In this document: in pieces, positions 1-64,000 of the stretch | How the letters are laid out: each line of letters begins with the position of its first letter | Numbering within the stretch: the first letter of the stretch is position 1 | NCBI GenBank assembly: GCA_903884235.1 | Contig: CAISEB010000018.1 | Coordinates: forward strand, 1-64,000 | Reading direction: 5' to 3' | Source: an uncultured Pseudomonadota bacterium | GTDB lineage: Bacteria; Pseudomonadota; Gammaproteobacteria; Steroidobacterales; Steroidobacteraceae | Length of the DNA stretch: 64,000 bases | Notes under the pieces: model-generated | Told to the model about the DNA's origin: nothing | Databases searched by the model: none | Seen by the model: only the letters and a program-made list of their open reading frames with translations | Translations under genes and position numbers: made by a program

Positions 1-619
1 GAAGCCGAAAGAGCCTCTTGAAGTCCAGGTATCCCCGATCCATGACGTAGAAAGCGCCGGCTTCCGGAAGCAGCTGATCGAGGATATTGACCTCGTGCAT
101 CTTGCCGTCGCTGATGTGGATAAATGCCGGGATATTGCCGCGCAGATCGAGCAGCGTGTGCAGCTTGACGGCCGCCTTCGTCGTGCGGAACGGCGCCCAA
201 GGAAAGACCGACAGGCACAGATCGATGGTCGTGGCGTCCAACGCGTAGACCGTCTCGTTGAGATCCACGCCGAACGGCTCGTCGATATACAGCTTCCGCG
301 CCATCGTGATCAGGCGCTGCGCGAACGCGGCGTGGATGCGCCAGTCGCGAGCTTCGTTCGCATCCGCGAGCGTGCTGCGCGAGATCCGGCTGCGGATCCC
401 CATGTGATACAGCTTGTCGCTCTGTGCTCTGAGGCAGGCCTCGATGTCGCGAAGGCTCTCGCGGTAGGTGAGCTGCGCAAAGGCCAGGCAGAGAAATTGT
501 TCGAGACACGAGAAGCTCTTGACCTTGTGCTCGCCGCCGTACGCCGCCACGCAGCGACGAAACGTCGACAGCGGCAGATGGCTCGTCAACTGCGCGAAAA
601 CCAGCTTGCCGGAGTGCAT
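1..619 (-). CDS. IS4-family transposase (DUF4372 N-terminal type), 3' part outside window
   Basis: This is the first 206 codons of a transposase read leftwards off the window edge. It opens MHSGKLVFAQ and continues with the N-terminal domain typical of DUF4372-type IS4 transposases (FRRCVAAYGGEHKVKSFSCL at 20-39). The DDE catalytic core follows: Asp128 and Asp133 in YALDATTIDLCL, and Asp194 in YVMDRGYLDF. The catalytic Glu would lie beyond the edge. The protein should carry out cut-and-paste transposition of its own element. The ATG at 619 matches the usual start of this family. The upstream element end lies somewhere around 735-765, where the reading frame of the neighbouring DUF2306 remnant begins, but I could not fix the terminal inverted repeat. 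The transposase looks intact as far as it is visible. Confidence 0.88.
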   Translation of the reverse strand, partial: MHSGKLVFAQLTSHLPLSTFRRCVAAYGGEHKVKSFSCLEQFLCLAFAQLTYRESLRDIEACLRAQSDKLYHMGIRSRISRSTLADANEARDWRIHAAFAQRLITMARKLYIDEPFGVDLNETVYALDATTIDLCLSVFPWAPFRTTKAAVKLHTLLDLRGNIPAFIHISDGKMHEVNILDQLLPEAGAFYVMDRGYLDFKRLFRL

Positions 620-745
620 TGGAAACGTCCGCGAACAGGGTCTTCGCAGGGTCGCACCGGCGCTTGCCGAAGTCGAAATCGAGACCAGACAAAGTCACGA
701 TTTATCCTAAACGGATCAGTCATTTATGGGCATGTCGCCCACTAA

Positions 746-1147
746 CGTCCGGACACTACTGATGGCGCGGCAATCCTGGTCGGAAGCACCGGCGGATTCT
801 ATCTCGCGCTCACGATCCCGAATCACCTGCCCTATGCCGCGGGCCTCTTCATGCTCTGCGTCGCGTGGGTGCTGACCACTGGAATGGCGCTCTACACGAT
901 CCGGCGCCGGCGCATCGAGCAGCACCGCGACTGGATGCTTCGCAGCTACATCGTCACCTTCGCGTTCGTCACGTTCCGCCTCGCGTCCACGTGGCTCGAC
1001 GGCTGGATCCATGTGCCGGTCGACTCCGTCGCCGACGAACTCGATACCACGCTGGCGTGGGCGTGCTGGGCGGTCCCGTTGCTGTTCGCGGAACCGTTCA
1101 TCCAGCTTCGATCGATGCGACGCCAGGCGCGGGCGGCGATTCGGTGA
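746..1147 (+). pseudogene. DUF2306 membrane protein, 5' end lost at an IS junction
   Basis: An open frame without a credible start runs from just after a TAA at 743-745 to 1147. It encodes a hydrophobic C-terminal part of a DUF2306 protein. Two membrane helices are visible, and the conserved segment RIEQHRDWMLRSYIVTFAFV matches the family's His-Arg-x-Trp-Met region. Family members normally carry further helices upstream. Here the sequence upstream is instead the non-coding end of the IS4-like element. The gene therefore looks disrupted by insertion, with its 5' part presumably left of the window. DUF2306 has no firmly assigned biochemical role. The first in-frame ATG (851) lies inside the conserved part, so a functional product is unlikely. 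Confidence 0.7.
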
Positions 1148-1340
1148 CCTTCGCCGAGCCCATGGCGCAGACGGCAATCGGACGTCGCGCATCGGGCTCG
1201 CGGGCGCCCAGGGCGAGGACTTGGGCGCACGGTTAGTCCCCGCCACACCGCCAGGCTACAGGACGAGCAAGAACAGAGCGCCGCAAGCGGCCTCGGCGCC
1301 TGCCAATGCCGCGATGGACTCGGACGAGGAGATCGAGCGG

Positions 1341-2984
1341 ATGATCAGGATTCCCGATTCGAGCACAGTCGCCCTGATCCTGGCGGTTGTCGCGCTTCAG
1401 GCCGCTCCCTTCGCGCTGTCGGCAGACGGCGTCCCGGACCTCTCCACGCTGTCGGTCGACTCGGCGCAGCAGGGGTTGCGCGATCATCGATTCACGGCCC
1501 GGGAGTTGACGGAGGCGAGCCTCGCGCGCATTACGAAGTTCAATTTAGGATATAACGCGATCATCACGCCGAACCCGAACGCACTGCGGGAAGCGGATGA
1601 CGCCGATCGCAGGCGGGCGGCTGGAGAAATCCTGGGACCGCTCGCCGGTGTTCCGGTGGTCGTCAAGGACACCATCGACATCGCGGGCCTGCCCACGACA
1701 GCGGGCTGGGCACCACTCAGCCGCCGCGCCGGCGGCGTGGATCTGGTTCCGGAACGCGACTCGCCGGTCGTGGCACGCCTGCGCGCGGCAGGAGCCGTGA
1801 TCCTGGGCAAGACCAACGTACCCGTGTTCAGCGCGAGCGCCCAGAATGCCAACGACAGTTGGGCGGGTCCCACGTTCAATGCCGCCGCGCCCACGCGTCA
1901 ACCCGGGGGCAGCAGCGCGGGCACCGCGACCGCAGTCGCGGCTGGCTTTGCGGTCTGGGGACTCGGCGAAGAGACCGGCGGTTCGATCCAGTACCCGGCC
2001 GGATGGCAGGCGCTCGTGGGGATCAAGCCCACCTTCGGGCTGGTGCCGACGACCGGTGTGGTGCCGCTCGGTGGCAGCACGCGCGACGTCGTCGGACCCA
2101 TCGCGAGGACCGTCCGAGATGCCGCAGCGGCACTCGACGTGCTCGCCGGATACACGCCGGAGGACCCGAAGACCGTCGCCGCAATCGGCCACGTTCCCGC
2201 GCGCGGATATGCCGCAGGGCTTGCCGGCGCGACACTGCGCGGCCGGCGCATCGGGCTCTACGGGCCTGGCTGGCTCGCGACGCCGCTGTCCTCCGAGACA
2301 CGCCGGCTGTACGAGGCCACCGTCACCGCCCTGCGTCTCGCCGGTGCCATCGTGGTGGCAGATCCTTTCGCCGGTTCTGGCTTCGCCGCGATCGCGCGGC
2401 CGACGGGCGCGTGGCGCTATGACCAGCGCGGCGAGGAGTCGGTGGCGTACGACCTGCAAAACTACCTCGCACGCCTTGGGCCGGTGGCGGCGGCCCGTTC
2501 CGTCGCGGGCCTGGTTTCCCTAGCGGGGAAGGATCCGTTCGGAGAGGGCGGCGTGCTGGCCTATGAGCGCGACCAGCCCGCCTTTGTCGCATCGCTGGCC
2601 GCCCCGTCGTCACCGCCTGACCTGCGCGGATTCCTCGCGGCGCGCGAGCAGTACATCGCGACCCTGAATAAGGTGATGGAGCATCACCACCTCGACGCCC
2701 TCGTGTTTCCGCAGACCGTGGCGGAGGCGCCGCCACTCTACAGCGATGAGTTCATCGATTCGACGACGGTGTCGCAGATCAACATCGGCGGCTTCCCCGG
2801 CATCGTCGTCCCTGCCGGGTACTACGCATCCGGCACGCCGTTCGGCATCATCATCGTGGGGCGGCTGTGGGACGAGCCGAGGCTGCTGCGGCTCGCGTTT
2901 GCATTCGAGCAGTACACGAAGGCACGCCATGTCCCGCGGCTCGTGGAGCATCTTGCTGCACTTTCGGCGAATCCGGGGAAGTGA
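1341..2984 (+). CDS. Secreted amidase-signature hydrolase
   Basis: This 547-residue protein belongs to the amidase signature family, which hydrolyses amide bonds with a Ser-cisSer-Lys triad. The triad is complete: Lys109 in [13 protein letters not shown], cis-Ser191 in PGGSSAGTA, and nucleophile Ser215 in [10 protein letters not shown]. The start at 1341 is preceded by GAGGAG at good spacing and gives a signal peptide (residues 1-28, ending near FALSADG). The longer open frame upstream lacks features of coding sequence. Secretion suggests action on external amides, but the substrate cannot be told from sequence. It stands alone downstream of the DUF2306 remnant. About 310 bp separate it from the next gene, a secreted carboxypeptidase that may serve the same nutrient-scavenging purpose. 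Confidence 0.87.
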
Positions 2985-3297
2985 GCGTGGCCGCGACGAT
3001 TCGCATAGCGACTGCCCCCAGTCGCTTACCGCAGCGCATCGCGCTGCCCCCCCCTGACACCGATCGAATCCAAAACGCGCTGATCGTCATCCGAAGCCAA
3101 CGTTGGCACCCGGCAGCCCGTCGAATTCGCGCCGGGCTAGGAGAGTGCGGCCACTTTCGAGAGGCACGCGCCACATTCGGTTCGCCAAGACTCGACGACA
3201 ACGGTCCTCGACGCTGCTCCCGGAATCCCCGATGGCGCACCGTTTACGGGAAGTTGCGACGATGACAGACTAGACCGATATGCTTTGGGAGGAGCCG
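2985..3297. other. Intergenic region, no gene seen
   Basis: About 310 bases between the amidase and the S10 carboxypeptidase. Open frames here are short extensions of frames running in from the neighbours and show no domain. I see no hairpin with a T-run. It presumably carries the promoter of the downstream peptidase. Confidence 0.5.
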
Positions 3298-4818
3298 ATG
3301 CGACCCCATTTTCTGACGACCCTCACGACCGTTGTCTGGCTGACGATGGGCGCTGGCCCGGTGGATCCTGCGATGGCCGCGGATGCCGCAGCGAAGGCCG
3401 AGGCACCCGCTCCAGACAAGGCCGTCCCGCCGCCTCTGCCGGCCGACGCCACGATCAAGCAGAGCATTCGATTGGGCACCCGGACCCTCTCGTATTCGGC
3501 GACGGTCGGCACGCTGCCGGTCCGGGATGTCGAGGGCAAGAAGACAGCGGAGGTCGTCTACACGGCGTACGTACTGGATGGTCCGCGTGACCCGGCGCGT
3601 CCGGTCACGTTCGCCTTCAATGGTGGCCCGGGTGCGGCGTCGGTCTACCTCAACCTGGGAGCCATTGGACCGAAGCGCGTGCAGTTTGGCGCACAGGGCG
3701 ACAGCGCCTCGGACCCGGCGATGCTGCGCGACAATCCGGGCACGTGGCTCGATTTCACGGACCTCGTGTTCATCGATCCGGTCGGCACCGGCTACTCGCG
3801 TTCGCTGTTGAAGCCCGACGAGACCGACAAGGCGTTCTTCACCGTCAAGACCGACATCGCCTACCTGTCGAGGATCATCTACGACTGGCTGGCCAAGAAT
3901 GGTCGGATGGCGTCTCCCAAGTACGTCGTTGGCGAGAGCTACGGTGGATTCCGGGCGCCGGCGATCGCCTCGCACCTGCAGACAACGCAGGGCGTCGGCG
4001 TGTCCGGCATCGTCATGGTCTCGCCCGCTCTCGATGGGCGGGCCGCGAGCGATCCGGATTCGTCCCCGATCCCGTGGGCCGCCACCCTGCCGTCGATGGC
4101 GGCGGCACACTACGAACGCGAAGGCAAGGCGCTGACGCCGGCGCTCATGGCGGAGGTCGAGAACTATGCCCGCACCGAGTACGTGACTGACCTGCTGCGC
4201 GGCGTACGCGACAAGGCCGCACTGGAGCGCATCGTGCCGAAAGTGGCCGCCTACACCGGGCTGGACCCCACTGATGTGCGACGCATGGGAGGCCGGGTCG
4301 AGAGCCGGGAGTTCCTCAGGGCGCTCTACCGGGACCAGGGCCGCGTCGGCAGCTGGTACGACTCGAACGTCACGGCCTTCGATCCCTATCCCCTCGCCCC
4401 CGACTCGCGCGCAGGCGATCCGATTCTGAATGGAATCCTCGCGCCGACCACTTCGGCGATGGTGGACTTCGTCAACCGGGAAGTCGGCTGGAAGGCAGAG
4501 GGCCACTATGAGGCGCTGAGCGATGACGTCAACGAGCGCTGGGAAAAGCACTGGTTCACGAGCATCGAGTCGGCCTCCGACCTGCGCGTCGCGCTCGCGG
4601 TCGATCCGAAGCTCAAGGCGCTGATCGTCCATGGCTATGACGACCTATCGTGCCCCTACTTCCAGTCGATGATGGTGGTCGCCCAAATCCCGGCGATGGG
4701 CGCCGAGGATCGGTTGCAGGTGAAGATGTACCCGGGTGGCCACATGTTCTATTCGCGCCCGGAGAGCCAGGCGGCATTCCGGCACGACGTCATGGCGCTC
4801 TACGGCGCGCACCCCTAG
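3298..4818 (+). CDS. Secreted S10-family serine carboxypeptidase
   Basis: This 506-residue protein is an alpha/beta-hydrolase-fold peptidase of family S10, which removes C-terminal residues from peptides, typically at acidic pH. It has the family's NGGPGAASVYLNLG motif near residue 108, nucleophile Ser214 in VGESYGGFR, the acidic residue in HGYDDLSCPY (about 445-454) and the catalytic His482 in GGHMFYSR. A signal peptide covers roughly residues 1-28 (ends ...DPAMA). The start at 3298 is preferred to the ATG at 3280 because GGGAGGAG lies directly before it and the signal peptide then begins properly. A strong hairpin ends the unit at 4844-4875. Expected location is the periplasm or outside the cell. 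Confidence 0.9.
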   Translation: MRPHFLTTLTTVVWLTMGAGPVDPAMAADAAAKAEAPAPDKAVPPPLPADATIKQSIRLGTRTLSYSATVGTLPVRDVEGKKTAEVVYTAYVLDGPRDPARPVTFAFNGGPGAASVYLNLGAIGPKRVQFGAQGDSASDPAMLRDNPGTWLDFTDLVFIDPVGTGYSRSLLKPDETDKAFFTVKTDIAYLSRIIYDWLAKNGRMASPKYVVGESYGGFRAPAIASHLQTTQGVGVSGIVMVSPALDGRAASDPDSSPIPWAATLPSMAAAHYEREGKALTPALMAEVENYARTEYVTDLLRGVRDKAALERIVPKVAAYTGLDPTDVRRMGGRVESREFLRALYRDQGRVGSWYDSNVTAFDPYPLAPDSRAGDPILNGILAPTTSAMVDFVNREVGWKAEGHYEALSDDVNERWEKHWFTSIESASDLRVALAVDPKLKALIVHGYDDLSCPYFQSMMVVAQIPAMGAEDRLQVKMYPGGHMFYSRPESQAAFRHDVMALYGAHP

Positions 4819-4843
4819 CCCACGCAGCGGCCGGATGCAAGCG

Positions 4844-4875
4844 AAGGGCCCCGTGCCTTGAGGCGCGGGGCCCTT
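4844..4875 (+). terminator. Strong GC-rich hairpin after S10 peptidase
   Basis: Two 14-base arms (aagggccccgtgcc and ggcgcggggccctt) pair with a single mismatch around a TTGA loop. The hairpin lies 25 bases after the carboxypeptidase stop and 71 bases before the TonB receptor start. No T-run follows, so it may stop or attenuate transcription or protect the mRNA 3' end. Confidence 0.55.
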
Positions 4876-4946
4876 GGTCCGCAAGTGGGTTGCGCGCCGG
4901 CTGCGACCCGGGCAGGCTACCGGTCCTAAATTGGTCGCCTCCTACC

Positions 4947-7136
4947 ATGAGCACCGAGCAATCTACCGTGCATGGAGTACGTCCCTTGCAATCCACGCGT
5001 ATTCTCGGCCGCGCCTCTGGCGTCATCGCGCTGATCCTCGCGTCCGCCGCGGGGGCTGCGGGGGCCGCGGAGGCACCGTGGCTCGCCGAACGCATCGAAG
5101 TCACGGCCACCCGGGTTCCGGAGCCGGTCGACAACGTCCCCGCCTCGATCAGCGTCGTCACCGGCGATGAACTGCGCGCGCGCGGGGCAAACGACCTGCG
5201 CACGGCACTGAGCCTGTTCGCGGGCGTCGAAGGGTCCCCCGATGGCGATGTCGGGCCGGCCGGCTCGGTGCCGTCGCTGTGGGGCCTGCGCGAGGCCGAC
5301 GCATTCCTGCTCGTGGTCGATGGCGTCCCCTGGGGCGGTGCGTTCAATCCCGCCACCCCCTCGGTGGACCTGACCGGCGTCGAGAAGATCGAGGTGCTGC
5401 GCGGCGCGGCGCCGGTGATGTTCGGCGCGACATCCTTCGTCGGCGTCATCCATGTCATCCACTACGCCGCCGGCAAGACACCGACCACGGTGGGCGTCAC
5501 GGGCGGCATGCACGGCAGCGCTGGCGCCTCGCTGACGGCGAGCCTGCCGTCGCTGGGCGACTACGGCCAGTCCTTGACGCTGAACTTCGAGAAGCACGGC
5601 TTCGCCGAGGATCGGACCGAGTTCCGGCGTGCCCATGCGCTATATCGAGGCGAGACGCACGTCGGCGCTGCGCGATTCCACATCGATGGCGACGTGTCGA
5701 TCCTACCGCAGGATCCGTCCGGCAACTACCTGCTCCTGGACGGTACGCAGCTTCACCCGGAGCTGGGAGTCGACACGAACTTCAATCCCGCGGGCGCCAA
5801 GCTCAACCAGAAGCGATACCACCTCGTCGTGGGCCTGGACGGCAAGAGTTCGCTCGGCGATTGGGCCGCGACGCTCGCGTTCACCCGCACGCAGGACGAC
5901 ATCCTGCGTGGCATGTTGCGCGGCAATGCGTTCGTGGCACCACCCGACGCGGGTGTCGGCGACGGCTTCCAGGCGGACGGCTTCACTCAGCAGCGGTCGT
6001 TGACCGACGTCTACTTCGATGCGCACGTGACGACAGCCCTGACGTCGGCCATCAACCTGACGTACGGCATCGATCACCTGCACGGCGAAGGGCGCGAGGA
6101 TGCGATCAACTTCGGCTACTGCATCGATCAAAACGGCATCGAGCAGGCCTGTGACGGCGCCCACCACTCGGACGAGATCGTCCACTCGACGGACAAGCGT
6201 GACTTCAGCGGCGCGTACGCCCAGGCGGATATCAAGGCGACTTCGACGCTCGACCTCCTGCTTGGAATACGCCTGAACCACACGCGCGAGACGGCGACCG
6301 GCCTTGCGATCGACAACACCGGCCCGGCTCCCGTGGTCTCATTCGACGGCGCCGACGGCCGGACGACGACGCGCGTCAGCGGCCTGGCCGGCGTCAGCTG
6401 GCACGCGTGGACCGAAGGACGCAACGGCCTCACGCTGTACGCAGACTGGCGCGACAGCTTCAAGCCGCTGGCGATCGACTTCGGGCCGGAGGCCGAGGTG
6501 CAGGTTCTGAAGCCCGAGACGGCGAACAGTTATGAGCTCGGCCTCAAGACGCAGCTGTGCGACGGCAAGTTCGATCTCGATGCCAGCGTCTTCCAGATGG
6601 ATTTCAAGAATGGCCTGACCTATGCGCCGGATGGCACCGGCAGCTTTGTCAGGGCAAACGCCGGTGCGTCGCGCTTCAAGGGGTTCGAGGTCGAGACGAC
6701 CTATGAGCTCCTGGCGGATCTGCGCCTGAGCGCCCACTACGCGAATCATGACGCCCGGTTCACGTCGTACCTGCTCGCGGATGGAACGGACGTCTCCGGC
6801 AAGCATCTGGAGATGTCGCCAACCCAGACCGGCGGACTCGGCTTGCTCTTTGGCAACCCGTCGGGGACGACGGGGTCGCTCGTCGCGACCTACGTCGGGG
6901 AGCGCTACCTCGACAAGGCGAACGATGTCCGGGTCGGTGGTTACATGACCCTCGATGCCGCGATCGGCCGCAAGATCGGGCGGTACGGCGTGCGCCTCAG
7001 CGGATATAACCTGACCGACCGCCGTGATGCGACGTCGCTGAGCGACCTGCACGGCTCGGTCACCGTCACCGGGACGGAAGGATACTACCGGATGCCCGGG
7101 CGGACTGCGCTTGCAACCGTGACGATCGACTTCTGA
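4947..7136 (+). CDS. TonB-dependent outer-membrane receptor
   Basis: A 729-residue TonB-dependent receptor that should import a chelated or large ligand across the outer membrane using TonB energy. A signal peptide spans about residues 1-41 (ILASAAGAAGAAEA). The TonB-box region and plug follow (IEVTATRVPEPVDNVPASIS near 48-67; VEKIEVLRGAAPVMFGATSF further on). A long beta-barrel then ends in aromatic Phe (TVTIDF), as expected for barrel insertion. The start at 4947 is the in-frame ATG that gives a proper signal sequence. The frame is open much further upstream, through the terminator, but that part is not coding. It heads a same-strand group with DUF2946 and SCO1 genes, so copper or another metal complex is a plausible ligand. 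This is inferred from context only. Confidence 0.88.
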   Translation: MSTEQSTVHGVRPLQSTRILGRASGVIALILASAAGAAGAAEAPWLAERIEVTATRVPEPVDNVPASISVVTGDELRARGANDLRTALSLFAGVEGSPDGDVGPAGSVPSLWGLREADAFLLVVDGVPWGGAFNPATPSVDLTGVEKIEVLRGAAPVMFGATSFVGVIHVIHYAAGKTPTTVGVTGGMHGSAGASLTASLPSLGDYGQSLTLNFEKHGFAEDRTEFRRAHALYRGETHVGAARFHIDGDVSILPQDPSGNYLLLDGTQLHPELGVDTNFNPAGAKLNQKRYHLVVGLDGKSSLGDWAATLAFTRTQDDILRGMLRGNAFVAPPDAGVGDGFQADGFTQQRSLTDVYFDAHVTTALTSAINLTYGIDHLHGEGREDAINFGYCIDQNGIEQACDGAHHSDEIVHSTDKRDFSGAYAQADIKATSTLDLLLGIRLNHTRETATGLAIDNTGPAPVVSFDGADGRTTTRVSGLAGVSWHAWTEGRNGLTLYADWRDSFKPLAIDFGPEAEVQVLKPETANSYELGLKTQLCDGKFDLDASVFQMDFKNGLTYAPDGTGSFVRANAGASRFKGFEVETTYELLADLRLSAHYANHDARFTSYLLADGTDVSGKHLEMSPTQTGGLGLLFGNPSGTTGSLVATYVGERYLDKANDVRVGGYMTLDAAIGRKIGRYGVRLSGYNLTDRRDATSLSDLHGSVTVTGTEGYYRMPGRTALATVTIDF

Positions 7137-7519
7137 TGTGACGAGACCTGTAGCCATATGCAGCACCCTTCCTTAGGGCGCCGCCGATCGCTACCGTCAA
7201 TCGAATGACCCTGTGGCTCGGCGCACACGTGATGCGCACCGCCGCGTGGGACCTGTGCCATAGGCACGGCCCCTGCCGATGTGATCCTGCGGATGGCGTG
7301 ATAGACCGCATCCGTGTCATGGACGTCGCCATTGCCATTCCCGGCCAGTCCCGCGGGGGGACGGGAGGGCACACCGGTACGATCTGTCGTCGCCGCGCCG
7401 AGAGGTGCTCCCAGATCGCGACCTGAAGGCCCCCCTTTCGGCAAGCCACTACAGGGTCTCCCCCCTTGAGGCGCCCCTGATCGGTGACTTATAAGAGAGT
7501 GACGGAGTAATCTGCCTTG
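7137..7519. other. Intergenic region with no recognised gene
   Basis: About 380 bases between the TonB receptor and the first DUF2946 gene. The region is less protein-like than its flanks and contains homopolymer tracts (a C-run near 7430 and a run of C near 7460). Overlapping frames on both strands show no domain. An AT-richer patch just before the DUF2946 gene (around 7485-7500, acttataaga) is the best candidate promoter. Confidence 0.45.
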
Positions 7520-7891
7520 ATGGGACCGCGCCGCACTAGCCGATTCTGGGTGGCAGCCTTGTTGCTGCCGCTGCTGGCGGTGCGCGCGTTGGTCCCCGCC
7601 GGCTTCATGGCGGCCCCGGTCGCGGGGTCGGTGCAGATCGTCTTCTGCGACGCGGGCGCGATGGCCGGCCACCACCATGCCGGGCATGACGGTGGTCACC
7701 ATTCACCGGTGGCCGATCCGACCTGCCCGTTCGCGCAGAGCGCAGGGCCTGCCCCGCTCCCTTCGATCCCCGTACTCGCCGCCGATGCCGCGCCCCACAG
7801 CTTCGAGCGGATCCTGGCGGTCTCCCAGACTGCCCCCGCCTCCGGCCCTGAGCGCCAACAGACCCCTCGCGGACCACCGACCCTCGCCTGA
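7520..7891 (+). CDS. DUF2946-family His-rich secreted protein (copy 1)
   Basis: This 123-residue protein matches the DUF2946 pattern. It has an N-terminal hydrophobic segment ending LVPAGFM, an invariant Cys (IVFCDAG), a His-rich stretch (AGHHHAGHDGGHH at 49-61), a TCPFA motif, and a C-terminal RGPP. Family members are small exported or membrane-anchored proteins found next to copper-handling genes, and the His/Cys clusters suggest metal binding. The ATG at 7520 is chosen; the TTG directly before it is an alternative at slightly better spacing from GGAG. It is followed by an outer-membrane protein and SCO1. A second member lies at 9715. The function is not established for the family, so the metal link is inference. 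Confidence 0.75.
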   Translation: MGPRRTSRFWVAALLLPLLAVRALVPAGFMAAPVAGSVQIVFCDAGAMAGHHHAGHDGGHHSPVADPTCPFAQSAGPAPLPSIPVLAADAAPHSFERILAVSQTAPASGPERQQTPRGPPTLA

Positions 7892-7981
7892 TCCCAGGTG
7901 TTGCGTTCGTGAACTCCCGTGGCGAGCTTTCGCCCGGGCGTTCGCCCCCAAATCGGTATTGAAGCGTCTTACGAGGCTGTC

Positions 7982-8962
7982 ATGTCCATTTTCCTCTCGG
8001 GCCGCCCTGAAGCGGGCCTGCGTTCCTCCATCAATCTGCTCTCCAAGGGGGCCCTCGCGGCTGCGGCACTCGGCGTGACGCTCCTCGCCCCGTCGCTCGC
8101 CGAGGCCTGCGCCTGCGGTTGCGGTGTGTTCGACGTCGGCACCGGCGCCATGTTCCCGGATGGCTCGGGCGGCATGGTGTTCGCCGAGGTCGATTTCATG
8201 GACCAGAACAAGAACTGGAGCGGGACGTCCCGAGCTCCTGCCGACAACAATGCGGACAAGCAGGTCCGGACCGCCTTCTATACGGTCGGCGCCCAGTACA
8301 TGTTCAACCGGTCCTGGGGCGTCTCAATCGACGTCCCGTATTGGAGTCGGAAGTTCACGACGCAGGACCCGGACACCGGGGATCTCGCCACGTTCGATCA
8401 CGCGGCTCTAGGCGACATCCGGATCCGTGGCATCTACACCGGCTTTTCGGCCGACATGTCGACGGGCATCACCTTTGGCTTGAAGCTGCCGACCGGCGAT
8501 TCGACCTACGCCAACTTCGATCCCGACACCGAGATCGGCACCGGCAGCACGGACCTGCTGCTCGGCGCCTATCACCAGGGCCACCTGTCGAATGATGGCC
8601 ACTGGAACTACTACGTCCGCGGCCAGTGGCAGGAGCCCGTCAAGACCAAGGACAATTATCGCCCGGGCAACGAGGTGACTGCGGTTGCCGGCGCCTACTA
8701 CCAGGGCCTGGAGCTGAGTTCGTCGGCGAGGATCACGCCGCTGCTGCAGGTGACCGCTGCCTATCGCGGCCACGACGGTGGGACCGATGGCCATCCTGAG
8801 GACAGCGGCTATACGCGGCTGATCGTATCGCCGGGTCTCGAGTTCAGCACGGGTCGGTTCCACGTCTACGGCGAAGTCGGCTTTGCCGTCGCGAACAACG
8901 TCAACGGCAACCAGCTGGTCGCCTCCCCGCTCTACAGGCTCAGCGCGAGCTACGGCTTCTAG
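7982..8962 (+). CDS. Putative outer-membrane transporter-like protein with CACGCG motif
   Basis: A 326-residue exported protein. The signal peptide runs to about residue 42 (LLAPSLAEA) and is followed at once by a Cys-rich CACGCG motif in the mature N-terminus, a plausible metal-binding site. The rest alternates short amphipathic strands (AQYMFNRSWGVSIDVPYWS, LEFSTGRFHVYGEVGFAVA) and ends LSASYGF with a terminal Phe, typical of an outer-membrane beta-barrel. The ATG at 7982 is preferred over the upstream GTG at 7919 because it gives a cleaner signal peptide and has GAGG six bases before it. Proteins of this shape are often annotated only as transporters. Its place between a DUF2946 gene and SCO1 suggests a role in copper or other metal handling, but no substrate can be assigned. 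Confidence 0.72.
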   Translation: MSIFLSGRPEAGLRSSINLLSKGALAAAALGVTLLAPSLAEACACGCGVFDVGTGAMFPDGSGGMVFAEVDFMDQNKNWSGTSRAPADNNADKQVRTAFYTVGAQYMFNRSWGVSIDVPYWSRKFTTQDPDTGDLATFDHAALGDIRIRGIYTGFSADMSTGITFGLKLPTGDSTYANFDPDTEIGTGSTDLLLGAYHQGHLSNDGHWNYYVRGQWQEPVKTKDNYRPGNEVTAVAGAYYQGLELSSSARITPLLQVTAAYRGHDGGTDGHPEDSGYTRLIVSPGLEFSTGRFHVYGEVGFAVANNVNGNQLVASPLYRLSASYGF

Positions 8963-9040
8963 CCCGGCACCTCACGTGGAGAGCCACCGCCAACCTGCCC
9001 GTGCGCGTCGGTTTTCAAGCCGACGTCGCCCCGTGCCCGG

Positions 9041-9718
9041 ATGGACGCCGACGTGAAGCGCAAGCTAGGGTCATCCGGCTCCGGATGGCATCCCTACCGG
9101 CATTGGGGCATGGCGGTGCTCGTCGGCGTCGTTCTGTTCCTGGCCTATGGGAAGTTGATGACCCGAGCGCCGACGCCAGCGGTCGTTGGGTTGAGCCTCA
9201 ACGGGCTGATTGACGAGCGTGGTGTGCCGCTGGATGCCGCCACGCTGCGGGGCCGATATCAGTTGCTCGCCTTCGGCTACACCCAGTGCCCGGATGCTTG
9301 TCCCGCGACACTGACGAAGGTCCGCTCGCTGATGGCGGCCCTTGGGACGTCGGCGAACATCGTCGCTCCGGTGTTCGTGACCCTGGAGCCGGAGCATGAT
9401 CGCCCGGGCCTGCTGGGTCGCTACGTGCATGCCTTCGACCCTCGCATCCTCGCCGTGACCGGCGACAGGACGCACATCGACGCGTACGCCAAGTCCTACG
9501 GCGCCCTGGGAATCCGTCCGCCGGGCGCCGTTCAGGCCACCCACGCGAGCCACGCAGTTCGCCTGTATCTCGTGGCCCCGACACGCGAGATCCTGGCGAC
9601 CTATGATCTCGAGACCCCGACGCCGCTGATCGCCAACGACATCCTGCGCCGGACCGCGGCCGGGGGCTCCTCGGGACTGGCTGCGATCTATTCGATGGAC
9701 GAGGGCCATCCGGGATGA
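9041..9718 (+). CDS. SCO1/SenC-type copper chaperone or thiol protein
   Basis: A 225-residue SCO1/SenC family protein anchored by one N-terminal helix (about residues 23-38), with a thioredoxin-like domain in the periplasm. The copper site is complete: Cys83 and Cys87 in GYTQCPDACPA, and His171 in ASHAVRLYLV. Family members deliver copper to the CuA site of cytochrome c oxidase or act as thiol-disulfide proteins. No oxidase genes are next to it here. The stop codon overlaps the next gene's ATG (ATGA at 9715-9718), so the two are probably translationally coupled. The Shine-Dalgarno at 9041 is weak. It supports the view that this block handles copper. Confidence 0.88.
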   Translation: MDADVKRKLGSSGSGWHPYRHWGMAVLVGVVLFLAYGKLMTRAPTPAVVGLSLNGLIDERGVPLDAATLRGRYQLLAFGYTQCPDACPATLTKVRSLMAALGTSANIVAPVFVTLEPEHDRPGLLGRYVHAFDPRILAVTGDRTHIDAYAKSYGALGIRPPGAVQATHASHAVRLYLVAPTREILATYDLETPTPLIANDILRRTAAGGSSGLAAIYSMDEGHPG

Positions 9719-10110
9719 CGTTCCTCACGCACCTCGTGACACGCCGCAGGATCCGCAACTGGGTCGCGTGTGCATTGCTGGCGGGACTGCTTGGGCGGGC
9801 GTTGATCCCGGTCGGGTTCATGCCCGGCGCGTCGGGTCTCGAGTTCTGCGACGGCGGCATGCCGTCGATGGCGGCGTCGATTCATCACCATCACTACGCC
9901 GAAGGCCAGCACGCACCTTCGCACTCCACCGGTCACGGCGAAGGCTGCGTGTTCGCCGGCAGCGCGGTCGGGTTGGCACCGCCCTGCGTACCAAGCGCGG
10001 CCGGATCGGTCCAGGCCGCGACGGCGTATCCAGTTCCGTCCTCCAGCCTCGCATCAAGTCCAACGATTCTCCGCGCCCAGTCTCCACGCGGCCCGCCCGC
10101 GCTCTCCTGA
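9715..10110 (+). CDS. DUF2946-family His-rich protein (copy 2)
   Basis: A 131-residue paralogue of the protein at 7520. It has an N-terminal hydrophobic segment ending in LIPVGFM, a Cys in LEFCDGG, a His-rich stretch (SIHHHHYAEGQHAPSHSTGH, about 60-79) and a C-terminal RGPPALS, matching RGPPTLA in copy 1. Its ATG overlaps the SCO1 stop by four bases, which argues that the two products are needed together. Export and metal binding are inferred from the His/Cys content and the company of SCO1. The middle of the protein has diverged from copy 1, so the duplication is not recent. Confidence 0.74.
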   Translation: MTFLTHLVTRRRIRNWVACALLAGLLGRALIPVGFMPGASGLEFCDGGMPSMAASIHHHHYAEGQHAPSHSTGHGEGCVFAGSAVGLAPPCVPSAAGSVQAATAYPVPSSSLASSPTILRAQSPRGPPALS

Positions 10111-10186
10111 CGACCGACGACCCAGCGCCCATGGGTCCCCTTACGTTCCTGGCGCCGACGCCGGTGCCTGATCAGGAGAATCCAGC

Positions 10187-10489
10187 ATGGCACTGCACAG
10201 TCCGTTTCCCGTGCTCAGCCGCTTCATTACATCGGGTGGCACGATCGATGTCGGCCGTATCGACCGGATCGATTGCGCCGCCATCGCGACCGACGCCAAC
10301 ACGCTCTGGGTCGCACTGACCCGTCGCGACCAGGAGGATCTCATGGACCTGCTGGCACGGCTCAATGACACGCTCGACCGGTGCCTCGCGACCGGCGAGC
10401 ACGTCGACGAGCTCGATCGGTCGGCGTACTCCGACGAGGCGCTACCGCGCCTCGACGATCACGCTTCGCTCCGATTGCTCACCGGCTGA
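10187..10489 (+). CDS. Small protein of unknown function
   Basis: A 100-residue protein I do not recognise. It starts at an ATG with CAGGAG at good spacing, 76 bases after the second DUF2946 gene on the same strand, and ends 11 bases before a hairpin. It is acidic and apparently cytosolic: no signal peptide, no membrane helix and no cysteine cluster. Residues about 50-80 (RDQEDLMDLLARLNDTLDRC) look helical and could form a dimerising coil. Context would tie it to the metal locus, but nothing in the sequence gives a function. Confidence 0.5.
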   Translation: MALHSPFPVLSRFITSGGTIDVGRIDRIDCAAIATDANTLWVALTRRDQEDLMDLLARLNDTLDRCLATGEHVDELDRSAYSDEALPRLDDHASLRLLTG

Positions 10490-10499
10490 CGGGGAAGGC

Positions 10500-10537
10500 G
10501 GCGACTGGGTCGGGAGAGGTGTCCCGCCTCAGTCGCC
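10500..10537 (+). terminator. Hairpin at end of metal locus
   Basis: Inverted repeat with arms beginning ggcgactg and ending cagtcgcc, extended inward with two mismatches to ggga/tccc around a short loop. It begins 11 bases after the 10489 stop. No T-run follows, so the terminator role is tentative. Confidence 0.4.
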
Positions 10538-10749
10538 GGTCCACTCGCGGCCCATCGAATCGCTTGCAGCGCTTTGCCCGCCGGGTTGAGCGTCACTGAG
10601 CGCTGACCCACTCCGCCAGAGCGGCATCCACCACGCAGGACAGGTTCATCCTGCGCCAATTCGCCAGCGGCGTCGTGCCGGACCAATGCCCATGCCAGCA
10701 GGGATTTCCGAGCGCCCCGCATTTCCGAAGGAGGGACGACGTGTTGGGC

Positions 10750-12957
10750 TCAGGCGGAGGGTATTCGCGCAGCGCGGCTTGCGTCGGCGCGCACCTGATG
10801 GGTCGGGTCGGCGCTGTGGGCGCCCGTGGGTGCGGATCCCTTGGCGGCGATTGCCTTGAGTACCCGGTCGGGCAGCATCGGCAGGCGCAGCAGTCGCACG
10901 CCCGCTGCATCGAAGACTGCGTTCGCGAGGACCGCGCCCGTCGTGATTATCGCGGGCTCCCCGCCGCCCTGGGGCGCCAATTCGTTGTTCGGCACGAGCA
11001 TGGCCTCGATCCTGGGCGCCGCGCTGAATCGGGGTAGCTCATAGGAGTCGAAGTTGCGATCCAGGATTTCACCACCCCGGAATTGAAGCTCCTCGCTCAG
11101 CGCGTAGCCGAGGCCCATCATCAGGCCGCCTTCGATCTGCATCCTGGCACCCTCGGGGTTGACGACGATCCCCATGTCCTGGGCGCAGACGATCCGCACG
11201 ACGGCGATGCGCCCGGTCGCCGCATCCACCTTGACCTCGGCCATCGTCGCGACGTAGGTGCCGGCGTCAATGCAGCAGGCCAGTCCGTAACCTCGGCCGC
11301 CGCCTTTGGCCACGGTCGGCCACCCGAAGACCCGGGCGGCGGCCTTCAGCACCCGGATCATCCTGGCGTCGGTGAGATTGCGTATCCGGAATTCGAGCGG
11401 ATCAACCTTGAGCGCTGCGGCCATGATGTCAATCTGCGATTCCGCCGCGAAGACGTTCATGTTCGCGCCAGGGCCCCGCCAGGGGCCAACAGCGAAAGGA
11501 TGCAGGTCCGTGGTCGTCGCGCCTGGCGCGTCCGAGTTCTTGCCCGCTGAGCGGATTCGAATGTTGGGAATGGCGTACGACAGCGTTGTGCCACGGGACC
11601 CGGCCGCATACACCCGGTAGTCCCACGCCAGAACCTTGCCGGCCCGATCCACTCCCGAGGTGATCTTCACGATGGCGGCGGGATCAAAGGTGTCATTGAA
11701 GAACTCCTCCGCCCGCGTCCAGGCGACCTGCACTGGCACCCGCACAATCTGGGCCAATCGCGCAGCCTCGACGGCCTGTCCGAATGCACTCTTGCCGCCG
11801 AAGCCACCGCCCAACAGCGGCGTGATCACGCGCACATTCGCTTCACTCAGGCCGAGCGCCGTGGCGATCCCGGCACGGGCCGGGAACGGCGTCTGCGTCG
11901 ATGCCCACACCGTCATCCGGCCATCCCTGAAGTCGGCCAATGCCGCGTGAGTCTCGAGCGCAGCATGGGCAACGTAGCCCTTCTGGAACGTCGTCTCGAA
12001 CGACTGCACGGCGCTCGCCTGCGCGACGACCGTGTCGCCGCTGGCCGCGACCTCCGTGAAACCGGCCGCCTTGGCGATCAGGTGATCAAAGATGGTGTCC
12101 GGATCTGGCGTGGCCGCCGACTGCCGCCAGGTCGCGCGGACGAGTTCCAGGGCCTTGGCGGCGGACTCCGGGTCGGCATGCAGGACGGCCACCAGGTCAT
12201 CGCGCGCGACGACCGTGACACCCGCGAGTCCTTCAGCGGCGGAGGTGTCCAGCGTCAGCCGCGCCGCCCCATGCATGGGGGGGCGCAGCACGCGTGCATA
12301 CAGCATCCCGGGCAGCCGGATGTCGGCGGCGTATCGCGCTGTTCCAGTCACCTTTTCCAGCGCATCCAGGCGCTGCGGAGATGTGCCCATCACGTTGAAG
12401 TCCGCGGCAGCCCGCAAGACCGCCTTGCGGTCCACGACGCGCGTGATACGCGCACCCCTCGACAGCTCCGCGTAGCTCACCGACCGGTTCGGCTCGCCCG
12501 CAACCGAGACGAGGCCATCGCGCACGACCAGTCGCTCCAGCGGAACACCGAGCCGCTCGCCGGCCAGCGTCATCAGTACGAGGCGTGCCTGGGCGCTCGC
12601 GGCTCGCAAGGCGGGACCGAACATCCGGGTCGTGAGTGAACCGAACGTTCCCATGTCCCACGGGCAGCGATCCGTGTCCCCCAATACCATGTCGATCGAG
12701 GCAAGTTGGACGCCAAGCTCCTCGGCCACCATCTGCGCCTGGGAGGTCAGAGCGCCCTGGCCCATCTCGATCTTGCCGGAGAACACCGTGACGCGGCCGT
12801 TCTCGCCAATCACCAGATAGGCATTGAAATCCTCTGGATACAGGCGCTTGCCCTCGTCGGCCAGGAGGAACTCCGGCGTCATGCTGACCAGCACGACCAC
12901 GCCACCTCCGACAAGCTGCAGGAAGGCCCTGCGATCGAGCCCTGAACGGAGGCTCAC
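10750..12957 (-). CDS. Molybdenum hydroxylase large subunit (isoquinoline 1-oxidoreductase / aldehyde oxidase type)
   Basis: A 735-residue molybdopterin-binding subunit of the xanthine dehydrogenase/aldehyde oxidase family, which hydroxylates aldehydes or N-heterocycles with water as oxygen donor. A Tat-type leader is visible (LDRRAFLQLVGGGVV near residue 7). The cofactor loop GGGFGGKSAFG and the late GGGEPAI motif, with the proposed catalytic Glu, are present, as are EMGQGALTSQAQM and CAQDMGIVVNPEG. The start is a GTG at 12957, overlapping the TGA of the Fe-S subunit (GTGA). The frame is open several hundred bases further upstream, but there it merely shadows the Fe-S gene. Expected location is the periplasm. 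No cytochrome subunit gene is adjacent, unlike the second system at 57690-61197. Confidence 0.88.
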   Translation of the reverse strand: MSLRSGLDRRAFLQLVGGGVVVLVSMTPEFLLADEGKRLYPEDFNAYLVIGENGRVTVFSGKIEMGQGALTSQAQMVAEELGVQLASIDMVLGDTDRCPWDMGTFGSLTTRMFGPALRAASAQARLVLMTLAGERLGVPLERLVVRDGLVSVAGEPNRSVSYAELSRGARITRVVDRKAVLRAAADFNVMGTSPQRLDALEKVTGTARYAADIRLPGMLYARVLRPPMHGAARLTLDTSAAEGLAGVTVVARDDLVAVLHADPESAAKALELVRATWRQSAATPDPDTIFDHLIAKAAGFTEVAASGDTVVAQASAVQSFETTFQKGYVAHAALETHAALADFRDGRMTVWASTQTPFPARAGIATALGLSEANVRVITPLLGGGFGGKSAFGQAVEAARLAQIVRVPVQVAWTRAEEFFNDTFDPAAIVKITSGVDRAGKVLAWDYRVYAAGSRGTTLSYAIPNIRIRSAGKNSDAPGATTTDLHPFAVGPWRGPGANMNVFAAESQIDIMAAALKVDPLEFRIRNLTDARMIRVLKAAARVFGWPTVAKGGGRGYGLACCIDAGTYVATMAEVKVDAATGRIAVVRIVCAQDMGIVVNPEGARMQIEGGLMMGLGYALSEELQFRGGEILDRNFDSYELPRFSAAPRIEAMLVPNNELAPQGGGEPAIITTGAVLANAVFDAAGVRLLRLPMLPDRVLKAIAAKGSAPTGAHSADPTHQVRADASRAARIPSA

Positions 12958-13430
12958 GGCGAAGTGCCGTGCTGGATCGCCACCGACTCGATGGCATCGA
13001 CGATGCGCTGATGGGCGCCGCAGCGACAGAGGTTGTGGTCCATGTGCGATACCACGGCCTCCCGCGAGGGCCGAGGACTTTCCCGCAGGAAGGCAGACGC
13101 CGACATCAGCATGCCTGATGTGCAGAAACCGCACTGGAACGCGCCGTGCTCCGCAAAGGCTTGCTGAAGCGGATGCAGCGTGTCGCCTCGCGCCAACCCC
13201 TCGATTGTGACGACCTCCTTCCCGGCCACGTTCCGGATCGGGGTTCGGCAGGACCTGACGGCCTTGCCCCCCACCGTCACGGTGCAGGCGCCACAGATTC
13301 CTTCGCCACAACCATACTTCGTGCCCGTGAGGCCAAGATCGGTCCGGAGCACCCACAGCAGCATGCGATCGTCCTCAGTATCCAAAGCGGCCGGCTTGCC
13401 ATTGAGCTGGAACTTGATCGACGCTTTCAT
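12954..13430 (-). CDS. Molybdenum hydroxylase [2Fe-2S] small subunit
   Basis: A 158-residue iron-sulfur subunit that passes electrons from the molybdenum centre. It has a plant-ferredoxin type cluster (Cys41, Cys46, Cys49 and Cys61 in YGCGEGICGAC and SCRTP) and a C-terminal helical cluster domain (Cys100, Cys103, Cys135 and Cys137 in CGFC and CRC). Length and motif spacing are normal for isoquinoline 1-oxidoreductase alpha subunits. There is no signal peptide; such subunits are usually co-exported with the Tat-bearing large subunit. It is first in a two-gene operon with a start/stop overlap to the large subunit. It is the only Fe-S subunit of this kind in the window, although a second large subunit lies at 58939. 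Confidence 0.93.
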   Translation of the reverse strand: MKASIKFQLNGKPAALDTEDDRMLLWVLRTDLGLTGTKYGCGEGICGACTVTVGGKAVRSCRTPIRNVAGKEVVTIEGLARGDTLHPLQQAFAEHGAFQCGFCTSGMLMSASAFLRESPRPSREAVVSHMDHNLCRCGAHQRIVDAIESVAIQHGTSP

Positions 13431-14080
13431 ATGCGGTTCTCCCTACGCTTCTTAGGAATGCCGGCGGATCTCGAGTGTTCGGCGCGGGACCGACGCCATC
13501 CAACTCTGGGTTGATCCCATCGGAACGGGAGGGAGGCTGTGTCTCGCGAGCGACGCCGGGTCGTCCTCACCGAATCGACCACGCGGCACGGCAACCGTCA
13601 TCCAGCCATTTGAACCCGAGCGGATGGCCCCGCCGCGCCGCTGCGACAGCCGACCAACCGACTCAGGACGTCGGGCTGCTTGCGCTGGTTGCGGCCCCGG
13701 ATGCCGGATGGGAGATCGCCCGGGTCCGCGAATGGCAGGGGCGTGCATGTGAAAGACCTGACGGACGAGGAAGCGTGCTGCGGAAAAGGCTGAACGCCCG
13801 CGACTCTCGGGTCTGTGCGGTCGCAAACAGAATCCGCGGGACCTGCACGCCATGATCGGCCTGGCGTTGGCGCTGGGAGGCCACGGCGGCACACCTCACC
13901 TGCCTGAGCGCGGGTTCCCCTCACGGCAGCGGCGCGCCGGCAGACCCATACTTCGAGCGTCTCTTGGCACTTGGCCGTGGAATCCAGGGCGGCACTGAGC
14001 ACCTCAGGCGCTCCGGAAATCGATCGCGTTGCCGCAAAGGCCGCCCCGCACTGGGCGGCGCACCCGCACAGGAGAGAGTC
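13431..14080. other. 650-bp region without a recognisable gene
   Basis: This lies between divergently oriented genes (Fe-S subunit on minus, DUF2892 protein on plus). Several overlapping open frames of 80-150 codons exist on both strands, but none has a domain, plausible composition or good start. The region likely carries both promoters. A vanished gene remnant cannot be excluded. Confidence 0.45.
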
Positions 14081-14632
14081 ATGGTCACGAGGCCGATGCA
14101 GTCCGGACGGAGTCTCTACATTGTTCGTACCGATCGCTGGTATATCGAGCGGATCGTCTGGTTACTGGCCGGCATCGTGCTGTCGACGAGCTCGCTCCTC
14201 GCATTCTTCGTCAATCCATACTTCATCCTGTTCGTGAGTCTCAGCGGACTCGTTTCGATCAACGTCGCCGTCAATGGACTCTGTCCCGTCGGAAGCGTGC
14301 TCAAGTTCTTTGGGTTCTCGGGCGCGCTGGAGAGCCCCCGCTCCGCAGCAGGCCCGTTCTACCGCATGCAGACGGACGCGTGGTTCCTCGAGCGCCGCAT
14401 CTACATGACGGTCGGCGTCAATGTTCTCATCGGATCGACGCTCGTGCTCCTGCACTCGCTGTGGTGGTGCTTGTTCACGGGATTCGTTGGCGTCGCAATG
14501 TTGTGGTTCGCATCGACCGGCTTCTGCATCCTTGCCAACCTGCTCTACTGGATCGGCGCAGAACCCCGCCTGAAGCCACCGCGCGATTCAGCCGATGGCC
14601 GCACCGTGGACGCGTTGCGCCGCATTCCGTAG
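14081..14632 (+). CDS. Inner-membrane protein with two DUF2892-like repeats
   Basis: A 183-residue membrane protein made of two similar halves. Each begins with an aromatic/charged strap (YIVRTDRWYIERIVWLLAG; YRMQTDAWFLERRIYMTVG) followed by two hydrophobic helices, and each has the DUF2892-like Cys near the end of the second helix (NGLCPVG; TGFCILA). Single DUF2892 units occur fused to rhodanese domains (YgaP) or alone; here the unit is duplicated. The start at 14081 has AGGAGAG before it; upstream in-frame sequence is arginine-rich and not protein-like. No partner gene is adjacent on its strand. The biochemical role is unknown; a sulfur-related or small-molecule membrane function would be a guess. 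Confidence 0.7.
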   Translation: MVTRPMQSGRSLYIVRTDRWYIERIVWLLAGIVLSTSSLLAFFVNPYFILFVSLSGLVSINVAVNGLCPVGSVLKFFGFSGALESPRSAAGPFYRMQTDAWFLERRIYMTVGVNVLIGSTLVLLHSLWWCLFTGFVGVAMLWFASTGFCILANLLYWIGAEPRLKPPRDSADGRTVDALRRIP

Positions 14633-14895
14633 CAACTGCCCGGGCCGATCCCGGACTCGCTTTCAGGAGACGAGCCGCGCAATACCCGGCCTACGCCGGC
14701 GGCAGCCCCTGGGATCGACGACACTGGATGGAGATGACCGTCTGGCGTGCAGGCGCACTTGAGCCGGGCTTTCCTCGCAAGCGGTCAGGTTCAGTGCCCG
14801 GGCTCGTCTCGGGCCCGCCGCGCCGGAACGCACATCGGAAATCGCCTGCGTGGCTACGCCTGCGTCCGGCTGCGCGGGACCTCAGGCATCCACCG

Positions 14896-15900
14896 TCAGA
14901 TCGACAGCACCGTCTCACGACGCGCCGGCATCTCCGCGAGGCGGCCGTTCCATGTCGCCTCGAGAAAGGGACGCACGATGTCCAGTGGGGTCGTGATGTA
15001 CGGCCGCCCGTCAAAATCCGCGCGCGCATGCTGCTGCCGTTCGAGGATGTCCCGATCCTGGTCGGCGACCCGCGCGAGCAGCGGCCATGCCAGCGCACGA
15101 ACGAGCCACGACGGCGCCCACCGCCCTCGCACATGGAGCGACGCGTAGATCCGTGTCGTGCCTTTGGTTTCTGGCGTGCAGCAGAGCGTGATCCACGCCG
15201 CCCATCCGGCGGCGTAGGCGAATTCGAGCTGGGTGACGCAGGCGCCCGAGACGTGCGCCCGTTCGAGGGTGCGCCTGGACTCGAACAATCGGTACAACAG
15301 GCCCGATTGGCTCGGCTGGCCCGTGTAGTCGACATGAAACCCGTCGTCCACGACGCTCACGGAGGCCTGGATGGGACGCCTCGCGGACGCGCGACGCACG
15401 AGCCCCGCGTGGATCGTGTGCGTGTGCAGTGCGTCCAGGAAGTTCTCCTGCACGTCGATGATCGGCGCGTTCCAGGTCGCCCGCCAGCGAAACCGACATT
15501 CGTTCTCTTGCAACGCCTTAATTCTGGACGGCAACAAGACCTCTGGAGTCAACGAGACCCAAACCAGACCCTGGTGTTCAATGACCGAAAGCCGTGTCAC
15601 ACGAGGCGTGCCCAGCGGTTGTCCGTCGCGCGTGCCGGGCATCGCACGGCAGTGACCCGCCGCGTCGAACGCCCAGCCGTGGTAGCGGCAGACGATGGTG
15701 TCGGAGTCCACGTGGCCGATCGACAATGGCACACCACGGTGCGGGCAGCGGTCCTCGAGCGCGGCGATTCCGCCGGAGTTCGGCCGGAACAGGACGATGG
15801 GGACGCCGCACAACACGATTCGAAGTGGCGTGCGGCCCACGTCGCGGGATTCGGCGGCAACAAACGCATGCCGATCGAAAAACGCCCGAACCCCGGTCAT
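14896..15900 (-). CDS. Rieske non-heme iron oxygenase (last gene of seven-gene operon)
   Basis: A 334-residue oxygenase of the aromatic-ring-hydroxylating type. The N-terminal Rieske [2Fe-2S] ligands are complete: Cys52 and His54 in RCPHRG, Cys71 and His74 in CRYHGW. The mononuclear iron motif is also complete: Asp156, His159 and His164 in ENFLDALHTHTIH. It should activate O2 to hydroxylate, desaturate or demethylate a substrate, with electrons from a reductase not encoded here. Its ATG overlaps the stop of the GNAT-like gene (ATGA, 15897-15900). As last gene of the operon it probably performs a late tailoring oxidation on the product. The frame continues far upstream on this strand as a shadow of the preceding gene, so only 15900 is a credible start. 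Confidence 0.87.
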   Translation of the reverse strand: MTGVRAFFDRHAFVAAESRDVGRTPLRIVLCGVPIVLFRPNSGGIAALEDRCPHRGVPLSIGHVDSDTIVCRYHGWAFDAAGHCRAMPGTRDGQPLGTPRVTRLSVIEHQGLVWVSLTPEVLLPSRIKALQENECRFRWRATWNAPIIDVQENFLDALHTHTIHAGLVRRASARRPIQASVSVVDDGFHVDYTGQPSQSGLLYRLFESRRTLERAHVSGACVTQLEFAYAAGWAAWITLCCTPETKGTTRIYASLHVRGRWAPSWLVRALAWPLLARVADQDRDILERQQHARADFDGRPYITTPLDIVRPFLEATWNGRLAEMPARRETVLSI

Positions 15901-17009
15901 GGCTGGAAGCGCCTCATGAAGGGCTCGCCAATCCGGTGTGCCAGCTGGGCGAGCATCGCGATGGCGCGCTGGCGGGGCCGCGCGAGGTGGCGGGTGTAGA
16001 CAGCGCTGTATTCGATGATCCCGACGCCACCTCGCAGTCTCTTGAAGTGGCCGGCCCCCGCGCTCAGGTTGATCTGCTGGCCCCGGGCAGCGGCCTGCGC
16101 GTAGACCGCCCCGATCGCCAGCCGATACAGACCCTCGCGCTGCGGCCGGTGCGTATCGTAACCGACGATCGGCGCCGTGACGGTGTCGCCGCTGCCGAAC
16201 GTGCCCACCACCACCTGCAGCGTCCCGTCCGCTGCGCGGTAACCGAGGAGACGCAGCAGGCCCGCCACGTGCCACGTGCGCAGGAAGGCGGCCGAGTAGG
16301 CAGGATTCAGGTGCGAGTACTTGCGCAGGTACAGCAAGTCGTACAAATGGGCCGCGCGCTCGAAGTCCACCGCTGCCCAGTGTGTTGCGGGCGCAGTCTC
16401 GAGTGTCGTCGATCGGTGCAGTCTCAGGTCCCGACGCAGGTTCGCAGGACGGACGGCATCGGCATCGATGCGGTCGTAGAGGTACACCAGCCTGCTCGGT
16501 ACGAGCAGGCAACCGGCGCGTCGCACTGCATCGAGCCATCGCCCTGTCTGGCGGGCATTCAGGGAGCGAAACCAGATCGCGTGGTCGGGCCAGCGCGAAA
16601 CCGCCTCGTCGAGGTATCGAGTTGCGGCGGTCGGCACGACGGAGGGATAGAGGTTCGTCGACAGCAACCAGTTGTTGACGATGACCGCATCGTCGATGCG
16701 CGCCCGCATCAGGTAGCCGCCCATGGCTGTGCACAGGCTGCCGAGCGGTCTACTCAGCCAGCGCGGTCCGATCCGCCGCAGCTCGTCGTCGGCGTAGCGC
16801 ACGTAGGTGGTGTACGGGGAGCATACCCACGCGTTCTCCGGCTCGGAGCAATTGACCGTGACGGGTAGCCGTCCCTCGCCCTCCCCGATCGACCCGACCG
16901 TCGTGGACAGGTTTCCGATCGAGGCGACGGAGTCGCTCCCGACGCCGAGAAACGCGGTCACGTCCGCGGCGAAGGAATTCGCATCGTTGACGGCTCGGTC
17001 CTCGGTCAT
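15897..17009 (-). CDS. GNAT/FemAB-like acyltransferase
   Basis: A 370-residue protein that resembles GNAT-fold transferases, especially in its C-terminal half: LYDLLYLRKYSHLNPAYS, then APIVGYDT, a GLYR segment and NLSAGAGHFKRLRGG near the end, which is like the FemAB/GNAT C-terminal signature. Such enzymes transfer an acyl or aminoacyl group from CoA, ACP or tRNA to an amine. It is cytosolic, with no signal peptide. The ATG at 17009 overlaps the ATP-grasp stop (ATGA); an earlier in-frame ATG at 17033 is less likely. It sits between an ATP-grasp ligase and a Rieske oxygenase, so acylation of an amine intermediate in the same pathway is inferred. The family call is by pattern recognition and is moderately sure; the substrate is unknown. 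Confidence 0.6.
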   Translation of the reverse strand: MTEDRAVNDANSFAADVTAFLGVGSDSVASIGNLSTTVGSIGEGEGRLPVTVNCSEPENAWVCSPYTTYVRYADDELRRIGPRWLSRPLGSLCTAMGGYLMRARIDDAVIVNNWLLSTNLYPSVVPTAATRYLDEAVSRWPDHAIWFRSLNARQTGRWLDAVRRAGCLLVPSRLVYLYDRIDADAVRPANLRRDLRLHRSTTLETAPATHWAAVDFERAAHLYDLLYLRKYSHLNPAYSAAFLRTWHVAGLLRLLGYRAADGTLQVVVGTFGSGDTVTAPIVGYDTHRPQREGLYRLAIGAVYAQAAARGQQINLSAGAGHFKRLRGGVGIIEYSAVYTRHLARPRQRAIAMLAQLAHRIGEPFMRRFQP

Positions 17010-18157
17010 GGCACCAGGGCCTCGCCGTCCCATTCCAGATCGCGCGTGGACGCGGTCCGCAATGAACAGCGGTGGCGCAGAGCAAGCGCCATGAACGCCG
17101 CGATGTCGGCCGCGGCACCGATGGCCGGGGCGATATCGCCCGGCACCGCGAGCACGTCACGGGCACGGCCCCAATCCAGTCGCCAGCGATGCAGGTCCCC
17201 GCGGTGGATCGCGCGCGGCAGACCCGCGGCGAGCATCACCGGAGCGAGCATCGCCGGAGTGGACAGTCGCGGACGCAGGGTGTCCGCGACTCTTCCGAGC
17301 ATCGCCTCGGGCAGCGGATCCGTCCGGTCGAACAGGTGGACGCCGCTGATCGCCCGCGGATTGCATTCGAGCGGCACGACACCACCGCCCATGCGCTCGA
17401 CCCAGTCGAAGGAGATCTGCCCCGTGTAGCCGAGTCGTTCGACGATCCGGCCGACGGCAGCCTCCACCGCCGGGACGGCGCGGGGCTCGAAGTAGTAGCT
17501 GCTGCTCCCCTGCAGGCGGTAGGTCGGTTCATACGTCACGTGGGCCGTGACGCGACCCGCGACCGCAGTGCTATACGAACACAGTTCGCGACCCCGCTGG
17601 AACGACTGAACGACCCACGGCCCCGCGACGGGCAGCGGACGACCCATCGCCGGAATGCCCTGCGGATACAGCCGGACGAAGACGCCAAAGCGCGAGTATT
17701 CGGGCTTGAGCACGACCGGGCGCCCGTTCGCCCAGTCGCGCGCGTCCGAGAGGTTCGTGACCAGCGCGGATTCTGGCACCTCGACGCCGCAGCTTCGTGC
17801 AAGCACCAGGAATTGGAACTTGCTATGCAGCGCTCGCATCGCATCGAATGGCGCGACGAAGACCGAACACGTGGCCGCGAGGCGATCCCGGATCGCGCTG
17901 ACGTAGAACGCCTCCTCGCAGGTCGGCAGCACGAGGTCGATCCGCTCCTCCTCGACCAGGTCCACGAGCGCGCGCGCGAAGGCGGGCAGATCGGCGCGCG
18001 GCGGCGGCAGTCGCATCGTCTTGAGGACGCTGCGCGACCAGCTGGAAATCCTGCACGGCCCGCAATCCGCGATCGAGACGTCCCAGCCCGCCGCCGAGAA
18101 GCGGCGCGCATGGTCCAACGCGACTGGCGCCCGCCCGCCGAGAATCAGGACACGCAC
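17006..18157 (-). CDS. ATP-grasp ligase
   Basis: A 383-residue ATP-grasp protein. It starts MRVLILGGRAPVALDHARRF, a pre-ATP-grasp Rossmann-like domain. The ATP-binding region follows (RPVVLKPEYSRFGVFV, WVVQSFQRGRELCSYS), with the metal-binding Glu/Asn late in the fold (VVPLECNPRAISGVHLF). Members join a carboxylate to an amine or thiol through an acyl-phosphate. The GTG at 18157 is chosen because GAGGGGAG lies seven bases upstream and it restores the canonical N-terminus; it overlaps the preceding gene by 13 bases. Together with the adenylating enzyme upstream and the acyltransferase downstream it suggests amide-bond formation in the pathway. The substrates cannot be read from sequence. Confidence 0.82.
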   Translation of the reverse strand: MRVLILGGRAPVALDHARRFSAAGWDVSIADCGPCRISSWSRSVLKTMRLPPPRADLPAFARALVDLVEEERIDLVLPTCEEAFYVSAIRDRLAATCSVFVAPFDAMRALHSKFQFLVLARSCGVEVPESALVTNLSDARDWANGRPVVLKPEYSRFGVFVRLYPQGIPAMGRPLPVAGPWVVQSFQRGRELCSYSTAVAGRVTAHVTYEPTYRLQGSSSYYFEPRAVPAVEAAVGRIVERLGYTGQISFDWVERMGGGVVPLECNPRAISGVHLFDRTDPLPEAMLGRVADTLRPRLSTPAMLAPVMLAAGLPRAIHRGDLHRWRLDWGRARDVLAVPGDIAPAIGAAADIAAFMALALRHRCSLRTASTRDLEWDGEALVP

Positions 18158-19440
18158 GTCGGGGCTCCCCTCACGCGCCGTTGCTTGCCGGACGCGGGCA
18201 CCAAGGCCATCTCCTCCAGCTCGATCGACGGGGGTTCCGCGCCCAGCGATCGGGCCAGCCTCGTGCATTCATCGACGAGGTGCCGGGCATCGGCCCCGGC
18301 AACGGTCGGTCGCAGGCGGATGACCCATGCGCCGCGCTCGTGCTCGGCCAGCTCGAAATCCTCGAGTGGTGCGACGGTGCGCACGATCAGGCGGGTCAGT
18401 AGGTCGGGGAACACCGGCACGTCCGTTCCGTTCGTTCCGCGCAACCAGAGCACGTCATCGAGGCGGCCGTCCACGGCCTCGAGCGCGGTCGCGGCCCGTC
18501 CGCAGGGGCACGGCGTCGCGCGCAAGCGGAGCACGTCATTGAGGCGGTAGCGGATGACCGGCTGGCTGCGGCGCCAGAGATCCGTGACGATCGGCACGAA
18601 CCTGGAGTGCGCGGCGTCCTGCCACTCGCGCTCGACGAGCAGGAACGGCTCGTTCAGGTGGATCGTGCCGTGCTCGCAGGAGATCCCGAGCAACCCCTCG
18701 GTCGCCTGGTAAATCTGCTCGATCGGCACGCCAAAACGTCTTTCCAGCGCGGCGCGATCCAGGTCGTCGAGCACCTCGGCGACCGAGATCACCCGTTTCG
18801 GCCGCAGGCGGGATTCGGTCTCGCCCAGCAGCCGGAGCGTGCGGGCCGGGGCGACGAGCACCGTCGGCGCAAATACGCGCACCTCCTCGCACAGGTCCGT
18901 CCAGCGGCGCGACTGGTCGAAAAATCGAAAGGTCACGCGCAATGCGCCGACGGTGTCGTAGAGCGGCCCCCCGGCCCGGAACACGAACGCCACCCGCTCG
19001 CGACTCGCAAGTCCTCCGCGGAGCAGCTTGGCCAGCAGGGTCCCGGCCCATTGCGCGCGCTCCCGGCCGCTGACCAGGAAGATCCCACGGCTACCCGACG
19101 TGCCGGTGGACAGGCCCACGGTGATGCCGCGCCACGACGCGCGGAAATCGCGCGTCCGTTCCGCTTCGAGCGCGATTCGAGAGACTTCGGCAAGCGGGGC
19201 CCCGAGCGTGTTGATCGTGTCGAACTGCGCCATCCAGCTCGACTTGGTCATGACGGGCCATTCACCGAACGGCACCTGCCGCAATCCCCGATAGAAGGGC
19301 GATTCCGCCGTCACCTGGCGCAGGAACTGCTGCAACCAGCGCGACTGGAGCGCCTCCAGTCGCGACGTGCTCGTTAGCCTGTCGACCCGGCGCGCCCGGG
19401 CATAGGCGGCGAGGAACGTTCCTGCGTCGTGCCAGCTCAT
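18145..19440 (-). CDS. Adenylate-forming enzyme, F390-synthetase / phenylacetate-CoA ligase-like
   Basis: A 431-residue member of the adenylate-forming superfamily in the compact form related to coenzyme F390 synthetase and PaaK. The phosphate-binding loop is STGTSGSRG (111-119). IYQATEGLLGISCEHG supplies the ATE-like motif, and VIRYRLNDVLRLR the Tyr-x-x-x-Asp region. CPCGR is a Cys pair also seen in PaaK-type enzymes. It should activate a carboxylate as acyl-AMP for transfer to CoA, an amine or an intramolecular nucleophile. The ATG at 19440 overlaps the stop of the MBL gene (ATGA). In ole pathways the adenylating enzyme (OleC) forms a beta-lactone from a beta-hydroxy acid; this protein is from a different branch, so such a role is only a hypothesis. 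Confidence 0.8.
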   Translation of the reverse strand: MSWHDAGTFLAAYARARRVDRLTSTSRLEALQSRWLQQFLRQVTAESPFYRGLRQVPFGEWPVMTKSSWMAQFDTINTLGAPLAEVSRIALEAERTRDFRASWRGITVGLSTGTSGSRGIFLVSGRERAQWAGTLLAKLLRGGLASRERVAFVFRAGGPLYDTVGALRVTFRFFDQSRRWTDLCEEVRVFAPTVLVAPARTLRLLGETESRLRPKRVISVAEVLDDLDRAALERRFGVPIEQIYQATEGLLGISCEHGTIHLNEPFLLVEREWQDAAHSRFVPIVTDLWRRSQPVIRYRLNDVLRLRATPCPCGRAATALEAVDGRLDDVLWLRGTNGTDVPVFPDLLTRLIVRTVAPLEDFELAEHERGAWVIRLRPTVAGADARHLVDECTRLARSLGAEPPSIELEEMALVPASGKQRRVRGAPTCVS

Positions 19441-20270
19441 CGGCGGGCCTCGCGGCAATGTGCCGGCACCAACCTGACCGGCCCGCCGCGGGCGGCGAGC
19501 GCGTGCAGCGCCGCGAGCGATCGCCGGTAGGCCTCCGTGTCACCCAGCATCCCGGTCGCCCACCGCGGCGGTGGCAGGTTGTCGAGGATCGCCCGGCTGG
19601 ACCAAGCTGCGTCGCCGACCAGGAACACCCACTCGGACGGGCCGCGGAAACACACGCCGAAATGCCCCGTGGCGTGGCCCGGCAGCGGCACCGCGAGCAC
19701 GGAGCCGTCGCCGAACAGGTCGTGCCCGGCGTGGAATGGCGCGAGATCCGGCGACAGACGCTCGACGCCGGATTGATCGTAGAAGTTGATTCGCCGGTCG
19801 ATGTACTGGGGAGCGAGCGCCGGCAGGAGCCCATGGGCAAGCGCCGTCAGCCGGTGGCGGCCATGCAGCTCGTGCCAGGCGGTGCGATCGCACCACACGC
19901 GTGCCGCCGGAAAGTCAGCCAGTGCGCCCACATGGTCCCCATGGAAATGGGAAATGACGACGTGCGCCACCGATGCCGCCTCGATGCCGCGCGCGTGCAG
20001 CTGCGCGGCGGCGGACTGCGAAGGACGCCAGCGCACCGGGGTCACGGCACGGTAGAGCCTCTCGGGCCACCGCCGCGTCGCGTCCATGAAGGCCTGGCCG
20101 TAGCCGGTGTCGAACAGGATCCAGCCATGCCGGGGATGGCGCAGCAGCGCGACGAGCGACGGGAACTCGCATGCACGCCAGCTCGCTCCGATCCGGGATG
20201 ACGCCTCCGGATGCAGGCAGTGCCCTGTTTCGAACAGGTGCCAGTCGAGGGGGATCACGTCGTTCTCCAC
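19437..20270 (-). CDS. Metallo-beta-lactamase-fold hydrolase
   Basis: A 277-residue MBL-fold enzyme with the zinc motif SHFHGDH (107-113). Later ligands are in PLPGHATGH and LVGDAAW, and the final His in VPAHCRE. The layout resembles the AHL-lactonase/quorum-quenching branch (HFHGDHVG, PLPGHATGH), which opens lactones, although thioesterases share the fold. It has no signal peptide and is presumably cytosolic. It overlaps the upstream reductase by 16 bases and the downstream adenylating gene by 4. Where the ole pathway has OleB, this operon has an unrelated MBL hydrolase. It could release the acyl product from a thioester or open a lactone; sequence alone does not decide. Confidence 0.83.
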   Translation of the reverse strand: MENDVIPLDWHLFETGHCLHPEASSRIGASWRACEFPSLVALLRHPRHGWILFDTGYGQAFMDATRRWPERLYRAVTPVRWRPSQSAAAQLHARGIEAASVAHVVISHFHGDHVGALADFPAARVWCDRTAWHELHGRHRLTALAHGLLPALAPQYIDRRINFYDQSGVERLSPDLAPFHAGHDLFGDGSVLAVPLPGHATGHFGVCFRGPSEWVFLVGDAAWSSRAILDNLPPPRWATGMLGDTEAYRRSLAALHALAARGGPVRLVPAHCREARR

Positions 20271-21232
20271 CAGGTCGCGTAACGGTGGAGCCCCTCGTCC
20301 AGGGAGATGCGTGGCGTGTATCCGAGGCGTTGGCGCGCGGCGGCGATCGTCAGTGTCTGCGAGTAGCCGAGCAGCCCGATCCCGTAGCTCGTGACGCGCG
20401 GCTCCGCCGCCGCGCGACGGGCCCGGGCGAGCCCCTCGACGGCCGTCGCGCCGCAGCGGGCGACGAATCGCGGGATGCGGACGTACCGCGTACGCACGCC
20501 GATCGCACCGAACAGCCGGCTGAGCAGATCGTGCACCTGCACGGGCTCGCCGTTGGTGATGTTGAACGCGGCACCCTCGACGTCACGCGGAGCCTTGAGC
20601 GCGAGCCGGACCGAATCGACGACGTTGTCGACGTACGTCACGTCGGTCCACGCCCGTCCGCCGGCCGGCAACGGAAACCATCCGCGCCGCGCGATCGCGA
20701 CCAGACGCGGGACGATCGCCGTATCGCGTGGCCCGAACACCGCACGCGGCCTCAGGATGACCGGACCGAGCCCGCGATGCGCCACTACCCGCGTCTCCGC
20801 GACCCACTTCGTCTCTGCGTAATCGGTGATCCAACGGGACGGAGGGACGAATTCCTCGGCGACGTCGATCTGGTCGCGCCAGCGGAAATAGATGCTCGGC
20901 GAGGAGATGTGGACGAAGCGCCGCACGGACCCGGATGCGTCGGCGGCCGCCAGCAGCCGTTCGGTCGCGACGACGTTCTGGCGCCAGAAGGCGTCGCGCG
21001 GGCCCCAGGGCGAGGCCATCGCCGCGCAGTGCACGATCGCCTCGCATCCCTTCACGAGCACGCTCAGGTCGTCCGTTACGAGATCGGCGGGGATGGCCGC
21101 TGCGCCGGCGGACGTCGCGGCCAGGCGGGACCAGTCGCGGCCCGAGGCCACGACCCGATGGCCGTGCTCCCCGAGCGACGCGGCCACGTGGGATCCGATG
21201 AAGCCGCTGGCGCCAGTGACGAGGACGCGCAT
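20255..21232 (-). CDS. OleD-like NAD(P)-dependent beta-hydroxy acid dehydrogenase
   Basis: A 325-residue extended short-chain dehydrogenase of the 3-beta-HSD/OleD type. It has the nucleotide loop GASGFIG (7-13), catalytic Tyr138 and Lys142 in DYAETKWVAE, and the active-site Ser in HISSPSIYF. The segments AAMASPWGPRDAFWRQNV and TDVTYVDNVVDS closely follow OleD, which reduces the 2-alkyl-3-ketoacid made by OleA to the 3-hydroxy acid. The ATG at 21232 lies two bases after the ketosynthase stop; the upstream in-frame extension shadows that gene. Being next to a KAS III-like enzyme, reduction of its 3-keto product is a well-supported inference. The cofactor (NADH or NADPH) is not obvious. Confidence 0.82.
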   Translation of the reverse strand: MRVLVTGASGFIGSHVAASLGEHGHRVVASGRDWSRLAATSAGAAAIPADLVTDDLSVLVKGCEAIVHCAAMASPWGPRDAFWRQNVVATERLLAAADASGSVRRFVHISSPSIYFRWRDQIDVAEEFVPPSRWITDYAETKWVAETRVVAHRGLGPVILRPRAVFGPRDTAIVPRLVAIARRGWFPLPAGGRAWTDVTYVDNVVDSVRLALKAPRDVEGAAFNITNGEPVQVHDLLSRLFGAIGVRTRYVRIPRFVARCGATAVEGLARARRAAAEPRVTSYGIGLLGYSQTLTIAAARQRLGYTPRISLDEGLHRYATWWRTT

Positions 21233-21234
21233 GA

Positions 21235-22239
21235 TCAGATCCGCAGCACGGCGCCGCCAAGCGACAGGCCAGCACCCGTGCCGATGAGCGCAACGAGGCG
21301 GCCGCTGCGGATCCGGCCATCGCGGCGACCGGCATCGAGTGCCGTCGGGATCGATGCGGAGATCTGGTTGCCGCGCGTGGCGAGCGTCATCACCAGGCGC
21401 TCGACGGGTATCGCGAGCATGCTCGCGAGGTGGGCGATCGCAAGCCCACTTGCCTGATGAGGCACCCACGCGTCGATATCGCCGGGCCGCACGCCGGCGC
21501 GACTGAACAGCGTGTCGATGAACTGCGGCAGCCGATCGGCGGCGAGGCGGTAGGTCGCCTTGCCCTGCATCTCAAAGTACGTGCCGGCCATGAACGCGTC
21601 GAGGTCGTGCCGCGGGTGCAGGCCGGAGCCACCGGCCCGGACCTGGCAGTATTCGGCGCCCTCCGCATATGTCTCGAGGTGGGTTGCGAGCAGGGCTGGT
21701 CCTGATCGGCGTGCTGCGCCGACGACCACCGCGGCAGCACCGTCGCCGAACAATCCGGCCGTCGCAGGGTCGTCGAGGTTGAGGCCCGCCGTCGCGACTT
21801 CGCTCGCGACGAGGAGCACCCGACGGAACCGCCCCGTCGCGATGCATTGCGCGACGAGGTCGAGCGCGACCAGGAAGCCGAGGCAGGTCGCATTCACGTC
21901 GAACGCCGGAATGCCGCGGTCACCGAGGCCGAGGGCGCGCTGGAGGAAGACGGCCGAGCACGGGATGGCCTGGTGCGGCAGGCTGCCGACCGCGATGATC
22001 GCATCGAGTTCCCGAGCCCCGACACCGGCCTCGAGGAGCGCGGCGCGCGCGGCGGTCGCACCCATGGTGATCACGTCCTCGCCCGCCGCCACGAACGACC
22101 GGACGTCGACGCCGGTCCGATCCCGGATCCATCCGGGCCGTTTGCCCAGCCGTCGATCGATCTCCTCGGAAACCACCCGCGTTCCGGGCGTGTGAGTACC
22201 GGTGCCGAGGATCTCCAGCGCAATGTTGTTGGCGTCCAT
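21235..22239 (-). CDS. KAS III-like (FabH/OleA-type) ketosynthase, first gene of the operon
   Basis: A 334-residue thiolase-fold condensing enzyme with the complete KAS III triad: Cys119 in FDVNATCLGF, His261 in VPHQAS and Asn291 in TRGNQISASIP. The glycine-rich GLFGDGAAAVVV is also present. It should form a carbon-carbon bond between an acyl thioester and a malonyl- or second acyl thioester, giving a beta-keto product. It is too short and too isolated for primary FabH of a fab cluster; no acpP, fabD or fabG is nearby. It begins the overlapping operon and is followed by an OleD-like reductase. This supports a specialised role akin to OleA or FabH-like starter enzymes of secondary metabolism. 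A perfect TATAAT lies about 115 bases upstream on its strand. Confidence 0.87.
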   Translation of the reverse strand: MDANNIALEILGTGTHTPGTRVVSEEIDRRLGKRPGWIRDRTGVDVRSFVAAGEDVITMGATAARAALLEAGVGARELDAIIAVGSLPHQAIPCSAVFLQRALGLGDRGIPAFDVNATCLGFLVALDLVAQCIATGRFRRVLLVASEVATAGLNLDDPATAGLFGDGAAAVVVGAARRSGPALLATHLETYAEGAEYCQVRAGGSGLHPRHDLDAFMAGTYFEMQGKATYRLAADRLPQFIDTLFSRAGVRPGDIDAWVPHQASGLAIAHLASMLAIPVERLVMTLATRGNQISASIPTALDAGRRDGRIRSGRLVALIGTGAGLSLGGAVLRI

Positions 22240-22339
22240 CCTGCGTTTCGAAGCTCCGAACCACCAAACGTGCCCCGAGGTTGGGCGGTGTCCCCATCAG
22301 TTGCAAAACAACGTGCGGCGTTCGCGCCGGGCGCCACGA

Positions 22340-22376
22340 CTGGTATCATTAGATTATACTTTGCCAGGAGTCAGGT
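22340..22376 (-). promoter_or_regulatory. Divergent promoter region of the ketosynthase operon and XRE regulator
   Basis: The minus strand carries a perfect -10 hexamer TATAAT (plus-strand attata at 22353-22358) facing the ketosynthase operon, giving a leader of about 105 bases. No good -35 is found 17 bases upstream (TTCATA). On the plus strand, tatcat (22344-22349) or tatact (22355-22360) could serve the XRE gene. The two promoters therefore overlap, and binding of the regulator here could control both directions. Confidence 0.45.
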
Positions 22377-23213
22377 ATGAAAGGCTCTTCGATTCTGGTG
22401 CAGGGCGTGAAGGCCCGGCTGCGTGCCCAGGGCATCACATACCGCGAACTTGCCCAGCAGCTGGGCGTGAGCGAGCCCACGATCAAGCGGGACCTCGCGC
22501 GCGGCAACTTCACGCTGAGTCGGCTTGACGCGATTTGCGAAGTCCTTGGCGTGAGCGTGACGGAGCTGCCGACGGCCCCCGGTACCATCGCGCTGACGGA
22601 ACTGACCGAGCAGCAGGAATTCACGCTGGTCGAGCATCCCCGGCTGCTGCTCGCGACCTACCTGATCATCAACGACTGGACGTTCGACGACATCGTCGCC
22701 ACGTACCAGTTCGACGAGAACTCGCTGATCGATGCGCTGCTCAAGCTAGACCGGATCAAGGTGATCGAGTACCGGCCGCCGCGGCGCATCCGAAAACTCA
22801 CGGCCCGCAACTTCAGCTGGCGCCGGGACGGCGCCGTTCAGGCCTATTTCATCCGCCGCGTGATCCCCGAGTTCTTCGATTCCCGGTTCGATGCGCTTGG
22901 TGATGAGATGCGCTTCGTCGGCGGTCGGCTTTCCTCGGCTTCGATGCTGAGGATCCAGGCATCACTGCGACGCGTCGCTGCGGAATTCGAGCAGTTCGCG
23001 CAGCAGGACGCCCGCCTCCCCATCGGCGACCGTAGCAGCTGCTCGGCGGTACTCGCCTTCCGATCCTGGGAGTACTCTGAGTTCGCAAGGCTGCGTCGGA
23101 CGGAACCATCGCCGGGGCCCGAGCACCAGGGCACGTCGCGCCGACAAGGGTCCGAAGGCCGGATTCCGCCGGGAGTGCGAAATCACACGAGGCCAGCGCG
23201 CGGGACGCGCTAG
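22377..23213 (+). CDS. XRE-type transcriptional regulator divergent to the operon
   Basis: A 278-residue regulator with an N-terminal helix-turn-helix of the XRE/Cro type (ITYRELAQQLGVSEPTIKRD, about 20-39, then a second helix region LSRLDAICEVLGVSV). A long C-terminal part of about 170 residues includes TEQQEFTLVEHPRLLLATYL and WRRDGAVQAYFIRRVIPEFF, perhaps a ligand- or dimer-forming domain. The last 35-40 residues (after FARLRR) are arginine/proline-rich and may be an unusual extension. AGGAG lies six bases before the ATG. It is transcribed away from the ketosynthase gene across a shared promoter region, so it is the obvious candidate regulator of the seven-gene operon. Repressor or activator cannot be decided from sequence. 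Confidence 0.8.
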   Translation: MKGSSILVQGVKARLRAQGITYRELAQQLGVSEPTIKRDLARGNFTLSRLDAICEVLGVSVTELPTAPGTIALTELTEQQEFTLVEHPRLLLATYLIINDWTFDDIVATYQFDENSLIDALLKLDRIKVIEYRPPRRIRKLTARNFSWRRDGAVQAYFIRRVIPEFFDSRFDALGDEMRFVGGRLSSASMLRIQASLRRVAAEFEQFAQQDARLPIGDRSSCSAVLAFRSWEYSEFARLRRTEPSPGPEHQGTSRRQGSEGRIPPGVRNHTRPARGTR

Positions 23214-23445
23214 ACCTCGGCGCCGCCAGGGCTCGCCCTACCGGTCGCCTGTCGCTGACCGCCCCTGCGCCTCCAGGCGCGCGGGACCCGTGAACGGACC
23301 GCGCCTGCGGGCGCCTCGCATGTCGCCACCGCCCGGAACGCCGAACGGCCATTGCGCCTCACCGTGCGGCCAGAACGGCCGCGCGCGTAGTCGCGTGACA
23401 TGCGGATCGTGTGTACTGACCTCGCGTTTGATCGAATGGCGCTCG

Positions 23446-26163
23446 CTATCGGGAGCGGATCGGCCATGGCGTCGCTGCACGCCGCGCGTTCGACCTCAGG
23501 ATGGATGCTGGCGCCGTCCCGACCACCAACGGCGTGTTGGTCGGCACGACTACGAAGGACTGCTGCCCAGCGTAGTACAACGTCTGACCGTCAATGCTGA
23601 TCGTCGAGGCATGATTGTAGTTCGAGCAGCTGGGCGAACTCACGAGTGTCGAGCATGCCGGGTAGTCGGCGATCGTGAAGTAGCCGAGGATCGGCAGGTT
23701 CGCCTGGACCACGGTCGCGTCGAAGACGTAGATGCGTGGCGATGGCGGGTTGGAGCCCGACGAACTGCTGGGGTAACTGAGCGCGTAGATTCGGCTGCCA
23801 TCGGGCGAGATCAGCGCGTCGAGCGGGTAGTAGCCGTCCGTACTCGGAATGACCAGTTGCCCGAGCAGGTTGAAAGAGCCGTCCCGCAGGGCTGCAGCAT
23901 CGAAGACCACCCGATCGCCGGCCTCGCTAAAGGAAAACCGGTAGGAAAACGTCAGTCCGGCGGGATTCACGTGCACCACCGAATCCGCAGCGTCCAGATA
24001 CAGCATGGGCGGTTGCGGAGTGATCGCCGAGGACTGCACGATGAGCAACCGCTCGCCATCCCTGGATCCGGCGAACCACGGGCCAAGGTAGAAGTCGGTC
24101 GCGATTCCGGGCGGTTGCACCACGGTGGCCGTCAGCGTGTCCAGCGTCGCATAGGCGAGGTCCGAGAACGGCGGGTTCGACCTCTCAAGATCAAGCCACG
24201 TGCGACCGTCGTTGGTCGTCGCAAGCCCAAAGCCAAGCGCAGTGAATTCCGGTCCGATCGACCGCAGCTGCGTCACGGACTTCGTCGTGGCCAGCGTCGT
24301 GGGGTCAAGCGTGGCGATGACCCCCGGATTCGCCGTGGACGTCGTCATGGCGATCAGTCGCGTTCCATCGATCGACAATCCGATTTCACCCATCGAAGGG
24401 AACGGGACCGACGTCGCCGACCACGCACCGGACGAGCCACTGGTGAACCGCATGATGCTGTTGGCATCCGTGTTCGCGGCGAAGACCGCCTCGCGCTCCG
24501 CGTCGTAGACCAAGGCGCGGATGTTCGCGCCGGTGGGCGTCGCCGAGTACGGGTGTGAGATCGGGGTGATTGCCGTCACGGTGCGAGTCGACGTCGCGAG
24601 GCCGAGCGCGTTCGAGATGCTCACCACGTGATTGCCTGCGGGGAGCGGGCTGAAGCGCGCCACGATCTCCGTGTCGTTGATCACACTGACGCTCGCCGGC
24701 GAGCTTCCCTGAATCGCGAGTCGCGCGGCCGGGTTGATGATTCTGCTGAATCCCGTCCCACGCAGCACGACTCGAGCCGTCTGCCCGGTGACCTGGGTGT
24801 ACGGCGCGAGCGAAGTGATCTCCGCAAGATGCTTGTCCAGCGTCAGCGTGAAGCTGACGGGCGTCATCGTGACCGACGCGGGCGTCAGGGTGATCGTCGC
24901 GGGATACTGCGTGGCATTGGCCAACGCGGCCGCCTGGCTCGGGTCGATCTGGTAGCCAAGGGACTGCCCGGTGGTGCCCGAGCCCTTGCTGAAGCTGAGC
25001 CACGGAGCGTTCGTCGTCGCGATCCAGCTGACCGCGGGACCCGCGGCGAGCGTCACGGGAACCGAACCAGCAAATGCCGCGGCGGTGCTCTCCGTATCGA
25101 TCGTGACCGTCATGTCCGCCGGGCGGACCAGCCCTGGGCCGACCGTCAGGGCAACCGGCACAAGGATGTCCGCGGATGGATAGGCGCCGTGCACCCGCAA
25201 TGTCGCGGTATAGGATCCGGCCAACAGTCCCGTCGCATTCGCATCGATTCGGAACCCGCCAGAGATCGGCGTCGCCGACAGCCAGCCGGACGCGGCGCCG
25301 GCCGGATATTCCGGTGCTGTGCTCACCTGCGGATTCCAGGATGGCGGCATCACGGCCAGTGTCGCGGACGTCGACCCGTTCTCGACGGTACTCAGGGTCA
25401 GGCTCGACGGATTCGTCGACATCTGCACGTCGCCACCTGCCGGTGGCGTGACCGTATAGGTGATGGGGATGACGGCGCCCGAGCCGCCGGCGGCCACCGT
25501 GATCGAACCGGCATAGGTACCTGACGGCAACGACGCCAGGTTGACCGTGAAGCTACTCGGCAACGCATTCGAGATCGTGACGAATGCGCCGCCCGCGGTA
25601 ACCGTGACCGACGACGAGGTCGCACCGGACGGCAACTGGATCGTGACGGCCTGCGTCGCACCGGTACCGCTCGCGGAGACTGCCGTGATGCTCGCCGGCG
25701 ATGTCTGCAGCGGCGGATGGACCGTGACCTTGAATGAGATCACGAGCGGGGAATTTCCGATCTGCTGGTTGCACGCCGCGTCCGAACACGCCAGGAGCTT
25801 GAGCTGACCCGAGTACGACCCGCTCGAAAGGCTCGTGTCCGCGGACACGACGGCGGTTGCGGTCACGCCGCTGATGGTGATCGGAATATTCGGCGAAATG
25901 CCCTGACCAGAGACGGTCGCGGCGACGTAGATGGTTCCGGAGTACGTTCCCGAGGCGGTGATCGTCACCGACTGCGGCGGCGTCACGAGGCCCGGATTGA
26001 CATCGAACGTGAGCGATGACTTGTCTGCCGAGAAACTCAGCCCGCCGCCCCCGCCGGATCCACCACCACCACCGCCACCACCGCACGCGCCGAGCCCGAG
26101 GCTCAGGAGGCAGGCGAGCACAACGCCCGTGAGCGAGCGGATTAGCGACAAAGTCTGGAGCAT
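23446..26163 (-). CDS. Large surface lipoprotein with Ig-like repeats and C-terminal propeller-like domain
   Basis: A 905-residue lipoprotein. The signal peptide ends in the lipobox LGAC (Cys27) and is followed by a low-complexity glycine tether of about 15 residues. Repeated Ig-like/BACON-like domains follow (for example STNPSSLTLSTVENGSTSAT and WIATTNAPWLSFSKGSGTTG). An IPT/TIG-like unit begins AEITSLAPYTQVTGQTARVV. The C-terminal 330 residues have repeated short strand motifs (LVYDAEREAVFAANTDANSI, ALISPDGSRIYALSY) like a YncE-type beta-propeller. It has no catalytic motif and probably acts in binding or as an exposed scaffold. Its transcription converges with the XRE gene. The 3' 30 codons are arginine-rich and may be a recent extension. 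The function is unknown. Confidence 0.78.
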   Translation of the reverse strand: MLQTLSLIRSLTGVVLACLLSLGLGACGGGGGGGGSGGGGGLSFSADKSSLTFDVNPGLVTPPQSVTITASGTYSGTIYVAATVSGQGISPNIPITISGVTATAVVSADTSLSSGSYSGQLKLLACSDAACNQQIGNSPLVISFKVTVHPPLQTSPASITAVSASGTGATQAVTIQLPSGATSSSVTVTAGGAFVTISNALPSSFTVNLASLPSGTYAGSITVAAGGSGAVIPITYTVTPPAGGDVQMSTNPSSLTLSTVENGSTSATLAVMPPSWNPQVSTAPEYPAGAASGWLSATPISGGFRIDANATGLLAGSYTATLRVHGAYPSADILVPVALTVGPGLVRPADMTVTIDTESTAAAFAGSVPVTLAAGPAVSWIATTNAPWLSFSKGSGTTGQSLGYQIDPSQAAALANATQYPATITLTPASVTMTPVSFTLTLDKHLAEITSLAPYTQVTGQTARVVLRGTGFSRIINPAARLAIQGSSPASVSVINDTEIVARFSPLPAGNHVVSISNALGLATSTRTVTAITPISHPYSATPTGANIRALVYDAEREAVFAANTDANSIMRFTSGSSGAWSATSVPFPSMGEIGLSIDGTRLIAMTTSTANPGVIATLDPTTLATTKSVTQLRSIGPEFTALGFGLATTNDGRTWLDLERSNPPFSDLAYATLDTLTATVVQPPGIATDFYLGPWFAGSRDGERLLIVQSSAITPQPPMLYLDAADSVVHVNPAGLTFSYRFSFSEAGDRVVFDAAALRDGSFNLLGQLVIPSTDGYYPLDALISPDGSRIYALSYPSSSSGSNPPSPRIYVFDATVVQANLPILGYFTIADYPACSTLVSSPSCSNYNHASTISIDGQTLYYAGQQSFVVVPTNTPLVVGTAPASILRSNARRAATPWPIRSR

Positions 26164-26535
26164 TACGTGCGCTCCCTACGTGAGCGACGCCCTACCTCAT
26201 ATCCGGTGTCGTGGGCCGGTTGGCGATCGACGCGTGCCGGTGATCGGAGGGTCCGGGTGTGACGTCGCCATCGTCGTGGCGAGCAAGTCCCTGACCTCCA
26301 TCAATTACCGCATCCGCCTGCTGCGACTGTCAACCATTCTTGACAGCGTGAGTGCCACGGGCTGCGCGGAGGGCACACCCGTCGGACGCTCGTACCCGGG
26401 ACGTCGGCGCCATGCCCATCACGGGATCGCCGGCGCGGCTTCGAATTCCGGTCGACATTCTGCCCAAGCGCCACGCTGGCGCCCCTCGGCCATCCAGATG
26501 ATAGAGTCGCCCCATCGACCAGCAGGACCGAAGCC
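26164..26535. other. Intergenic, divergent promoters expected
   Basis: About 370 bases between the lipoprotein (minus) and cupin (plus). No coding frame with a domain is seen. The region should carry both promoters, but no convincing -35/-10 pair stands out. A short inverted element (aaccattcttgacagcg near 26332) was noted without support. Confidence 0.4.
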
Positions 26536-26916
26536 ATGACGACCGACGCCGCGTCCTCCACCGGAGCCCTGATCCAGCTTTCCTCGATGCTGTCAGACGC
26601 AGTCCGGGGTGAACTCGAGCCGTGGGGCCCCAGGGACGGCGCGAATGCCGGGAATCCCCAGACATCCGGGCAGATCCTGTTTTCGGGTAACGGAATGCTG
26701 GCTGGCGTCTGGGAATGCACGCCCGGCGGCTGGGATACGGTCGATCGACCCGCGACCGAAGCGATGTTGTTCCTGACCGGCAGCGCCCGGATCACCACTC
26801 AGGGGGCCGCGTCCGTCATCTTCAAGGCTGGAGATACGTTCGTGCTGCCGAAAGGCTGGAACGGACGCTGGGAAGTCCTCGAAACCGTCCGCAAGTTCTT
26901 CGTCGAAGTGAAGTAG
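26536..26916 (+). CDS. Small cupin-fold protein
   Basis: A 126-residue single-domain cupin similar to the DUF861/cupin_3 group. It has GMLAGVWECTPGGWDTVDRP, then ATEAMLFLTGSARITT and GDTFVLPKGWNGRWEV, the two conserved cupin strands with the typical 'G(X)5HXH'-like region altered (Glu and Trp rather than His pairs). Such proteins bind small polar compounds, and some are enzymes of ureidoglycolate or ethanolamine metabolism. The ATG has AGGA eight bases upstream. It is cytosolic and is the only gene on its strand here. The substrate and metal are unknown; the loss of the usual His ligands makes a simple metal-dependent activity uncertain. Confidence 0.75.
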   Translation: MTTDAASSTGALIQLSSMLSDAVRGELEPWGPRDGANAGNPQTSGQILFSGNGMLAGVWECTPGGWDTVDRPATEAMLFLTGSARITTQGAASVIFKAGDTFVLPKGWNGRWEVLETVRKFFVEVK

Positions 26917-26985
26917 CCGATCGAGCAGGGCCGGAGCGGGACAGCGGCACCCTGAAGCGACGCATGTCGGCCAACCTCGCGAGCC

Positions 26986-28086
26986 TTAGTGCAATTCAGT
27001 GACGCGAATGCTCCGCAGCACGGACAGCGCGGTGTCCCGCGCATCGGCAATCGGGGCGGACGTCGTCGCGGAGACATGCAGATCGATCCAGGTCCCCGCC
27101 TGCACCCATTCGGCGCGGACGTGAGCGTTGCTGATCCGCGGAATGGCGACGTCGTAAGTCGCGACCTCCCAGTGATCCTGCTTCAGCAGCGCGACATTCG
27201 ACATGGGTGGAAGCGTTGAATTCTTGTTCAGGGCGCTGCTCTCGCTCTCCCAGAACCTGTCGAACCCCCTGTACGAGTTCGCCGGCTCGAACCATCCGGA
27301 AATCACGACTCCCCTCTTGTCGTCGACGAGGTGGAAATAGCGGGGACTCGCCGCCGCACCGACGCGGGGTTCCTCGGCCACGACGAAATCGCCCCTCGGG
27401 ATCGTCATCTGGAGTCGTCCAACCGGAATGGAGAGTTCGTATGCGTCAGGCAATTGCCTGATCGCCAGCATCTGGTCCGGCGGCGTACCGCCACCTGCGG
27501 TCGACGCGGGCTTGCCCGGGTGATGCTCGGCCACTCGCAGGATATCGAACACGTCCTTCAGAACCCCTTCCTGCCCGTCGTTTGTCATTACGGTGAAGGC
27601 GAGCGCGACCTGGCCGGTTCGCATAAGCCCCATCGTCAGGTACTTGAAATCGCCGGGTCCTGATGGGTGACCGCTCGTCGCCAACGAGCGATCGGTCGCG
27701 GTGAAATAGAACCCATTGCCATTGTCCCCGACAAGCTCCTTTGTCGGCAGGACGCGCTCGACCGATTGACCTTCGAAGTCCTTCGCCCAGGACGCCACCG
27801 TCGTCCTGAGTGCAGCGTCGTCAAAGGGGCCGACGCCGGGCCCGTTGGACCAGAGCGTCGTGATCGTCACCTCGAAAGGGTCGCCGTGCTTCGGCCTCAG
27901 CGAAAGGCTCGGCCGGGCCTGGTCTGTGATCGTGCCCCATTCGCCGGTCCAACCGTCCGGGATGGCAAGCGTGAGCTCGCCATGCCCCGGAATCGCAGCG
28001 GTGCTGGGCGTGGTCGCGTAGGCAGGCGGCGCTGCCGACGCGACGCACCAGGCCAGAGCGAGCATAAACACACCGATCTTGATCAT
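26986..28086 (-). CDS. Exported protein of unknown function
   Basis: A 366-residue protein with a clear signal peptide (MIKIGVFMLALAWCVASAAPP, cleaved near AYA). I recognise no family. Two stretches have a similar beginning, GELTLAIPDGWTGEW near 36-50 and VGRLQMTIPRGDFVVAEE near 210, and both halves end with strand patterns typical of small secreted domains. This suggests an internal duplication. The ATG at 28086 has AAGGAC seven bases upstream; the longer frame to 28311 has no coding character. It lies between a convergent cupin gene and a divergent aminotransferase. A periplasmic location is likely; the role is unknown. Confidence 0.6.
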   Translation of the reverse strand: MIKIGVFMLALAWCVASAAPPAYATTPSTAAIPGHGELTLAIPDGWTGEWGTITDQARPSLSLRPKHGDPFEVTITTLWSNGPGVGPFDDAALRTTVASWAKDFEGQSVERVLPTKELVGDNGNGFYFTATDRSLATSGHPSGPGDFKYLTMGLMRTGQVALAFTVMTNDGQEGVLKDVFDILRVAEHHPGKPASTAGGGTPPDQMLAIRQLPDAYELSIPVGRLQMTIPRGDFVVAEEPRVGAAASPRYFHLVDDKRGVVISGWFEPANSYRGFDRFWESESSALNKNSTLPPMSNVALLKQDHWEVATYDVAIPRISNAHVRAEWVQAGTWIDLHVSATTSAPIADARDTALSVLRSIRVTELH

Positions 28087-28747
28087 GGCAACGTCCTTGT
28101 GCGGCGACTCATCGCGGGATCCGAAGGCAGCGCCGCTCGCCATGAGCCGGGGTCGTCTGATCGCTTGGCGCCTGCGCGGTGGAGCGGCGTTCATCCGCAG
28201 GAGCGACCCATGGCCACCGAAGTAGGTCAGTATCCCGAACTCGAAGCAGAGACCGATCGTGCCTCGGCGGGTGACTCGGGCGCAAGTCAGCAATTCCACG
28301 CGGCGCAACAACTGGATTCAACGCGCAAGGTGAGGATCGGTGCGCGCTCCCTTGCGGCGCGCCCTGCAGTCCGTCGGTGGCGGCCACTGCGATCGCTGCA
28401 CCGGCGCACTCACGGGGCGCAATCATGGCGGCACCGTTGGCCCGGCGCGGCATTCTCCCGGGATGTTCGACGAACGGATGACCCACTTCAATCGAACTCC
28501 GCGCCGATCCTGCGGAATCGGCCTGCCATTTCGCCGAAGCCAGGATGCCGCGCGTTTGACTGCAAAAAGCGGAATCAGGGACACTCGGAGGGCCTCGCAA
28601 TCAGACTTCGAACCGGACCCGGGCAACGCGCCGGCGCGCGGCTCATGCGAGCGCTCTGTGGCCGACGTGTCGCAATGTACGAACCCCCACAGCGGATCTG
28701 GCGTGGGCATCAGCACCCCCCAGGACCCCGCAAACGGTGACCACGAC
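28087..28747. other. 660-bp region without a recognisable gene
   Basis: This lies between the unknown exported protein (minus) and the aminotransferase (plus). Open frames exist on both strands, as usual in GC-rich DNA, but they are arginine/proline-rich and show no domain or good ribosome-binding site. It is long for a simple divergent promoter region, so a lost gene is possible. Confidence 0.4.
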
Positions 28748-30115
28748 ATGACCCCTGCCAATCCGCACACGACAATGATCGATCGACAGCGCCTCGCGGC
28801 ATTGCGGCACGATGAAGATCGGGCATTTGTCGCACGGACTGCGCGCTCCCGCGCACTCTACTCGCGAGCGGCCGCCCACATGCCGCTCGGCGTTCCGATG
28901 CCATGGATGGCAGGGTTGTGGCGCACGCCGCCGATCTACATCGCCTCCGGCGCGGGGGCCTATTTCACGGACCTCGACGGAAATCGCTATCTGGACTTTA
29001 ACCTGTGCGATCTCAGCATGACCGTCGGCTACGGGAACGAGACCGTCGCTCGGGCGGCTGCCGAGCAGTCGAGGCTCGGCACCCACTTCCTGGCCCCCAC
29101 TGAAGACGCCATCGCTGCGAGCGAAATGCTCGCCGATCGGATGGGACTGCCGTTCTGGCAATACACCCTGTCCGCATCCGGATCGAATACGGAGGTCATC
29201 CGGATCGCGCGCTTCATGACGAAGCGACCCCGCATCGTCATCTTCGGCGGCCACTACCATGGCCACATCGAGGAGACGCTGGTACGCGAGGAAGATGGAC
29301 GTAGCGTCGCCGAGACGCCGGGACTCTCGCCCGGATCCGCCGCCCACACGACGATCCTGCCCTTCAACGATCTCGCGGCGCTGGAGCGCACGCTGGCCGT
29401 CGGGGACGTCGCCCTGGTCCTCACGGAACCGGTCATGACCAACTGCAACCTGGTCCTCCCGGATCCTGGCTTCCACCAGGGGGTCCGCGAGCTCACGCGC
29501 AGGTTCGGGTCGCTGCTCTGCATCGACGAGGCGCACACGTTCCAGTTCGCGTATGGCGGACTGAGCCGGGAGTGGAAGTTGATCCCGGACTTCATCGTCG
29601 CCGGGAAGGGCCTTGGCAGTGGCTTCGCATTCGCGATGTACGGCATGAGCGAGGCGATCGGGCACTGCGTGGCGGACAATGTCGATATCGACATTGGTCC
29701 TCGAGGCATCGCGCTCGGAGGCACGACATACGGCAGCGCGTTCGCCCTCGCGATCGCGAAAGCCATGCTTCGGGACGTGCTGACGGCGGGCGCCTATGCG
29801 CGAGTCAATGGCCTCGGGGCGGCGCTGGCGGACGGCCTGGATCGGTTGTTCCAGGCGCGCGCACTGCCATGGACGGCCTTCCGCTGCGGCCCCCGCTCCG
29901 GATACTGCCTCGCGCCGTCGCTGCCTCGAACCGGGGCCGAAGGGAACCAGTCGCTCGACTTCGACCTGATCGACACGCGCCGCGTCTACATGGCGAACCG
30001 CGGCATCTGGGATGCTGTCTCGGCGGCAGGCCCACAGGCATCGATTGCGCATTCGGACGACGACATCGAAACCTACGTGCGTGCGGCGGGTGATTTTCTA
30101 GACCGGGTCCTATGA
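28748..30115 (+). CDS. HemL-like class III aminotransferase / aminomutase
   Basis: A 455-residue PLP enzyme of the class III aminotransferase group, closest in pattern to glutamate-1-semialdehyde aminomutase (HemL) and related paralogues. The PLP lysine is Lys287 in FIVAGKGLGSGF. Asp260 (CIDEAHTF) contacts the pyridine nitrogen, and GGHYHGHIEETL is the family's phosphate/ring region. The substrate could be an amino acid or amino-aldehyde. No heme biosynthesis genes are nearby, so it is probably a catabolic or secondary paralogue rather than HemL itself. The ATG at 28748 is used; MIDRQRL nine codons later is an alternative. The long upstream open frame is not coding. It stands alone and is followed by the KdpD/KdpE pair after 270 bases. 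Confidence 0.8.
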   Translation: MTPANPHTTMIDRQRLAALRHDEDRAFVARTARSRALYSRAAAHMPLGVPMPWMAGLWRTPPIYIASGAGAYFTDLDGNRYLDFNLCDLSMTVGYGNETVARAAAEQSRLGTHFLAPTEDAIAASEMLADRMGLPFWQYTLSASGSNTEVIRIARFMTKRPRIVIFGGHYHGHIEETLVREEDGRSVAETPGLSPGSAAHTTILPFNDLAALERTLAVGDVALVLTEPVMTNCNLVLPDPGFHQGVRELTRRFGSLLCIDEAHTFQFAYGGLSREWKLIPDFIVAGKGLGSGFAFAMYGMSEAIGHCVADNVDIDIGPRGIALGGTTYGSAFALAIAKAMLRDVLTAGAYARVNGLGAALADGLDRLFQARALPWTAFRCGPRSGYCLAPSLPRTGAEGNQSLDFDLIDTRRVYMANRGIWDAVSAAGPQASIAHSDDDIETYVRAAGDFLDRVL

Positions 30116-30388
30116 CCCTCGGGCGCCGCCACGCTCGCCTGGATCCCGGCCCCCACTGTCGAGGTGGGCTTCGAGGACCGCGGCGACCATTCCGATCACG
30201 CCGCGTTTGTCACCGGGACGGGATATTCTGGCAACCCGGGGAATCCGGCGTGCCTGGGCCATTATCAGGCCTACGTCGCGATCGAGGGCCTCTACAAGTC
30301 TAGAATCCAGCGGCGCCGGTCGCCCTGCGTCCGCGGCCTGATCGGCAACCGGCCCGTCGGGCCCGGAACGCGAATGCAGGAGAGTCGA

Positions 30389-33118
30389 GTGTCGTCAGAC
30401 CCGTCGGAAGCCAAGACCCGCCCTGACCCGGACCGCCTGCTCGCGCGCGTCCAGCGCGCGGCGGAAAGCGCGCGCCGGGGCAAGTTGCGGATCTTCTTCG
30501 GTGCCTCCGCCGGCGTCGGCAAGACCTACGCGATGCTGGAGTCCGCCCGCAACGCCCGTGCCGCGGGTGCGGACATTGTCGTCGGCTATGTGGAGCCGCA
30601 CGGCCGAGTCGACACGGAGCGCCTGCTCGAAGGTCTCGAACAGCTGCCGACCCTGTCAGTCCGCTACCGTGACATCGTCCGGCAGGAATTTGACCTCGAT
30701 GCGGCGCTCAGGCGGCGCCCGGTGACCCTCGTCGTCGACGATCTGGCCCACAGCAACCTGATCGACGGCGACCCGCCGGCACGGCATGAAAAGCGCTGGC
30801 AGGACCTCGAGGAGCTGCTGGCCGCCGGCATCAGCGTCTGGTCGACGGTCAATGTCCAGCACCTCGAAAGCCTGAACGACGTCGTCGCGGGCATCACCGG
30901 CATCCGCCAGCAGGAGACGATCCCCGACCACGTCTTCGAGGGCGCCGACGAGGTGGAGCTCATCGACCTACCGCCCGAAGATCTGCTCGACCGACTGCGG
31001 GCGGGCAAGATCTACACGGCGGATCGCGTCGCCACCGCGACGCAGCGGTTCTTCCGCAAGGAGAACCTGACGGCGTTGCGGGAGATCGCGCTGCGCAAGA
31101 CCGCAGACCGGGTCGACGCGGCGATGCGCGGCTTCGAGACGCAGGATTCCACAGTCCGTCCCTGGCTCGCCCGCGACCGGCTGATCGTCGCGCCCGGCCT
31201 CGACGGCCAGGCGGAACAGCTGGTCCGCGCCGGGAAGCGCCTCGCGGACGCGCTCGACGCGGAATGGATCGTGCTCTACGTCGAGACGCCGGCGATGCTG
31301 AAGCTCACCGATGCCCATCGCAACCGGCGAGTCCACGTGCTGCGACTCGCCGAGACGCTCGGCGCGGAGACCGTCACGCTGGATGGAGCGTCAGCTGCCG
31401 AGGCCATCCTCGAATACGCGCGGACGCGCAACGCCACGCGGATCATCGTCGGCGCCCCGAAGCGCCGCGGCTGGCGAGCCCTGCTGGCGCCGTCGGTGGT
31501 CACGGAACTGGTGCGCGGGGCGGGACCGATCGATATTCTCGCGGTCGGCTCCGTCGATTCCGAAGGCGGCCAAGCAAGGGAGGGCGTTGCACGGGGCCGG
31601 CCCGTCGGCTCGCTGCCGCCGAAGACTGAGATTCCCTGGCGACGTTACACGCTCGCGTTCGGAACCACGCTCGTGGCGACCGGCATCGACTGGGTGGTCT
31701 TCCCCCACTTCGAGTTGACGAACCTCGTGATGGTCTACCTGCTCGGCGCCGCGGTGTCGGGACTTCGGTTCGGTCGCGGGCCGGCGATCATGACCTCGAT
31801 CGCGAATGTGGCGGCATTCGACTTCTTCTTCGTGCCACCGCGATTCACGTTCGCAGTCTCCGATTTCCAGTACCTCATCACCTTCGCGGTCATGCTGATC
31901 GTTGCGTTCTCGATCGCGACGCTGACTGCCAGCGTCCGCCAGCAGACGCGCATCGCCGGCCATCGCGAGCGACGGACGGCGGCGCTCTACGCGATGAGCC
32001 GCGAACTTGCCCGCACGCGCGGCGTGGACAACATGACCGTCGTCGCCGTGCGCCACATCGACGACGTCTTCTCGAGCCAGGCGATGGTGCTGCTGCCCGG
32101 ATCGGACGGCCGCCTGCGCTATCCGCGTCAGGACGAGGCCCGGGCGTCCCTCTGGCGCGCGGACCTGTCGATCGCACAGTGGGTCTACCACCACAACGAG
32201 CCGGCCGGCCTCGGCACGGACACGCTCGCCGGCGCCAGGGCCTTCTACCTGCCGATTCATGGCTCGAAGCAGACCTTCGGCGTGCTCGCGGTCCTGCCGA
32301 GCAATCCCCGACGGATCCTCCTGCCCGAGCAGCGACACCTGCTGGAGACGTTCGCCGGACAACTCGCGCTCGCGATCGAGCGCGCGCTGCTGGCGGAACA
32401 GAGCGAGACGGCGCGCGTCGCGGCGGAATCCGAGAGCCTGCGAAATACCCTGCTGGCCTCGATCTCGCATGACCTGCGCACCCCACTCGCCGTCATCGCC
32501 GGGGCAAGCACGGCGCTCAACGATCCGGGGCTCACGCTTGACTCCGACTCCCGCGCCCGGCTGGTGGCCTCGATCGCAGCGAAGTCCCAGGAGATGTCGG
32601 AGCTGATTTCCAATGTCCTCGACCTGATGCGCTTCGAGGCCGGCGAAGTGCGGCTGCGCCTGGACTGGCAGACCGTCGATGACCTCGTCGGTACGGCACT
32701 CGGGCGCGTGGCACACCGATTGGCGGAATACCCGGTCGACGTGCAGCTGCCCGCCGACCTGCCGGCGCTGCGACTCGATGCTCCGCTGATGACGCAGGTG
32801 TTCGGGAACCTGCTCGAAAATGTCACGAAGCACGCACCGGCGGGCACCCGCATCCGAATCTCCGGCAGCGTGCGGGACGGTGCCATCGAACTCACCTTCG
32901 ACGATGACGGACCGGGCCTCCCCGCCGGGGACCCGGAACGCCTGTTCGCGAAGTTCCAGCGCGGGCGGGACGAAGGCAACGCGGGAGGCGCAGGACTTGG
33001 CCTCGCGATCAGCCGTGCGATCGTCAATGCGCACGGCGGGAGCATCCATGCGGCGAACCGACCCGAGGGCGGCGCGAGATTCACCGTGGTGCTGCCCGCC
33101 GGGGAGTTGGAGCCATGA
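30389..33118 (+). CDS. kdpD: KdpD-type sensor histidine kinase
   Basis: A 909-residue sensor kinase of the KdpD type. In order it has the N-terminal KdpD domain with a Walker A loop (FGASAGVGKTYAM, about 37-49), a Usp-like domain (RLIVAPGLDGQAEQLVRAGK), four membrane helices at about 417-520, a GAF-like segment, the phospho-acceptor His694 in ASISHDLRTPL, and the ATP-binding domain (FGNLLENVTKHAP, DDGPGLPAG, GGAGLGLAISRAI). KdpD phosphorylates KdpE in response to potassium limitation or osmotic stress. The GTG at 30389 is chosen because CAGGAG precedes it by six bases; the ATG at 30374 is close. The stop overlaps the kdpE ATG (ATGA, 33115-33118). The usual kdpFABC transporter genes are absent on both sides. 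Confidence 0.93.
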   Translation: MSSDPSEAKTRPDPDRLLARVQRAAESARRGKLRIFFGASAGVGKTYAMLESARNARAAGADIVVGYVEPHGRVDTERLLEGLEQLPTLSVRYRDIVRQEFDLDAALRRRPVTLVVDDLAHSNLIDGDPPARHEKRWQDLEELLAAGISVWSTVNVQHLESLNDVVAGITGIRQQETIPDHVFEGADEVELIDLPPEDLLDRLRAGKIYTADRVATATQRFFRKENLTALREIALRKTADRVDAAMRGFETQDSTVRPWLARDRLIVAPGLDGQAEQLVRAGKRLADALDAEWIVLYVETPAMLKLTDAHRNRRVHVLRLAETLGAETVTLDGASAAEAILEYARTRNATRIIVGAPKRRGWRALLAPSVVTELVRGAGPIDILAVGSVDSEGGQAREGVARGRPVGSLPPKTEIPWRRYTLAFGTTLVATGIDWVVFPHFELTNLVMVYLLGAAVSGLRFGRGPAIMTSIANVAAFDFFFVPPRFTFAVSDFQYLITFAVMLIVAFSIATLTASVRQQTRIAGHRERRTAALYAMSRELARTRGVDNMTVVAVRHIDDVFSSQAMVLLPGSDGRLRYPRQDEARASLWRADLSIAQWVYHHNEPAGLGTDTLAGARAFYLPIHGSKQTFGVLAVLPSNPRRILLPEQRHLLETFAGQLALAIERALLAEQSETARVAAESESLRNTLLASISHDLRTPLAVIAGASTALNDPGLTLDSDSRARLVASIAAKSQEMSELISNVLDLMRFEAGEVRLRLDWQTVDDLVGTALGRVAHRLAEYPVDVQLPADLPALRLDAPLMTQVFGNLLENVTKHAPAGTRIRISGSVRDGAIELTFDDDGPGLPAGDPERLFAKFQRGRDEGNAGGAGLGLAISRAIVNAHGGSIHAANRPEGGARFTVVLPAGELEP

Positions 33119-33852
33119 CCACGGCGATGTTCCGAATCCTCGTCATCGAGGATGACGATGAGCTGCGGAGCATGCTGCGCACACTGCTCGAATCCCAGTC
33201 CTATCGGGTATCAGAGGCGGCCAGCGGGCAGCGCGGCATCCTCGAGGCGAGGAGCTACCGGCCGGACCTGGCGCTCGTCGACCTGGGCCTGCCGGACCTC
33301 GATGGCACGGAGGTCGTACGCGCGATCCGATCGTTCGCGCCACTGCCGATCCTGGTCCTCACGGCGCGCACGATGGAAGCAGACAAGGTGCTGGCGCTCG
33401 ACGCCGGCGCCGACGACTACGTCACCAAGCCGTTCAGCACCTCGGAACTGCTCGCACGGATCCGCGCCGCACTGCGCCGCACCGCCCGCGCAGGAACCGC
33501 CCTTTCAGTGCTGCAACTGGGTGCGGTCATGCTCGACTTCGGCGCGCGCACGGCGCGCGGACCGGATGGCCCGCTCCACCTGACCCCGCTGGAATATCGC
33601 CTGATCGAATGCCTGGCACGGAGCGCCGGCATGATCGTGACGCAACGGCAGCTGCTGCAGGAGGTCTGGGGACCGGAGCGAGTGAACGACTCACGCGGCC
33701 TGCGTTCGTACATCAAGTTCCTGCGACAGAAGCTCGAGCCTGATCCGGGTCGGCCCCGCTTCATCCTGACCGAGGCCGGACTTGGCTACCGCCTCCAGCT
33801 CGACGAGTCCGCAGCTGATGGAGACTTGCGGCCCACACCGACATCCGCGTGA
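33115..33852 (+). CDS. kdpE: KdpE-type response regulator
   Basis: A 245-residue OmpR-family regulator. The receiver domain has the acidic pocket (IEDDDE), phospho-acceptor Asp56 in LALVDLGLPDLDG, the conserved Thr83 of VLTAR and Lys105 in DDYVTKPF. A winged-helix DNA-binding domain follows (LTPLEYRLIECLARSAG, LLQEVWGPERVNDSRGLRSY) with the YIKFLRQKLEPDP segment typical of KdpE. It forms a translationally coupled pair with KdpD (four-base overlap). KdpE normally activates kdpFABC; as no such operon is in the window, its targets must lie elsewhere or differ. A short hairpin follows the stop. Confidence 0.93.
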   Translation: MTTAMFRILVIEDDDELRSMLRTLLESQSYRVSEAASGQRGILEARSYRPDLALVDLGLPDLDGTEVVRAIRSFAPLPILVLTARTMEADKVLALDAGADDYVTKPFSTSELLARIRAALRRTARAGTALSVLQLGAVMLDFGARTARGPDGPLHLTPLEYRLIECLARSAGMIVTQRQLLQEVWGPERVNDSRGLRSYIKFLRQKLEPDPGRPRFILTEAGLGYRLQLDESAADGDLRPTPTSA

Positions 33853-33859
33853 CGGCGTC

Positions 33860-33876
33860 GGCGGCATCCTGCCGCC
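33860..33876. terminator. Hairpin between convergent kdpE and phosphoesterase genes
   Basis: Perfect 7-bp stem ggcggca/tgccgcc with a 3-base loop, 8 bases after the kdpE stop and 50 bases before the convergent phosphoesterase stop. No T-run follows. It could serve either direction; support is weak. Confidence 0.3.
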
Positions 33877-33926
33877 CGCCGCGCTTCCCGAGCCCGCTAC
33901 CCGGGACGCACGTCGGTCCGAATGCG

Positions 33927-35531
33927 TCAGTCGAGCTTCAGCGCCCCGGTCAGGTCACCGGGCCGACGGAAGCCATTCGCGTGCAACGCCGCGTCGCGCT
34001 CGGCAATGCCCGGCAGCAGGTCACCCGGGTACACCGGATGGTGCCTCGTGCCGAGGAAGCGCTTGGCGATGAAGCGCAGGATGGACGAGGTGTCATAGGG
34101 CGTGTGGTCGACGTGGCCCTTGCGTGCGTACGGCGAGACAATGATGGTCGGCACGCGCGAACCCGGGCCCCAGCGATCGGCCTTCGGCGGCGCGGCATGG
34201 TCCCAGAAACCCCCGTTCTCGTCGTAGGTCACGACGATCAGCACGTGAGCGCCCTGCGGGCCGTTCAGGATGTGCGAGATCACGTCCGCGATGTGGGCGT
34301 CGCCATCGAGCACATTCGCATAGCCCGGATGCTCGTTCTGCGTGCCCTGTGGCTTGTAGAACGTGACAGCTGGCAGCCGGCCCGCGTCGATATCAGCGAG
34401 GAAACTTGCACCGCCGATGCCCCCGTCCTTCAGGTGTTGTGCGCGCGCTTCGGTACCCGGCGCAAAGTTGGCGTAGTAGTTGAACGGCTGGTGGTGCGGC
34501 TGGAACTGGTAGGGCGCGGTGTAGATGTGCGAGGGGTTGTCCAACGCGTCCTGGAACGCGCCGGCGTACCACGCCCAGCTGACGTGCGCTGCGGACAGCA
34601 GGTCGCCGATGGTGGTCTGCGTTTGCACGGAGAGCGTGCTCGCGGCGTCCGCATTGGCGTAACGTGCGTCGCCCCCTGCGGCCGGGGCGTTGCCGCTCGG
34701 CTGGAACGCGGGCTGCGATGTGTTGACGGCATAGTGGTCCGGCGTCTGGCGGCCATCGAGCACGTAGGCCGGGGGACCCGCCAGCGCCGACGCCGGGCTC
34801 GCGGGCGCGGACGCCAGCGACACGCCGTCCGCATTGACGACCGAGACGCTGAGGTCCTTCGGGTTCGCCTGGAACGGGATGCATGCGCAGATCAGGTACT
34901 GGTGATTGAGGAACGAGCCACCGAACGTACCGAAGAAAAAGTTATCGGCCAGCACGTACTGGCGGGCAACCTGCCACATCGGCAGCGCCGATCGGGAAGA
35001 GTCGTAGTGACCCATCGTCAGCCCACCGGCATCGGTCCACGCGGCAAAGCGGTCGTTCGCACCGCCGTCGATCTGCATCTGGTTCTGGTAGAAGCGGTGC
35101 ACGACATCCCGGGTCGCAACGCTCGGCGGCACGGCAAACCCAGCGCCCGGCGCGCCCTCGTCGATGCTGAAAGGTGCATTGGGCAGGTTTGCGGTCGCCG
35201 CCTGAGCGATCCCGGGCAGTCCGCCCCAGATCTGCGGAAGCGTCGGCAGCACGCTGCCATCGCGGTCGAGTTGCGGCAGTGCATGGTGGCGTGCCGCACT
35301 GGCGAGCCCATTGGCACCTGGGAAGTCACCGTAGAGGTTGTCGAAGCTTCGATTCTCGCCGTAGATGACGACGATGTTTTGGATCTTGTCCAGCCCTTCC
35401 GCGCGGTAGGTACACGACTCCTCCCGCGAGATGCTCCACGCTGGCTCAACCGGCGCCGCGATCACGATCGCGGCAGGCACGATGCCGAGACAGAACGCGA
35501 CGGCGCGACTCGCGAAACGGAAATGCGACAT
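33927..35531 (-). CDS. Secreted AcpA/phospholipase C-family phosphoesterase
   Basis: A 534-residue exported phosphoesterase of the acid phosphatase AcpA / phospholipase C family. After a signal peptide (about 1-26, ending AIVIAAP) it has the family's metal-binding opening VVIYGENRSFDNLYGDFPG, the central region HYDSSRSALPMWQVARQYVL, and the late ligands in VTYDENGGFWDHAAPP and GSRVPTIIVSPYARKGHVDH. Members cleave phosphomonoesters or phospholipids in the periplasm or outside the cell. The start has GGAGGAG six bases before it. It converges with kdpE. The substrate (phosphomonoester or lecithin-like) is not decided by sequence. A role in phosphate scavenging is a fair inference; no Pho box was sought in depth. 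Confidence 0.87.
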   Translation of the reverse strand: MSHFRFASRAVAFCLGIVPAAIVIAAPVEPAWSISREESCTYRAEGLDKIQNIVVIYGENRSFDNLYGDFPGANGLASAARHHALPQLDRDGSVLPTLPQIWGGLPGIAQAATANLPNAPFSIDEGAPGAGFAVPPSVATRDVVHRFYQNQMQIDGGANDRFAAWTDAGGLTMGHYDSSRSALPMWQVARQYVLADNFFFGTFGGSFLNHQYLICACIPFQANPKDLSVSVVNADGVSLASAPASPASALAGPPAYVLDGRQTPDHYAVNTSQPAFQPSGNAPAAGGDARYANADAASTLSVQTQTTIGDLLSAAHVSWAWYAGAFQDALDNPSHIYTAPYQFQPHHQPFNYYANFAPGTEARAQHLKDGGIGGASFLADIDAGRLPAVTFYKPQGTQNEHPGYANVLDGDAHIADVISHILNGPQGAHVLIVVTYDENGGFWDHAAPPKADRWGPGSRVPTIIVSPYARKGHVDHTPYDTSSILRFIAKRFLGTRHHPVYPGDLLPGIAERDAALHANGFRRPGDLTGALKLD

Positions 35532-36104
35532 GGCAGGCTCCTCCGCTGGTCAGATGACGATGGACGCCGCGACGCCGCCTGCTTGCAGGGCCTCGTGCGC
35601 GGCGACAAGAAGGTCTCATCGGCAGATGACGGCGCCGTGATGCTTTTCCGACAATTGCTTGAAACGACGACCCGACGACGCAACGGCGAGCGCCTGCATC
35701 AACGACGGACCCGTCGGAGCGCCGCCGGCAAATGAGTCCGGTCGGCGGTCACGGGCACGTCGCGCAAGCACGGCGGTGCGACCGCGCCACGCCACTGGAG
35801 GCAATCCGCGCGCGGCGCGTATCCATGACCGCGAATCCGATCGCGAATTGCCATGCCGTCCACCTGGACGCCGCCCCGGCCGCTGCGGCCTTCTCTCCAT
35901 TCCTTGCCAGCACGATGCGGCTACCCTATCGTTCGCCCTGCCTACCTCGGCGCGTGGCGAGGCCGCCGCGGCCCCGGGGTTGCCAGACGTCCGTCGTCGC
36001 GCAGGTCACGGTAGTGCCGTCACTGTCGGCACCGCGAGGGCCGCCAGGGCAATTCCCCGACCCGTGACAGGTTCGTCTTCTTCACCTTTCCCTTCGAGGG
36101 CGCA
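35532..36104. other. 570-bp intergenic region, no gene recognised
   Basis: This lies between the divergent phosphoesterase (minus) and the first amidohydrolase (plus). It holds several short open frames of 90-150 codons without domains, including an arginine/proline-rich one at 35659-36108 that overlaps the amidohydrolase start. I see no RNA gene or clear promoter. Confidence 0.4.
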
Positions 36105-37760
36105 ATGAAAGCTGCAGGACGCCGAATCACCATCGCGGCACTACTTTTTTCCGTCGCATTCGCAACGGATGCCGCGCCGACGCTGGTCCAGAATGTCGAT
36201 GGATACACGCTCGCCGACGACAAACTCGTTCATTTCACCGGCCTCGTGTTCGACAACGGCCGCGTGGTCAGGACAGGCGCCGCCGCCGAGCTCCACCGAG
36301 CCTTTCCGACCGCGAAGGTGATCGAGGGTGGCGGGCGCGGGCTGCTTCCGGGCCTTATCGATGCCCATGGCCACATCATGGGGCTCGGCTTGCAGAGCGA
36401 GACGGCCGAACTCACCGAGACCCGGTCTCTGGCCGAGGCCCAGCAGCGGATCCAGGCATACGGCGTCGCGCATCCGGATGCGGCCTGGGTGATCGGCGCG
36501 GGCTGGAATCAGGTCCTTTGGGGACTCGGGCGGTTTCCGCTCGCGGCCGAGCTCGATGCCGTGACACCGGGACGCCCGGCCGTGATGGAGCGCGTCGACG
36601 GACACGCAAAGTGGCTCAATGCCGCGGCCCTGCGCGCCGCCGGAATCACCAGGAGCACGCCGGACCCGGTCGGCGGCCGGATCGAGCACGACGCCAACGG
36701 CGACCCGAGCGGGATCCTGGTCGACAATGCGATGGAGCTCATCGACCGGATCGTGCCACCACCGTCCCCGGCGCAGCGCAGGGCCGCCGTCCTCGGCGCG
36801 CTCAGGCACATGAATTCGGTCGGCCTGACCTCGGCCGTGGATGCCGGGTCGAGCGCAAACGACGTGGCGCTCTATCGCAAGCTCGCCGACGAAGGCCTGC
36901 TCAGCGTGCGCATCTACGCGATGATCGCGGGCGTCGGCTCCGACTTCGACCAGCTCGCCAAGGACGGGCCGCTCGTCGGCTACGCCGACGACCGGCTGTC
37001 GGTGTGCGCCGTCAAGCTGTTCGCCGATGGCGCGCTCGGCAGCCGCGGTGCCGCGCTCCTGGCGCCGTATTCGGACAACCCGGACAGTCGTGGCCTCCTC
37101 TTCCAGTCGACCGCTGCAATGCAGGCAAACATCGAGACGGCGCTCCGGCACGGGTACCAGGTCGGCGTACATGCGATCGGCGATGCCGCAGTCCATCAGG
37201 TGCTGGACGCATTCGAGGCGGCGTACCGTGTCCCGGGCGGTCGGGCGCTGCGCAATCGCATCGAGCATGCGCAGATCGTCGCGCCTGCTGACATTCCCCG
37301 GTTCAAGCAGCTCGACCTGATCGCGTCGATGCAGCCCACCCATGCCACGAGCGACATGAACATGGCCGAGGATCGCCTGGGGCGGGAGCGACTGAGGGGC
37401 GCGTATGCCTGGCATACGTTTCTCGCGCAGGGTACGCGGATCGCGGGGGGCTCCGACTTCCCCGTCGAGTCGGACAACCCGTTCTTCGGCCTGTACTCTG
37501 CAGTCACCCGGTCCGATCACGCGGGCAAGCCGGTCGGAGGCTGGCACGCGGAGGAGGCGATGACATTGGTCGAGGCGTTCCGCGCCTTCACGACCGATGC
37601 GGCGTACGCCGACCACGCCGAAACCTCGATCGGGTCGCTCGAGCCGGGCAAGCGGGCGGATTTCATCCTGACCGACCGCAGCCTGTTCGCCGTCCCGCCA
37701 TCGGATATCTGGAAGATTCGGGTCGAGCAGACGTGGGTGGCTGGCAGGCGGGTGTACTGA
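36105..37760 (+). CDS. Secreted YtcJ-like amidohydrolase (copy 1)
   Basis: A 551-residue member of the amidohydrolase superfamily (amidohydrolase_3/YtcJ group). After a signal peptide (1-23, ending TDA) it has the metal motif PGLIDAHGHIMG, the barrel ligand Lys in CAVKLFADGALGSRG, HAIGDAAVHQ, HAQIVAP, and the catalytic Asp in AGGSDFPVESDNP. These enzymes hydrolyse C-N bonds such as N-acyl or cyclic amides; substrates for YtcJ types are mostly unknown. A periplasmic location is suggested by the leader. It is one of three paralogues in 11 kb (with 41950 and 44643), near a peptidase and a TonB receptor. This fits uptake and breakdown of amide-bonded nutrients. Confidence 0.85.
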   Translation: MKAAGRRITIAALLFSVAFATDAAPTLVQNVDGYTLADDKLVHFTGLVFDNGRVVRTGAAAELHRAFPTAKVIEGGGRGLLPGLIDAHGHIMGLGLQSETAELTETRSLAEAQQRIQAYGVAHPDAAWVIGAGWNQVLWGLGRFPLAAELDAVTPGRPAVMERVDGHAKWLNAAALRAAGITRSTPDPVGGRIEHDANGDPSGILVDNAMELIDRIVPPPSPAQRRAAVLGALRHMNSVGLTSAVDAGSSANDVALYRKLADEGLLSVRIYAMIAGVGSDFDQLAKDGPLVGYADDRLSVCAVKLFADGALGSRGAALLAPYSDNPDSRGLLFQSTAAMQANIETALRHGYQVGVHAIGDAAVHQVLDAFEAAYRVPGGRALRNRIEHAQIVAPADIPRFKQLDLIASMQPTHATSDMNMAEDRLGRERLRGAYAWHTFLAQGTRIAGGSDFPVESDNPFFGLYSAVTRSDHAGKPVGGWHAEEAMTLVEAFRAFTTDAAYADHAETSIGSLEPGKRADFILTDRSLFAVPPSDIWKIRVEQTWVAGRRVY

Positions 37761-38027
37761 TCCGCCCGGTCGATTGCGACGGCACACGGGGCAACCGGCG
37801 ACGCGCGGGACGATCGGTAGACCGACGCGGATGGCGCCAGGTGCCCGGCACCCGCAGAAAGCGTGCACAACACCGCGAATCCGGCCTGATCCCGCTCGCC
37901 CCCGCACGACAGCCACCCCGCTCCACGTCGTTCGCCCGCCGCCTGCATGCAGCGGCGATCGCCCCTCGAGTTGCCAACGGTTAGGATGCGCGGACCCGAG
38001 GCCGAGAATCGGCGAGCCCGACCCAAC

Positions 38028-38885
38028 ATGCGTGTACTTTGCCTATTGAATCGAGACCTCGCGAGCAGTCTCGCGCTCAACCTCCTGCTGCCGAGCCTGC
38101 GCGGCCACGAGGTCTGGGTGGGGTTGAGCGAGCGGGTCGGCAAGGCTCAGCCGGTGGCGGACCATGCGGCCCGCCAGGAGCTTCGCACCGCCGAACAGAC
38201 CCTGCCAATCGAACTCCTGTTCCCGCTCATCGAGCGCTCGGGGCTCCCGGATGACGGAACTCGATATCTGGCGTTCGGCGAAATCGAGAAATTTCGTGGA
38301 ATACCGGTGATGCCCCTTTCGAATCCGAACGTCGGCGCGGACCTGGATGCTGTACGCGCGATTGCTCCGGACCTGATCGTGACGATCCGATATGGGGCGA
38401 TCCTGAAACAGCCGGTGCTTGCTATCCCGCGCCTTGGCGTGCTGAACCTCCATTCGGGGCTGCTCCCATGGTATCGGGGCGTCCTCGCGACGTTCAGGGC
38501 ATTGATGAATGGCGACGCCAAGATCGGGTGCACGCTGCATTACATTTCGGATCCGTCGATCGACACCGGCGACATCGTCGGCACCCGGACAATCAACGTG
38601 GACCGGCGTCGATCGCTCCTCTGGCACATCCTTGCGCTGTACGCTCCGGGCGTCGGCCTCATCAGCGATGCGATCGGCAGCCTTGCCAGCGGCGACAGTC
38701 CTCGACGCGCTCCGCAACCGGCCGTCGGCGCTCGCTATTTTTCCTACCCCACCGACGAGGAATGGACCCAGTTTCTCGAGCGCGGCTGGCGCGTCGCGGA
38801 CGTCGCGGACGTCCTCGCCGTGCTCGGCGCCTATGCGGGCGACAAGCTCGGGTCGCCTGCGCAGGGACGTCCGGGCCATTCCTGA
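38028..38885 (+). CDS. Formyltransferase-family protein
   Basis: A 285-residue protein of the formyltetrahydrofolate-dependent formyltransferase fold. The triad positions are present: Asn and His in LNLHSGLLPWYRG and Asp in DPSIDTGDIV, preceded by GCTLHYIS as in Fmt/PurN. The N-terminal MRVLCLLNRDLASSLALNLL replaces the usual MRI(V)FxGTPxFA start, so it is neither standard Fmt nor PurN. Members of such divergent groups formylate sugar-nucleotides or amino compounds, or are deacetylase-like. The ATG at 38028 is used; the frame is open for 27 codons upstream without protein character. It is monocistronic, followed within 21 bases by the LysE pseudogene. The substrate is unknown. Confidence 0.78.
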   Translation: MRVLCLLNRDLASSLALNLLLPSLRGHEVWVGLSERVGKAQPVADHAARQELRTAEQTLPIELLFPLIERSGLPDDGTRYLAFGEIEKFRGIPVMPLSNPNVGADLDAVRAIAPDLIVTIRYGAILKQPVLAIPRLGVLNLHSGLLPWYRGVLATFRALMNGDAKIGCTLHYISDPSIDTGDIVGTRTINVDRRRSLLWHILALYAPGVGLISDAIGSLASGDSPRRAPQPAVGARYFSYPTDEEWTQFLERGWRVADVADVLAVLGAYAGDKLGSPAQGRPGHS

Positions 38886-38905
38886 TCCCGAATGAGAGGC
38901 CGTAG

Positions 38906-39537
38906 ATGTTCGGCATCCGAGATCTGCCCCTCTTCATAGCCGCGGGACTACTGCTGAATGCAACGCCGGGGGCGGACACGCTGTACATCCTGCGGTGTGC
39001 GGCGACCGACGGATTTCGTGGGGGTGCCCTGGCGGCGCTCGGGATCAGTGCCGGCTGTTTCGTTCACATTGTCGCCGCCGCGCTCGGGATATCGGCGCTG
39101 CTCCTGGCCTCGAGGACCGCGTTCACCGCGATTCGGTTCGCCGGCGCGATCCATCTCATCTGCTCGGATGGTCACTGCTGCGCGCCCGGCAGGAGCCGGC
39201 GGGCGGCGTCGAGCAGACATCGGCGGCGGGCACGAATGCGGTGACGTTGCTGCGGGACTTCCTGACGAACGTCCTGAATCCCAAGGTCGCCCTGTTCTTC
39301 CTCGCGTTCCTGCCGCAATTCATCGCCATCGACGCGCCTGCCAAGAGCGTGGCCATTCTCGTGCTCGGCATGATCGTCGTGTTCAACGGGACGCTGTGGA
39401 ACTTCTCGGTCGCGTTCACCGCATCCAGGATGTCACAGCGCTTCGAACGATCGGCTTCGATCCGGAAGTGGCTCACGCGCGCCACTGGAGCGCTGTTCCT
39501 CTAGTTCGGGATTCGCCTGTCCATCGGCGTCCGCTAG
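38906..39537 (+). pseudogene. LysE/RhtB-type exporter, broken by a frameshift and an internal stop
   Basis: The first frame reads MFGIRDLPLFIAAGLLLNAT, with the family's NATPGADTLYIL and later RFAGAIHLI. At about 39162-39165 the reading moves to the next frame, which continues LGWSLLRAR and then FLTNVLNPKVALFFLAFLPQ. A single missing G in 'atctgctcgg' explains this: adding one G restores LIWLGW, the usual LysE-family sequence. A second lesion is a TAG at 39502-39504 in GALFL*FGIRLSI, where the family continues; the next stop is 39535-39537. LysE/RhtB proteins export amino acids across the inner membrane. Two independent defects make this a pseudogene and make a single sequencing error an insufficient explanation. 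Confidence 0.85.
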
Positions 39538-39743
39538 TCGCTTTTGCGGTGCCAACGCGGGGGTCTGCCGCGCCACCCGCAACCCGCCACCGGCGTGTTG
39601 CACCCGGACCGCGAACGGTGAGCCGGTCCGGTGCGTTCCGACCCCGGCACGGGACTCCGGGAATATACTGGCACCGCGCTCTGGCGCAGGTCCGCTCACT
39701 GATCCGTGCGGCCACCCCCGAAACGCCGTTCGAGAACACGACC

Positions 39744-41879
39744 ATGCCCGCTCTCCGCCCGAACCCCACGCCCGGAGTCCTGCTGATGCTGGCCGCCGCG
39801 ATCGCGCTCGCCGCACCCGCCGTACAGGCCGGGCTGGCCACGGACGAGCAGCAGCTGCTCGCCCGGCTCGAGACCCGCCGGGCACTCGCCGACCTCGAGC
39901 GCCTGTCCGACCGTGCCCACACCAGTCAGACCGGCCTCGGCGCGGGCACGATCGTCGCCGGTAGCGCCGAGGAGGCCGCCGCGGCGAGAGGGTTCGCGAA
40001 GTCACTCCGCGCCATGGGGCTCGAGGTCGCAATGGAGGAGTTCCCGGTCCGGGCCTACCGCTATGGCCCGGTGACGCTCAGGGCGAATGGCATCGGCATC
40101 GAGGCAATCACCCTGCATTCCGCCGGTGGAACCTGGGGCATTCGCGATGCCGTGCCCTTCGTTCGCGGCAACGGCGGCGGTCGCGTGCTGCGCGCGCCCC
40201 TCATCGACGCGGGCGACGGTTACGAGCAGGACTACGCCCGCATCGGCGATGTCCGCGGCCGGATCGTCCTCGTGCGACGGGACCAGCACGACTGGCCGCC
40301 AGCACAGATCACCGAGGCCGCCCATCACGGCGCCACTGCCATCCTATTCTTCGATCACCCCTCCGCGGAGCAGCATCCGGACGCACTTCGCCAGGACAGC
40401 CTGTGGGGTCACGACCAGCTGCCCGCAGTCGCGATCAGCCGTAGATCCGGCGACGCGCTCAGGGCACAACTCTCGGCCGGCCCCGTCGACATCCTCCTCG
40501 AGAACCGCGCAGAGGTCGCCGATGGCACATCGCGGAACGTCGTCGCGCGCATCCGCGGACGCGAACGGCCGGACGAATACGTGCTGGTCTCTGCCCACTA
40601 CGACCGCTGGTTCAAGGGCGCGGCGGACAACACGAGCGGCGTCGCGGCCGTGCTCGAGATCGCCCGCGCCTTCATGCGCTCCGGCCTCAAGCCGCGCCGC
40701 ACCGTGCTGTTCATCCTTGCCGGCAGCGAGGAAGCCGGCCTCGAGGATCCTGAGCGCGACTGGCTGGCTGGGTCGAATGCATTCGTGGCTCGCCACCCCG
40801 AGGTGCTGCGCAGTGCGGCGCTCGCATTCAACATCGACATCATCGGGCTGACCTCCGCGACCGCATCGCTGACCTCAACTCCGGACCTGATGGCCGAGCA
40901 GGCGCGGACACTACGGGATCTCGGGCTCGACGCCCGGATCACGCAGAAGGCACCGATCGGGAGTTCGACCGACGCGTGGAACTACGGCGTCGTCGGTGGC
41001 GCAGCCACCAGTCATCTCAACCGGATCCCGGACAGCTATTTCGCGGTCTACCACACGCAGGTCGACACCTACCGGCCGGAGCTGTACGAAAACATGGGAG
41101 CGGACCTGCGCCTGCTCACCCTCAGCCTGTGGCGTGCAGCCAGCGCACGACGATTGCCGATCGCGTTGACCGGGATCGCCGACTTCGTCGATGCGCAGCT
41201 TGCCAAGGATGCCGCGAAGGTACCGGAAGTCTCGTTCACCGGGCTGCGCGAGGCGCTAGCCGAGTTTCGGGTGGCGGCAGCGGCGGTCGAGGCGGTGGAG
41301 GATCCTGCGCGAGCCGATGAGGTGAACCGGCTGCTGATGGCGACCCGTCACCGCCTGGTACCGTGGCTGTATGCCAGCGACGATGATTTTGACCAGGCCA
41401 CGCGCACGGCACTGCTCACGACCCGCGTCCAGGTCCACGAACGCGCCGCCGCAGCCGCCGGCGCTGGCGACATCGCCGCCGCGACGGGCGCACTTCAGGA
41501 ACTCTACGAGGGCCGCCAATGCCTGCGGCTTGACCCCGAAGTCTACGAGTTCGAACGCGCCTTCTGGGCCGGCGACGGCGGCTGGGGATCGCGCTACCAG
41601 CATCGCGCCCCACCACCACCACCGGGCTTCGAAGCCGCCTGCCGCCAGCTGGCAAGACCGGACTTCGACGCCACGGCGTTCCTCGCAACGTCGGCTCAGC
41701 TGCGCGCCGACGCGGTCCAACGGGTTGACGAGGCGGTCGCCCTGATGACCGCAAAACTGCGCTTCGCAACGAGTCGCCTCGTCGAGTTCGACGGGATGCC
41801 TGCCGCGCTGCGGACGGCCGGCATCATGGGCGCGCGGCATGGCACGGTCCCTGCAGCCGCGAATGCCCTGCGTCGGTGA
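39744..41879 (+). CDS. Secreted M28-family zinc aminopeptidase-like protein
   Basis: A 711-residue exported peptidase. After a signal peptide (about 1-29) and a PA-like insert (RGRIVLVRRDQHDWPPAQIT, HGATAILFFDHPS) comes an M28 domain. Its two-zinc site looks complete: His285 and Asp287 (SAHYD), Asp295 (AADNTSG), Glu329/Glu330 (GSEEAG), Asp365 (FNIDIIG) and His437 (YHTQVDT). The last 270 residues are helical and lack an assigned domain. The usual activity is removal of N-terminal residues or of glutamate from peptides. The ATG at 39744 begins the signal peptide; the frame is open far upstream across the pseudogene but is not coding there. It is followed by an amidohydrolase 70 bases downstream, probably in one transcript. 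Confidence 0.87.
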   Translation: MPALRPNPTPGVLLMLAAAIALAAPAVQAGLATDEQQLLARLETRRALADLERLSDRAHTSQTGLGAGTIVAGSAEEAAAARGFAKSLRAMGLEVAMEEFPVRAYRYGPVTLRANGIGIEAITLHSAGGTWGIRDAVPFVRGNGGGRVLRAPLIDAGDGYEQDYARIGDVRGRIVLVRRDQHDWPPAQITEAAHHGATAILFFDHPSAEQHPDALRQDSLWGHDQLPAVAISRRSGDALRAQLSAGPVDILLENRAEVADGTSRNVVARIRGRERPDEYVLVSAHYDRWFKGAADNTSGVAAVLEIARAFMRSGLKPRRTVLFILAGSEEAGLEDPERDWLAGSNAFVARHPEVLRSAALAFNIDIIGLTSATASLTSTPDLMAEQARTLRDLGLDARITQKAPIGSSTDAWNYGVVGGAATSHLNRIPDSYFAVYHTQVDTYRPELYENMGADLRLLTLSLWRAASARRLPIALTGIADFVDAQLAKDAAKVPEVSFTGLREALAEFRVAAAAVEAVEDPARADEVNRLLMATRHRLVPWLYASDDDFDQATRTALLTTRVQVHERAAAAAGAGDIAAATGALQELYEGRQCLRLDPEVYEFERAFWAGDGGWGSRYQHRAPPPPPGFEAACRQLARPDFDATAFLATSAQLRADAVQRVDEAVALMTAKLRFATSRLVEFDGMPAALRTAGIMGARHGTVPAAANALRR

Positions 41880-41949
41880 ACGAGCGTCACGCGACCACAA
41901 TGCCCGGTGTAGCGCAAATTCAACACGATCCTCGCTAGGAACGATCTCC

Positions 41950-43974
41950 ATGCCGAATCGACGTCGGATCATCGCAATGGCATTCCTCGGCGCCGCGCTG
42001 CTCGCCGGCCCTCAGGCGACCGTGGCCACGCCGCAACCCGCCGACCTCGTACTGACCGGAGGACGCGTCTATACCGCCGACCACGCGCGGACCATGGCCG
42101 CTGCGATTGCAGTGCGCGACGGCAAGCTGGTCTACGTCGGCGCCGACGCCGGAGCCTCGGCGTACGTCGGCCCCAACACGCGCGTCGAACCACTGGCGGG
42201 ACGACTGGTGCTGCCGGGACTGTTCGATTCCCACCTGCACCCGGCTGGCATCGTCGATCTGGACGTCTGCGACCTCAAGAGCGAAGGCCGGTCGCTGATC
42301 GCGATGACGGCGTTCGTCCGTGACTGCATCGACCGTTACAAGATCAGGGACGGCGACTGGGTAATCGTGCGCCAGTGGAATTTCTCCAATGGCAATGAGC
42401 CGGATGGCCTGCATTCCACGCTGCGGGCGGCGCTCGATCTCGCGACCACGCGCCACCCCGTGGTCCTGGTTGGAAACGACGGTCACCACGGCGCCTTCAA
42501 CAGCGTCGCTCTCGCACGTGCGGCGGACGCGTCCGGGAAGATCGTCGGCTATTCGAAGGCGACCCTCGCAGGTTCACTGCGCGAATTCAGCAATTTCGTC
42601 GGGGTCGATGCGGACGGCGAACCCAATGGCACGGTCAACGAAGATGCACGCCGCCGGATGGCGGTCCCCTCGATGCTCAGTGTCGACTTCCGGGAGATGA
42701 TGAAGGCACCTGAGCGGGTGACGGAACGCCTAAACAGTGTCGGCATCACTGGAATCCTGGAAGCCGCACTGTCACCGGAGACCGTCGAGCTCTACGACAC
42801 TCTCGCGAAGACCGGCACGCTGAGCGTCCGCGCCACCCTCGCCCAGTACTTCGATCCCGACACGAACCTCACCGCGGACGGCAGCCCGGACTGGGACCGG
42901 ATGGTTTCGGCCGCGAAGCTGCTGCGGGCGAAATACGCAAGCGACCCGCTCCTGCGCGCGAACGTGGTCAAGCTGTTCGCCGATGGCGTGCTCGAGGGCA
43001 ATCCCTTTGCGGTCCCGCCGACGCTGCCGGAGGTCGCGACGATCCGGCCGTACCTGCAGCCGATCTTCGGTAACGGCAAGGACGGCCACTTTGGCGTGAC
43101 CGGCTATGTCGATACCGCAGCACCGCTTTGCGTCGAGGTGCGCGCGCACGCCGATCGATACGCGGGCGGAGCGGCTGCTGGCGCATTCCTGAAGGAGCAC
43201 GGCTTCCACCCCGGACAGTGCCGAATCTCGATGGGCGAACTACAGCACACGCGGCCGGTGATCATGGAATTCGTCAAGCGCTTCCACATGGCCGGCTTCG
43301 CGGTGCATATCCATGCCATCGGCGACATGCCGATCCGGACAGCAGTGGACGCGATTGAAGCGGCGCGCGCCGCCGACGGCGTCTCGACGACGCACGATGC
43401 CCTGGCCCACGTCCAGCTCGTGCATCCCGACGATGTCGCGCGCATCGGCCGCGACCGTCTGTACCTGGCCTTCACCTACGCGTGGGCGTACACCGATCCC
43501 CAGTACGACCTGTCGGTGGTGCCGTTCTTCGACCGGGTGACCGGTGGCGACTACGCGGCACTGCACCCCGTCGACGGCTACTACGAGCGGAACGCCTATC
43601 CGGTGAAATCCCTACGGGACGCCGGGGCCGTTCTCGTGGCAGGCTCCGACGCGCCGGTGGACACGCATGACCCGCGCCCGTTCGTGAACATGGCGGCCGC
43701 CGTGCTGCGCAGCATGCCGGGCCAGCCCCCGCTCAACGCCCGCGAATCCGTGACGATCCGCGACGTCATCGATGCCTATACCATCAGCGGCGCCCGGTAT
43801 CTGGAGCGCGACGCCGAAACGGGCTCGCTCGAGACCGGCAAGTCGGCGGACTTCATTGTGCTCGATCGCGACATTCTGGCGCTCGCGGACAGCGGGAAGG
43901 CTGACGACATCCGCAACACGAAGGTGCTTGGAACGTGGTTCATGGGCCGGGAAGTCTATCGGCGGCCTCACTGA
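41950..43974 (+). CDS. Secreted YtcJ-like amidohydrolase (copy 2)
   Basis: A 674-residue amidohydrolase, longer than its paralogues because of an insert around 330-400. A signal peptide covers 1-26 (LLAGPQATVA). Metal and catalytic motifs are LPGLFDSHLHPAG, NVVKLFADGVLEG, VHIHAIGDMPIRTA and VAGSDAPVDTHDP. The N-terminal strand DLVLTGGRVYTADHARTM is typical for the YtcJ/amidohydrolase_3 group. An AGGA lies about 10 bases before the ATG. It follows the M28 peptidase closely on the same strand, so both may act on the same peptides or N-acyl compounds. It converges with the GNAT gene 67 bases downstream. The substrate is unknown. Confidence 0.85.
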   Translation: MPNRRRIIAMAFLGAALLAGPQATVATPQPADLVLTGGRVYTADHARTMAAAIAVRDGKLVYVGADAGASAYVGPNTRVEPLAGRLVLPGLFDSHLHPAGIVDLDVCDLKSEGRSLIAMTAFVRDCIDRYKIRDGDWVIVRQWNFSNGNEPDGLHSTLRAALDLATTRHPVVLVGNDGHHGAFNSVALARAADASGKIVGYSKATLAGSLREFSNFVGVDADGEPNGTVNEDARRRMAVPSMLSVDFREMMKAPERVTERLNSVGITGILEAALSPETVELYDTLAKTGTLSVRATLAQYFDPDTNLTADGSPDWDRMVSAAKLLRAKYASDPLLRANVVKLFADGVLEGNPFAVPPTLPEVATIRPYLQPIFGNGKDGHFGVTGYVDTAAPLCVEVRAHADRYAGGAAAGAFLKEHGFHPGQCRISMGELQHTRPVIMEFVKRFHMAGFAVHIHAIGDMPIRTAVDAIEAARAADGVSTTHDALAHVQLVHPDDVARIGRDRLYLAFTYAWAYTDPQYDLSVVPFFDRVTGGDYAALHPVDGYYERNAYPVKSLRDAGAVLVAGSDAPVDTHDPRPFVNMAAAVLRSMPGQPPLNARESVTIRDVIDAYTISGARYLERDAETGSLETGKSADFIVLDRDILALADSGKADDIRNTKVLGTWFMGREVYRRPH

Positions 43975-44041
43975 TCCCGGCAGCGGCCGGCTTGCGCACG
44001 ACCTCGACAACTGCCCGCATCCGGCCGGGACGGCCTCGACG

Positions 44042-44605
44042 CTACAGATCCTTGCGCATGCGCATGAGGGGCACAGGCACACCGCCGCGCGCGTCCTCGA
44101 CCTGCTCGACCGGGACATAGCCGCAGGCACGGTACAGGGGCAGCCCGGCCATCGTTGCCATGAGCTCGGCCGTCCGGAAACCGCCCTCGCGTGCGGCCGC
44201 CTCGCAGCGTGCAAGCACCAACCGGCCGACACCGCGGCGGACATGGCTCGGGCTCGTGTACATGGCCCGGATCCTGGCGGAATCGACCTGCGGGTCCAGC
44301 AATGCCGGACTCCGCCCGGGGGTCCGGTCACCACCATACAGTGTTGCGCGCCGGCTCCAGCCGCCGCAGCCGACGAGTTCCCCGTCCGCCTCGACGATGA
44401 AATAGGTCCTGTCCTCGATGAGCTGAACATCGAGGCCCATGATCAGCCGGCTGGATGCGATCTGCTCCTCGTCGAGAAACGGACGCAGGAGCTCGGATAT
44501 CGCGGCGTCCATGAGCAACCGCAGCGGCTCAAGATCCTGTCGCGCCGCGAGCCGCACCGAGAGATCCCCGCTCACCATGTCGCTGCCATTGATCGTCGCT
44601 CCCAT
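44042..44605 (-). CDS. GNAT-family N-acetyltransferase
   Basis: A 187-residue GNAT-fold acetyltransferase. The acetyl-CoA loop is seen in YTSPSHVRRGVGRLVLARCE (the R/Q-x-x-G-x-G motif). A substrate-side strand FIVEADGELVGCGGW precedes it, and GLPLYRACGY follows as in typical members. It transfers an acetyl group to an amine of a small molecule or protein. The ATG at 44605 is used; ATGs at 44578 and 44683 are alternatives, and the start is unsure. It lies 37 bases after the third amidohydrolase on the same strand and may be in its operon. The substrate is unknown. Confidence 0.78.
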   Translation of the reverse strand: MGATINGSDMVSGDLSVRLAARQDLEPLRLLMDAAISELLRPFLDEEQIASSRLIMGLDVQLIEDRTYFIVEADGELVGCGGWSRRATLYGGDRTPGRSPALLDPQVDSARIRAMYTSPSHVRRGVGRLVLARCEAAAREGGFRTAELMATMAGLPLYRACGYVPVEQVEDARGGVPVPLMRMRKDL

Positions 44606-44642
44606 CGTGCCGCGACCCGCCGCCCATGGCGATCGCGTTCGC

Positions 44643-46379
44643 TCAGTGTGCGGATGAATCCTCGTAGACGATCCGGCCACCAACCATCGTCAGCGCTACG
44701 CGGGTCCGGCTGATCTCGGTCGCCGGAACCGCGAAGACATCCTGCGACAGCACCGCGAGATCGGCGAGCATCCCGGGCTTCAGCACGCCGACCCGGTCGT
44801 CGAAGAAGGACGCGAAGGCGGCACCTCGGGTATAGCCATCGACCGCCTCGCGCACGGTTATACGCTCCTCCGGAACGTAGATCCGGCCGATTTGTGGCAC
44901 CGCCCCGCCCTGGTTCGCGCCGTCGAACGGCGCCGTCTCGATCACGGACGTGTCGGGCGACCGCCAGATCTGCCGGGTGACCGCCTGCTGAATGTTGACG
45001 AACGGGTCCGGCGGCCACATGCATGGCCAGTCAGTACTGAGGGCAAGCGTCGCATGTGCAGTAAGCAGCGTGCGCCAGCGATCGGACGCCGTCGGGTCGC
45101 CCGGATCGAAGCTCGTGCCGACGTCGGAGCAGCAGAATGCAGGCTGTACCCCAGCGATCACCGCCAGCGACCCCTGGCGAGCCGCGTCCTCGTCGCTGAT
45201 CACGAAGTCATGTTCGATGCGGGCCCGCCGGTCGCGCGGGCCATTGTTCCGTGCTGCGTTTTCATAGGCATCGAGCGCCAGGTGGACGGAGTCCTTCCGC
45301 TCGGCGTGGGTCATCAGCTGGAAGCCTCTCCGATCCAGTTCCTCAACGAGCGTGCGATAGTCCGCGGCGCGGTAGACGAGCGGCGGGTACATGCCGGAGC
45401 TGCCATCCGCGAAGAACTTCACGACATTCGCCGATACCCACTCGTCGTGGAAGCGCGACCGCGCGGCTTCGATGGCCTCGAGGAACCTCAGCGTAAGTCG
45501 GTGAGGAACGGCGACGGCGCCGAAAGCCGTACGCGTGCGAACCGTGAGTTCGCCGCGGTCGCGCAGCATCCCGTACAGCTCGATCTCGGCAAGATCGCCG
45601 GTCGCGTTGACGATGCTGGTGATGCCGAATTGGTTCAGGTAGCGCACGCCGCCGCGCAGCAGCGCGAGCTTTTCCTCCGTGGTCAGCGCCCGGATTACCG
45701 CGCGATTCGCCAGTTCCTGCGCCGCTTCCAGCAGCAGCCCCGTCGGCCGGCCACTCGCGTCACGTACGACGTATCGTTCTTCCTCGGCATCGCTGACGGG
45801 CTGATCCGTGATTCCAGCCAGCTCGAGCGCCTTGGTATTGAGCCAGATCGAGTGCTCGGTCGAGTTGTGGACGATCACCGGACGATCGGTAACCGCTCGG
45901 TCGAGGAGCGCGAAGGTGGGTGCGGTCGGCTGCTCGGAGCTGAAGTCCGCCCGTCCGATGACGATGCGATCGGACGGATGGGCCTTTGCGAACTCCTGAA
46001 CCGTCGCCACCAGCGCCTCGGGATCTGCCGGGGTCACGCTGTGCTTTGGCGTCGAGAGGTTGAATCCAGCGAGTTCGAGCGCGCCGAAGAACAAGTGCAT
46101 ATGGGCATCGACAATACCGGGAATGACCGTTCTGCCACCCAGGTCCACGACCCGCGCTCCCTTCTGCCAGCGACGCATGAGATCGCCATCGGAGCCGACG
46201 GCCACGATTCGTGTGCCGTCGATAGCCAGCGCCTCGGCCCACGGCCGCGACGGATCGGCCGTATAGATATGGCCGTGCACGAGCAGCGTCGTCTCCCCGG
46301 CCATGGCCGATGTGACGAAGCAAAGGCCGAAGGCGGCCAGCACCGTCCGAATCCGCTCAGACCAGGAAGTGTTCGCCAT
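44643..46379 (-). CDS. Secreted YtcJ-like amidohydrolase (copy 3)
   Basis: A 578-residue amidohydrolase with a signal peptide (about 1-28, ending TSAMA). Motifs are IPGIVDAHMHLFFG, NVVKFFADGSSGM, RIEHDFVISDED and LALSTDWPCMWPP. The usual HAIGD motif of the YtcJ group is altered to THAERKDSVHL, so metal or substrate binding may differ from its two paralogues at 36105 and 41950. The ATG at 46379 has GGAGAG upstream and gives the signal peptide; the in-frame ATG at 46421 does not. It lies between a GNAT and a TonB receptor, all on the minus strand. Uptake by the receptor followed by hydrolysis of an amide is a reasonable model. Confidence 0.83.
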   Translation of the reverse strand: MANTSWSERIRTVLAAFGLCFVTSAMAGETTLLVHGHIYTADPSRPWAEALAIDGTRIVAVGSDGDLMRRWQKGARVVDLGGRTVIPGIVDAHMHLFFGALELAGFNLSTPKHSVTPADPEALVATVQEFAKAHPSDRIVIGRADFSSEQPTAPTFALLDRAVTDRPVIVHNSTEHSIWLNTKALELAGITDQPVSDAEEERYVVRDASGRPTGLLLEAAQELANRAVIRALTTEEKLALLRGGVRYLNQFGITSIVNATGDLAEIELYGMLRDRGELTVRTRTAFGAVAVPHRLTLRFLEAIEAARSRFHDEWVSANVVKFFADGSSGMYPPLVYRAADYRTLVEELDRRGFQLMTHAERKDSVHLALDAYENAARNNGPRDRRARIEHDFVISDEDAARQGSLAVIAGVQPAFCCSDVGTSFDPGDPTASDRWRTLLTAHATLALSTDWPCMWPPDPFVNIQQAVTRQIWRSPDTSVIETAPFDGANQGGAVPQIGRIYVPEERITVREAVDGYTRGAAFASFFDDRVGVLKPGMLADLAVLSQDVFAVPATEISRTRVALTMVGGRIVYEDSSAH

Positions 46380-46490
46380 GGATTTCGCTCTCTCCGGTCG
46401 ATCGATGTCGGCGGCACGCATCTTCTGGAAAAGAGATCCCGGGCGGGTGGGCGGCCGCCCGAGATCGTCTTCAGGTCAGTCCGCTGCCAT

Positions 46491-49148
46491 TCAGAATGAG
46501 TACGTGAACGCGCCGCTGATGACCCGGGGCCGCAGTGGAGTCTGGGCCACGATGAACTGTCCCGTACTGATGAACGTGCTCTTCGTGGAGTTCGCGAGGT
46601 TCTCGCCGCTGAGCGTGAAGGTCCACGCATCCTTGGCGATGCCGATCGACGCCTCGGTAATCGAGTACGCCGGATTCTCGAACCGCCCACGAGAGCTGCT
46701 GATCGCCCCGCCGATCGCATAGTTCGGATTCGATCCGGCCTGCGTGAACGAGTGTCCCGTGTGATGCAGGCCAACCTGTACGAACGCGGAGTAGCTGTCG
46801 TTGACGGCCCAGTCGTAGCGGGCCCTGACACTAGACTGGAGAGGTGGCGAATTCGCACTCGGCGCCCCAATCGGGCCATACGGGTTCGTGACCGGAGCGC
46901 AGGCCGTCGGATCGAAATAGGTCCCGCCGCAGCTCGTCGTGATCGGCTGCCCTACGTTCGAGCTAGCCGGGTTGTTGTTGATGAGCGCCGGCGAGTTCGT
47001 CTGCCGGCTGCGGTTCCACGAGGCCGATGCCTGCACCATCAGGCCGGTGACTGGCCGCGCCGTCAGTGACGTCTCGAGGCCCTTGACGACGAAGTTCTGG
47101 CCATTGGTGTTGTAGAACAGATTGCCAACGAGACCCGGATTGAAGAACGCGATCTGGACATCCTTCCAGTCCTCCTGATACACCGCGCCGTTCCATTGCA
47201 GGCGGTGGTCCAGGAATTCCGTCTTCCAGCCCAATTCGCTGTTCGCCAGCTTGTCCGGCGAGTACGCGCGCGGGATCAAGTATTGCGCTACGCCATCTGT
47301 GCCGATTGCATGCGGGGCCAACCCATTCTGGTTGAAGCCGCCGGGCCGGAAGCCCTGCGAGTAGGTGAAGTACACCATCGCATCGGGCGTGACGTGCCAG
47401 GTCAGGTTAACTCGGCTCTTCCAGCCGGTCTCCGTGTCGACGAGGTTCTGCGCATCGAGACTGTATGAATAGGTCGAATAGTTCGGGCAGCCACCCGGCT
47501 GCGCGCCCTGCTCGAAGCAACCGAAGCTGCCGCCGACACTGCCGACGAACTTATTGCTGAAACGGAAGTATCGCGTGCCGATCGTCGCGGTCAGCTTCTT
47601 CGGGATGATGTCGTAGTCAAACGAGGCAAAGAACGCGAGCTGCTTGGTTTCGCGTCGCTCGTCCTGGTTGAAGGACGTGTCATCCGGCTGCACGCCCGGG
47701 TTCTGCACCGTCGTACCCGGCACCGTCCCGATCGTCGAAAGGCAGCCGACGTTGTTGGCACTCGTACAAGCAGGAAGGGTCTTGTAGTGCCAGCTTGTCA
47801 GGTCGTAGAGGATATTGTCCTCCCAGAACGCACCGACGATGCCGCGCAGCCGCCAGTCGTCGGGCGTGCTGAAGCGCAGCTCGTGCTGCTGGTGCTCGTT
47901 GCGCTCCGCCGTGCGCCAGTAGCTCGACGGTGAAAAGCACGTCGAGGTCAGCGAAGCGTCACCCCCGCTCCCGGGTCCGTAGCACTGGTAGTAGTCGGAG
48001 TACACACCGCGCGAATAGTTCGTGTAGTCGCCGACCTGCTCGACCTTGCGCTGCAGGTAGCCCCCGGTGTAGACGGCGCTGATCGCCCCGATCTTGCCGG
48101 TGAGGGTCCAGGACGTGCTCTCGACGGTATCCTTGTCATAGGCGTCGTTGAAGAGCGTGACCTGAAGCGGCTTCAGGGCCGCACCATCCGAGGACAACGG
48201 CTGCTGGTAGAACACGCCGTCGGCATTCATCGTCTGGTACAACTGGGCGATCAGGAGGCTCCAATCGTCGTTGATCTTGGTCAGCAGCTGCAAGCGCGTG
48301 CCCTGGTAGGTCACCGGATTGATCGCAGGGCGCGCGATCGCGTTGTTGCTGAGCGCCGCGCTTCCGGGGGGTACGCAGTACCCGGAGTTCAACTGGCCGT
48401 CGGGGCAGTTGCCGTTCGCGTCCGCCGGATAGTTCGCGTAGTGCATGCCGATGTCGGTGTTCTTGCGCGTGAAGGTCGCGGGGACGTTGTCGATGTAGCC
48501 ACCGCGATGGTCGGTGTAGAACACGCCGCGGATCGCCATCCGGTCGGTCAGGAGCGGCAGGTTGAGGACGGCCTGTAGCTCGGAATTAGGGTCACCGTGT
48601 GCCGTGACCCCGTAGCCCATCTTGAAGGACCCTTCGGTCTTGTCGAGCTTGGGCTCGTTGGTGATGTAGCGGATCACGCCGGCTTCGGCACCGGAGCCGA
48701 ACAGGGTGCCCTGCGGGCCCTCCAGCACCTCGATTCGATTGAGGTCCGCGGCGTACACGTCGAGGTTGCGGTTCGGCATCTGCCCCGACTGGTTGTCGAG
48801 ATAGATCGCCACGTTCGGCCACAACCCGGTCGCGGCGCTGCCCTGGCTGGCCTGCGAGCCGGCCGACAGGCCGCGCATGAACACTTCACTCTGTCCCGGA
48901 CCGCTGCTGGCGCTGGTCACGTTCGGGAGGAACTTGATGTAGTCGTCGAACGTCGTGATGTTGAGCTGCGCGATCGTCTGCGACGTCAGCGCCTGGATCG
49001 TGATGGGGACGTCCTGGATGTTCTCCGAGCGCCGTTGTGCCGTCACCACAATCTCATCCAGCCCGTTGATCGGCTCGGCTGCCAGGGCTCCATCAGCGGC
49101 GCTGGCAAGTACAGCCGCAATCGCACACGCGAGTGTTGCTCGTTGCAT
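46491..49148 (-). CDS. TonB-dependent receptor of the amidohydrolase island
   Basis: An 885-residue outer-membrane receptor. The signal peptide covers 1-23 (SAADGALA). The N-terminal region LDEIVVTAQRRSENIQDVPI gives the TonB-interaction segment and start of the plug; IEVLEGPQGTLFGSGAEAGV is the plug's conserved loop. A long barrel follows and ends GAFTYSF with a terminal Phe. Its pattern (VVTAQRRSENIQDVPITIQ) is that of receptors abundant in Sphingomonas-like and Steroidobacter-like bacteria, which import varied organic ligands. AGGAG precedes the ATG. About 110 bases separate it from amidohydrolase copy 3 on the same strand. The ligand is probably that enzyme's substrate, an inference from position. 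Confidence 0.9.
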   Translation of the reverse strand: MQRATLACAIAAVLASAADGALAAEPINGLDEIVVTAQRRSENIQDVPITIQALTSQTIAQLNITTFDDYIKFLPNVTSASSGPGQSEVFMRGLSAGSQASQGSAATGLWPNVAIYLDNQSGQMPNRNLDVYAADLNRIEVLEGPQGTLFGSGAEAGVIRYITNEPKLDKTEGSFKMGYGVTAHGDPNSELQAVLNLPLLTDRMAIRGVFYTDHRGGYIDNVPATFTRKNTDIGMHYANYPADANGNCPDGQLNSGYCVPPGSAALSNNAIARPAINPVTYQGTRLQLLTKINDDWSLLIAQLYQTMNADGVFYQQPLSSDGAALKPLQVTLFNDAYDKDTVESTSWTLTGKIGAISAVYTGGYLQRKVEQVGDYTNYSRGVYSDYYQCYGPGSGGDASLTSTCFSPSSYWRTAERNEHQQHELRFSTPDDWRLRGIVGAFWEDNILYDLTSWHYKTLPACTSANNVGCLSTIGTVPGTTVQNPGVQPDDTSFNQDERRETKQLAFFASFDYDIIPKKLTATIGTRYFRFSNKFVGSVGGSFGCFEQGAQPGGCPNYSTYSYSLDAQNLVDTETGWKSRVNLTWHVTPDAMVYFTYSQGFRPGGFNQNGLAPHAIGTDGVAQYLIPRAYSPDKLANSELGWKTEFLDHRLQWNGAVYQEDWKDVQIAFFNPGLVGNLFYNTNGQNFVVKGLETSLTARPVTGLMVQASASWNRSRQTNSPALINNNPASSNVGQPITTSCGGTYFDPTACAPVTNPYGPIGAPSANSPPLQSSVRARYDWAVNDSYSAFVQVGLHHTGHSFTQAGSNPNYAIGGAISSSRGRFENPAYSITEASIGIAKDAWTFTLSGENLANSTKSTFISTGQFIVAQTPLRPRVISGAFTYSF

Positions 49149-49477
49149 CCCCTACTCCTATTCCCGGCTGTGGCCGGTTGTTTATGTTCGTCGTTGCCGC
49201 AGCGCGATTCGTCACGAAGGACGAGGCACGCACGGCCAGAGAATCGTCACGAATCTACACACCGTTCGAGCGCTCAGACCAGCGTCGCTTGTCCTGAACG
49301 TCATGGCCCGCGGCCAGGTCGAAAAGCCGGCCAGACTCGGCAGCAAGCTTTTCGCCATACGCCTCGCATCTTAACCTGATGATTAGTTTCGAAATAGAGC
49401 AAGTTCGTCCGCCGCGCATGGCCGCAACTGGCGGGCTGACGAGGCACGAGCGGCCGTCCGGCGGCAAGTCGCATCGC
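49149..49477. other. Intergenic region upstream of the receptor
   Basis: About 330 bases between the SRAP gene and the TonB receptor, both on minus. Overlapping frames lack domains. The receptor's promoter should lie here; no clear hexamers were found. Confidence 0.4.
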
Positions 49478-50146
49478 TCAAGGAATGCCATCGCGCGCGG
49501 GTGCACCGTTGATGTCGTCGATCGATGGCGGCCTGACGAGCGGCCGGACCTCGTCCACGCCTCCGTCGAGCCACAGATCGACGTTCGCGAAGTCGATTGC
49601 CACGACGGAGCGCTTGTCCTGTTCGTCTGCACCGAACTTCGGATCCGGCTTGTGCATCCGCCGCATCAACGGATGCGCGTCGGCATTGACGGTCAGCATC
49701 GTGTAGCTCTCGTGGACTTCGCCGGTCGCACGATCGACCCAGGCGTTCCAGAGTCCGGCGAGTCCCCAGGGAGCGCCATCCGTGCGCACGAATCTCCACC
49801 ACACGTTGCGACCAATCTCCCAGTTGGGTTCTTCGAATGAAGCGGCCGGGATGATGCATCGCTGGCCACGGGCCCACGGTGTCCGATACGACGCCTTGTC
49901 GGACAGCTCCTCGTAACGCGCATTGAAGGTCGAGTACGGGACCTTCCGTTCCCGCGCGAATGACGGAATCAGGCCCCACTGCCCGACGAGGCACTCCCGC
50001 GCATTGCGGCTGCCGCCTGCGACACGCCGGATGAAGGGTCCCTGCGCTCTCGGGAACATGCCCTTCACCGGCCACGATTGAGCCGGCCGGACCTCCCAGT
50101 ACCGCTCGATCGCCGCGTCGTCGGGACTCAAGTACTTCGTGCACAC
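49478..50146 (-). CDS. yedK: SRAP/YedK (HMCES) family protein
   Basis: A 222-residue SRAP-domain protein. This family (HMCES in animals, YedK in bacteria) recognises abasic sites in single-stranded DNA and forms a stable thiazolidine crosslink to them through Cys2. The catalytic Cys2 is present (MCTKYL after a GTG start; GGAG eight bases upstream). Other conserved parts are LVGQWGLIPSFA, STFNARYEE, CIIPAASFEEPN and MLTVNADAHPLMRRMHKP. Length is normal. It is often associated with SOS genes; no SOS box was confirmed here. It stands alone between non-coding regions. Confidence 0.92.
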   Translation of the reverse strand: MCTKYLSPDDAAIERYWEVRPAQSWPVKGMFPRAQGPFIRRVAGGSRNARECLVGQWGLIPSFARERKVPYSTFNARYEELSDKASYRTPWARGQRCIIPAASFEEPNWEIGRNVWWRFVRTDGAPWGLAGLWNAWVDRATGEVHESYTMLTVNADAHPLMRRMHKPDPKFGADEQDKRSVVAIDFANVDLWLDGGVDEVRPLVRPPSIDDINGAPARDGIP

Positions 50147-50638
50147 GCTCGGATCTCCGTGTCGGCGGGCGAGATCGGGTCCGCCATTCTCTCGGCCCCA
50201 GGATCGGCGTCAGCCTCCGAGGGATGCGCCTGATTGGTCGCCCCCACGGGCTGCGTAGCCCGAGTGCGCTATGTACCCTGACCACCGCGATCGGCGCAAG
50301 GGCGCTCGCCCGCTCGGTGATCGCGCCCACGATCTCGCGCTGATGGCAAGGCCGACGACGGCATGGACGTCGCCGGCGGACCGCTCGCTCGGACGCGGGT
50401 TCGGATCGCTCTGCCGGGATGTTGGTGAGCGCACTCGGCGACAGCCCTCAAAGTCGTCGGCACGCGGCCGCGATGCGGTCGCAGATACCGACAGCCGTCG
50501 CCGTTGGATTCGCGATCAACGTCGGGTAAGCGCCTCAGCGAACCGACCCTCGCGACGCGACGACGTATCGTTCCCGATGCCGACCCTCCTGTTCGGCGGT
50601 GAGGGGCCCCTCGGAAACAGGGGTCAAGGACTGACTCC
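50147..50638. other. 490-bp gap, no gene recognised
   Basis: Between SRAP (minus) and the glycosidase (plus). Several overlapping open frames run through both strands but lack domains or good starts. A pair of opposed short repeats (ggggcccctcgg around 50602 and cctcggaaacaggggtc) sits directly upstream of the glycosidase and may form a hairpin in its leader. Confidence 0.4.
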
Positions 50639-51952
50639 ATGTTCACCCGCCAATCACGGACCCCGTCTCGGCGTCGTCTCTTTCGTAACGGGTGGTTCAT
50701 CCTCGGCGTTCTGGGAGCCGGTTGCGTCCTCGGCATGTCCTTGTCCCTCTCGAGTTGTGGCGGCGGCTCATCGAGTACCGCGACGGCGCCGGTCACCTCA
50801 ACGCCGCCGCCAGCACCACCACCGCCCCCGGTCACGACGGGTGGCGGTCTCGCGATCAGGGTCCAGGGCAATCATCTCGTCGACTCAGCGGGCCAGACCC
50901 TGCAGTTGCGTGGCGTGAACTTCAGCGGCTACGAATTCGTCGCGGTTCAAGGCTGGTCGCCGCTGGACCCCACCGGAGGCCAGGGGAGCCAGGCGGGTGG
51001 CCCCAAGTGGTCTGCGATCGCCAGCTGGAAGGCGAACGTCGTGCGCATCCCGCTGAACGAGGCATCCTGGCTCGGCTACACCTGCACGGATTCCAGCGGC
51101 GTCACGCACAACCCGGATCCCGGCGGCAACTATCGATCGTCGCTCGCATCCAACGTCACGGCCGCGAACGCAGCGGGACTCTACGTGGTGCTGGTGCTCC
51201 ATTGGGCGGCCCCCGGCAAAGTGTGCCCGATGCTGCAGACGCAGATGGCCGACGCCGACAACTCGCTCAGCTTCTGGACCAGCATTGCGAACACCTACAA
51301 GGGCAACCCGTCGGTGATGTTCGCACTCTACAACGAACCCTTCTTCAACTTCGACTTCAGCGGGGACGCCTGGCAGTACATGATGACCGGCACGGGCGGC
51401 TCCTTCTCGGGCTATCCAGCCACCGACGGCACGGGCAACTGGCAGGACGTCAAGAAGCCCTGGGCGATCGCCAGTTTCCAGGCAATGATCGATGCTGTCC
51501 GCGCCACCGGCGCGAAGAACGTCGTGCTGATCGGAACGATGGACTACTCCGCCGACTTCAGTGGCTGGCTGACACACCCGCTGGTCGATTCGGCGGGGCA
51601 GCTTGCCGCATCGTGGCACGCATATCCCACCTATGGTGCACCCTGGGGCTCACCGGCGTACGCGCAGCCGAACTTCGCACCGGGCGTGTTCCAGGACGTG
51701 AAGAACATCGTCGCAGCCGGCACGCCCGTCACGATCACCGAGACGGGTGACCAGAATTCGCCGGGTACGATCGGGTCCCCGTTTGTCGCTACGATCACGG
51801 CGTTCGCAGATCAGAACGGCCTCGGCGTCATGGCCTGGTCATGGGACGTCTGGACCGTGCCAAACAACGTGCTGATCAAGGACGTGAACGGTACGCCCAC
51901 TGACGGTTACGGCGTGTTCTACAAGAACTGGATGGTGACGCACGCGCCCTGA
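50639..51952 (+). CDS. GH5 endoglycanase-like lipoprotein
   Basis: A 437-residue glycoside hydrolase of family GH5. A basic N-terminus and hydrophobic segment end in the lipobox LSSC, followed by a Ser/Pro-rich linker. The catalytic domain opens GQTLQLRGVNFSGYEF. The acid/base is Glu233 in ALYNEPFF, the nucleophile Glu368 in ITETGDQN. VVLVLHWAAPGK and SWHAYPTYGAPWG supply conserved aromatic residues. Expected to cleave beta-1,4-glucan or mannan, anchored to the outer membrane. AAGGA lies about nine bases before the ATG. Next to it is an NHL-repeat lipoprotein on the same strand; whether they form a unit is unsure (gap 254 bases). Confidence 0.88.
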   Translation: MFTRQSRTPSRRRLFRNGWFILGVLGAGCVLGMSLSLSSCGGGSSSTATAPVTSTPPPAPPPPPVTTGGGLAIRVQGNHLVDSAGQTLQLRGVNFSGYEFVAVQGWSPLDPTGGQGSQAGGPKWSAIASWKANVVRIPLNEASWLGYTCTDSSGVTHNPDPGGNYRSSLASNVTAANAAGLYVVLVLHWAAPGKVCPMLQTQMADADNSLSFWTSIANTYKGNPSVMFALYNEPFFNFDFSGDAWQYMMTGTGGSFSGYPATDGTGNWQDVKKPWAIASFQAMIDAVRATGAKNVVLIGTMDYSADFSGWLTHPLVDSAGQLAASWHAYPTYGAPWGSPAYAQPNFAPGVFQDVKNIVAAGTPVTITETGDQNSPGTIGSPFVATITAFADQNGLGVMAWSWDVWTVPNNVLIKDVNGTPTDGYGVFYKNWMVTHAP

Positions 51953-52206
51953 CGCGATTCGACGTCGCCGACGCATGCCGCGCCATCGGATCGACGCGGG
52001 ACGAGGCGGTGACGCTGCACGCTCCACACGCATCCGCGTCGCCTCGATTCGAGGCATTCGAGGCCCTGCGTCCGACGGCAGGGCCGTACCATCACTGGAC
52101 AGTAGGCTGGGGCTACAGCGCACAGACGGCGCGCCGGCCTGGAAATAGGCTGGTGCTCTCAACTGGGACCGACGTCAGGACCACTCCGGGCCAAGGGTCA
52201 AGAGCC

Positions 52207-53544
52207 ATGCCGAACCCCCTCGCGCGCACCACCCGCAGTTCGCTACTGCCGCTGCTTGTGGCAGCCTCGCTGTCCGCCTGTGGCAACAGCGGCCAGACAG
52301 GCGTCAGCGGTCGCGCCGTGACCACCCGGTATACCATCGGCGGTTCTGTCGTCGGCCTCACCGGCACGGTGGTCCTCCTGGACAACGGGGTCGATGACCT
52401 GAGCGTCACCGGCAGCACCGCCTTCACCTTCAGTTCCGCCCTGCCGACCGGCACCGCCTATCTGTCGACGGTGCTGAAGCAGCCGGCCGACGTGATCTGC
52501 ACGGTCGCAGGTGGAACCGGGACGGTGCAGGCCTCCGACGTGACGAATATCGTCATCAGCTGCGGCGCGCGGCCGCCCCCGGTCTTGGAATCCTTCGCCG
52601 GTGACCCCGCCGGCGCGGTCGGCACCGCGGCGAAGTTCACCCAGCCGGCGGGGATCGCAACGGACCTCGCCGCCAATGTGTACGTCGCCGACCAGGGCAA
52701 CAACACCATCCTGAAGATCACGCCAGACGGCGTGGTCATCGATTTCGCGGGTACCGCTGGGGTCACGGGGAGCGCGGATGGCATGGGACCGGCCGCCACA
52801 TTCAACGTTCCAACCAGCCTCGCGATCGATCTGGCCGGCAATGTCTTCGTCACCGACACCGCCAATGAACTGATCCGCAAGATCACTCCCGCGGGCAAGG
52901 TCTCCACGCTCGCCGGGACGGTCGGTGCGCGCGGCTTTAGCGATGGCAACGGTACGGCTGCGAGCTTCACGCTCCCCTACGGCGCCGCCACGGATCGCGC
53001 AGGCAACCTGTTCGTCGCTGACAGTGCCTTCTGCACGCTACGCAAGATCAGTCCCGCAGGCGATGTGTCGACGCCCACCGGCATGGCGCTCGGGGCCCGG
53101 CACGATTGCACGGGTAGCGGCGGACAGCTGAACGGGCCCTTCGGACTGGCCGTAGACCTCGACGGCAACATCTATGTGGCACACACACCGGACCAGGTGA
53201 TCATCAAGATCACGTCCACGTATGCAGTCTCCGCGCTCGCCGGCACACCGGGATTCCCCGGGAGCGTCGACGGCATCGGCACCGTCGCCAGTTTCAACTC
53301 CCCGCTCGGCGTGACGACCGACAGCGCCGGGAATGTGTATGTCGCGGACCTGCTCAACGAGACGGTGCGCAGGATCACGCCTGCCGGCGACGTGACGACG
53401 CTGGCGGGTGTCGCGGGCGTGACGGGGTTCATGCCCGGGGCACTGCCCGGGCTACTGTCGCACCCGCGCGGCGTCGCCATCAGTGGCACGACCCTCTACA
53501 TCACCGTCGACAATGGCATCGTGCGCATCAGGAACCTGCCATAG
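52207..53544 (+). CDS. NHL-repeat lipoprotein
   Basis: A 445-residue lipoprotein. Its signal peptide ends in the lipobox LSAC (Cys25). A small beta-rich domain (about 40-125) is followed by about six NHL repeats forming a probable propeller, e.g. PAGIATDLAANVYVADQGNN, NVPTSLAIDLAGNVFVTDTA and LGVTTDSAGNVYVADLLNE. NHL propellers are binding modules; no catalytic motif is seen. The ATG at 52207 starts the signal peptide; a longer frame to 52009 is not coding. It lies downstream of the GH5 gene on the same strand. It could bind polysaccharide or protein on the surface; the function is unknown. Confidence 0.78.
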   Translation: MPNPLARTTRSSLLPLLVAASLSACGNSGQTGVSGRAVTTRYTIGGSVVGLTGTVVLLDNGVDDLSVTGSTAFTFSSALPTGTAYLSTVLKQPADVICTVAGGTGTVQASDVTNIVISCGARPPPVLESFAGDPAGAVGTAAKFTQPAGIATDLAANVYVADQGNNTILKITPDGVVIDFAGTAGVTGSADGMGPAATFNVPTSLAIDLAGNVFVTDTANELIRKITPAGKVSTLAGTVGARGFSDGNGTAASFTLPYGAATDRAGNLFVADSAFCTLRKISPAGDVSTPTGMALGARHDCTGSGGQLNGPFGLAVDLDGNIYVAHTPDQVIIKITSTYAVSALAGTPGFPGSVDGIGTVASFNSPLGVTTDSAGNVYVADLLNETVRRITPAGDVTTLAGVAGVTGFMPGALPGLLSHPRGVAISGTTLYITVDNGIVRIRNLP

Positions 53545-53676
53545 GCAACTGCGGATCCGGGGAACCCGTTGGCCCCGTCCAGGCGCTCGCGGATTGCCGA
53601 GACTGGAGATGATGCAGCGACCCACCTGGGCCGAAATGGGTCGCGTCGGCAGGCGGCAGCGGCCGCGAGCGGGCGA

Positions 53677-54228
53677 TCAGCGCGCGGCGATCAACTCGAT
53701 CCAGTCTTCGAACGAATGCAGGAACAACCGCATGAGCAAGCGGGAACTTTCGTCGATGAGCTGACCCCGCGCGTCGAACATCTTGTCGGCGCGCCCAAGG
53801 AACATGTCGGGCTGCGCCAACGTCCTCACGTCCAGGGCCGCGAGGGACTGGCGCAGGTGCTGGTTCGCACCAAAGGCGCCCAGCGGGCTTGGGGATGCGC
53901 TGACGACGGCGCCAGCCTTGCCAGCCCAGACGCTTTGTCCTGCCGGTCTCGAGCCGACATCAAGTGCATTCTTGAGGGGCGACGGAATCGACCGATTGTA
54001 TTCCGGCGTGACGAACAGGACCGCCTCGGCCGCCTTCACGCCGGCGCGGAAGGCGACCGTCGCGGCGTTGGGCCGCCAGTCATCATCCTGGTTGCACAAC
54101 GGCAAGTCCCCGATCTCGAGAATTTCGAGCGCGAGGGTGCGCGGCGCCAACTCCGCGAGAACCCCGGCGATCTTCCGGTTGATCGAGTCCTCGCGAAGGC
54201 TCCCGACGATGACGGCGACGTTGCGCAT
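53677..54228 (-). CDS. NADPH-dependent FMN reductase
   Basis: A 183-residue flavodoxin-fold reductase of the FMN_red family. The FMN phosphate loop is in VGSLREDSINRKIA, and VTPEYNRSIPSPLKNALD is the family's most conserved segment. KAGAVVSASPSPLGAFGAN follows. Members reduce FMN, quinones, azo dyes or chromate using NAD(P)H. The ATG at 54228 is preferred; an in-frame TTG at 54240 gives four more residues. It forms a minus-strand group with the ferritin-like and DUF883 genes upstream, suggesting oxidative-stress duty; co-transcription is likely but not certain (gap 50 bases). Confidence 0.85.
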   Translation of the reverse strand: MRNVAVIVGSLREDSINRKIAGVLAELAPRTLALEILEIGDLPLCNQDDDWRPNAATVAFRAGVKAAEAVLFVTPEYNRSIPSPLKNALDVGSRPAGQSVWAGKAGAVVSASPSPLGAFGANQHLRQSLAALDVRTLAQPDMFLGRADKMFDARGQLIDESSRLLMRLFLHSFEDWIELIAAR

Positions 54229-54278
54229 GGATGCGGACAATCCTCTCGGACCCGTGGACTCTGGGTCAGTGCAGACCC

Positions 54279-54875
54279 TTATCCGGCGGCGCGGACCGGC
54301 AGATCAACCCGCTGGGCGGCAACCGGGGCCGTCTTGCGTAACATGGTCGACAGGTCATCCGCGTGTTCCTCTTCCTTCGCCAGGATCGACTCGAGCAGCC
54401 GCCTGGTAGTGGGGTCACGCGCGCCGATGTAGGCAATCATCTCCTTGTAGGATTCGATCGCAATACGCTCGGCAACCAGGTTCTCGAGGATCATCTGGTC
54501 CACCGTTCCGCATTCGACATACTCGGCATGGCTGCGCTCCGCGAGGCCCTTCGGGTCGAAGTTCGGAGCGCCGTCCAGCTGGACGATGCGCTGCGCGAGC
54601 TCATCTGCGTGCCCTTGCTCCTCCAGCGAGTGGGCCATGAACTCGTCCTTGATCGCCTCGCCCCGCAGGCCATCGACCATGTAGTAGTGCCTGCGATAGC
54701 GCAGCACGCACACCAACTCCGTCGCCAGCGCCTCGTTGAGGAGTCGTAGCACGGTCCCTCGATCGGCGGCGTAGCTTGGCGTGACAGCGCCCTTCTCCGC
54801 ATGTTGCCGGCCTCGTTGGCGCAGGGTCGGGATATCGCTGAGCTGCAACTCTTGAGTCTTTGGTGCATGGGTCAT
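54279..54875 (-). CDS. Ferritin-like (bacterioferritin-type) protein
   Basis: A 198-residue helical protein with ferritin/bacterioferritin-type metal motifs. Glu in LNEALATELVCVLRYRRHYY, then FMAHSLEEQGHADELAQRIV (the E-x-x-H motif), later LVAERIAIESYKEMI and SILAKEEEHADDLSTML (second E-x-x-H). These ligands would build a diiron centre for iron storage or peroxide removal. The N-terminal 25 residues are extra and basic. It sits upstream of the FMN reductase and downstream of the DUF883 gene on the minus strand, a combination typical of a stationary-phase or stress group. Confidence 0.85.
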   Translation of the reverse strand: MTHAPKTQELQLSDIPTLRQRGRQHAEKGAVTPSYAADRGTVLRLLNEALATELVCVLRYRRHYYMVDGLRGEAIKDEFMAHSLEEQGHADELAQRIVQLDGAPNFDPKGLAERSHAEYVECGTVDQMILENLVAERIAIESYKEMIAYIGARDPTTRRLLESILAKEEEHADDLSTMLRKTAPVAAQRVDLPVRAAG

Positions 54876-54957
54876 GAATAGGTCCTTCTAAGCACGGTCA
54901 GGAGACGGTCGGGCGGAAACCGCGCTGCCCTCTTGTGCTGCGACGATGGGTGCGTCT

Positions 54958-55335
54958 TCAGCGCTTCGCGACGAGGAAGCCAATGACGAGACCCGCCGCC
55001 GCGGCGATCCCGACGGCCTGCCAGGGCTGGTTCCGAACATAGGCATCGCCGCTGCGCACGCTGCTGCGCACCTGGGCGCGAACCTGCTCCGAGCCTTCGG
55101 TCACGGCGCGCCGCGCGGTCGCGAGCGACTCGGACAGGCGCGCCCTCACGCGTGCGATATCCGGGTCCGCTACATGGGCGAGCTGGCCCAGGAGGTCCTG
55201 GATGTCGGCGAGAAGGCTGTGGACATCCGATGCGGCATCGGCGCGGCGCGCCGCAGTCGAGTCATGGGCTTCGGCCCGTCTTGCGGCTCCGCCGTCGAGC
55301 GGCGACTGGGCGGTGGTGGTTGAGGCGGTGGTCAT
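54958..55335 (-). CDS. DUF883 / ElaB-YqjD-like membrane protein
   Basis: A 125-residue protein with a long amphipathic helix (about 35-90: DVHSLLADIQDLLGQLAHV, ARLSESLATARRAV) and one C-terminal membrane helix in a glycine-rich pattern (AVGIAAAAGLVIGFLVAKR). This is the layout of ElaB/YqjD, C-tail anchored inner-membrane proteins that bind ribosomes in stationary phase. The ATG at 55335 has GAAGGAA nine bases upstream; a longer start at 55374 is less likely. Located between a small lipoprotein and a ferritin-like gene. Confidence 0.82.
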   Translation of the reverse strand: MTTASTTTAQSPLDGGAARRAEAHDSTAARRADAASDVHSLLADIQDLLGQLAHVADPDIARVRARLSESLATARRAVTEGSEQVRAQVRSSVRSGDAYVRNQPWQAVGIAAAAGLVIGFLVAKR

Positions 55336-55446
55336 GGACTGAGTTCCTTCGCTGGTTGAGATCGGCCGCGCCATTTCGCGTGGCGTTGTGCTTCCGGGAG
55401 GTCGTCTCGCACCGCAAGATCTCTGGCAGGCGCGGGCGCTCCGCGT

Positions 55447-55851
55447 TCAGGTCTTGGGGTCGTTCGCCACCCGCGTCGCGTTCGCGCTGGCCTTGGCCGC
55501 GGCGAGTTGTGTATCGGCCAATTCCTTGCAGGCCTTTCGCGCGTCACCGGAGTCCCCGTCGCACCGTGCAAGCGCGACCTTGTGCGCGGCCTCGGCCTTC
55601 GCAACGGCAACGTTGTGGGCCGCATCGACGCCGTCATGCGCGACTTCAACCTGGGTATTCGTCAGATCGTGGCGGGATTCGGCCATCTTGTCGGCCGCGT
55701 CCTCGGTCGCGTCGGCGACATGCTTGTCTCCGGCGTTCTCGGCCTTCAGGACGTTAGCCTGGGTCTGCGCAGGCGATTCCTTCCCGCAACCGCCTACGGA
55801 TGCGAGGAGACTGGCGGCGACGATGCAGATGACGAATTCGATTCTTTTCAC
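55447..55851 (-). CDS. Small helical lipoprotein
   Basis: A 134-residue lipoprotein with a lipobox SVGGC (Cys22). The rest is Ala/Asp/Lys-rich and strongly helical ([40 protein letters not shown]) and likely forms a coiled coil. A Cys pair ([16 protein letters not shown]) near residue 100-112 may form a disulfide. I do not know its family. It lies upstream of DUF883 on the same strand, with stress-type genes. A role in the envelope under stress is an inference from its company only. Confidence 0.7.
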
Positions 55852-56140
55852 GACGGCTGACCTCGAAGTGGCGGGCGGCGACTTCGCACTCGTTCTGTGC
55901 GCGGGTCACTGCGGTGGGCTGGAGCGAACTATGCCGCCGCAACGCTTTCTGGTCGGTGCGGCAGGACGCCTAGAGCCTTGCCCCTCCACGAGAAGCCCGG
56001 TCAATCCAGTGCTCGACGCCGGGGCCATCGAGCCCCACGCTGCTCGGGTCGCTCGCAACGGCCGAGACCCGCGCGCCGCAGATGGCCGCTCGGTGCATCA
56101 GCGAACGAACTCCCGGCAGCCGGCGACGTACCCTTTGCGG

Positions 56141-57511
56141 ATGGGAAAGACGAATATCGGGTTCCGCATGCCGCGAGCGCTGCGCAACGGGATCACTGCG
56201 TTGGCCAGCACCGCGGTCCTGGCGGCCTGCAGCGATGTCGCCACGCTCACGCTCGCCGAGGGGACGGGGCCGCGACCGCGCCTGCCCGCGCCATCGACAC
56301 ATCTGGTTCCGACGGTTCACATCGCACCGGCCAAGGGCTGGCCTTCGGGGCTGCGTCCGGCCGCCGCCGAGGGGCTTGTCGTCGAGTCCCTGGCGCGTGG
56401 CCTTGACCACCCCCGCTGGCTCTACGTGCTACCGAACGGGGACGTGCTGGTGGCCGAGACCAACGCACCGCCGAAGCCCGATGATGCCAAGGGAATCAAG
56501 GCGTGGATCATGGGTCTGGTGATGAGAAGAGCGGGCGCCGTGTCCGTGAGCGCGGACCGGATCACGCTGCTGCGGCCTGGCGGCGACGGCACGACCGTCG
56601 GCGTCCGATCCACCTTCCTCATCGGACTGCATTCACCGTTCGGGATGGCGCTCGTCGGGGAGACGCTGTACGTGGCGAACTCCGATGCGGTCCTTGCCTT
56701 CCCGTACACGGCCGGCGCCACCACGATTGCAGGACGCGGCATCAAGGTCGTCGATCTTCCGGCAGGACCCATCAACCACCACTGGACCAAGAACCTGATC
56801 GCGAGCCGCGACGGATCGAAGCTCTACGTCACCGTGGGTTCCAACAGCAATGTTGCTGAGCGGGGCATGGCCGTCGAGGCAGGGCGGGCCGCGATCTGGG
56901 AAATCGACCTCAAGCGAGGCACGCATCGCATCTTCGCGTCCGGCCTCAGGAACCCGAACGGCCTGGCGTGGCAGCCGACCACGGGAGCGCTGTGGACCGC
57001 GGTGAACGAACGCGATGAACTCGGCAGCGATCTCGTCCCGGACTTCATGACGTCCGTGCGGGATGGGGCGTTCTACGGATGGCCGTACAGCTACTTCGGA
57101 CCGCACCTCGATGCCCGCGTGACGCCACAACGGCCCGACCTCGTCGCAACGGCGGTCGTGCCGGACTACGCGCTCGGACCACACACCGCCTCGCTCGGTC
57201 TCGCGTGGTCGGGTGGGACCACGCTTCCGGAGCGCTTTGCGTCCGGCATGTTCGTCGGGCAGCATGGGTCGTGGAATCGCAGCCCGAGCAGCGGGTACCG
57301 CGTCCTATTCATCCCGTTCACCGACGGCGTGCCGTCGGGCCAGCCCCTCGCCGTGCTCGACGGCTTCCTCAGTTCGGCAGGTGATGCATATGGCCGGCCG
57401 GTCGGCGTCGCACTCGATGCGGGGGGCGCCCTGCTCGTCGCGGACGACGTGGGCAACGTGGTCTGGCGTGTGACCTCGGCTGCCAGGAACAGGGCGGCAA
57501 ACAGCCCATGA
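56141..57511 (+). CDS. PQQ-type soluble sugar dehydrogenase-like lipoprotein
   Basis: A 456-residue lipoprotein (lipobox LAAC, Cys30) with a six-bladed propeller of the glucose/sorbosone dehydrogenase family. Characteristic segments: [79 protein letters not shown] and [18 protein letters not shown]. These enzymes oxidise sugars or other alcohols in the periplasm with PQQ. The ATG at 56141 is used; an in-frame ATG at 56168 is possible. The frame is open far upstream but not coding. It converges with the cytochrome gene after a hairpin; such cytochromes can accept electrons from it. Confidence 0.86.
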
Positions 57512-57568
57512 GTTCCTGTTCGCGCAAGCTGACGGCGCGCGCAGGTCCAGGCGCGCTGCTCAGGCGGT

Positions 57569-57586
57569 GCCGACCTTTCGGTCGGC
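57569..57586. terminator. Hairpin between convergent dehydrogenase and cytochrome genes
   Basis: Perfect 7-bp stem gccgacc/ggtcggc with a TTTC loop in the 178-base gap between two convergent stops. No T-run on either side. It may end transcription in one or both directions. Confidence 0.35.
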
Positions 57587-57689
57587 ATCCAAGCCTGCAC
57601 GCTGTGCTGCCCCAGGCCCGCCGCACGCCTGGCACGCGAGGGCCCGTCGACGCCGGGCCCAGCGCGCGCATACAGTTCGCCTCGCCGCA

Positions 57690-58937
57690 CTAGGGCCGCG
57701 AAGCCGCCTCGGCGTCGTTGGGCGTGAGCTTCGGCGTCAGGCCTCCCCACTGGGCCAGCACAAAGTTGGCCAGTGCCGCCCGTTCGGCAGTGCTGTAGGC
57801 GCGCGCGAAGGCAGGCATCGCAGCACCTGCGTCGCTGCCGTGTGGCGACCCTTCCGCGATCAATCTCAAGACATTGGTCCCGCTCGGATCCCGGACGGAG
57901 CTCGCGCCCCGCAGATCGCCTGGCGCGGCTGCCGCCGTGCCGGCATCGAGGGCGTGGCAACCCGCGCAGGTTCCGGCGTACAGGTTGGCACCGAGTGAGG
58001 CGGGATCCGCGACACTCTTGATTGGAACGGCCGGCGCCGCCGGCGCCTGATGCGAGCCGAGCAGGTACTGCACCAGTGCGCGGCGGTCGTCCGCCGTCAG
58101 CTGCGCCGTATCGAAGGCGACGACCTCCTTCATCGGTCCCGCCGTGGTGCCGTGACCTGGCGCATGGCCGGTCGCGAGATAGGCGTCGAGCGCCTCGAGC
58201 GTCCACCCGGCGAGACCGGTCGACGTGATGTCGTAGGCCTTCCAACCCCGGGTGGTGGCGCCCGACAGCGCCTGCTCGGACCGAAGTGCGTAGGCGAAAT
58301 TGCGAGGCGTGTGGCATTCACCGCAATGGCCGAGCGCGTTCGCAAGGTAGGCGCCCCGGTTCCAGTTCCCGTCATGACCGGGATCCGACTTGAAGCCGAC
58401 CGGCGGCTGGTAGAACGCGTTCCACAGCGGCAGCAGGCCGCGCTGCGAGTACGGGAAGGACAATTCACTTGCCGGCACCGCGTGCTTTACCGCTGGCAGG
58501 CCATCGAGATAGGCCTTGATGGCGAGAACGTCGTTGCGTGCCATTCCGGCGTAGGTCGTGTAGGGATGCGCCGGATACAGGTGCCGACCGCCGCGTGCGA
58601 TGCCGGAACGCACGGCCGCGACGAAGTCTTCGTCGGTCCAGCCACCGAGACCCGTATCCGCATCGGCCGTGAGGTTGCTCGAATAGATGGTTCCGAACGG
58701 CAGCGTGAAGGCCACGCCACCGGCGAACTCCTCGCCGCCCGCCACCGTATGGCAGGCGGTGCAGTCGGCCGCTGCCGCGAGGTAGCGGCCGCGCTCCGCC
58801 GCCGTGCCGGCGACCGCCAGCGGGCCGTCGGCGACGCCGTGGTCGACCAGCGCCTGGCCATCCCGGTACTTCGCGAATGCGACGACGCCGAGCAGGACCA
58901 CGACGACCACGATCAACGCAATTTTCAGGTTGCGCAT
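57690..58937 (-). CDS. Triheme cytochrome c subunit
   Basis: A 415-residue membrane-anchored cytochrome with one N-terminal helix (4-22) and three c-type heme sites: CTACH (59-63), CGECH (205-209) and CAGCH (324-328). The order of three cytochrome domains matches the electron-accepting subunit of membrane-bound aldehyde/alcohol dehydrogenases and isoquinoline oxidoreductase-like complexes. It should pass electrons from the molybdenum subunit upstream (stop 58939, one base before this ATG) to ubiquinone or an oxidase. It is a tightly linked operon pair. Axial Met ligands are likely in the segments after each heme but were not mapped. Confidence 0.92.
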   Translation of the reverse strand: MRNLKIALIVVVVVLLGVVAFAKYRDGQALVDHGVADGPLAVAGTAAERGRYLAAAADCTACHTVAGGEEFAGGVAFTLPFGTIYSSNLTADADTGLGGWTDEDFVAAVRSGIARGGRHLYPAHPYTTYAGMARNDVLAIKAYLDGLPAVKHAVPASELSFPYSQRGLLPLWNAFYQPPVGFKSDPGHDGNWNRGAYLANALGHCGECHTPRNFAYALRSEQALSGATTRGWKAYDITSTGLAGWTLEALDAYLATGHAPGHGTTAGPMKEVVAFDTAQLTADDRRALVQYLLGSHQAPAAPAVPIKSVADPASLGANLYAGTCAGCHALDAGTAAAAPGDLRGASSVRDPSGTNVLRLIAEGSPHGSDAGAAMPAFARAYSTAERAALANFVLAQWGGLTPKLTPNDAEAASRP

Positions 58938-58938
58938 G

Positions 58939-61197
58939 TCAGATCACCACCTGGTCGCGGGCGGACGCGCCGCTCGCGAGCTCCGCACCGGCCATCGGCA
59001 GTCTGCGGACACGCACGCCGGTGGCCGCGAATATCGCGTTCGCAAGCGCCGGCGCAGAAATCGCGGTCGGCGGCTCGCCGATCCCGGTGGGCGGCTCGGT
59101 ACTGGGCACCGTATGCGCCTCGATGCGCGGCGTCTCGTGCATGCGCAGGACCCGATAGTCGTGGAAATTCCCCTGCTCGACTGCACCCGCCTTGAACGTG
59201 GCCTCTCCCCACAGCGCCGTCGACAGGCCGAAGACAAGACCACCCTGCAGCTGCGCCTCGATCGTGTTCGGGTTCACGACCTGACCACAGTCCGCCACCG
59301 CCACGGCGCGACGCAGTCGCACGTCGCCTTGCGCCGTCACGCCCACCTCGACAATCGCACAGATTATCGTGGTCATCGAGGTGCCGAGTGCGACGCCGCG
59401 CCCGATGCGCAGGCCGTCGACCTTGTCGAGCGGCTTGGTCCATCCGAACTTGGCCGCCGCAAGGTCGAGTACGGCGCGGGCCCGGGGATTCTTGGCGAGC
59501 AGCGCACGCCGGTAGGCAACGGAATCCTGGCCGGCTGCATGCGCCAGTTCGTCGATGAAGCTCTCGACCGGAAACAGGTTGTGCGTGGCACCGACGCCCC
59601 GCCACCAGCCGATCTTCACGACCTTGGGCAGGTCGTGGCGCACCCACTCGACCTTGATCGCCGGGATCGCATACGGGGGCTCGGCCGCGCCGTCGATCGC
59701 GTCGGGATCGAGGCCGTCCTTTGGCATGTCGGCCGGGCTCCATCGGTCCAGCACGGAATCGCTGGTGACTCGATGCGTCCACGTGACCGGGAAGCCAGAC
59801 GAGTCAACTGTCGCGACGAGACGGTCGTGATAGGGCGGCCGGAAGAAGTCGCGGGCGAGATCCTGCTCGCGTGACCAGACCAGCTTGATGGGGTAGCTGA
59901 CCCGCTTCGCGATCGCCACCGCCTGCTCGACTGAATCGACCTCGAGGCGCCGACCGAAGCCGCCGCCGATGTACTGGTTGTGGACCGAAATCTTCTCCGG
60001 CGGCAGGCCGGTCAGCGAGGCCGCAATTGCGACCACGCGAGTCGGAACCTGCGTACCGACCCAGATCTCGCAGCGGTCCTTCGTCACCGAGACCACCGCA
60101 TTCTGCGGCTCCATGGTGGCATGCGCCAGCATCGGGGACTCGTAGGTCGCCTCCAGCGTCTTGCCGCCATCCTTCGTGCCCTTGCCGAGCTCCTTGCCGG
60201 TACGCGCCGTGCCGGAGCGGGACGCCTCGGCCAACTCATCGAACAGGGCACCGCTCGAGATCTGGGTGCCCTTGCCATGATCCCAACGGACCGTGAGCGC
60301 TGCCACCGCCTTGCTCGCAGTCCAGAAGTCCCCGGCCGTGACCGCCACGGCATCCTCGAGCACCACGACGTCGACGACGCCCTGGATTGCACGGGCCTTG
60401 TGATCGTCCACATGGGCCACCCTGCCACCGATGACCGGTGACAACGCCACGGCCGCGACCCTCATGCCCGGCACGCGCACGTCGATGCCGAATGTCGCCG
60501 TGCCATCGGTCTTGGGGGGCGTATCGATGCGCCGCAGCGACTTGCCGATCAGGCGGAAGGACTGCGCGGACAGGAGCACGGGCTTGGCGGGAACCGGCTG
60601 GCGCGCGGCGTCGGCGGCAACCTGGCCGAACGCCAGCGTCCGGTGGGACACGTCGTGATGGATCAGCCCGCGCTCGACGCGGCACTGCTCCGCAGGGACG
60701 CCCCAGCGCTTCGCGGCCGCGCCGACGAGCATCGTGCGGGCAACGGCACCAGCCTCGCGCAGCAGGTCCCAGCAGCCACGGATCGTATTGGAACCCCCGG
60801 TATTCTGGGAGCCCTGGATTTCGAGGGCGTAGAGTTCCTCGCTCGGCGGCGCATGTTCCAGCGTGACCTGGTCGAGATCGACGCCGAGCTCCTCGGCCAG
60901 CAGCGTGGCCTGGCCGGTATACGCGCCCTGCCCCATCTCGACTTCAGGCATCACGAGCCGGACGATGCCGTCGCTACCGATGCGCACGAACGCATTCGGC
61001 GCAAAGGCGGGACTGCCGTCGGCGCGGGCCATTGCCGCGTCACCTGGCTGCGGAACGGGCTTCGCGAAGGCCATTGCCTTCGACCCCGTGAGCCACGTGA
61101 ACCCGATGACAAGGCCGCCGCCGGCCTTCAGCAGCGCGCGGCGCCCGGTGTCCACCGGCCGTGCGTCGGACCCGGATCCGTTCTGGTCGATCTTCAT
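58939..61197 (-). CDS. Molybdenum hydroxylase large subunit, cytochrome-linked type
   Basis: A 752-residue molybdopterin enzyme of the xanthine dehydrogenase/aldehyde oxidase family. A Tat signal GRRALLKAGGGLVIGFTW is at residues 18-35. Cofactor segments are EMGQGAYTGQATLLAEELGV, GGGFGRRLEVDSVEQAV and the late TGIGEPPTAISAPALANAIF with the catalytic Glu. It oxidises aldehydes or N-heteroaromatics in the periplasm. It is paired with a triheme cytochrome gene (one base gap) but with no [2Fe-2S] subunit gene here, unlike the system at 10750-13430. It is divergent from the quinohemoprotein gene across 283 bases. Confidence 0.88.
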   Translation of the reverse strand: MKIDQNGSGSDARPVDTGRRALLKAGGGLVIGFTWLTGSKAMAFAKPVPQPGDAAMARADGSPAFAPNAFVRIGSDGIVRLVMPEVEMGQGAYTGQATLLAEELGVDLDQVTLEHAPPSEELYALEIQGSQNTGGSNTIRGCWDLLREAGAVARTMLVGAAAKRWGVPAEQCRVERGLIHHDVSHRTLAFGQVAADAARQPVPAKPVLLSAQSFRLIGKSLRRIDTPPKTDGTATFGIDVRVPGMRVAAVALSPVIGGRVAHVDDHKARAIQGVVDVVVLEDAVAVTAGDFWTASKAVAALTVRWDHGKGTQISSGALFDELAEASRSGTARTGKELGKGTKDGGKTLEATYESPMLAHATMEPQNAVVSVTKDRCEIWVGTQVPTRVVAIAASLTGLPPEKISVHNQYIGGGFGRRLEVDSVEQAVAIAKRVSYPIKLVWSREQDLARDFFRPPYHDRLVATVDSSGFPVTWTHRVTSDSVLDRWSPADMPKDGLDPDAIDGAAEPPYAIPAIKVEWVRHDLPKVVKIGWWRGVGATHNLFPVESFIDELAHAAGQDSVAYRRALLAKNPRARAVLDLAAAKFGWTKPLDKVDGLRIGRGVALGTSMTTIICAIVEVGVTAQGDVRLRRAVAVADCGQVVNPNTIEAQLQGGLVFGLSTALWGEATFKAGAVEQGNFHDYRVLRMHETPRIEAHTVPSTEPPTGIGEPPTAISAPALANAIFAATGVRVRRLPMAGAELASGASARDQVVI

Positions 61198-61480
61198 GCA
61201 CCCCTCCGCGACCGCGCCGGTTCGCAGTCCCCGACGGTCGGGGAGCGACCCTGTGCAGCCAATGACTCAATCTTATACCGCAAGCGCGGGAGACACCCCT
61301 AGCGGCTGGCTGTGGGTCGGCAGCCGGTCTACGGCTGAAAGCACGCCTGGCGTCGCCGACGATGGATCCCACCGGGTCCTCCGTACAGGCATACTGGCCA
61401 TCGTCGTGACCCCGTATCACTTTTGCCGCGCGTCGTGCACGACCCTCGGCCAGCGCGCGCCAGGCTCTGGAGAGTCACAG

Positions 61481-63667
61481 TTGCGCACCCTCGCCTTCCC
61501 GCGCCTCGCCGTCCTGCTGCTTGCGATGACCTCGATGGCAGCGACCCATGCCGCAGCGAGGCACGCCGGAGCCGTCGACGACGCGCGGGTCGCCAGGGAC
61601 ACCAACGGCGACAACTGGCTCGTGAAGGGCGGCAGCTTCGCCCAGCAGCAGTTCAGCCCGCTGCGCGAGATCAACGACCGGAATGTCGGGGGGCTTGGCT
61701 TCGCGTGGGCGACGGAAATCGACGAGCCCATGGGGCTCACGGCCGAGCCGCTGGTCGTGGATGGCGTCGTGTATCTGAGCGCGCCCCGCTCGCGTGTCCA
61801 CGCGATCGACGCGCGCACCGGCAGGCTGATCTGGACCTTCGATCCGCACGTGCAGCTCTATGGCGGGCTCGAGGTCTCCTATGCCGCGCGGGTCAACAGG
61901 GGCGTCGCCGTCTGGGAAGGGAAGGTCTACGTCGGCACGGGCGATGGACGGCTCGTCGCGATCGACGCGGCCCACGGTACTCAGCTCTGGTCTTCGCGCG
62001 TCGTGGGCACGAACCCGACCGGCGTCACGGGAGCGCCGCGGGTCGCGCGGGGCAAGGTCTTCATCGGCTACGCCGGCGCGGACGAGCAGATGCGCGGCTC
62101 GATCGCGGCATTCGATGCCAATTCCGGTCGGGAGCTGTGGCGCTTCTGGACGGTGCCCGGCAATCCTACCAAGGGCTTCGAGAGCAAGGCGCTCGAGATG
62201 GCGGCGAAGACCTGGACCGGCGATCGCTGGTGGGAACAGGGTGGCGCGACGGTCTGGGATCCGATCACGTTCGATCCGGCGACCGGGCTGCTGCTGTTCG
62301 GAACCTCGAAATCATTCCGGGACGAAGGCCCGGACGGACAGCGAACGGCGGGTGGCACGAAGCTCTTCTCCGGCAGCATCGTTGCCGTCAACGCGGACAC
62401 CGGCGAGTACGCCTGGCACTACCAGACCAGCACGCCATCGCGCCAGAGCGAGAATTTCCACATCGTGCTCGCCGATGTCGAGATTGCGGGGCGCCAGCGA
62501 CACGTCGCGATGACCGTACCGCGCAACGGGACGTACTACGTGCTGGACGCGGCCAGCGGCGAGCTGATCAGCCAGAGTCCGATGGTTCGGCAGGGCTGGG
62601 TTGCCGCGCCCGCGGGCTCGCCGGCCGAGCAGATGGACTATCCGGGCGAGATGGTCGGAGGAGTCGAGGACTGCCCGGGTGGCGGCTGCTTCGGGGTGCG
62701 CAACTGGTGGCCGATGAGCTTCAATCCGACGACCGGACTCACCTATGTACCGATCATGGACCGGCGCCGCCCGGTCGCGCCCGATGCCGGCCTGCCGTTC
62801 GTCGGCCGCCTTGTCGCGTGGGATCCCCGGACGCAGTCGGCACGCTGGAGCGTCGAGCATGCGCTGTCGGTCAATAGCGGCGTGCTGTCGACCGCCGGCA
62901 ATCTCGTGTTCCAGGGACAGGGCACCGGTGAATTCGCCGCCTACGCCGGCGATTCCGGACGCAAGCTCTGGTCGCAGCAGACAGGGTCGTCGATCAACGG
63001 CGTGCCCGTCACCTACCGGAGCGGTGGCGCGCAGTATGTGATCGTGCCGGTCGGCTGGGGCACCGCGTTCCGCCTGTTCGCGCCGGCGTCGATGTTCGTC
63101 ACGCCGGAATCGAAGTACGGGCCGACGCGACTGCTCGCATTCAAGCTCGGCTCGTCGCGACCGTTCCCGACGCCGCACATCAGCAAGCCGGCAGTGCCGG
63201 AGCCCCCCGTCCAGACGTACCCACCGGACGCCGTGAAACGAGGCGAGGTCCTTGCGGACGACCATGGCTGCACCGGGTGCCATTCGCCGCGGCTCGATGG
63301 CAGCGGTCGCTGGATCTTGAAAGGCGGGGTGCCGGACCTGCGGTACATGCCGCGTGACGTCCACGCGGACTGGTACGCCATCGTGCTCGGCGGCTCGCAT
63401 CGGAACCAGGGCATGCTGGCGTTTGGCGTTCCACTGCAGGTTCCCGCGATCCCCGCGCTCACGGCCGCCGAGGCAGATGATCTGCACGCCTACGTCATCG
63501 ACCGGGCATGGGATGCCTTCAATGCGCAGCAGCGGCGGTTGCAGGCGCCCCAACGGCAGCCGTCGGCGGGCGCCTCATGGCTTTCCCCCTCCCATGCCGA
63601 TGCCGTTCCGGCCCGTGACGGGTGGCGCGGAATGACTCACTGCGAATTGGGCCACGCGACCCCGTGA
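61481..63667 (+). CDS. Divergent quinohemoprotein alcohol dehydrogenase-like protein
   Basis: A 728-residue exported protein. A signal peptide (1-26) leads into an eight-bladed PQQ-enzyme propeller (AEPLVVDGVVYLSAPRSRVH, GVTGAPRVARGKVFIGYAGA, WWEQGGATVWDPITFDPATG) and a C-terminal cytochrome c domain with heme site CTGCH (597-601). The start is a TTG at 61481 with GGAGAG seven bases upstream. Two active-site regions differ from the family: the segment that normally reads GTGNG is GTSKS, and the region after WHYQT, which normally holds GDxWDY with the catalytic Asp, reads STPSRQSENFH. Calcium or substrate binding may therefore be changed or lost. It probably donates electrons through its own heme to the respiratory chain if active. 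Confidence 0.82.
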   Translation: MRTLAFPRLAVLLLAMTSMAATHAAARHAGAVDDARVARDTNGDNWLVKGGSFAQQQFSPLREINDRNVGGLGFAWATEIDEPMGLTAEPLVVDGVVYLSAPRSRVHAIDARTGRLIWTFDPHVQLYGGLEVSYAARVNRGVAVWEGKVYVGTGDGRLVAIDAAHGTQLWSSRVVGTNPTGVTGAPRVARGKVFIGYAGADEQMRGSIAAFDANSGRELWRFWTVPGNPTKGFESKALEMAAKTWTGDRWWEQGGATVWDPITFDPATGLLLFGTSKSFRDEGPDGQRTAGGTKLFSGSIVAVNADTGEYAWHYQTSTPSRQSENFHIVLADVEIAGRQRHVAMTVPRNGTYYVLDAASGELISQSPMVRQGWVAAPAGSPAEQMDYPGEMVGGVEDCPGGGCFGVRNWWPMSFNPTTGLTYVPIMDRRRPVAPDAGLPFVGRLVAWDPRTQSARWSVEHALSVNSGVLSTAGNLVFQGQGTGEFAAYAGDSGRKLWSQQTGSSINGVPVTYRSGGAQYVIVPVGWGTAFRLFAPASMFVTPESKYGPTRLLAFKLGSSRPFPTPHISKPAVPEPPVQTYPPDAVKRGEVLADDHGCTGCHSPRLDGSGRWILKGGVPDLRYMPRDVHADWYAIVLGGSHRNQGMLAFGVPLQVPAIPALTAAEADDLHAYVIDRAWDAFNAQQRRLQAPQRQPSAGASWLSPSHADAVPARDGWRGMTHCELGHATP

Positions 63668-63750
63668 CGGAGTTCGCACTCCCCCGGCCCACGTCAGGCG
63701 GCCATGGCAGGAACCCTTAAGAATCGGCATCACCTGCCGATACTGCCTCA

Positions 63751-64000
63751 ATGCATACCGCTCAAATCGCCGATCAGCTCACCGAGCCGGCCCCGACGCC
63801 GCCGGTCAACCCAGCAGCGTTTGAATTCGTCCGCCAGCTCGCCGCCGATCTGTCGGGCCCGGCGATCGAGCTGCCGAGCTATCCGAAAGTAGCGCTGCGA
63901 GTCCAGAAGCTCCTCGCGGAGGAAAACGTCACCAGCGACCGCATCGTGCGGGTGCTCGGCGCCGAGCCGACCCTCGTTGGCCGGATCCTGACGCTGTGCA
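63751..64000 (+). CDS. HDOD-domain protein, 3' end outside window
   Basis: The first 83 codons of a gene that continues beyond the window. After about 20 residues (MHTAQIADQLTEPAPTPP) the sequence enters an HDOD domain: ELPSYPKVALRVQKLLAEEN and VRVLGAEPTLVGRILTL match its conserved first helices. HDOD proteins are signalling or regulatory modules often fused to GGDEF or other domains; the fusion partner, if any, is not visible. No strong ribosome-binding site is evident before the ATG at 63751. Confidence 0.7.
   Translation, partial: MHTAQIADQLTEPAPTPPVNPAAFEFVRQLAADLSGPAIELPSYPKVALRVQKLLAEENVTSDRIVRVLGAEPTLVGRILTLC

Follow-up and report, generated by a model that had tools for sequence, protein, structure and literature searches.

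A recurrent seven-gene operon with a ketosynthase-to-adenylase core and exchangeable tail genes

Seven consecutive, mostly overlapping genes were found by ORF analysis on the minus strand of the 64-kb window (the whole stretch of DNA analysed) at positions 14896-22239. A four-gene core of KAS III-type ketosynthase (KAS), SDR, MBL-fold hydrolase and adenylase is followed by a tail of ATP-grasp ligase, tandem-GNAT protein and Rieske oxygenase. The core is conserved as a unit in other bacteria, the tail genes behind it are swapped as modules, and the enzyme classes of the seven proteins could be assigned. The best explanation is a mobile biosynthetic cassette, built from the core and exchangeable tailoring modules, that would make a lipo-amino acid or short lipopeptide; we give this explanation, including horizontal mobility among distantly related bacteria, about an even chance.

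Operon layout and recurrence

As originally predicted, three ATGA overlaps (15897-15900, 17006-17009 and 19437-19440) join genes of the operon, and two bases (21233-21234) separate KAS from SDR. The 13-base overlap of adenylase and ATP-grasp genes holds if the latter starts at GTG 18157, and the predicted 16-base overlap of SDR and MBL genes if the MBL gene starts at GTG 20270. For the MBL gene, however, GTG 20258 is the likelier start, as it makes the gene overlap its neighbour by four bases (GTGA) and agrees better with where the homologue in locus L016 begins. GC3 is between 0.81 and 0.87 across all seven genes. Upstream of the operon, an XRE-type HTH regulator (22377-23213, HTH Pfam) is encoded divergently on the plus strand; in 5 of the best 80 of 562 loci, a homologue has the same divergent orientation relative to KAS. 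A promoter-like site on the minus strand (22381-22353, 10 of 12 consensus matches) is located in the gap between KAS and regulator and reaches into the start of the regulator gene. It is the sole match within 14600-22500, while shuffled sequences average 0.3.

Loci were fetched with the adenylase, and gene presence was judged by profile score thresholds of our own choosing. The best 80 of 562 confirmed loci were compared; the set thus leans to Paenibacillus and relatives of the query, and its counts are not population frequencies. Within these 80, the core was whole in 65 of the 69 loci with enough flank; the exceptions had no MBL gene (L045, L052) or no KAS gene (L034, L090). All seven genes were present in 8 of the best 80 of 562 loci and recurred in further plasmid records. 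The seven-gene set is not unique to this window, and the prospect that the genes would rarely be found together was not borne out. Its hosts are Dyella, Rhodanobacter, Undibacterium, Pseudoalteromonas, Shewanella, Arcobacter and Paenibacillus. Judged from record titles, the cassette occurs in several bacterial phyla. Among 5426 complete E. coli genomes, 672 carried DNA that covers at least 80% of the E. coli core; it was on a chromosome in 670 cases and on a record labelled as plasmid in two. Phage records gave weak adenylase matches only (two records, E 6e-6 and 8e-6).

Across the loci, six of the families were correlated in their pairwise distances (r 0.81-0.91), and for each of the 15 family pairs all 500 permutations fell short of the correlation observed. 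Given the whole core in 65 of 69 loci and these correlated distances, the operon is more than a chance arrangement. Unrelated neighbours carried together by chance or hitchhiking are very improbable and already contradicted by the co-conservation. The cassette is patchy, with an adenylase above cut-off in one of 60 genomes (the own genome and relatives) and in 7 of 398 genomes of the phylum, and among 16 plasmid records examined, one carried the adenylase alone and one had scattered cassette genes. Against this stand the gene order kept in distant lineages, the correlated distances, the overlapping genes and one gene fusion. One operon, as first proposed, is borne out, and one pathway is probable.

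Core enzymes and their relation to known systems

The ketosynthase (21235-22239, 334 aa, ACP_syn_III Pfam) has a catalytic CHN triad (Cys119, His261, Asn291) that was kept in 80 of 80 homologues. Its best NCBIfam match was PRK07204 ('beta-ketoacyl-ACP synthase III'), a name that gives no pathway, with 323 bits below the curated cut-off of 402. FabH models were the next best matches, and TIGR00747 (FabH) scored 229 bits, under its cut-off of 292.1. The nearest solved chains are MxnB (4v2p) and CorB (4yuc) from myxopyronin and corallopyronin biosynthesis, which join two chains according to PMC4578411 and PMC5724707. Such interconnecting ketosynthases are marked by two substrate tunnels and by carrier-bound beta-keto chains. 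In OleA, a catalytic glutamate (E117) sits at the dimer interface; its PpyS counterpart is E105. E105 of PpyS corresponds to V94 of MxnB (PMC4578411). By this equivalence and the alignment of KAS with MxnB, Ile92 of the window KAS takes the place of the OleA/PpyS glutamate, and 80 of 80 homologues have Ile or Leu there. MxnB and CorB share the triad and a hydrophobic residue at this site with the window enzyme; however, the seven genes include no PKS or carrier protein, and a free-standing reductase, hydrolase and adenylase follow.

The second gene (20255-21232) encodes an extended, OleD/HpnA-like SDR of 325 aa with Tyr138 and Lys142 kept in 84 of 84 homologues. OleD was its best NCBIfam match, but with 191 bits against a cut-off of 580. 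The MBL-fold hydrolase (19437-20270, Lactamase_B) is AHL-lactonase-like and kept its HxHxDH metal site (H108, H110, D112, H113) in 85 of 85 homologues. It reached 74.9 bits with the AttM model (cut-off 390) and 30.4 bits with the AiiA model (cut-off 375). The adenylate-forming, PaaK-like enzyme (18145-19440, 431 aa) belongs to TIGR02304 ('F390 synthetase-related') with 353.1 bits above the curated cut-off of 251.9. This agrees with the assignment in the original prediction; TIGR02304 is the best NCBIfam match, and its name gives no pathway. Lys419 was present in 86 of 88 homologues.

The KAS III- and OleD-like start of the operon is supported as predicted, but not the proposed Ole-type pathway with replaced OleB and OleC. 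In OleABCD, too, one operon unites a thiolase-fold condensing enzyme and an OleD-like SDR with an AMP-forming enzyme and a hydrolase. The window differs in its PaaK/F390-like AMP-forming enzyme, an MBL protein in place of OleB, an amino-acid-type tail and a KAS that is nearer to MxnB/CorB and FabH. Membership in the Ole pathway was rejected because the OleA glutamate is replaced, the SDR is far under the OleD cut-off, and no OleB or OleC homologue was found among the seven genes with NCBIfam and Pfam. Neither in the own genome nor in 59 relatives did any protein pass the cut-offs of OleD or NF006720, which we take to be the OleA family. An Ole-like route might still be imagined, in which two acyl chains are joined head to head by KAS. 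After reduction by the SDR, the adenylase would close a beta-lactone, which the MBL enzyme would open, and the tail would decorate the product. The four steps are alike in kind (condense, reduce, adenylate, hydrolyse), OleD is the top match of the SDR, and the nearest relatives of the KAS join two chains. The three findings against Ole membership speak equally against this route, which we regard as unlikely.

Exchangeable tail

The ATP-grasp ligase (17006-18157, 383 aa) matched PRK06849 ('hypothetical protein') best in NCBIfam, with 318 bits below the curated cut-off of 406 and a name that gives no pathway. Its AlphaFold model (pLDDT 95) matched PylC best in Foldseek (E 1.1e-16). K151, E264 and N266 were invariant in 27 of 27 homologues and are presumably the catalytic Lys and the metal-binding residues, respectively. 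PylC, RizA and 3vot share the ATP-grasp fold, the catalytic Lys and the E-x-N site with the ligase; however, identities are only 11-17%, and PurK-like folds score almost as high. Judging by its fold neighbours and its pairing with the GNAT protein, the enzyme would act on an amino acid.

The next protein (15897-17009, 370 aa) has two GNAT domains in FemX arrangement. Originally called GNAT-like, it looks less like an ordinary acetyltransferase than like a FemX-type, aminoacyl-tRNA-dependent enzyme of FemX/Sbb17 shape. FemABX, Sbb17 and MprF resemble it in tandem GNAT fold and size, and perhaps in an invariant Lys of an FK motif (Phe322-Lys323; Lys323 in 31 of 31 homologues); the catalytic Lys is Lys305 in FemX and Lys329 in DhpH-C. 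They differ in that the structure alignments gave 9-14% identity and that the window family is usually paired with ATP-grasp or DUF3419. Lys323 was aligned with the FK Lys of PF02388 proteins by hhalign at a probability of only 14%, and the shift between the end points in the alignment with 1ne9 (353 to 335) would fit its equivalence to the catalytic Lys of FemX. No Pfam FemAB match was found, and the profile gave no convincing relative among PDB sequences (three chains, best E 0.087).

The Rieske oxygenase (14896-15900, 334 aa, Rieske and VanA_C Pfam) has SxtDIOX and SxtT as nearest solved relatives. C52, H54, C71 and H74 of the CxH/CxxH cluster were present in 10 of 10 homologues. For the His-containing mononuclear iron site, D156 and H159 were present in 9 of 10 and H164 in 10 of 10; the iron ligands are expected among these residues. 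A reductase or ferredoxin partner was not found among the seven genes. The predicted amide-forming part and oxidation are supported by these tail enzymes.

In the best 80 of 562 loci, GNAT always occurred with ATP-grasp (34 of 34) and Rieske always with GNAT (8 of 8). Both rules failed in a wider sample: L104 and L167 carry DUF3419 in place of ATP-grasp, G753 has GNAT alone within the 13 kb examined, and L164-L166 have Rieske without GNAT. GNAT is usually paired with ATP-grasp or with DUF3419. GNAT and ATP-grasp were fused into one gene once and occur as a stand-alone pair in Deinococcus. Other loci carry lipid-type genes behind the same core, the E. coli-type cassette has a lipid tail, and DUF3419-GNAT adjoins a metallophosphoesterase in L173 and a lipid-type GT4 gene in L174.

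These lipid-type neighbours, together with the CHN triad and the FabH models as next best matches, speak for a decarboxylative FabH-type start. KAS would add two carbons to an acyl thioester, and the core would release and re-activate a 3-hydroxy fatty acid for a membrane lipid or signal, not a secreted lipopeptide. However, if the aim were only a simple 3-hydroxy acid, an MBL enzyme plus a separate adenylase would be an expensive route, and the solved chains closest to the KAS are not FabH. This route is quite possible, though on the whole not the one we expect.

Proposed pathway and significance

For the cassette with lipo-amino acid or lipopeptide product, we infer substrates, step order, tRNA use and product as follows. 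The FabH/MxnB-type ketosynthase would form a beta-keto acyl product, and the SDR would reduce its keto group. The MBL enzyme may hydrolyse a thioester or lactone, after which the PaaK/F390-like enzyme would adenylate the free acid for transfer; the core would in this way supply an activated scaffold derived from a fatty acid. The ATP-grasp ligase would form one C-N bond under ATP consumption, and the FemX-like protein would attach another amino acid, probably from aminoacyl-tRNA, so that the tail adds amino-acid units without NRPS. The Rieske oxygenase would finally oxidise the product.

A bolder and rather doubtful reading is an undescribed class of NRPS-independent lipopeptide or aminolipid pathways, in which the mobile four-gene core supplies one shared, activated fatty-acid scaffold in many bacteria (a sizeable share of E. 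coli among them) and lineages exchange the head-group modules on it. The module here would be ATP-grasp, aminoacyl-tRNA-dependent FemX-like ligase and Rieske; elsewhere DUF3419 (BtaA-type) would replace ATP-grasp.

In agreement with the original prediction, no described pathway, product or characterised cluster in this gene order was found in open-access literature, although a description elsewhere is possible. The cassette is conserved and multi-phylum, and DNA of its core is carried by the 672 E. coli genomes named above. Its modular tails make the chemistry testable, as cassettes with the same core and different tails should expose the common scaffold. If the tail indeed couples ATP-grasp and tRNA-dependent ligation on a lipid, lipopeptides could be made in this way with no need for an NRPS.

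The operon and its enzymes

The original prediction of a seven-gene operon at 14896-22239 on the minus strand stands, and its frames and junctions were confirmed as first given. The start of the third gene may be a GTG at 20258 instead of 20270. GC3 was between 0.81 and 0.87 across all seven frames. The single promoter-like site of the scanned stretch lies within the divergent gap toward an HTH regulator gene (22377-23213) and overlaps the initial bases of the latter. Elsewhere in the window, ARAGORN reported a tRNA at 2469-2557 whose type is undetermined and whose anticodon has four bases; this call is probably spurious.

Family scans assigned the first four genes, referred to as the core, to a KAS III ketosynthase, an OleD/HpnA-like SDR, an AHL-lactonase-like MBL enzyme and a TIGR02304 adenylase (353 bits vs a cut-off of 252). 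Across cassette loci, the catalytic residues of the KAS (C119, H261 and N291) were kept in 80/80, those of the SDR (Y138 and K142) in 84/84, the HxHxDH motif of the MBL enzyme in 85/85 and K419 of the adenylase in 86/88. The tail following the core comprises a PRK06849-like ATP-grasp protein, a FemX-like tandem-GNAT protein, for which the family scans gave no family, and a Rieske/VanA_C protein with C52, H54, C71 and H74 kept in 10/10.

Distribution of the cassette

The operon is a member of a widespread cassette, of which no description was found in the literature searched. Genome contigs were searched with a profile from a seven-sequence adenylase alignment, and the best 80 of 562 confirmed loci served as sample. 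Among these 80, profile searches detected KAS in 73, SDR in 76, MBL in 77, ATP-grasp in 55, GNAT in 34 and Rieske in 8. Among the 69 loci with enough flank, 65 had the full core, 49 the core with ATP-grasp, 28 the core with ATP-grasp and GNAT, and 7 the complete set (8/80 counting shorter contigs). The four core exceptions lacked MBL (L045, L052) or KAS (L034, L090).

The exact gene order of the window recurs in Dyella (L020), Rhodanobacter (L033), Undibacterium (L078), Pseudoalteromonas (L030) and Arcobacter (L079), the first three of which also share the divergent regulator. Two Shewanella loci have this order plus two more GNAT genes downstream (L081:14915-17211; L093:15046-17261). The most frequent order was KAS-ATP-grasp-SDR-MBL-adenylase (20 loci), and another 20 continued it with GNAT, both mostly in Firmicutes. 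In 13/80 loci, two or more of three gene types (PAP2, fatty-acid-hydroxylase-like, desaturase) were present; L092 combines ATP-grasp, GNAT and PAP2. The Paenibacillus castaneae cassette (L054) has a second ATP-grasp; the two genes (5957-7138 and 10308-11468) are different, one at each usual position. In a core tree of 78 tips, L020 and L033 clustered with the window (support 1.0). The six families other than Rieske showed pairwise distances that correlated across loci (r 0.81-0.91), with 0/500 permutations reaching the observed value in each of the 15 family pairs.

Among the window genome (4.12 Mb, 59 contigs) and 59 relatives, the adenylase exceeded the cut-off in the window genome only; the cassette is therefore patchy. 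In an even sample of the phylum, 7/398 genomes exceeded it, the window's own included. SDR and MBL adjoined the adenylase in the other six and in three loci below the cut-off, and were both absent from 20 lower-scoring loci (3.5-3.8 kb each). With tblastn, the adenylase matched 90 plasmid records; among the 40 matches listed, 14/16 neighbourhoods examined had the core together. The genes are scattered on the Pseudomonas Leaf58 plasmid, and Pseudomonas amygdali pMPPla107 has the adenylase with no other cassette gene within 9 kb. On a Paraburkholderia plasmid, the Rieske gene is broken across two frames (L014:11627-12647). Among the transposon mutants of Pseudomonas syringae pv. actinidiae tabulated in PMC9823363, one entry is a gene annotated as coenzyme F390 synthetase.

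The E. coli form consists of the core with PAP2, hydroxylase-like and desaturase genes, placed in strain LF82 between narI and the tyrosine tRNA genes/purU. Its core DNA matched 672/5426 complete E. coli genomes (670 chromosomal places, 2 plasmid). One record labelled plasmid (L013, NZ_CP141085.1; also L125) has the same arrangement as the LF82 chromosome (narGHJI, cassette, purU, ychJ, rssA) and is likely a chromosomal segment or an assembly error.

Ketosynthase chemistry

The first two Ole steps had been thought to be represented in the operon. According to excerpts of PMC4578411, OleA and PpyS use a catalytic glutamate, whereas MxnB and CorB, which belong to the FabH clade, have V94 there. 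In the KAS-MxnB alignment the window has Ile92 at this site, where 80/80 cassette KAS carry Ile or Leu, hydrophobic as in MxnB and CorB. OleA-type chemistry is thus not supported, and the Ole-type reading fails on defining features, this one among them. Among solved structures, MxnB (192 bits) and CorB (182 bits) are closest, with FabH-type entries trailing (≤169 bits). The KAS may condense two chains as MxnB does, or may catalyse a FabH-type extension.

Tails and the ATP-grasp/GNAT module

Other tails include a UDPGT-like (L069) or GT21 (L055) glycosyltransferase adjoining the core and a divergent sulfotransferase next to it (L018; also annotated in L019 and L170). They fit a lipid whose hydroxyl groups are free. 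No support for it came from another four downstream proteins that were scanned: RtcB and DUF2812 (both L057), GH18 (L088) and a protein assigned to no family (L171).

The ATP-grasp and GNAT proteins behave as a module. In a Cardiobacteriaceae MAG they are fused in one frame of 746 aa (L075:4309-6549), and on two Deinococcus plasmids they form an overlapping pair with no core genes in the 15 kb examined. A GNAT homologue occurred on 12 plasmid records, 10 of them also among the 40 adenylase matches listed. Exceptions to the pairing are G753, with GNAT alone in the 13 kb examined, and L164-L166, which have the core, ATP-grasp and Rieske but lack GNAT, with no GNAT match elsewhere in the three genomes either.

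In Shinella (L104, 9283-10365; PF11899, 146 bits) the gene separating adenylase from GNAT encodes DUF3419 instead of ATP-grasp, as it does, by annotation, in Rhizobium (L167, 7298-8371). Across 369 genomes of the window's class, a GNAT homologue was found in the window's genome and two more. In both of these (L173, L174) its direct neighbour is a gene for DUF3419 (360 and 357 bits), outside an adenylase cassette. The pair is followed by a metallophosphoesterase in L173 (6658-9948); L174 (1-3652), where the contig end cuts the GNAT gene, has a lipid-type GT4 gene and a similar-looking putative phosphoesterase nearby. Both look like lipid-remodelling loci. NCBIfam names none of the DUF3419 proteins beside GNAT homologues. 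The family includes BtaA, which adds a 3-amino-3-carboxypropyl group to diacylglycerol; if these proteins are of that kind, ATP-grasp and DUF3419 would both provide the FemX-like enzyme with an amino-acid unit. The most likely role of the core is synthesis of an activated scaffold derived from a fatty acid, and that of the window's tail is the addition of amino acids and an oxidation.
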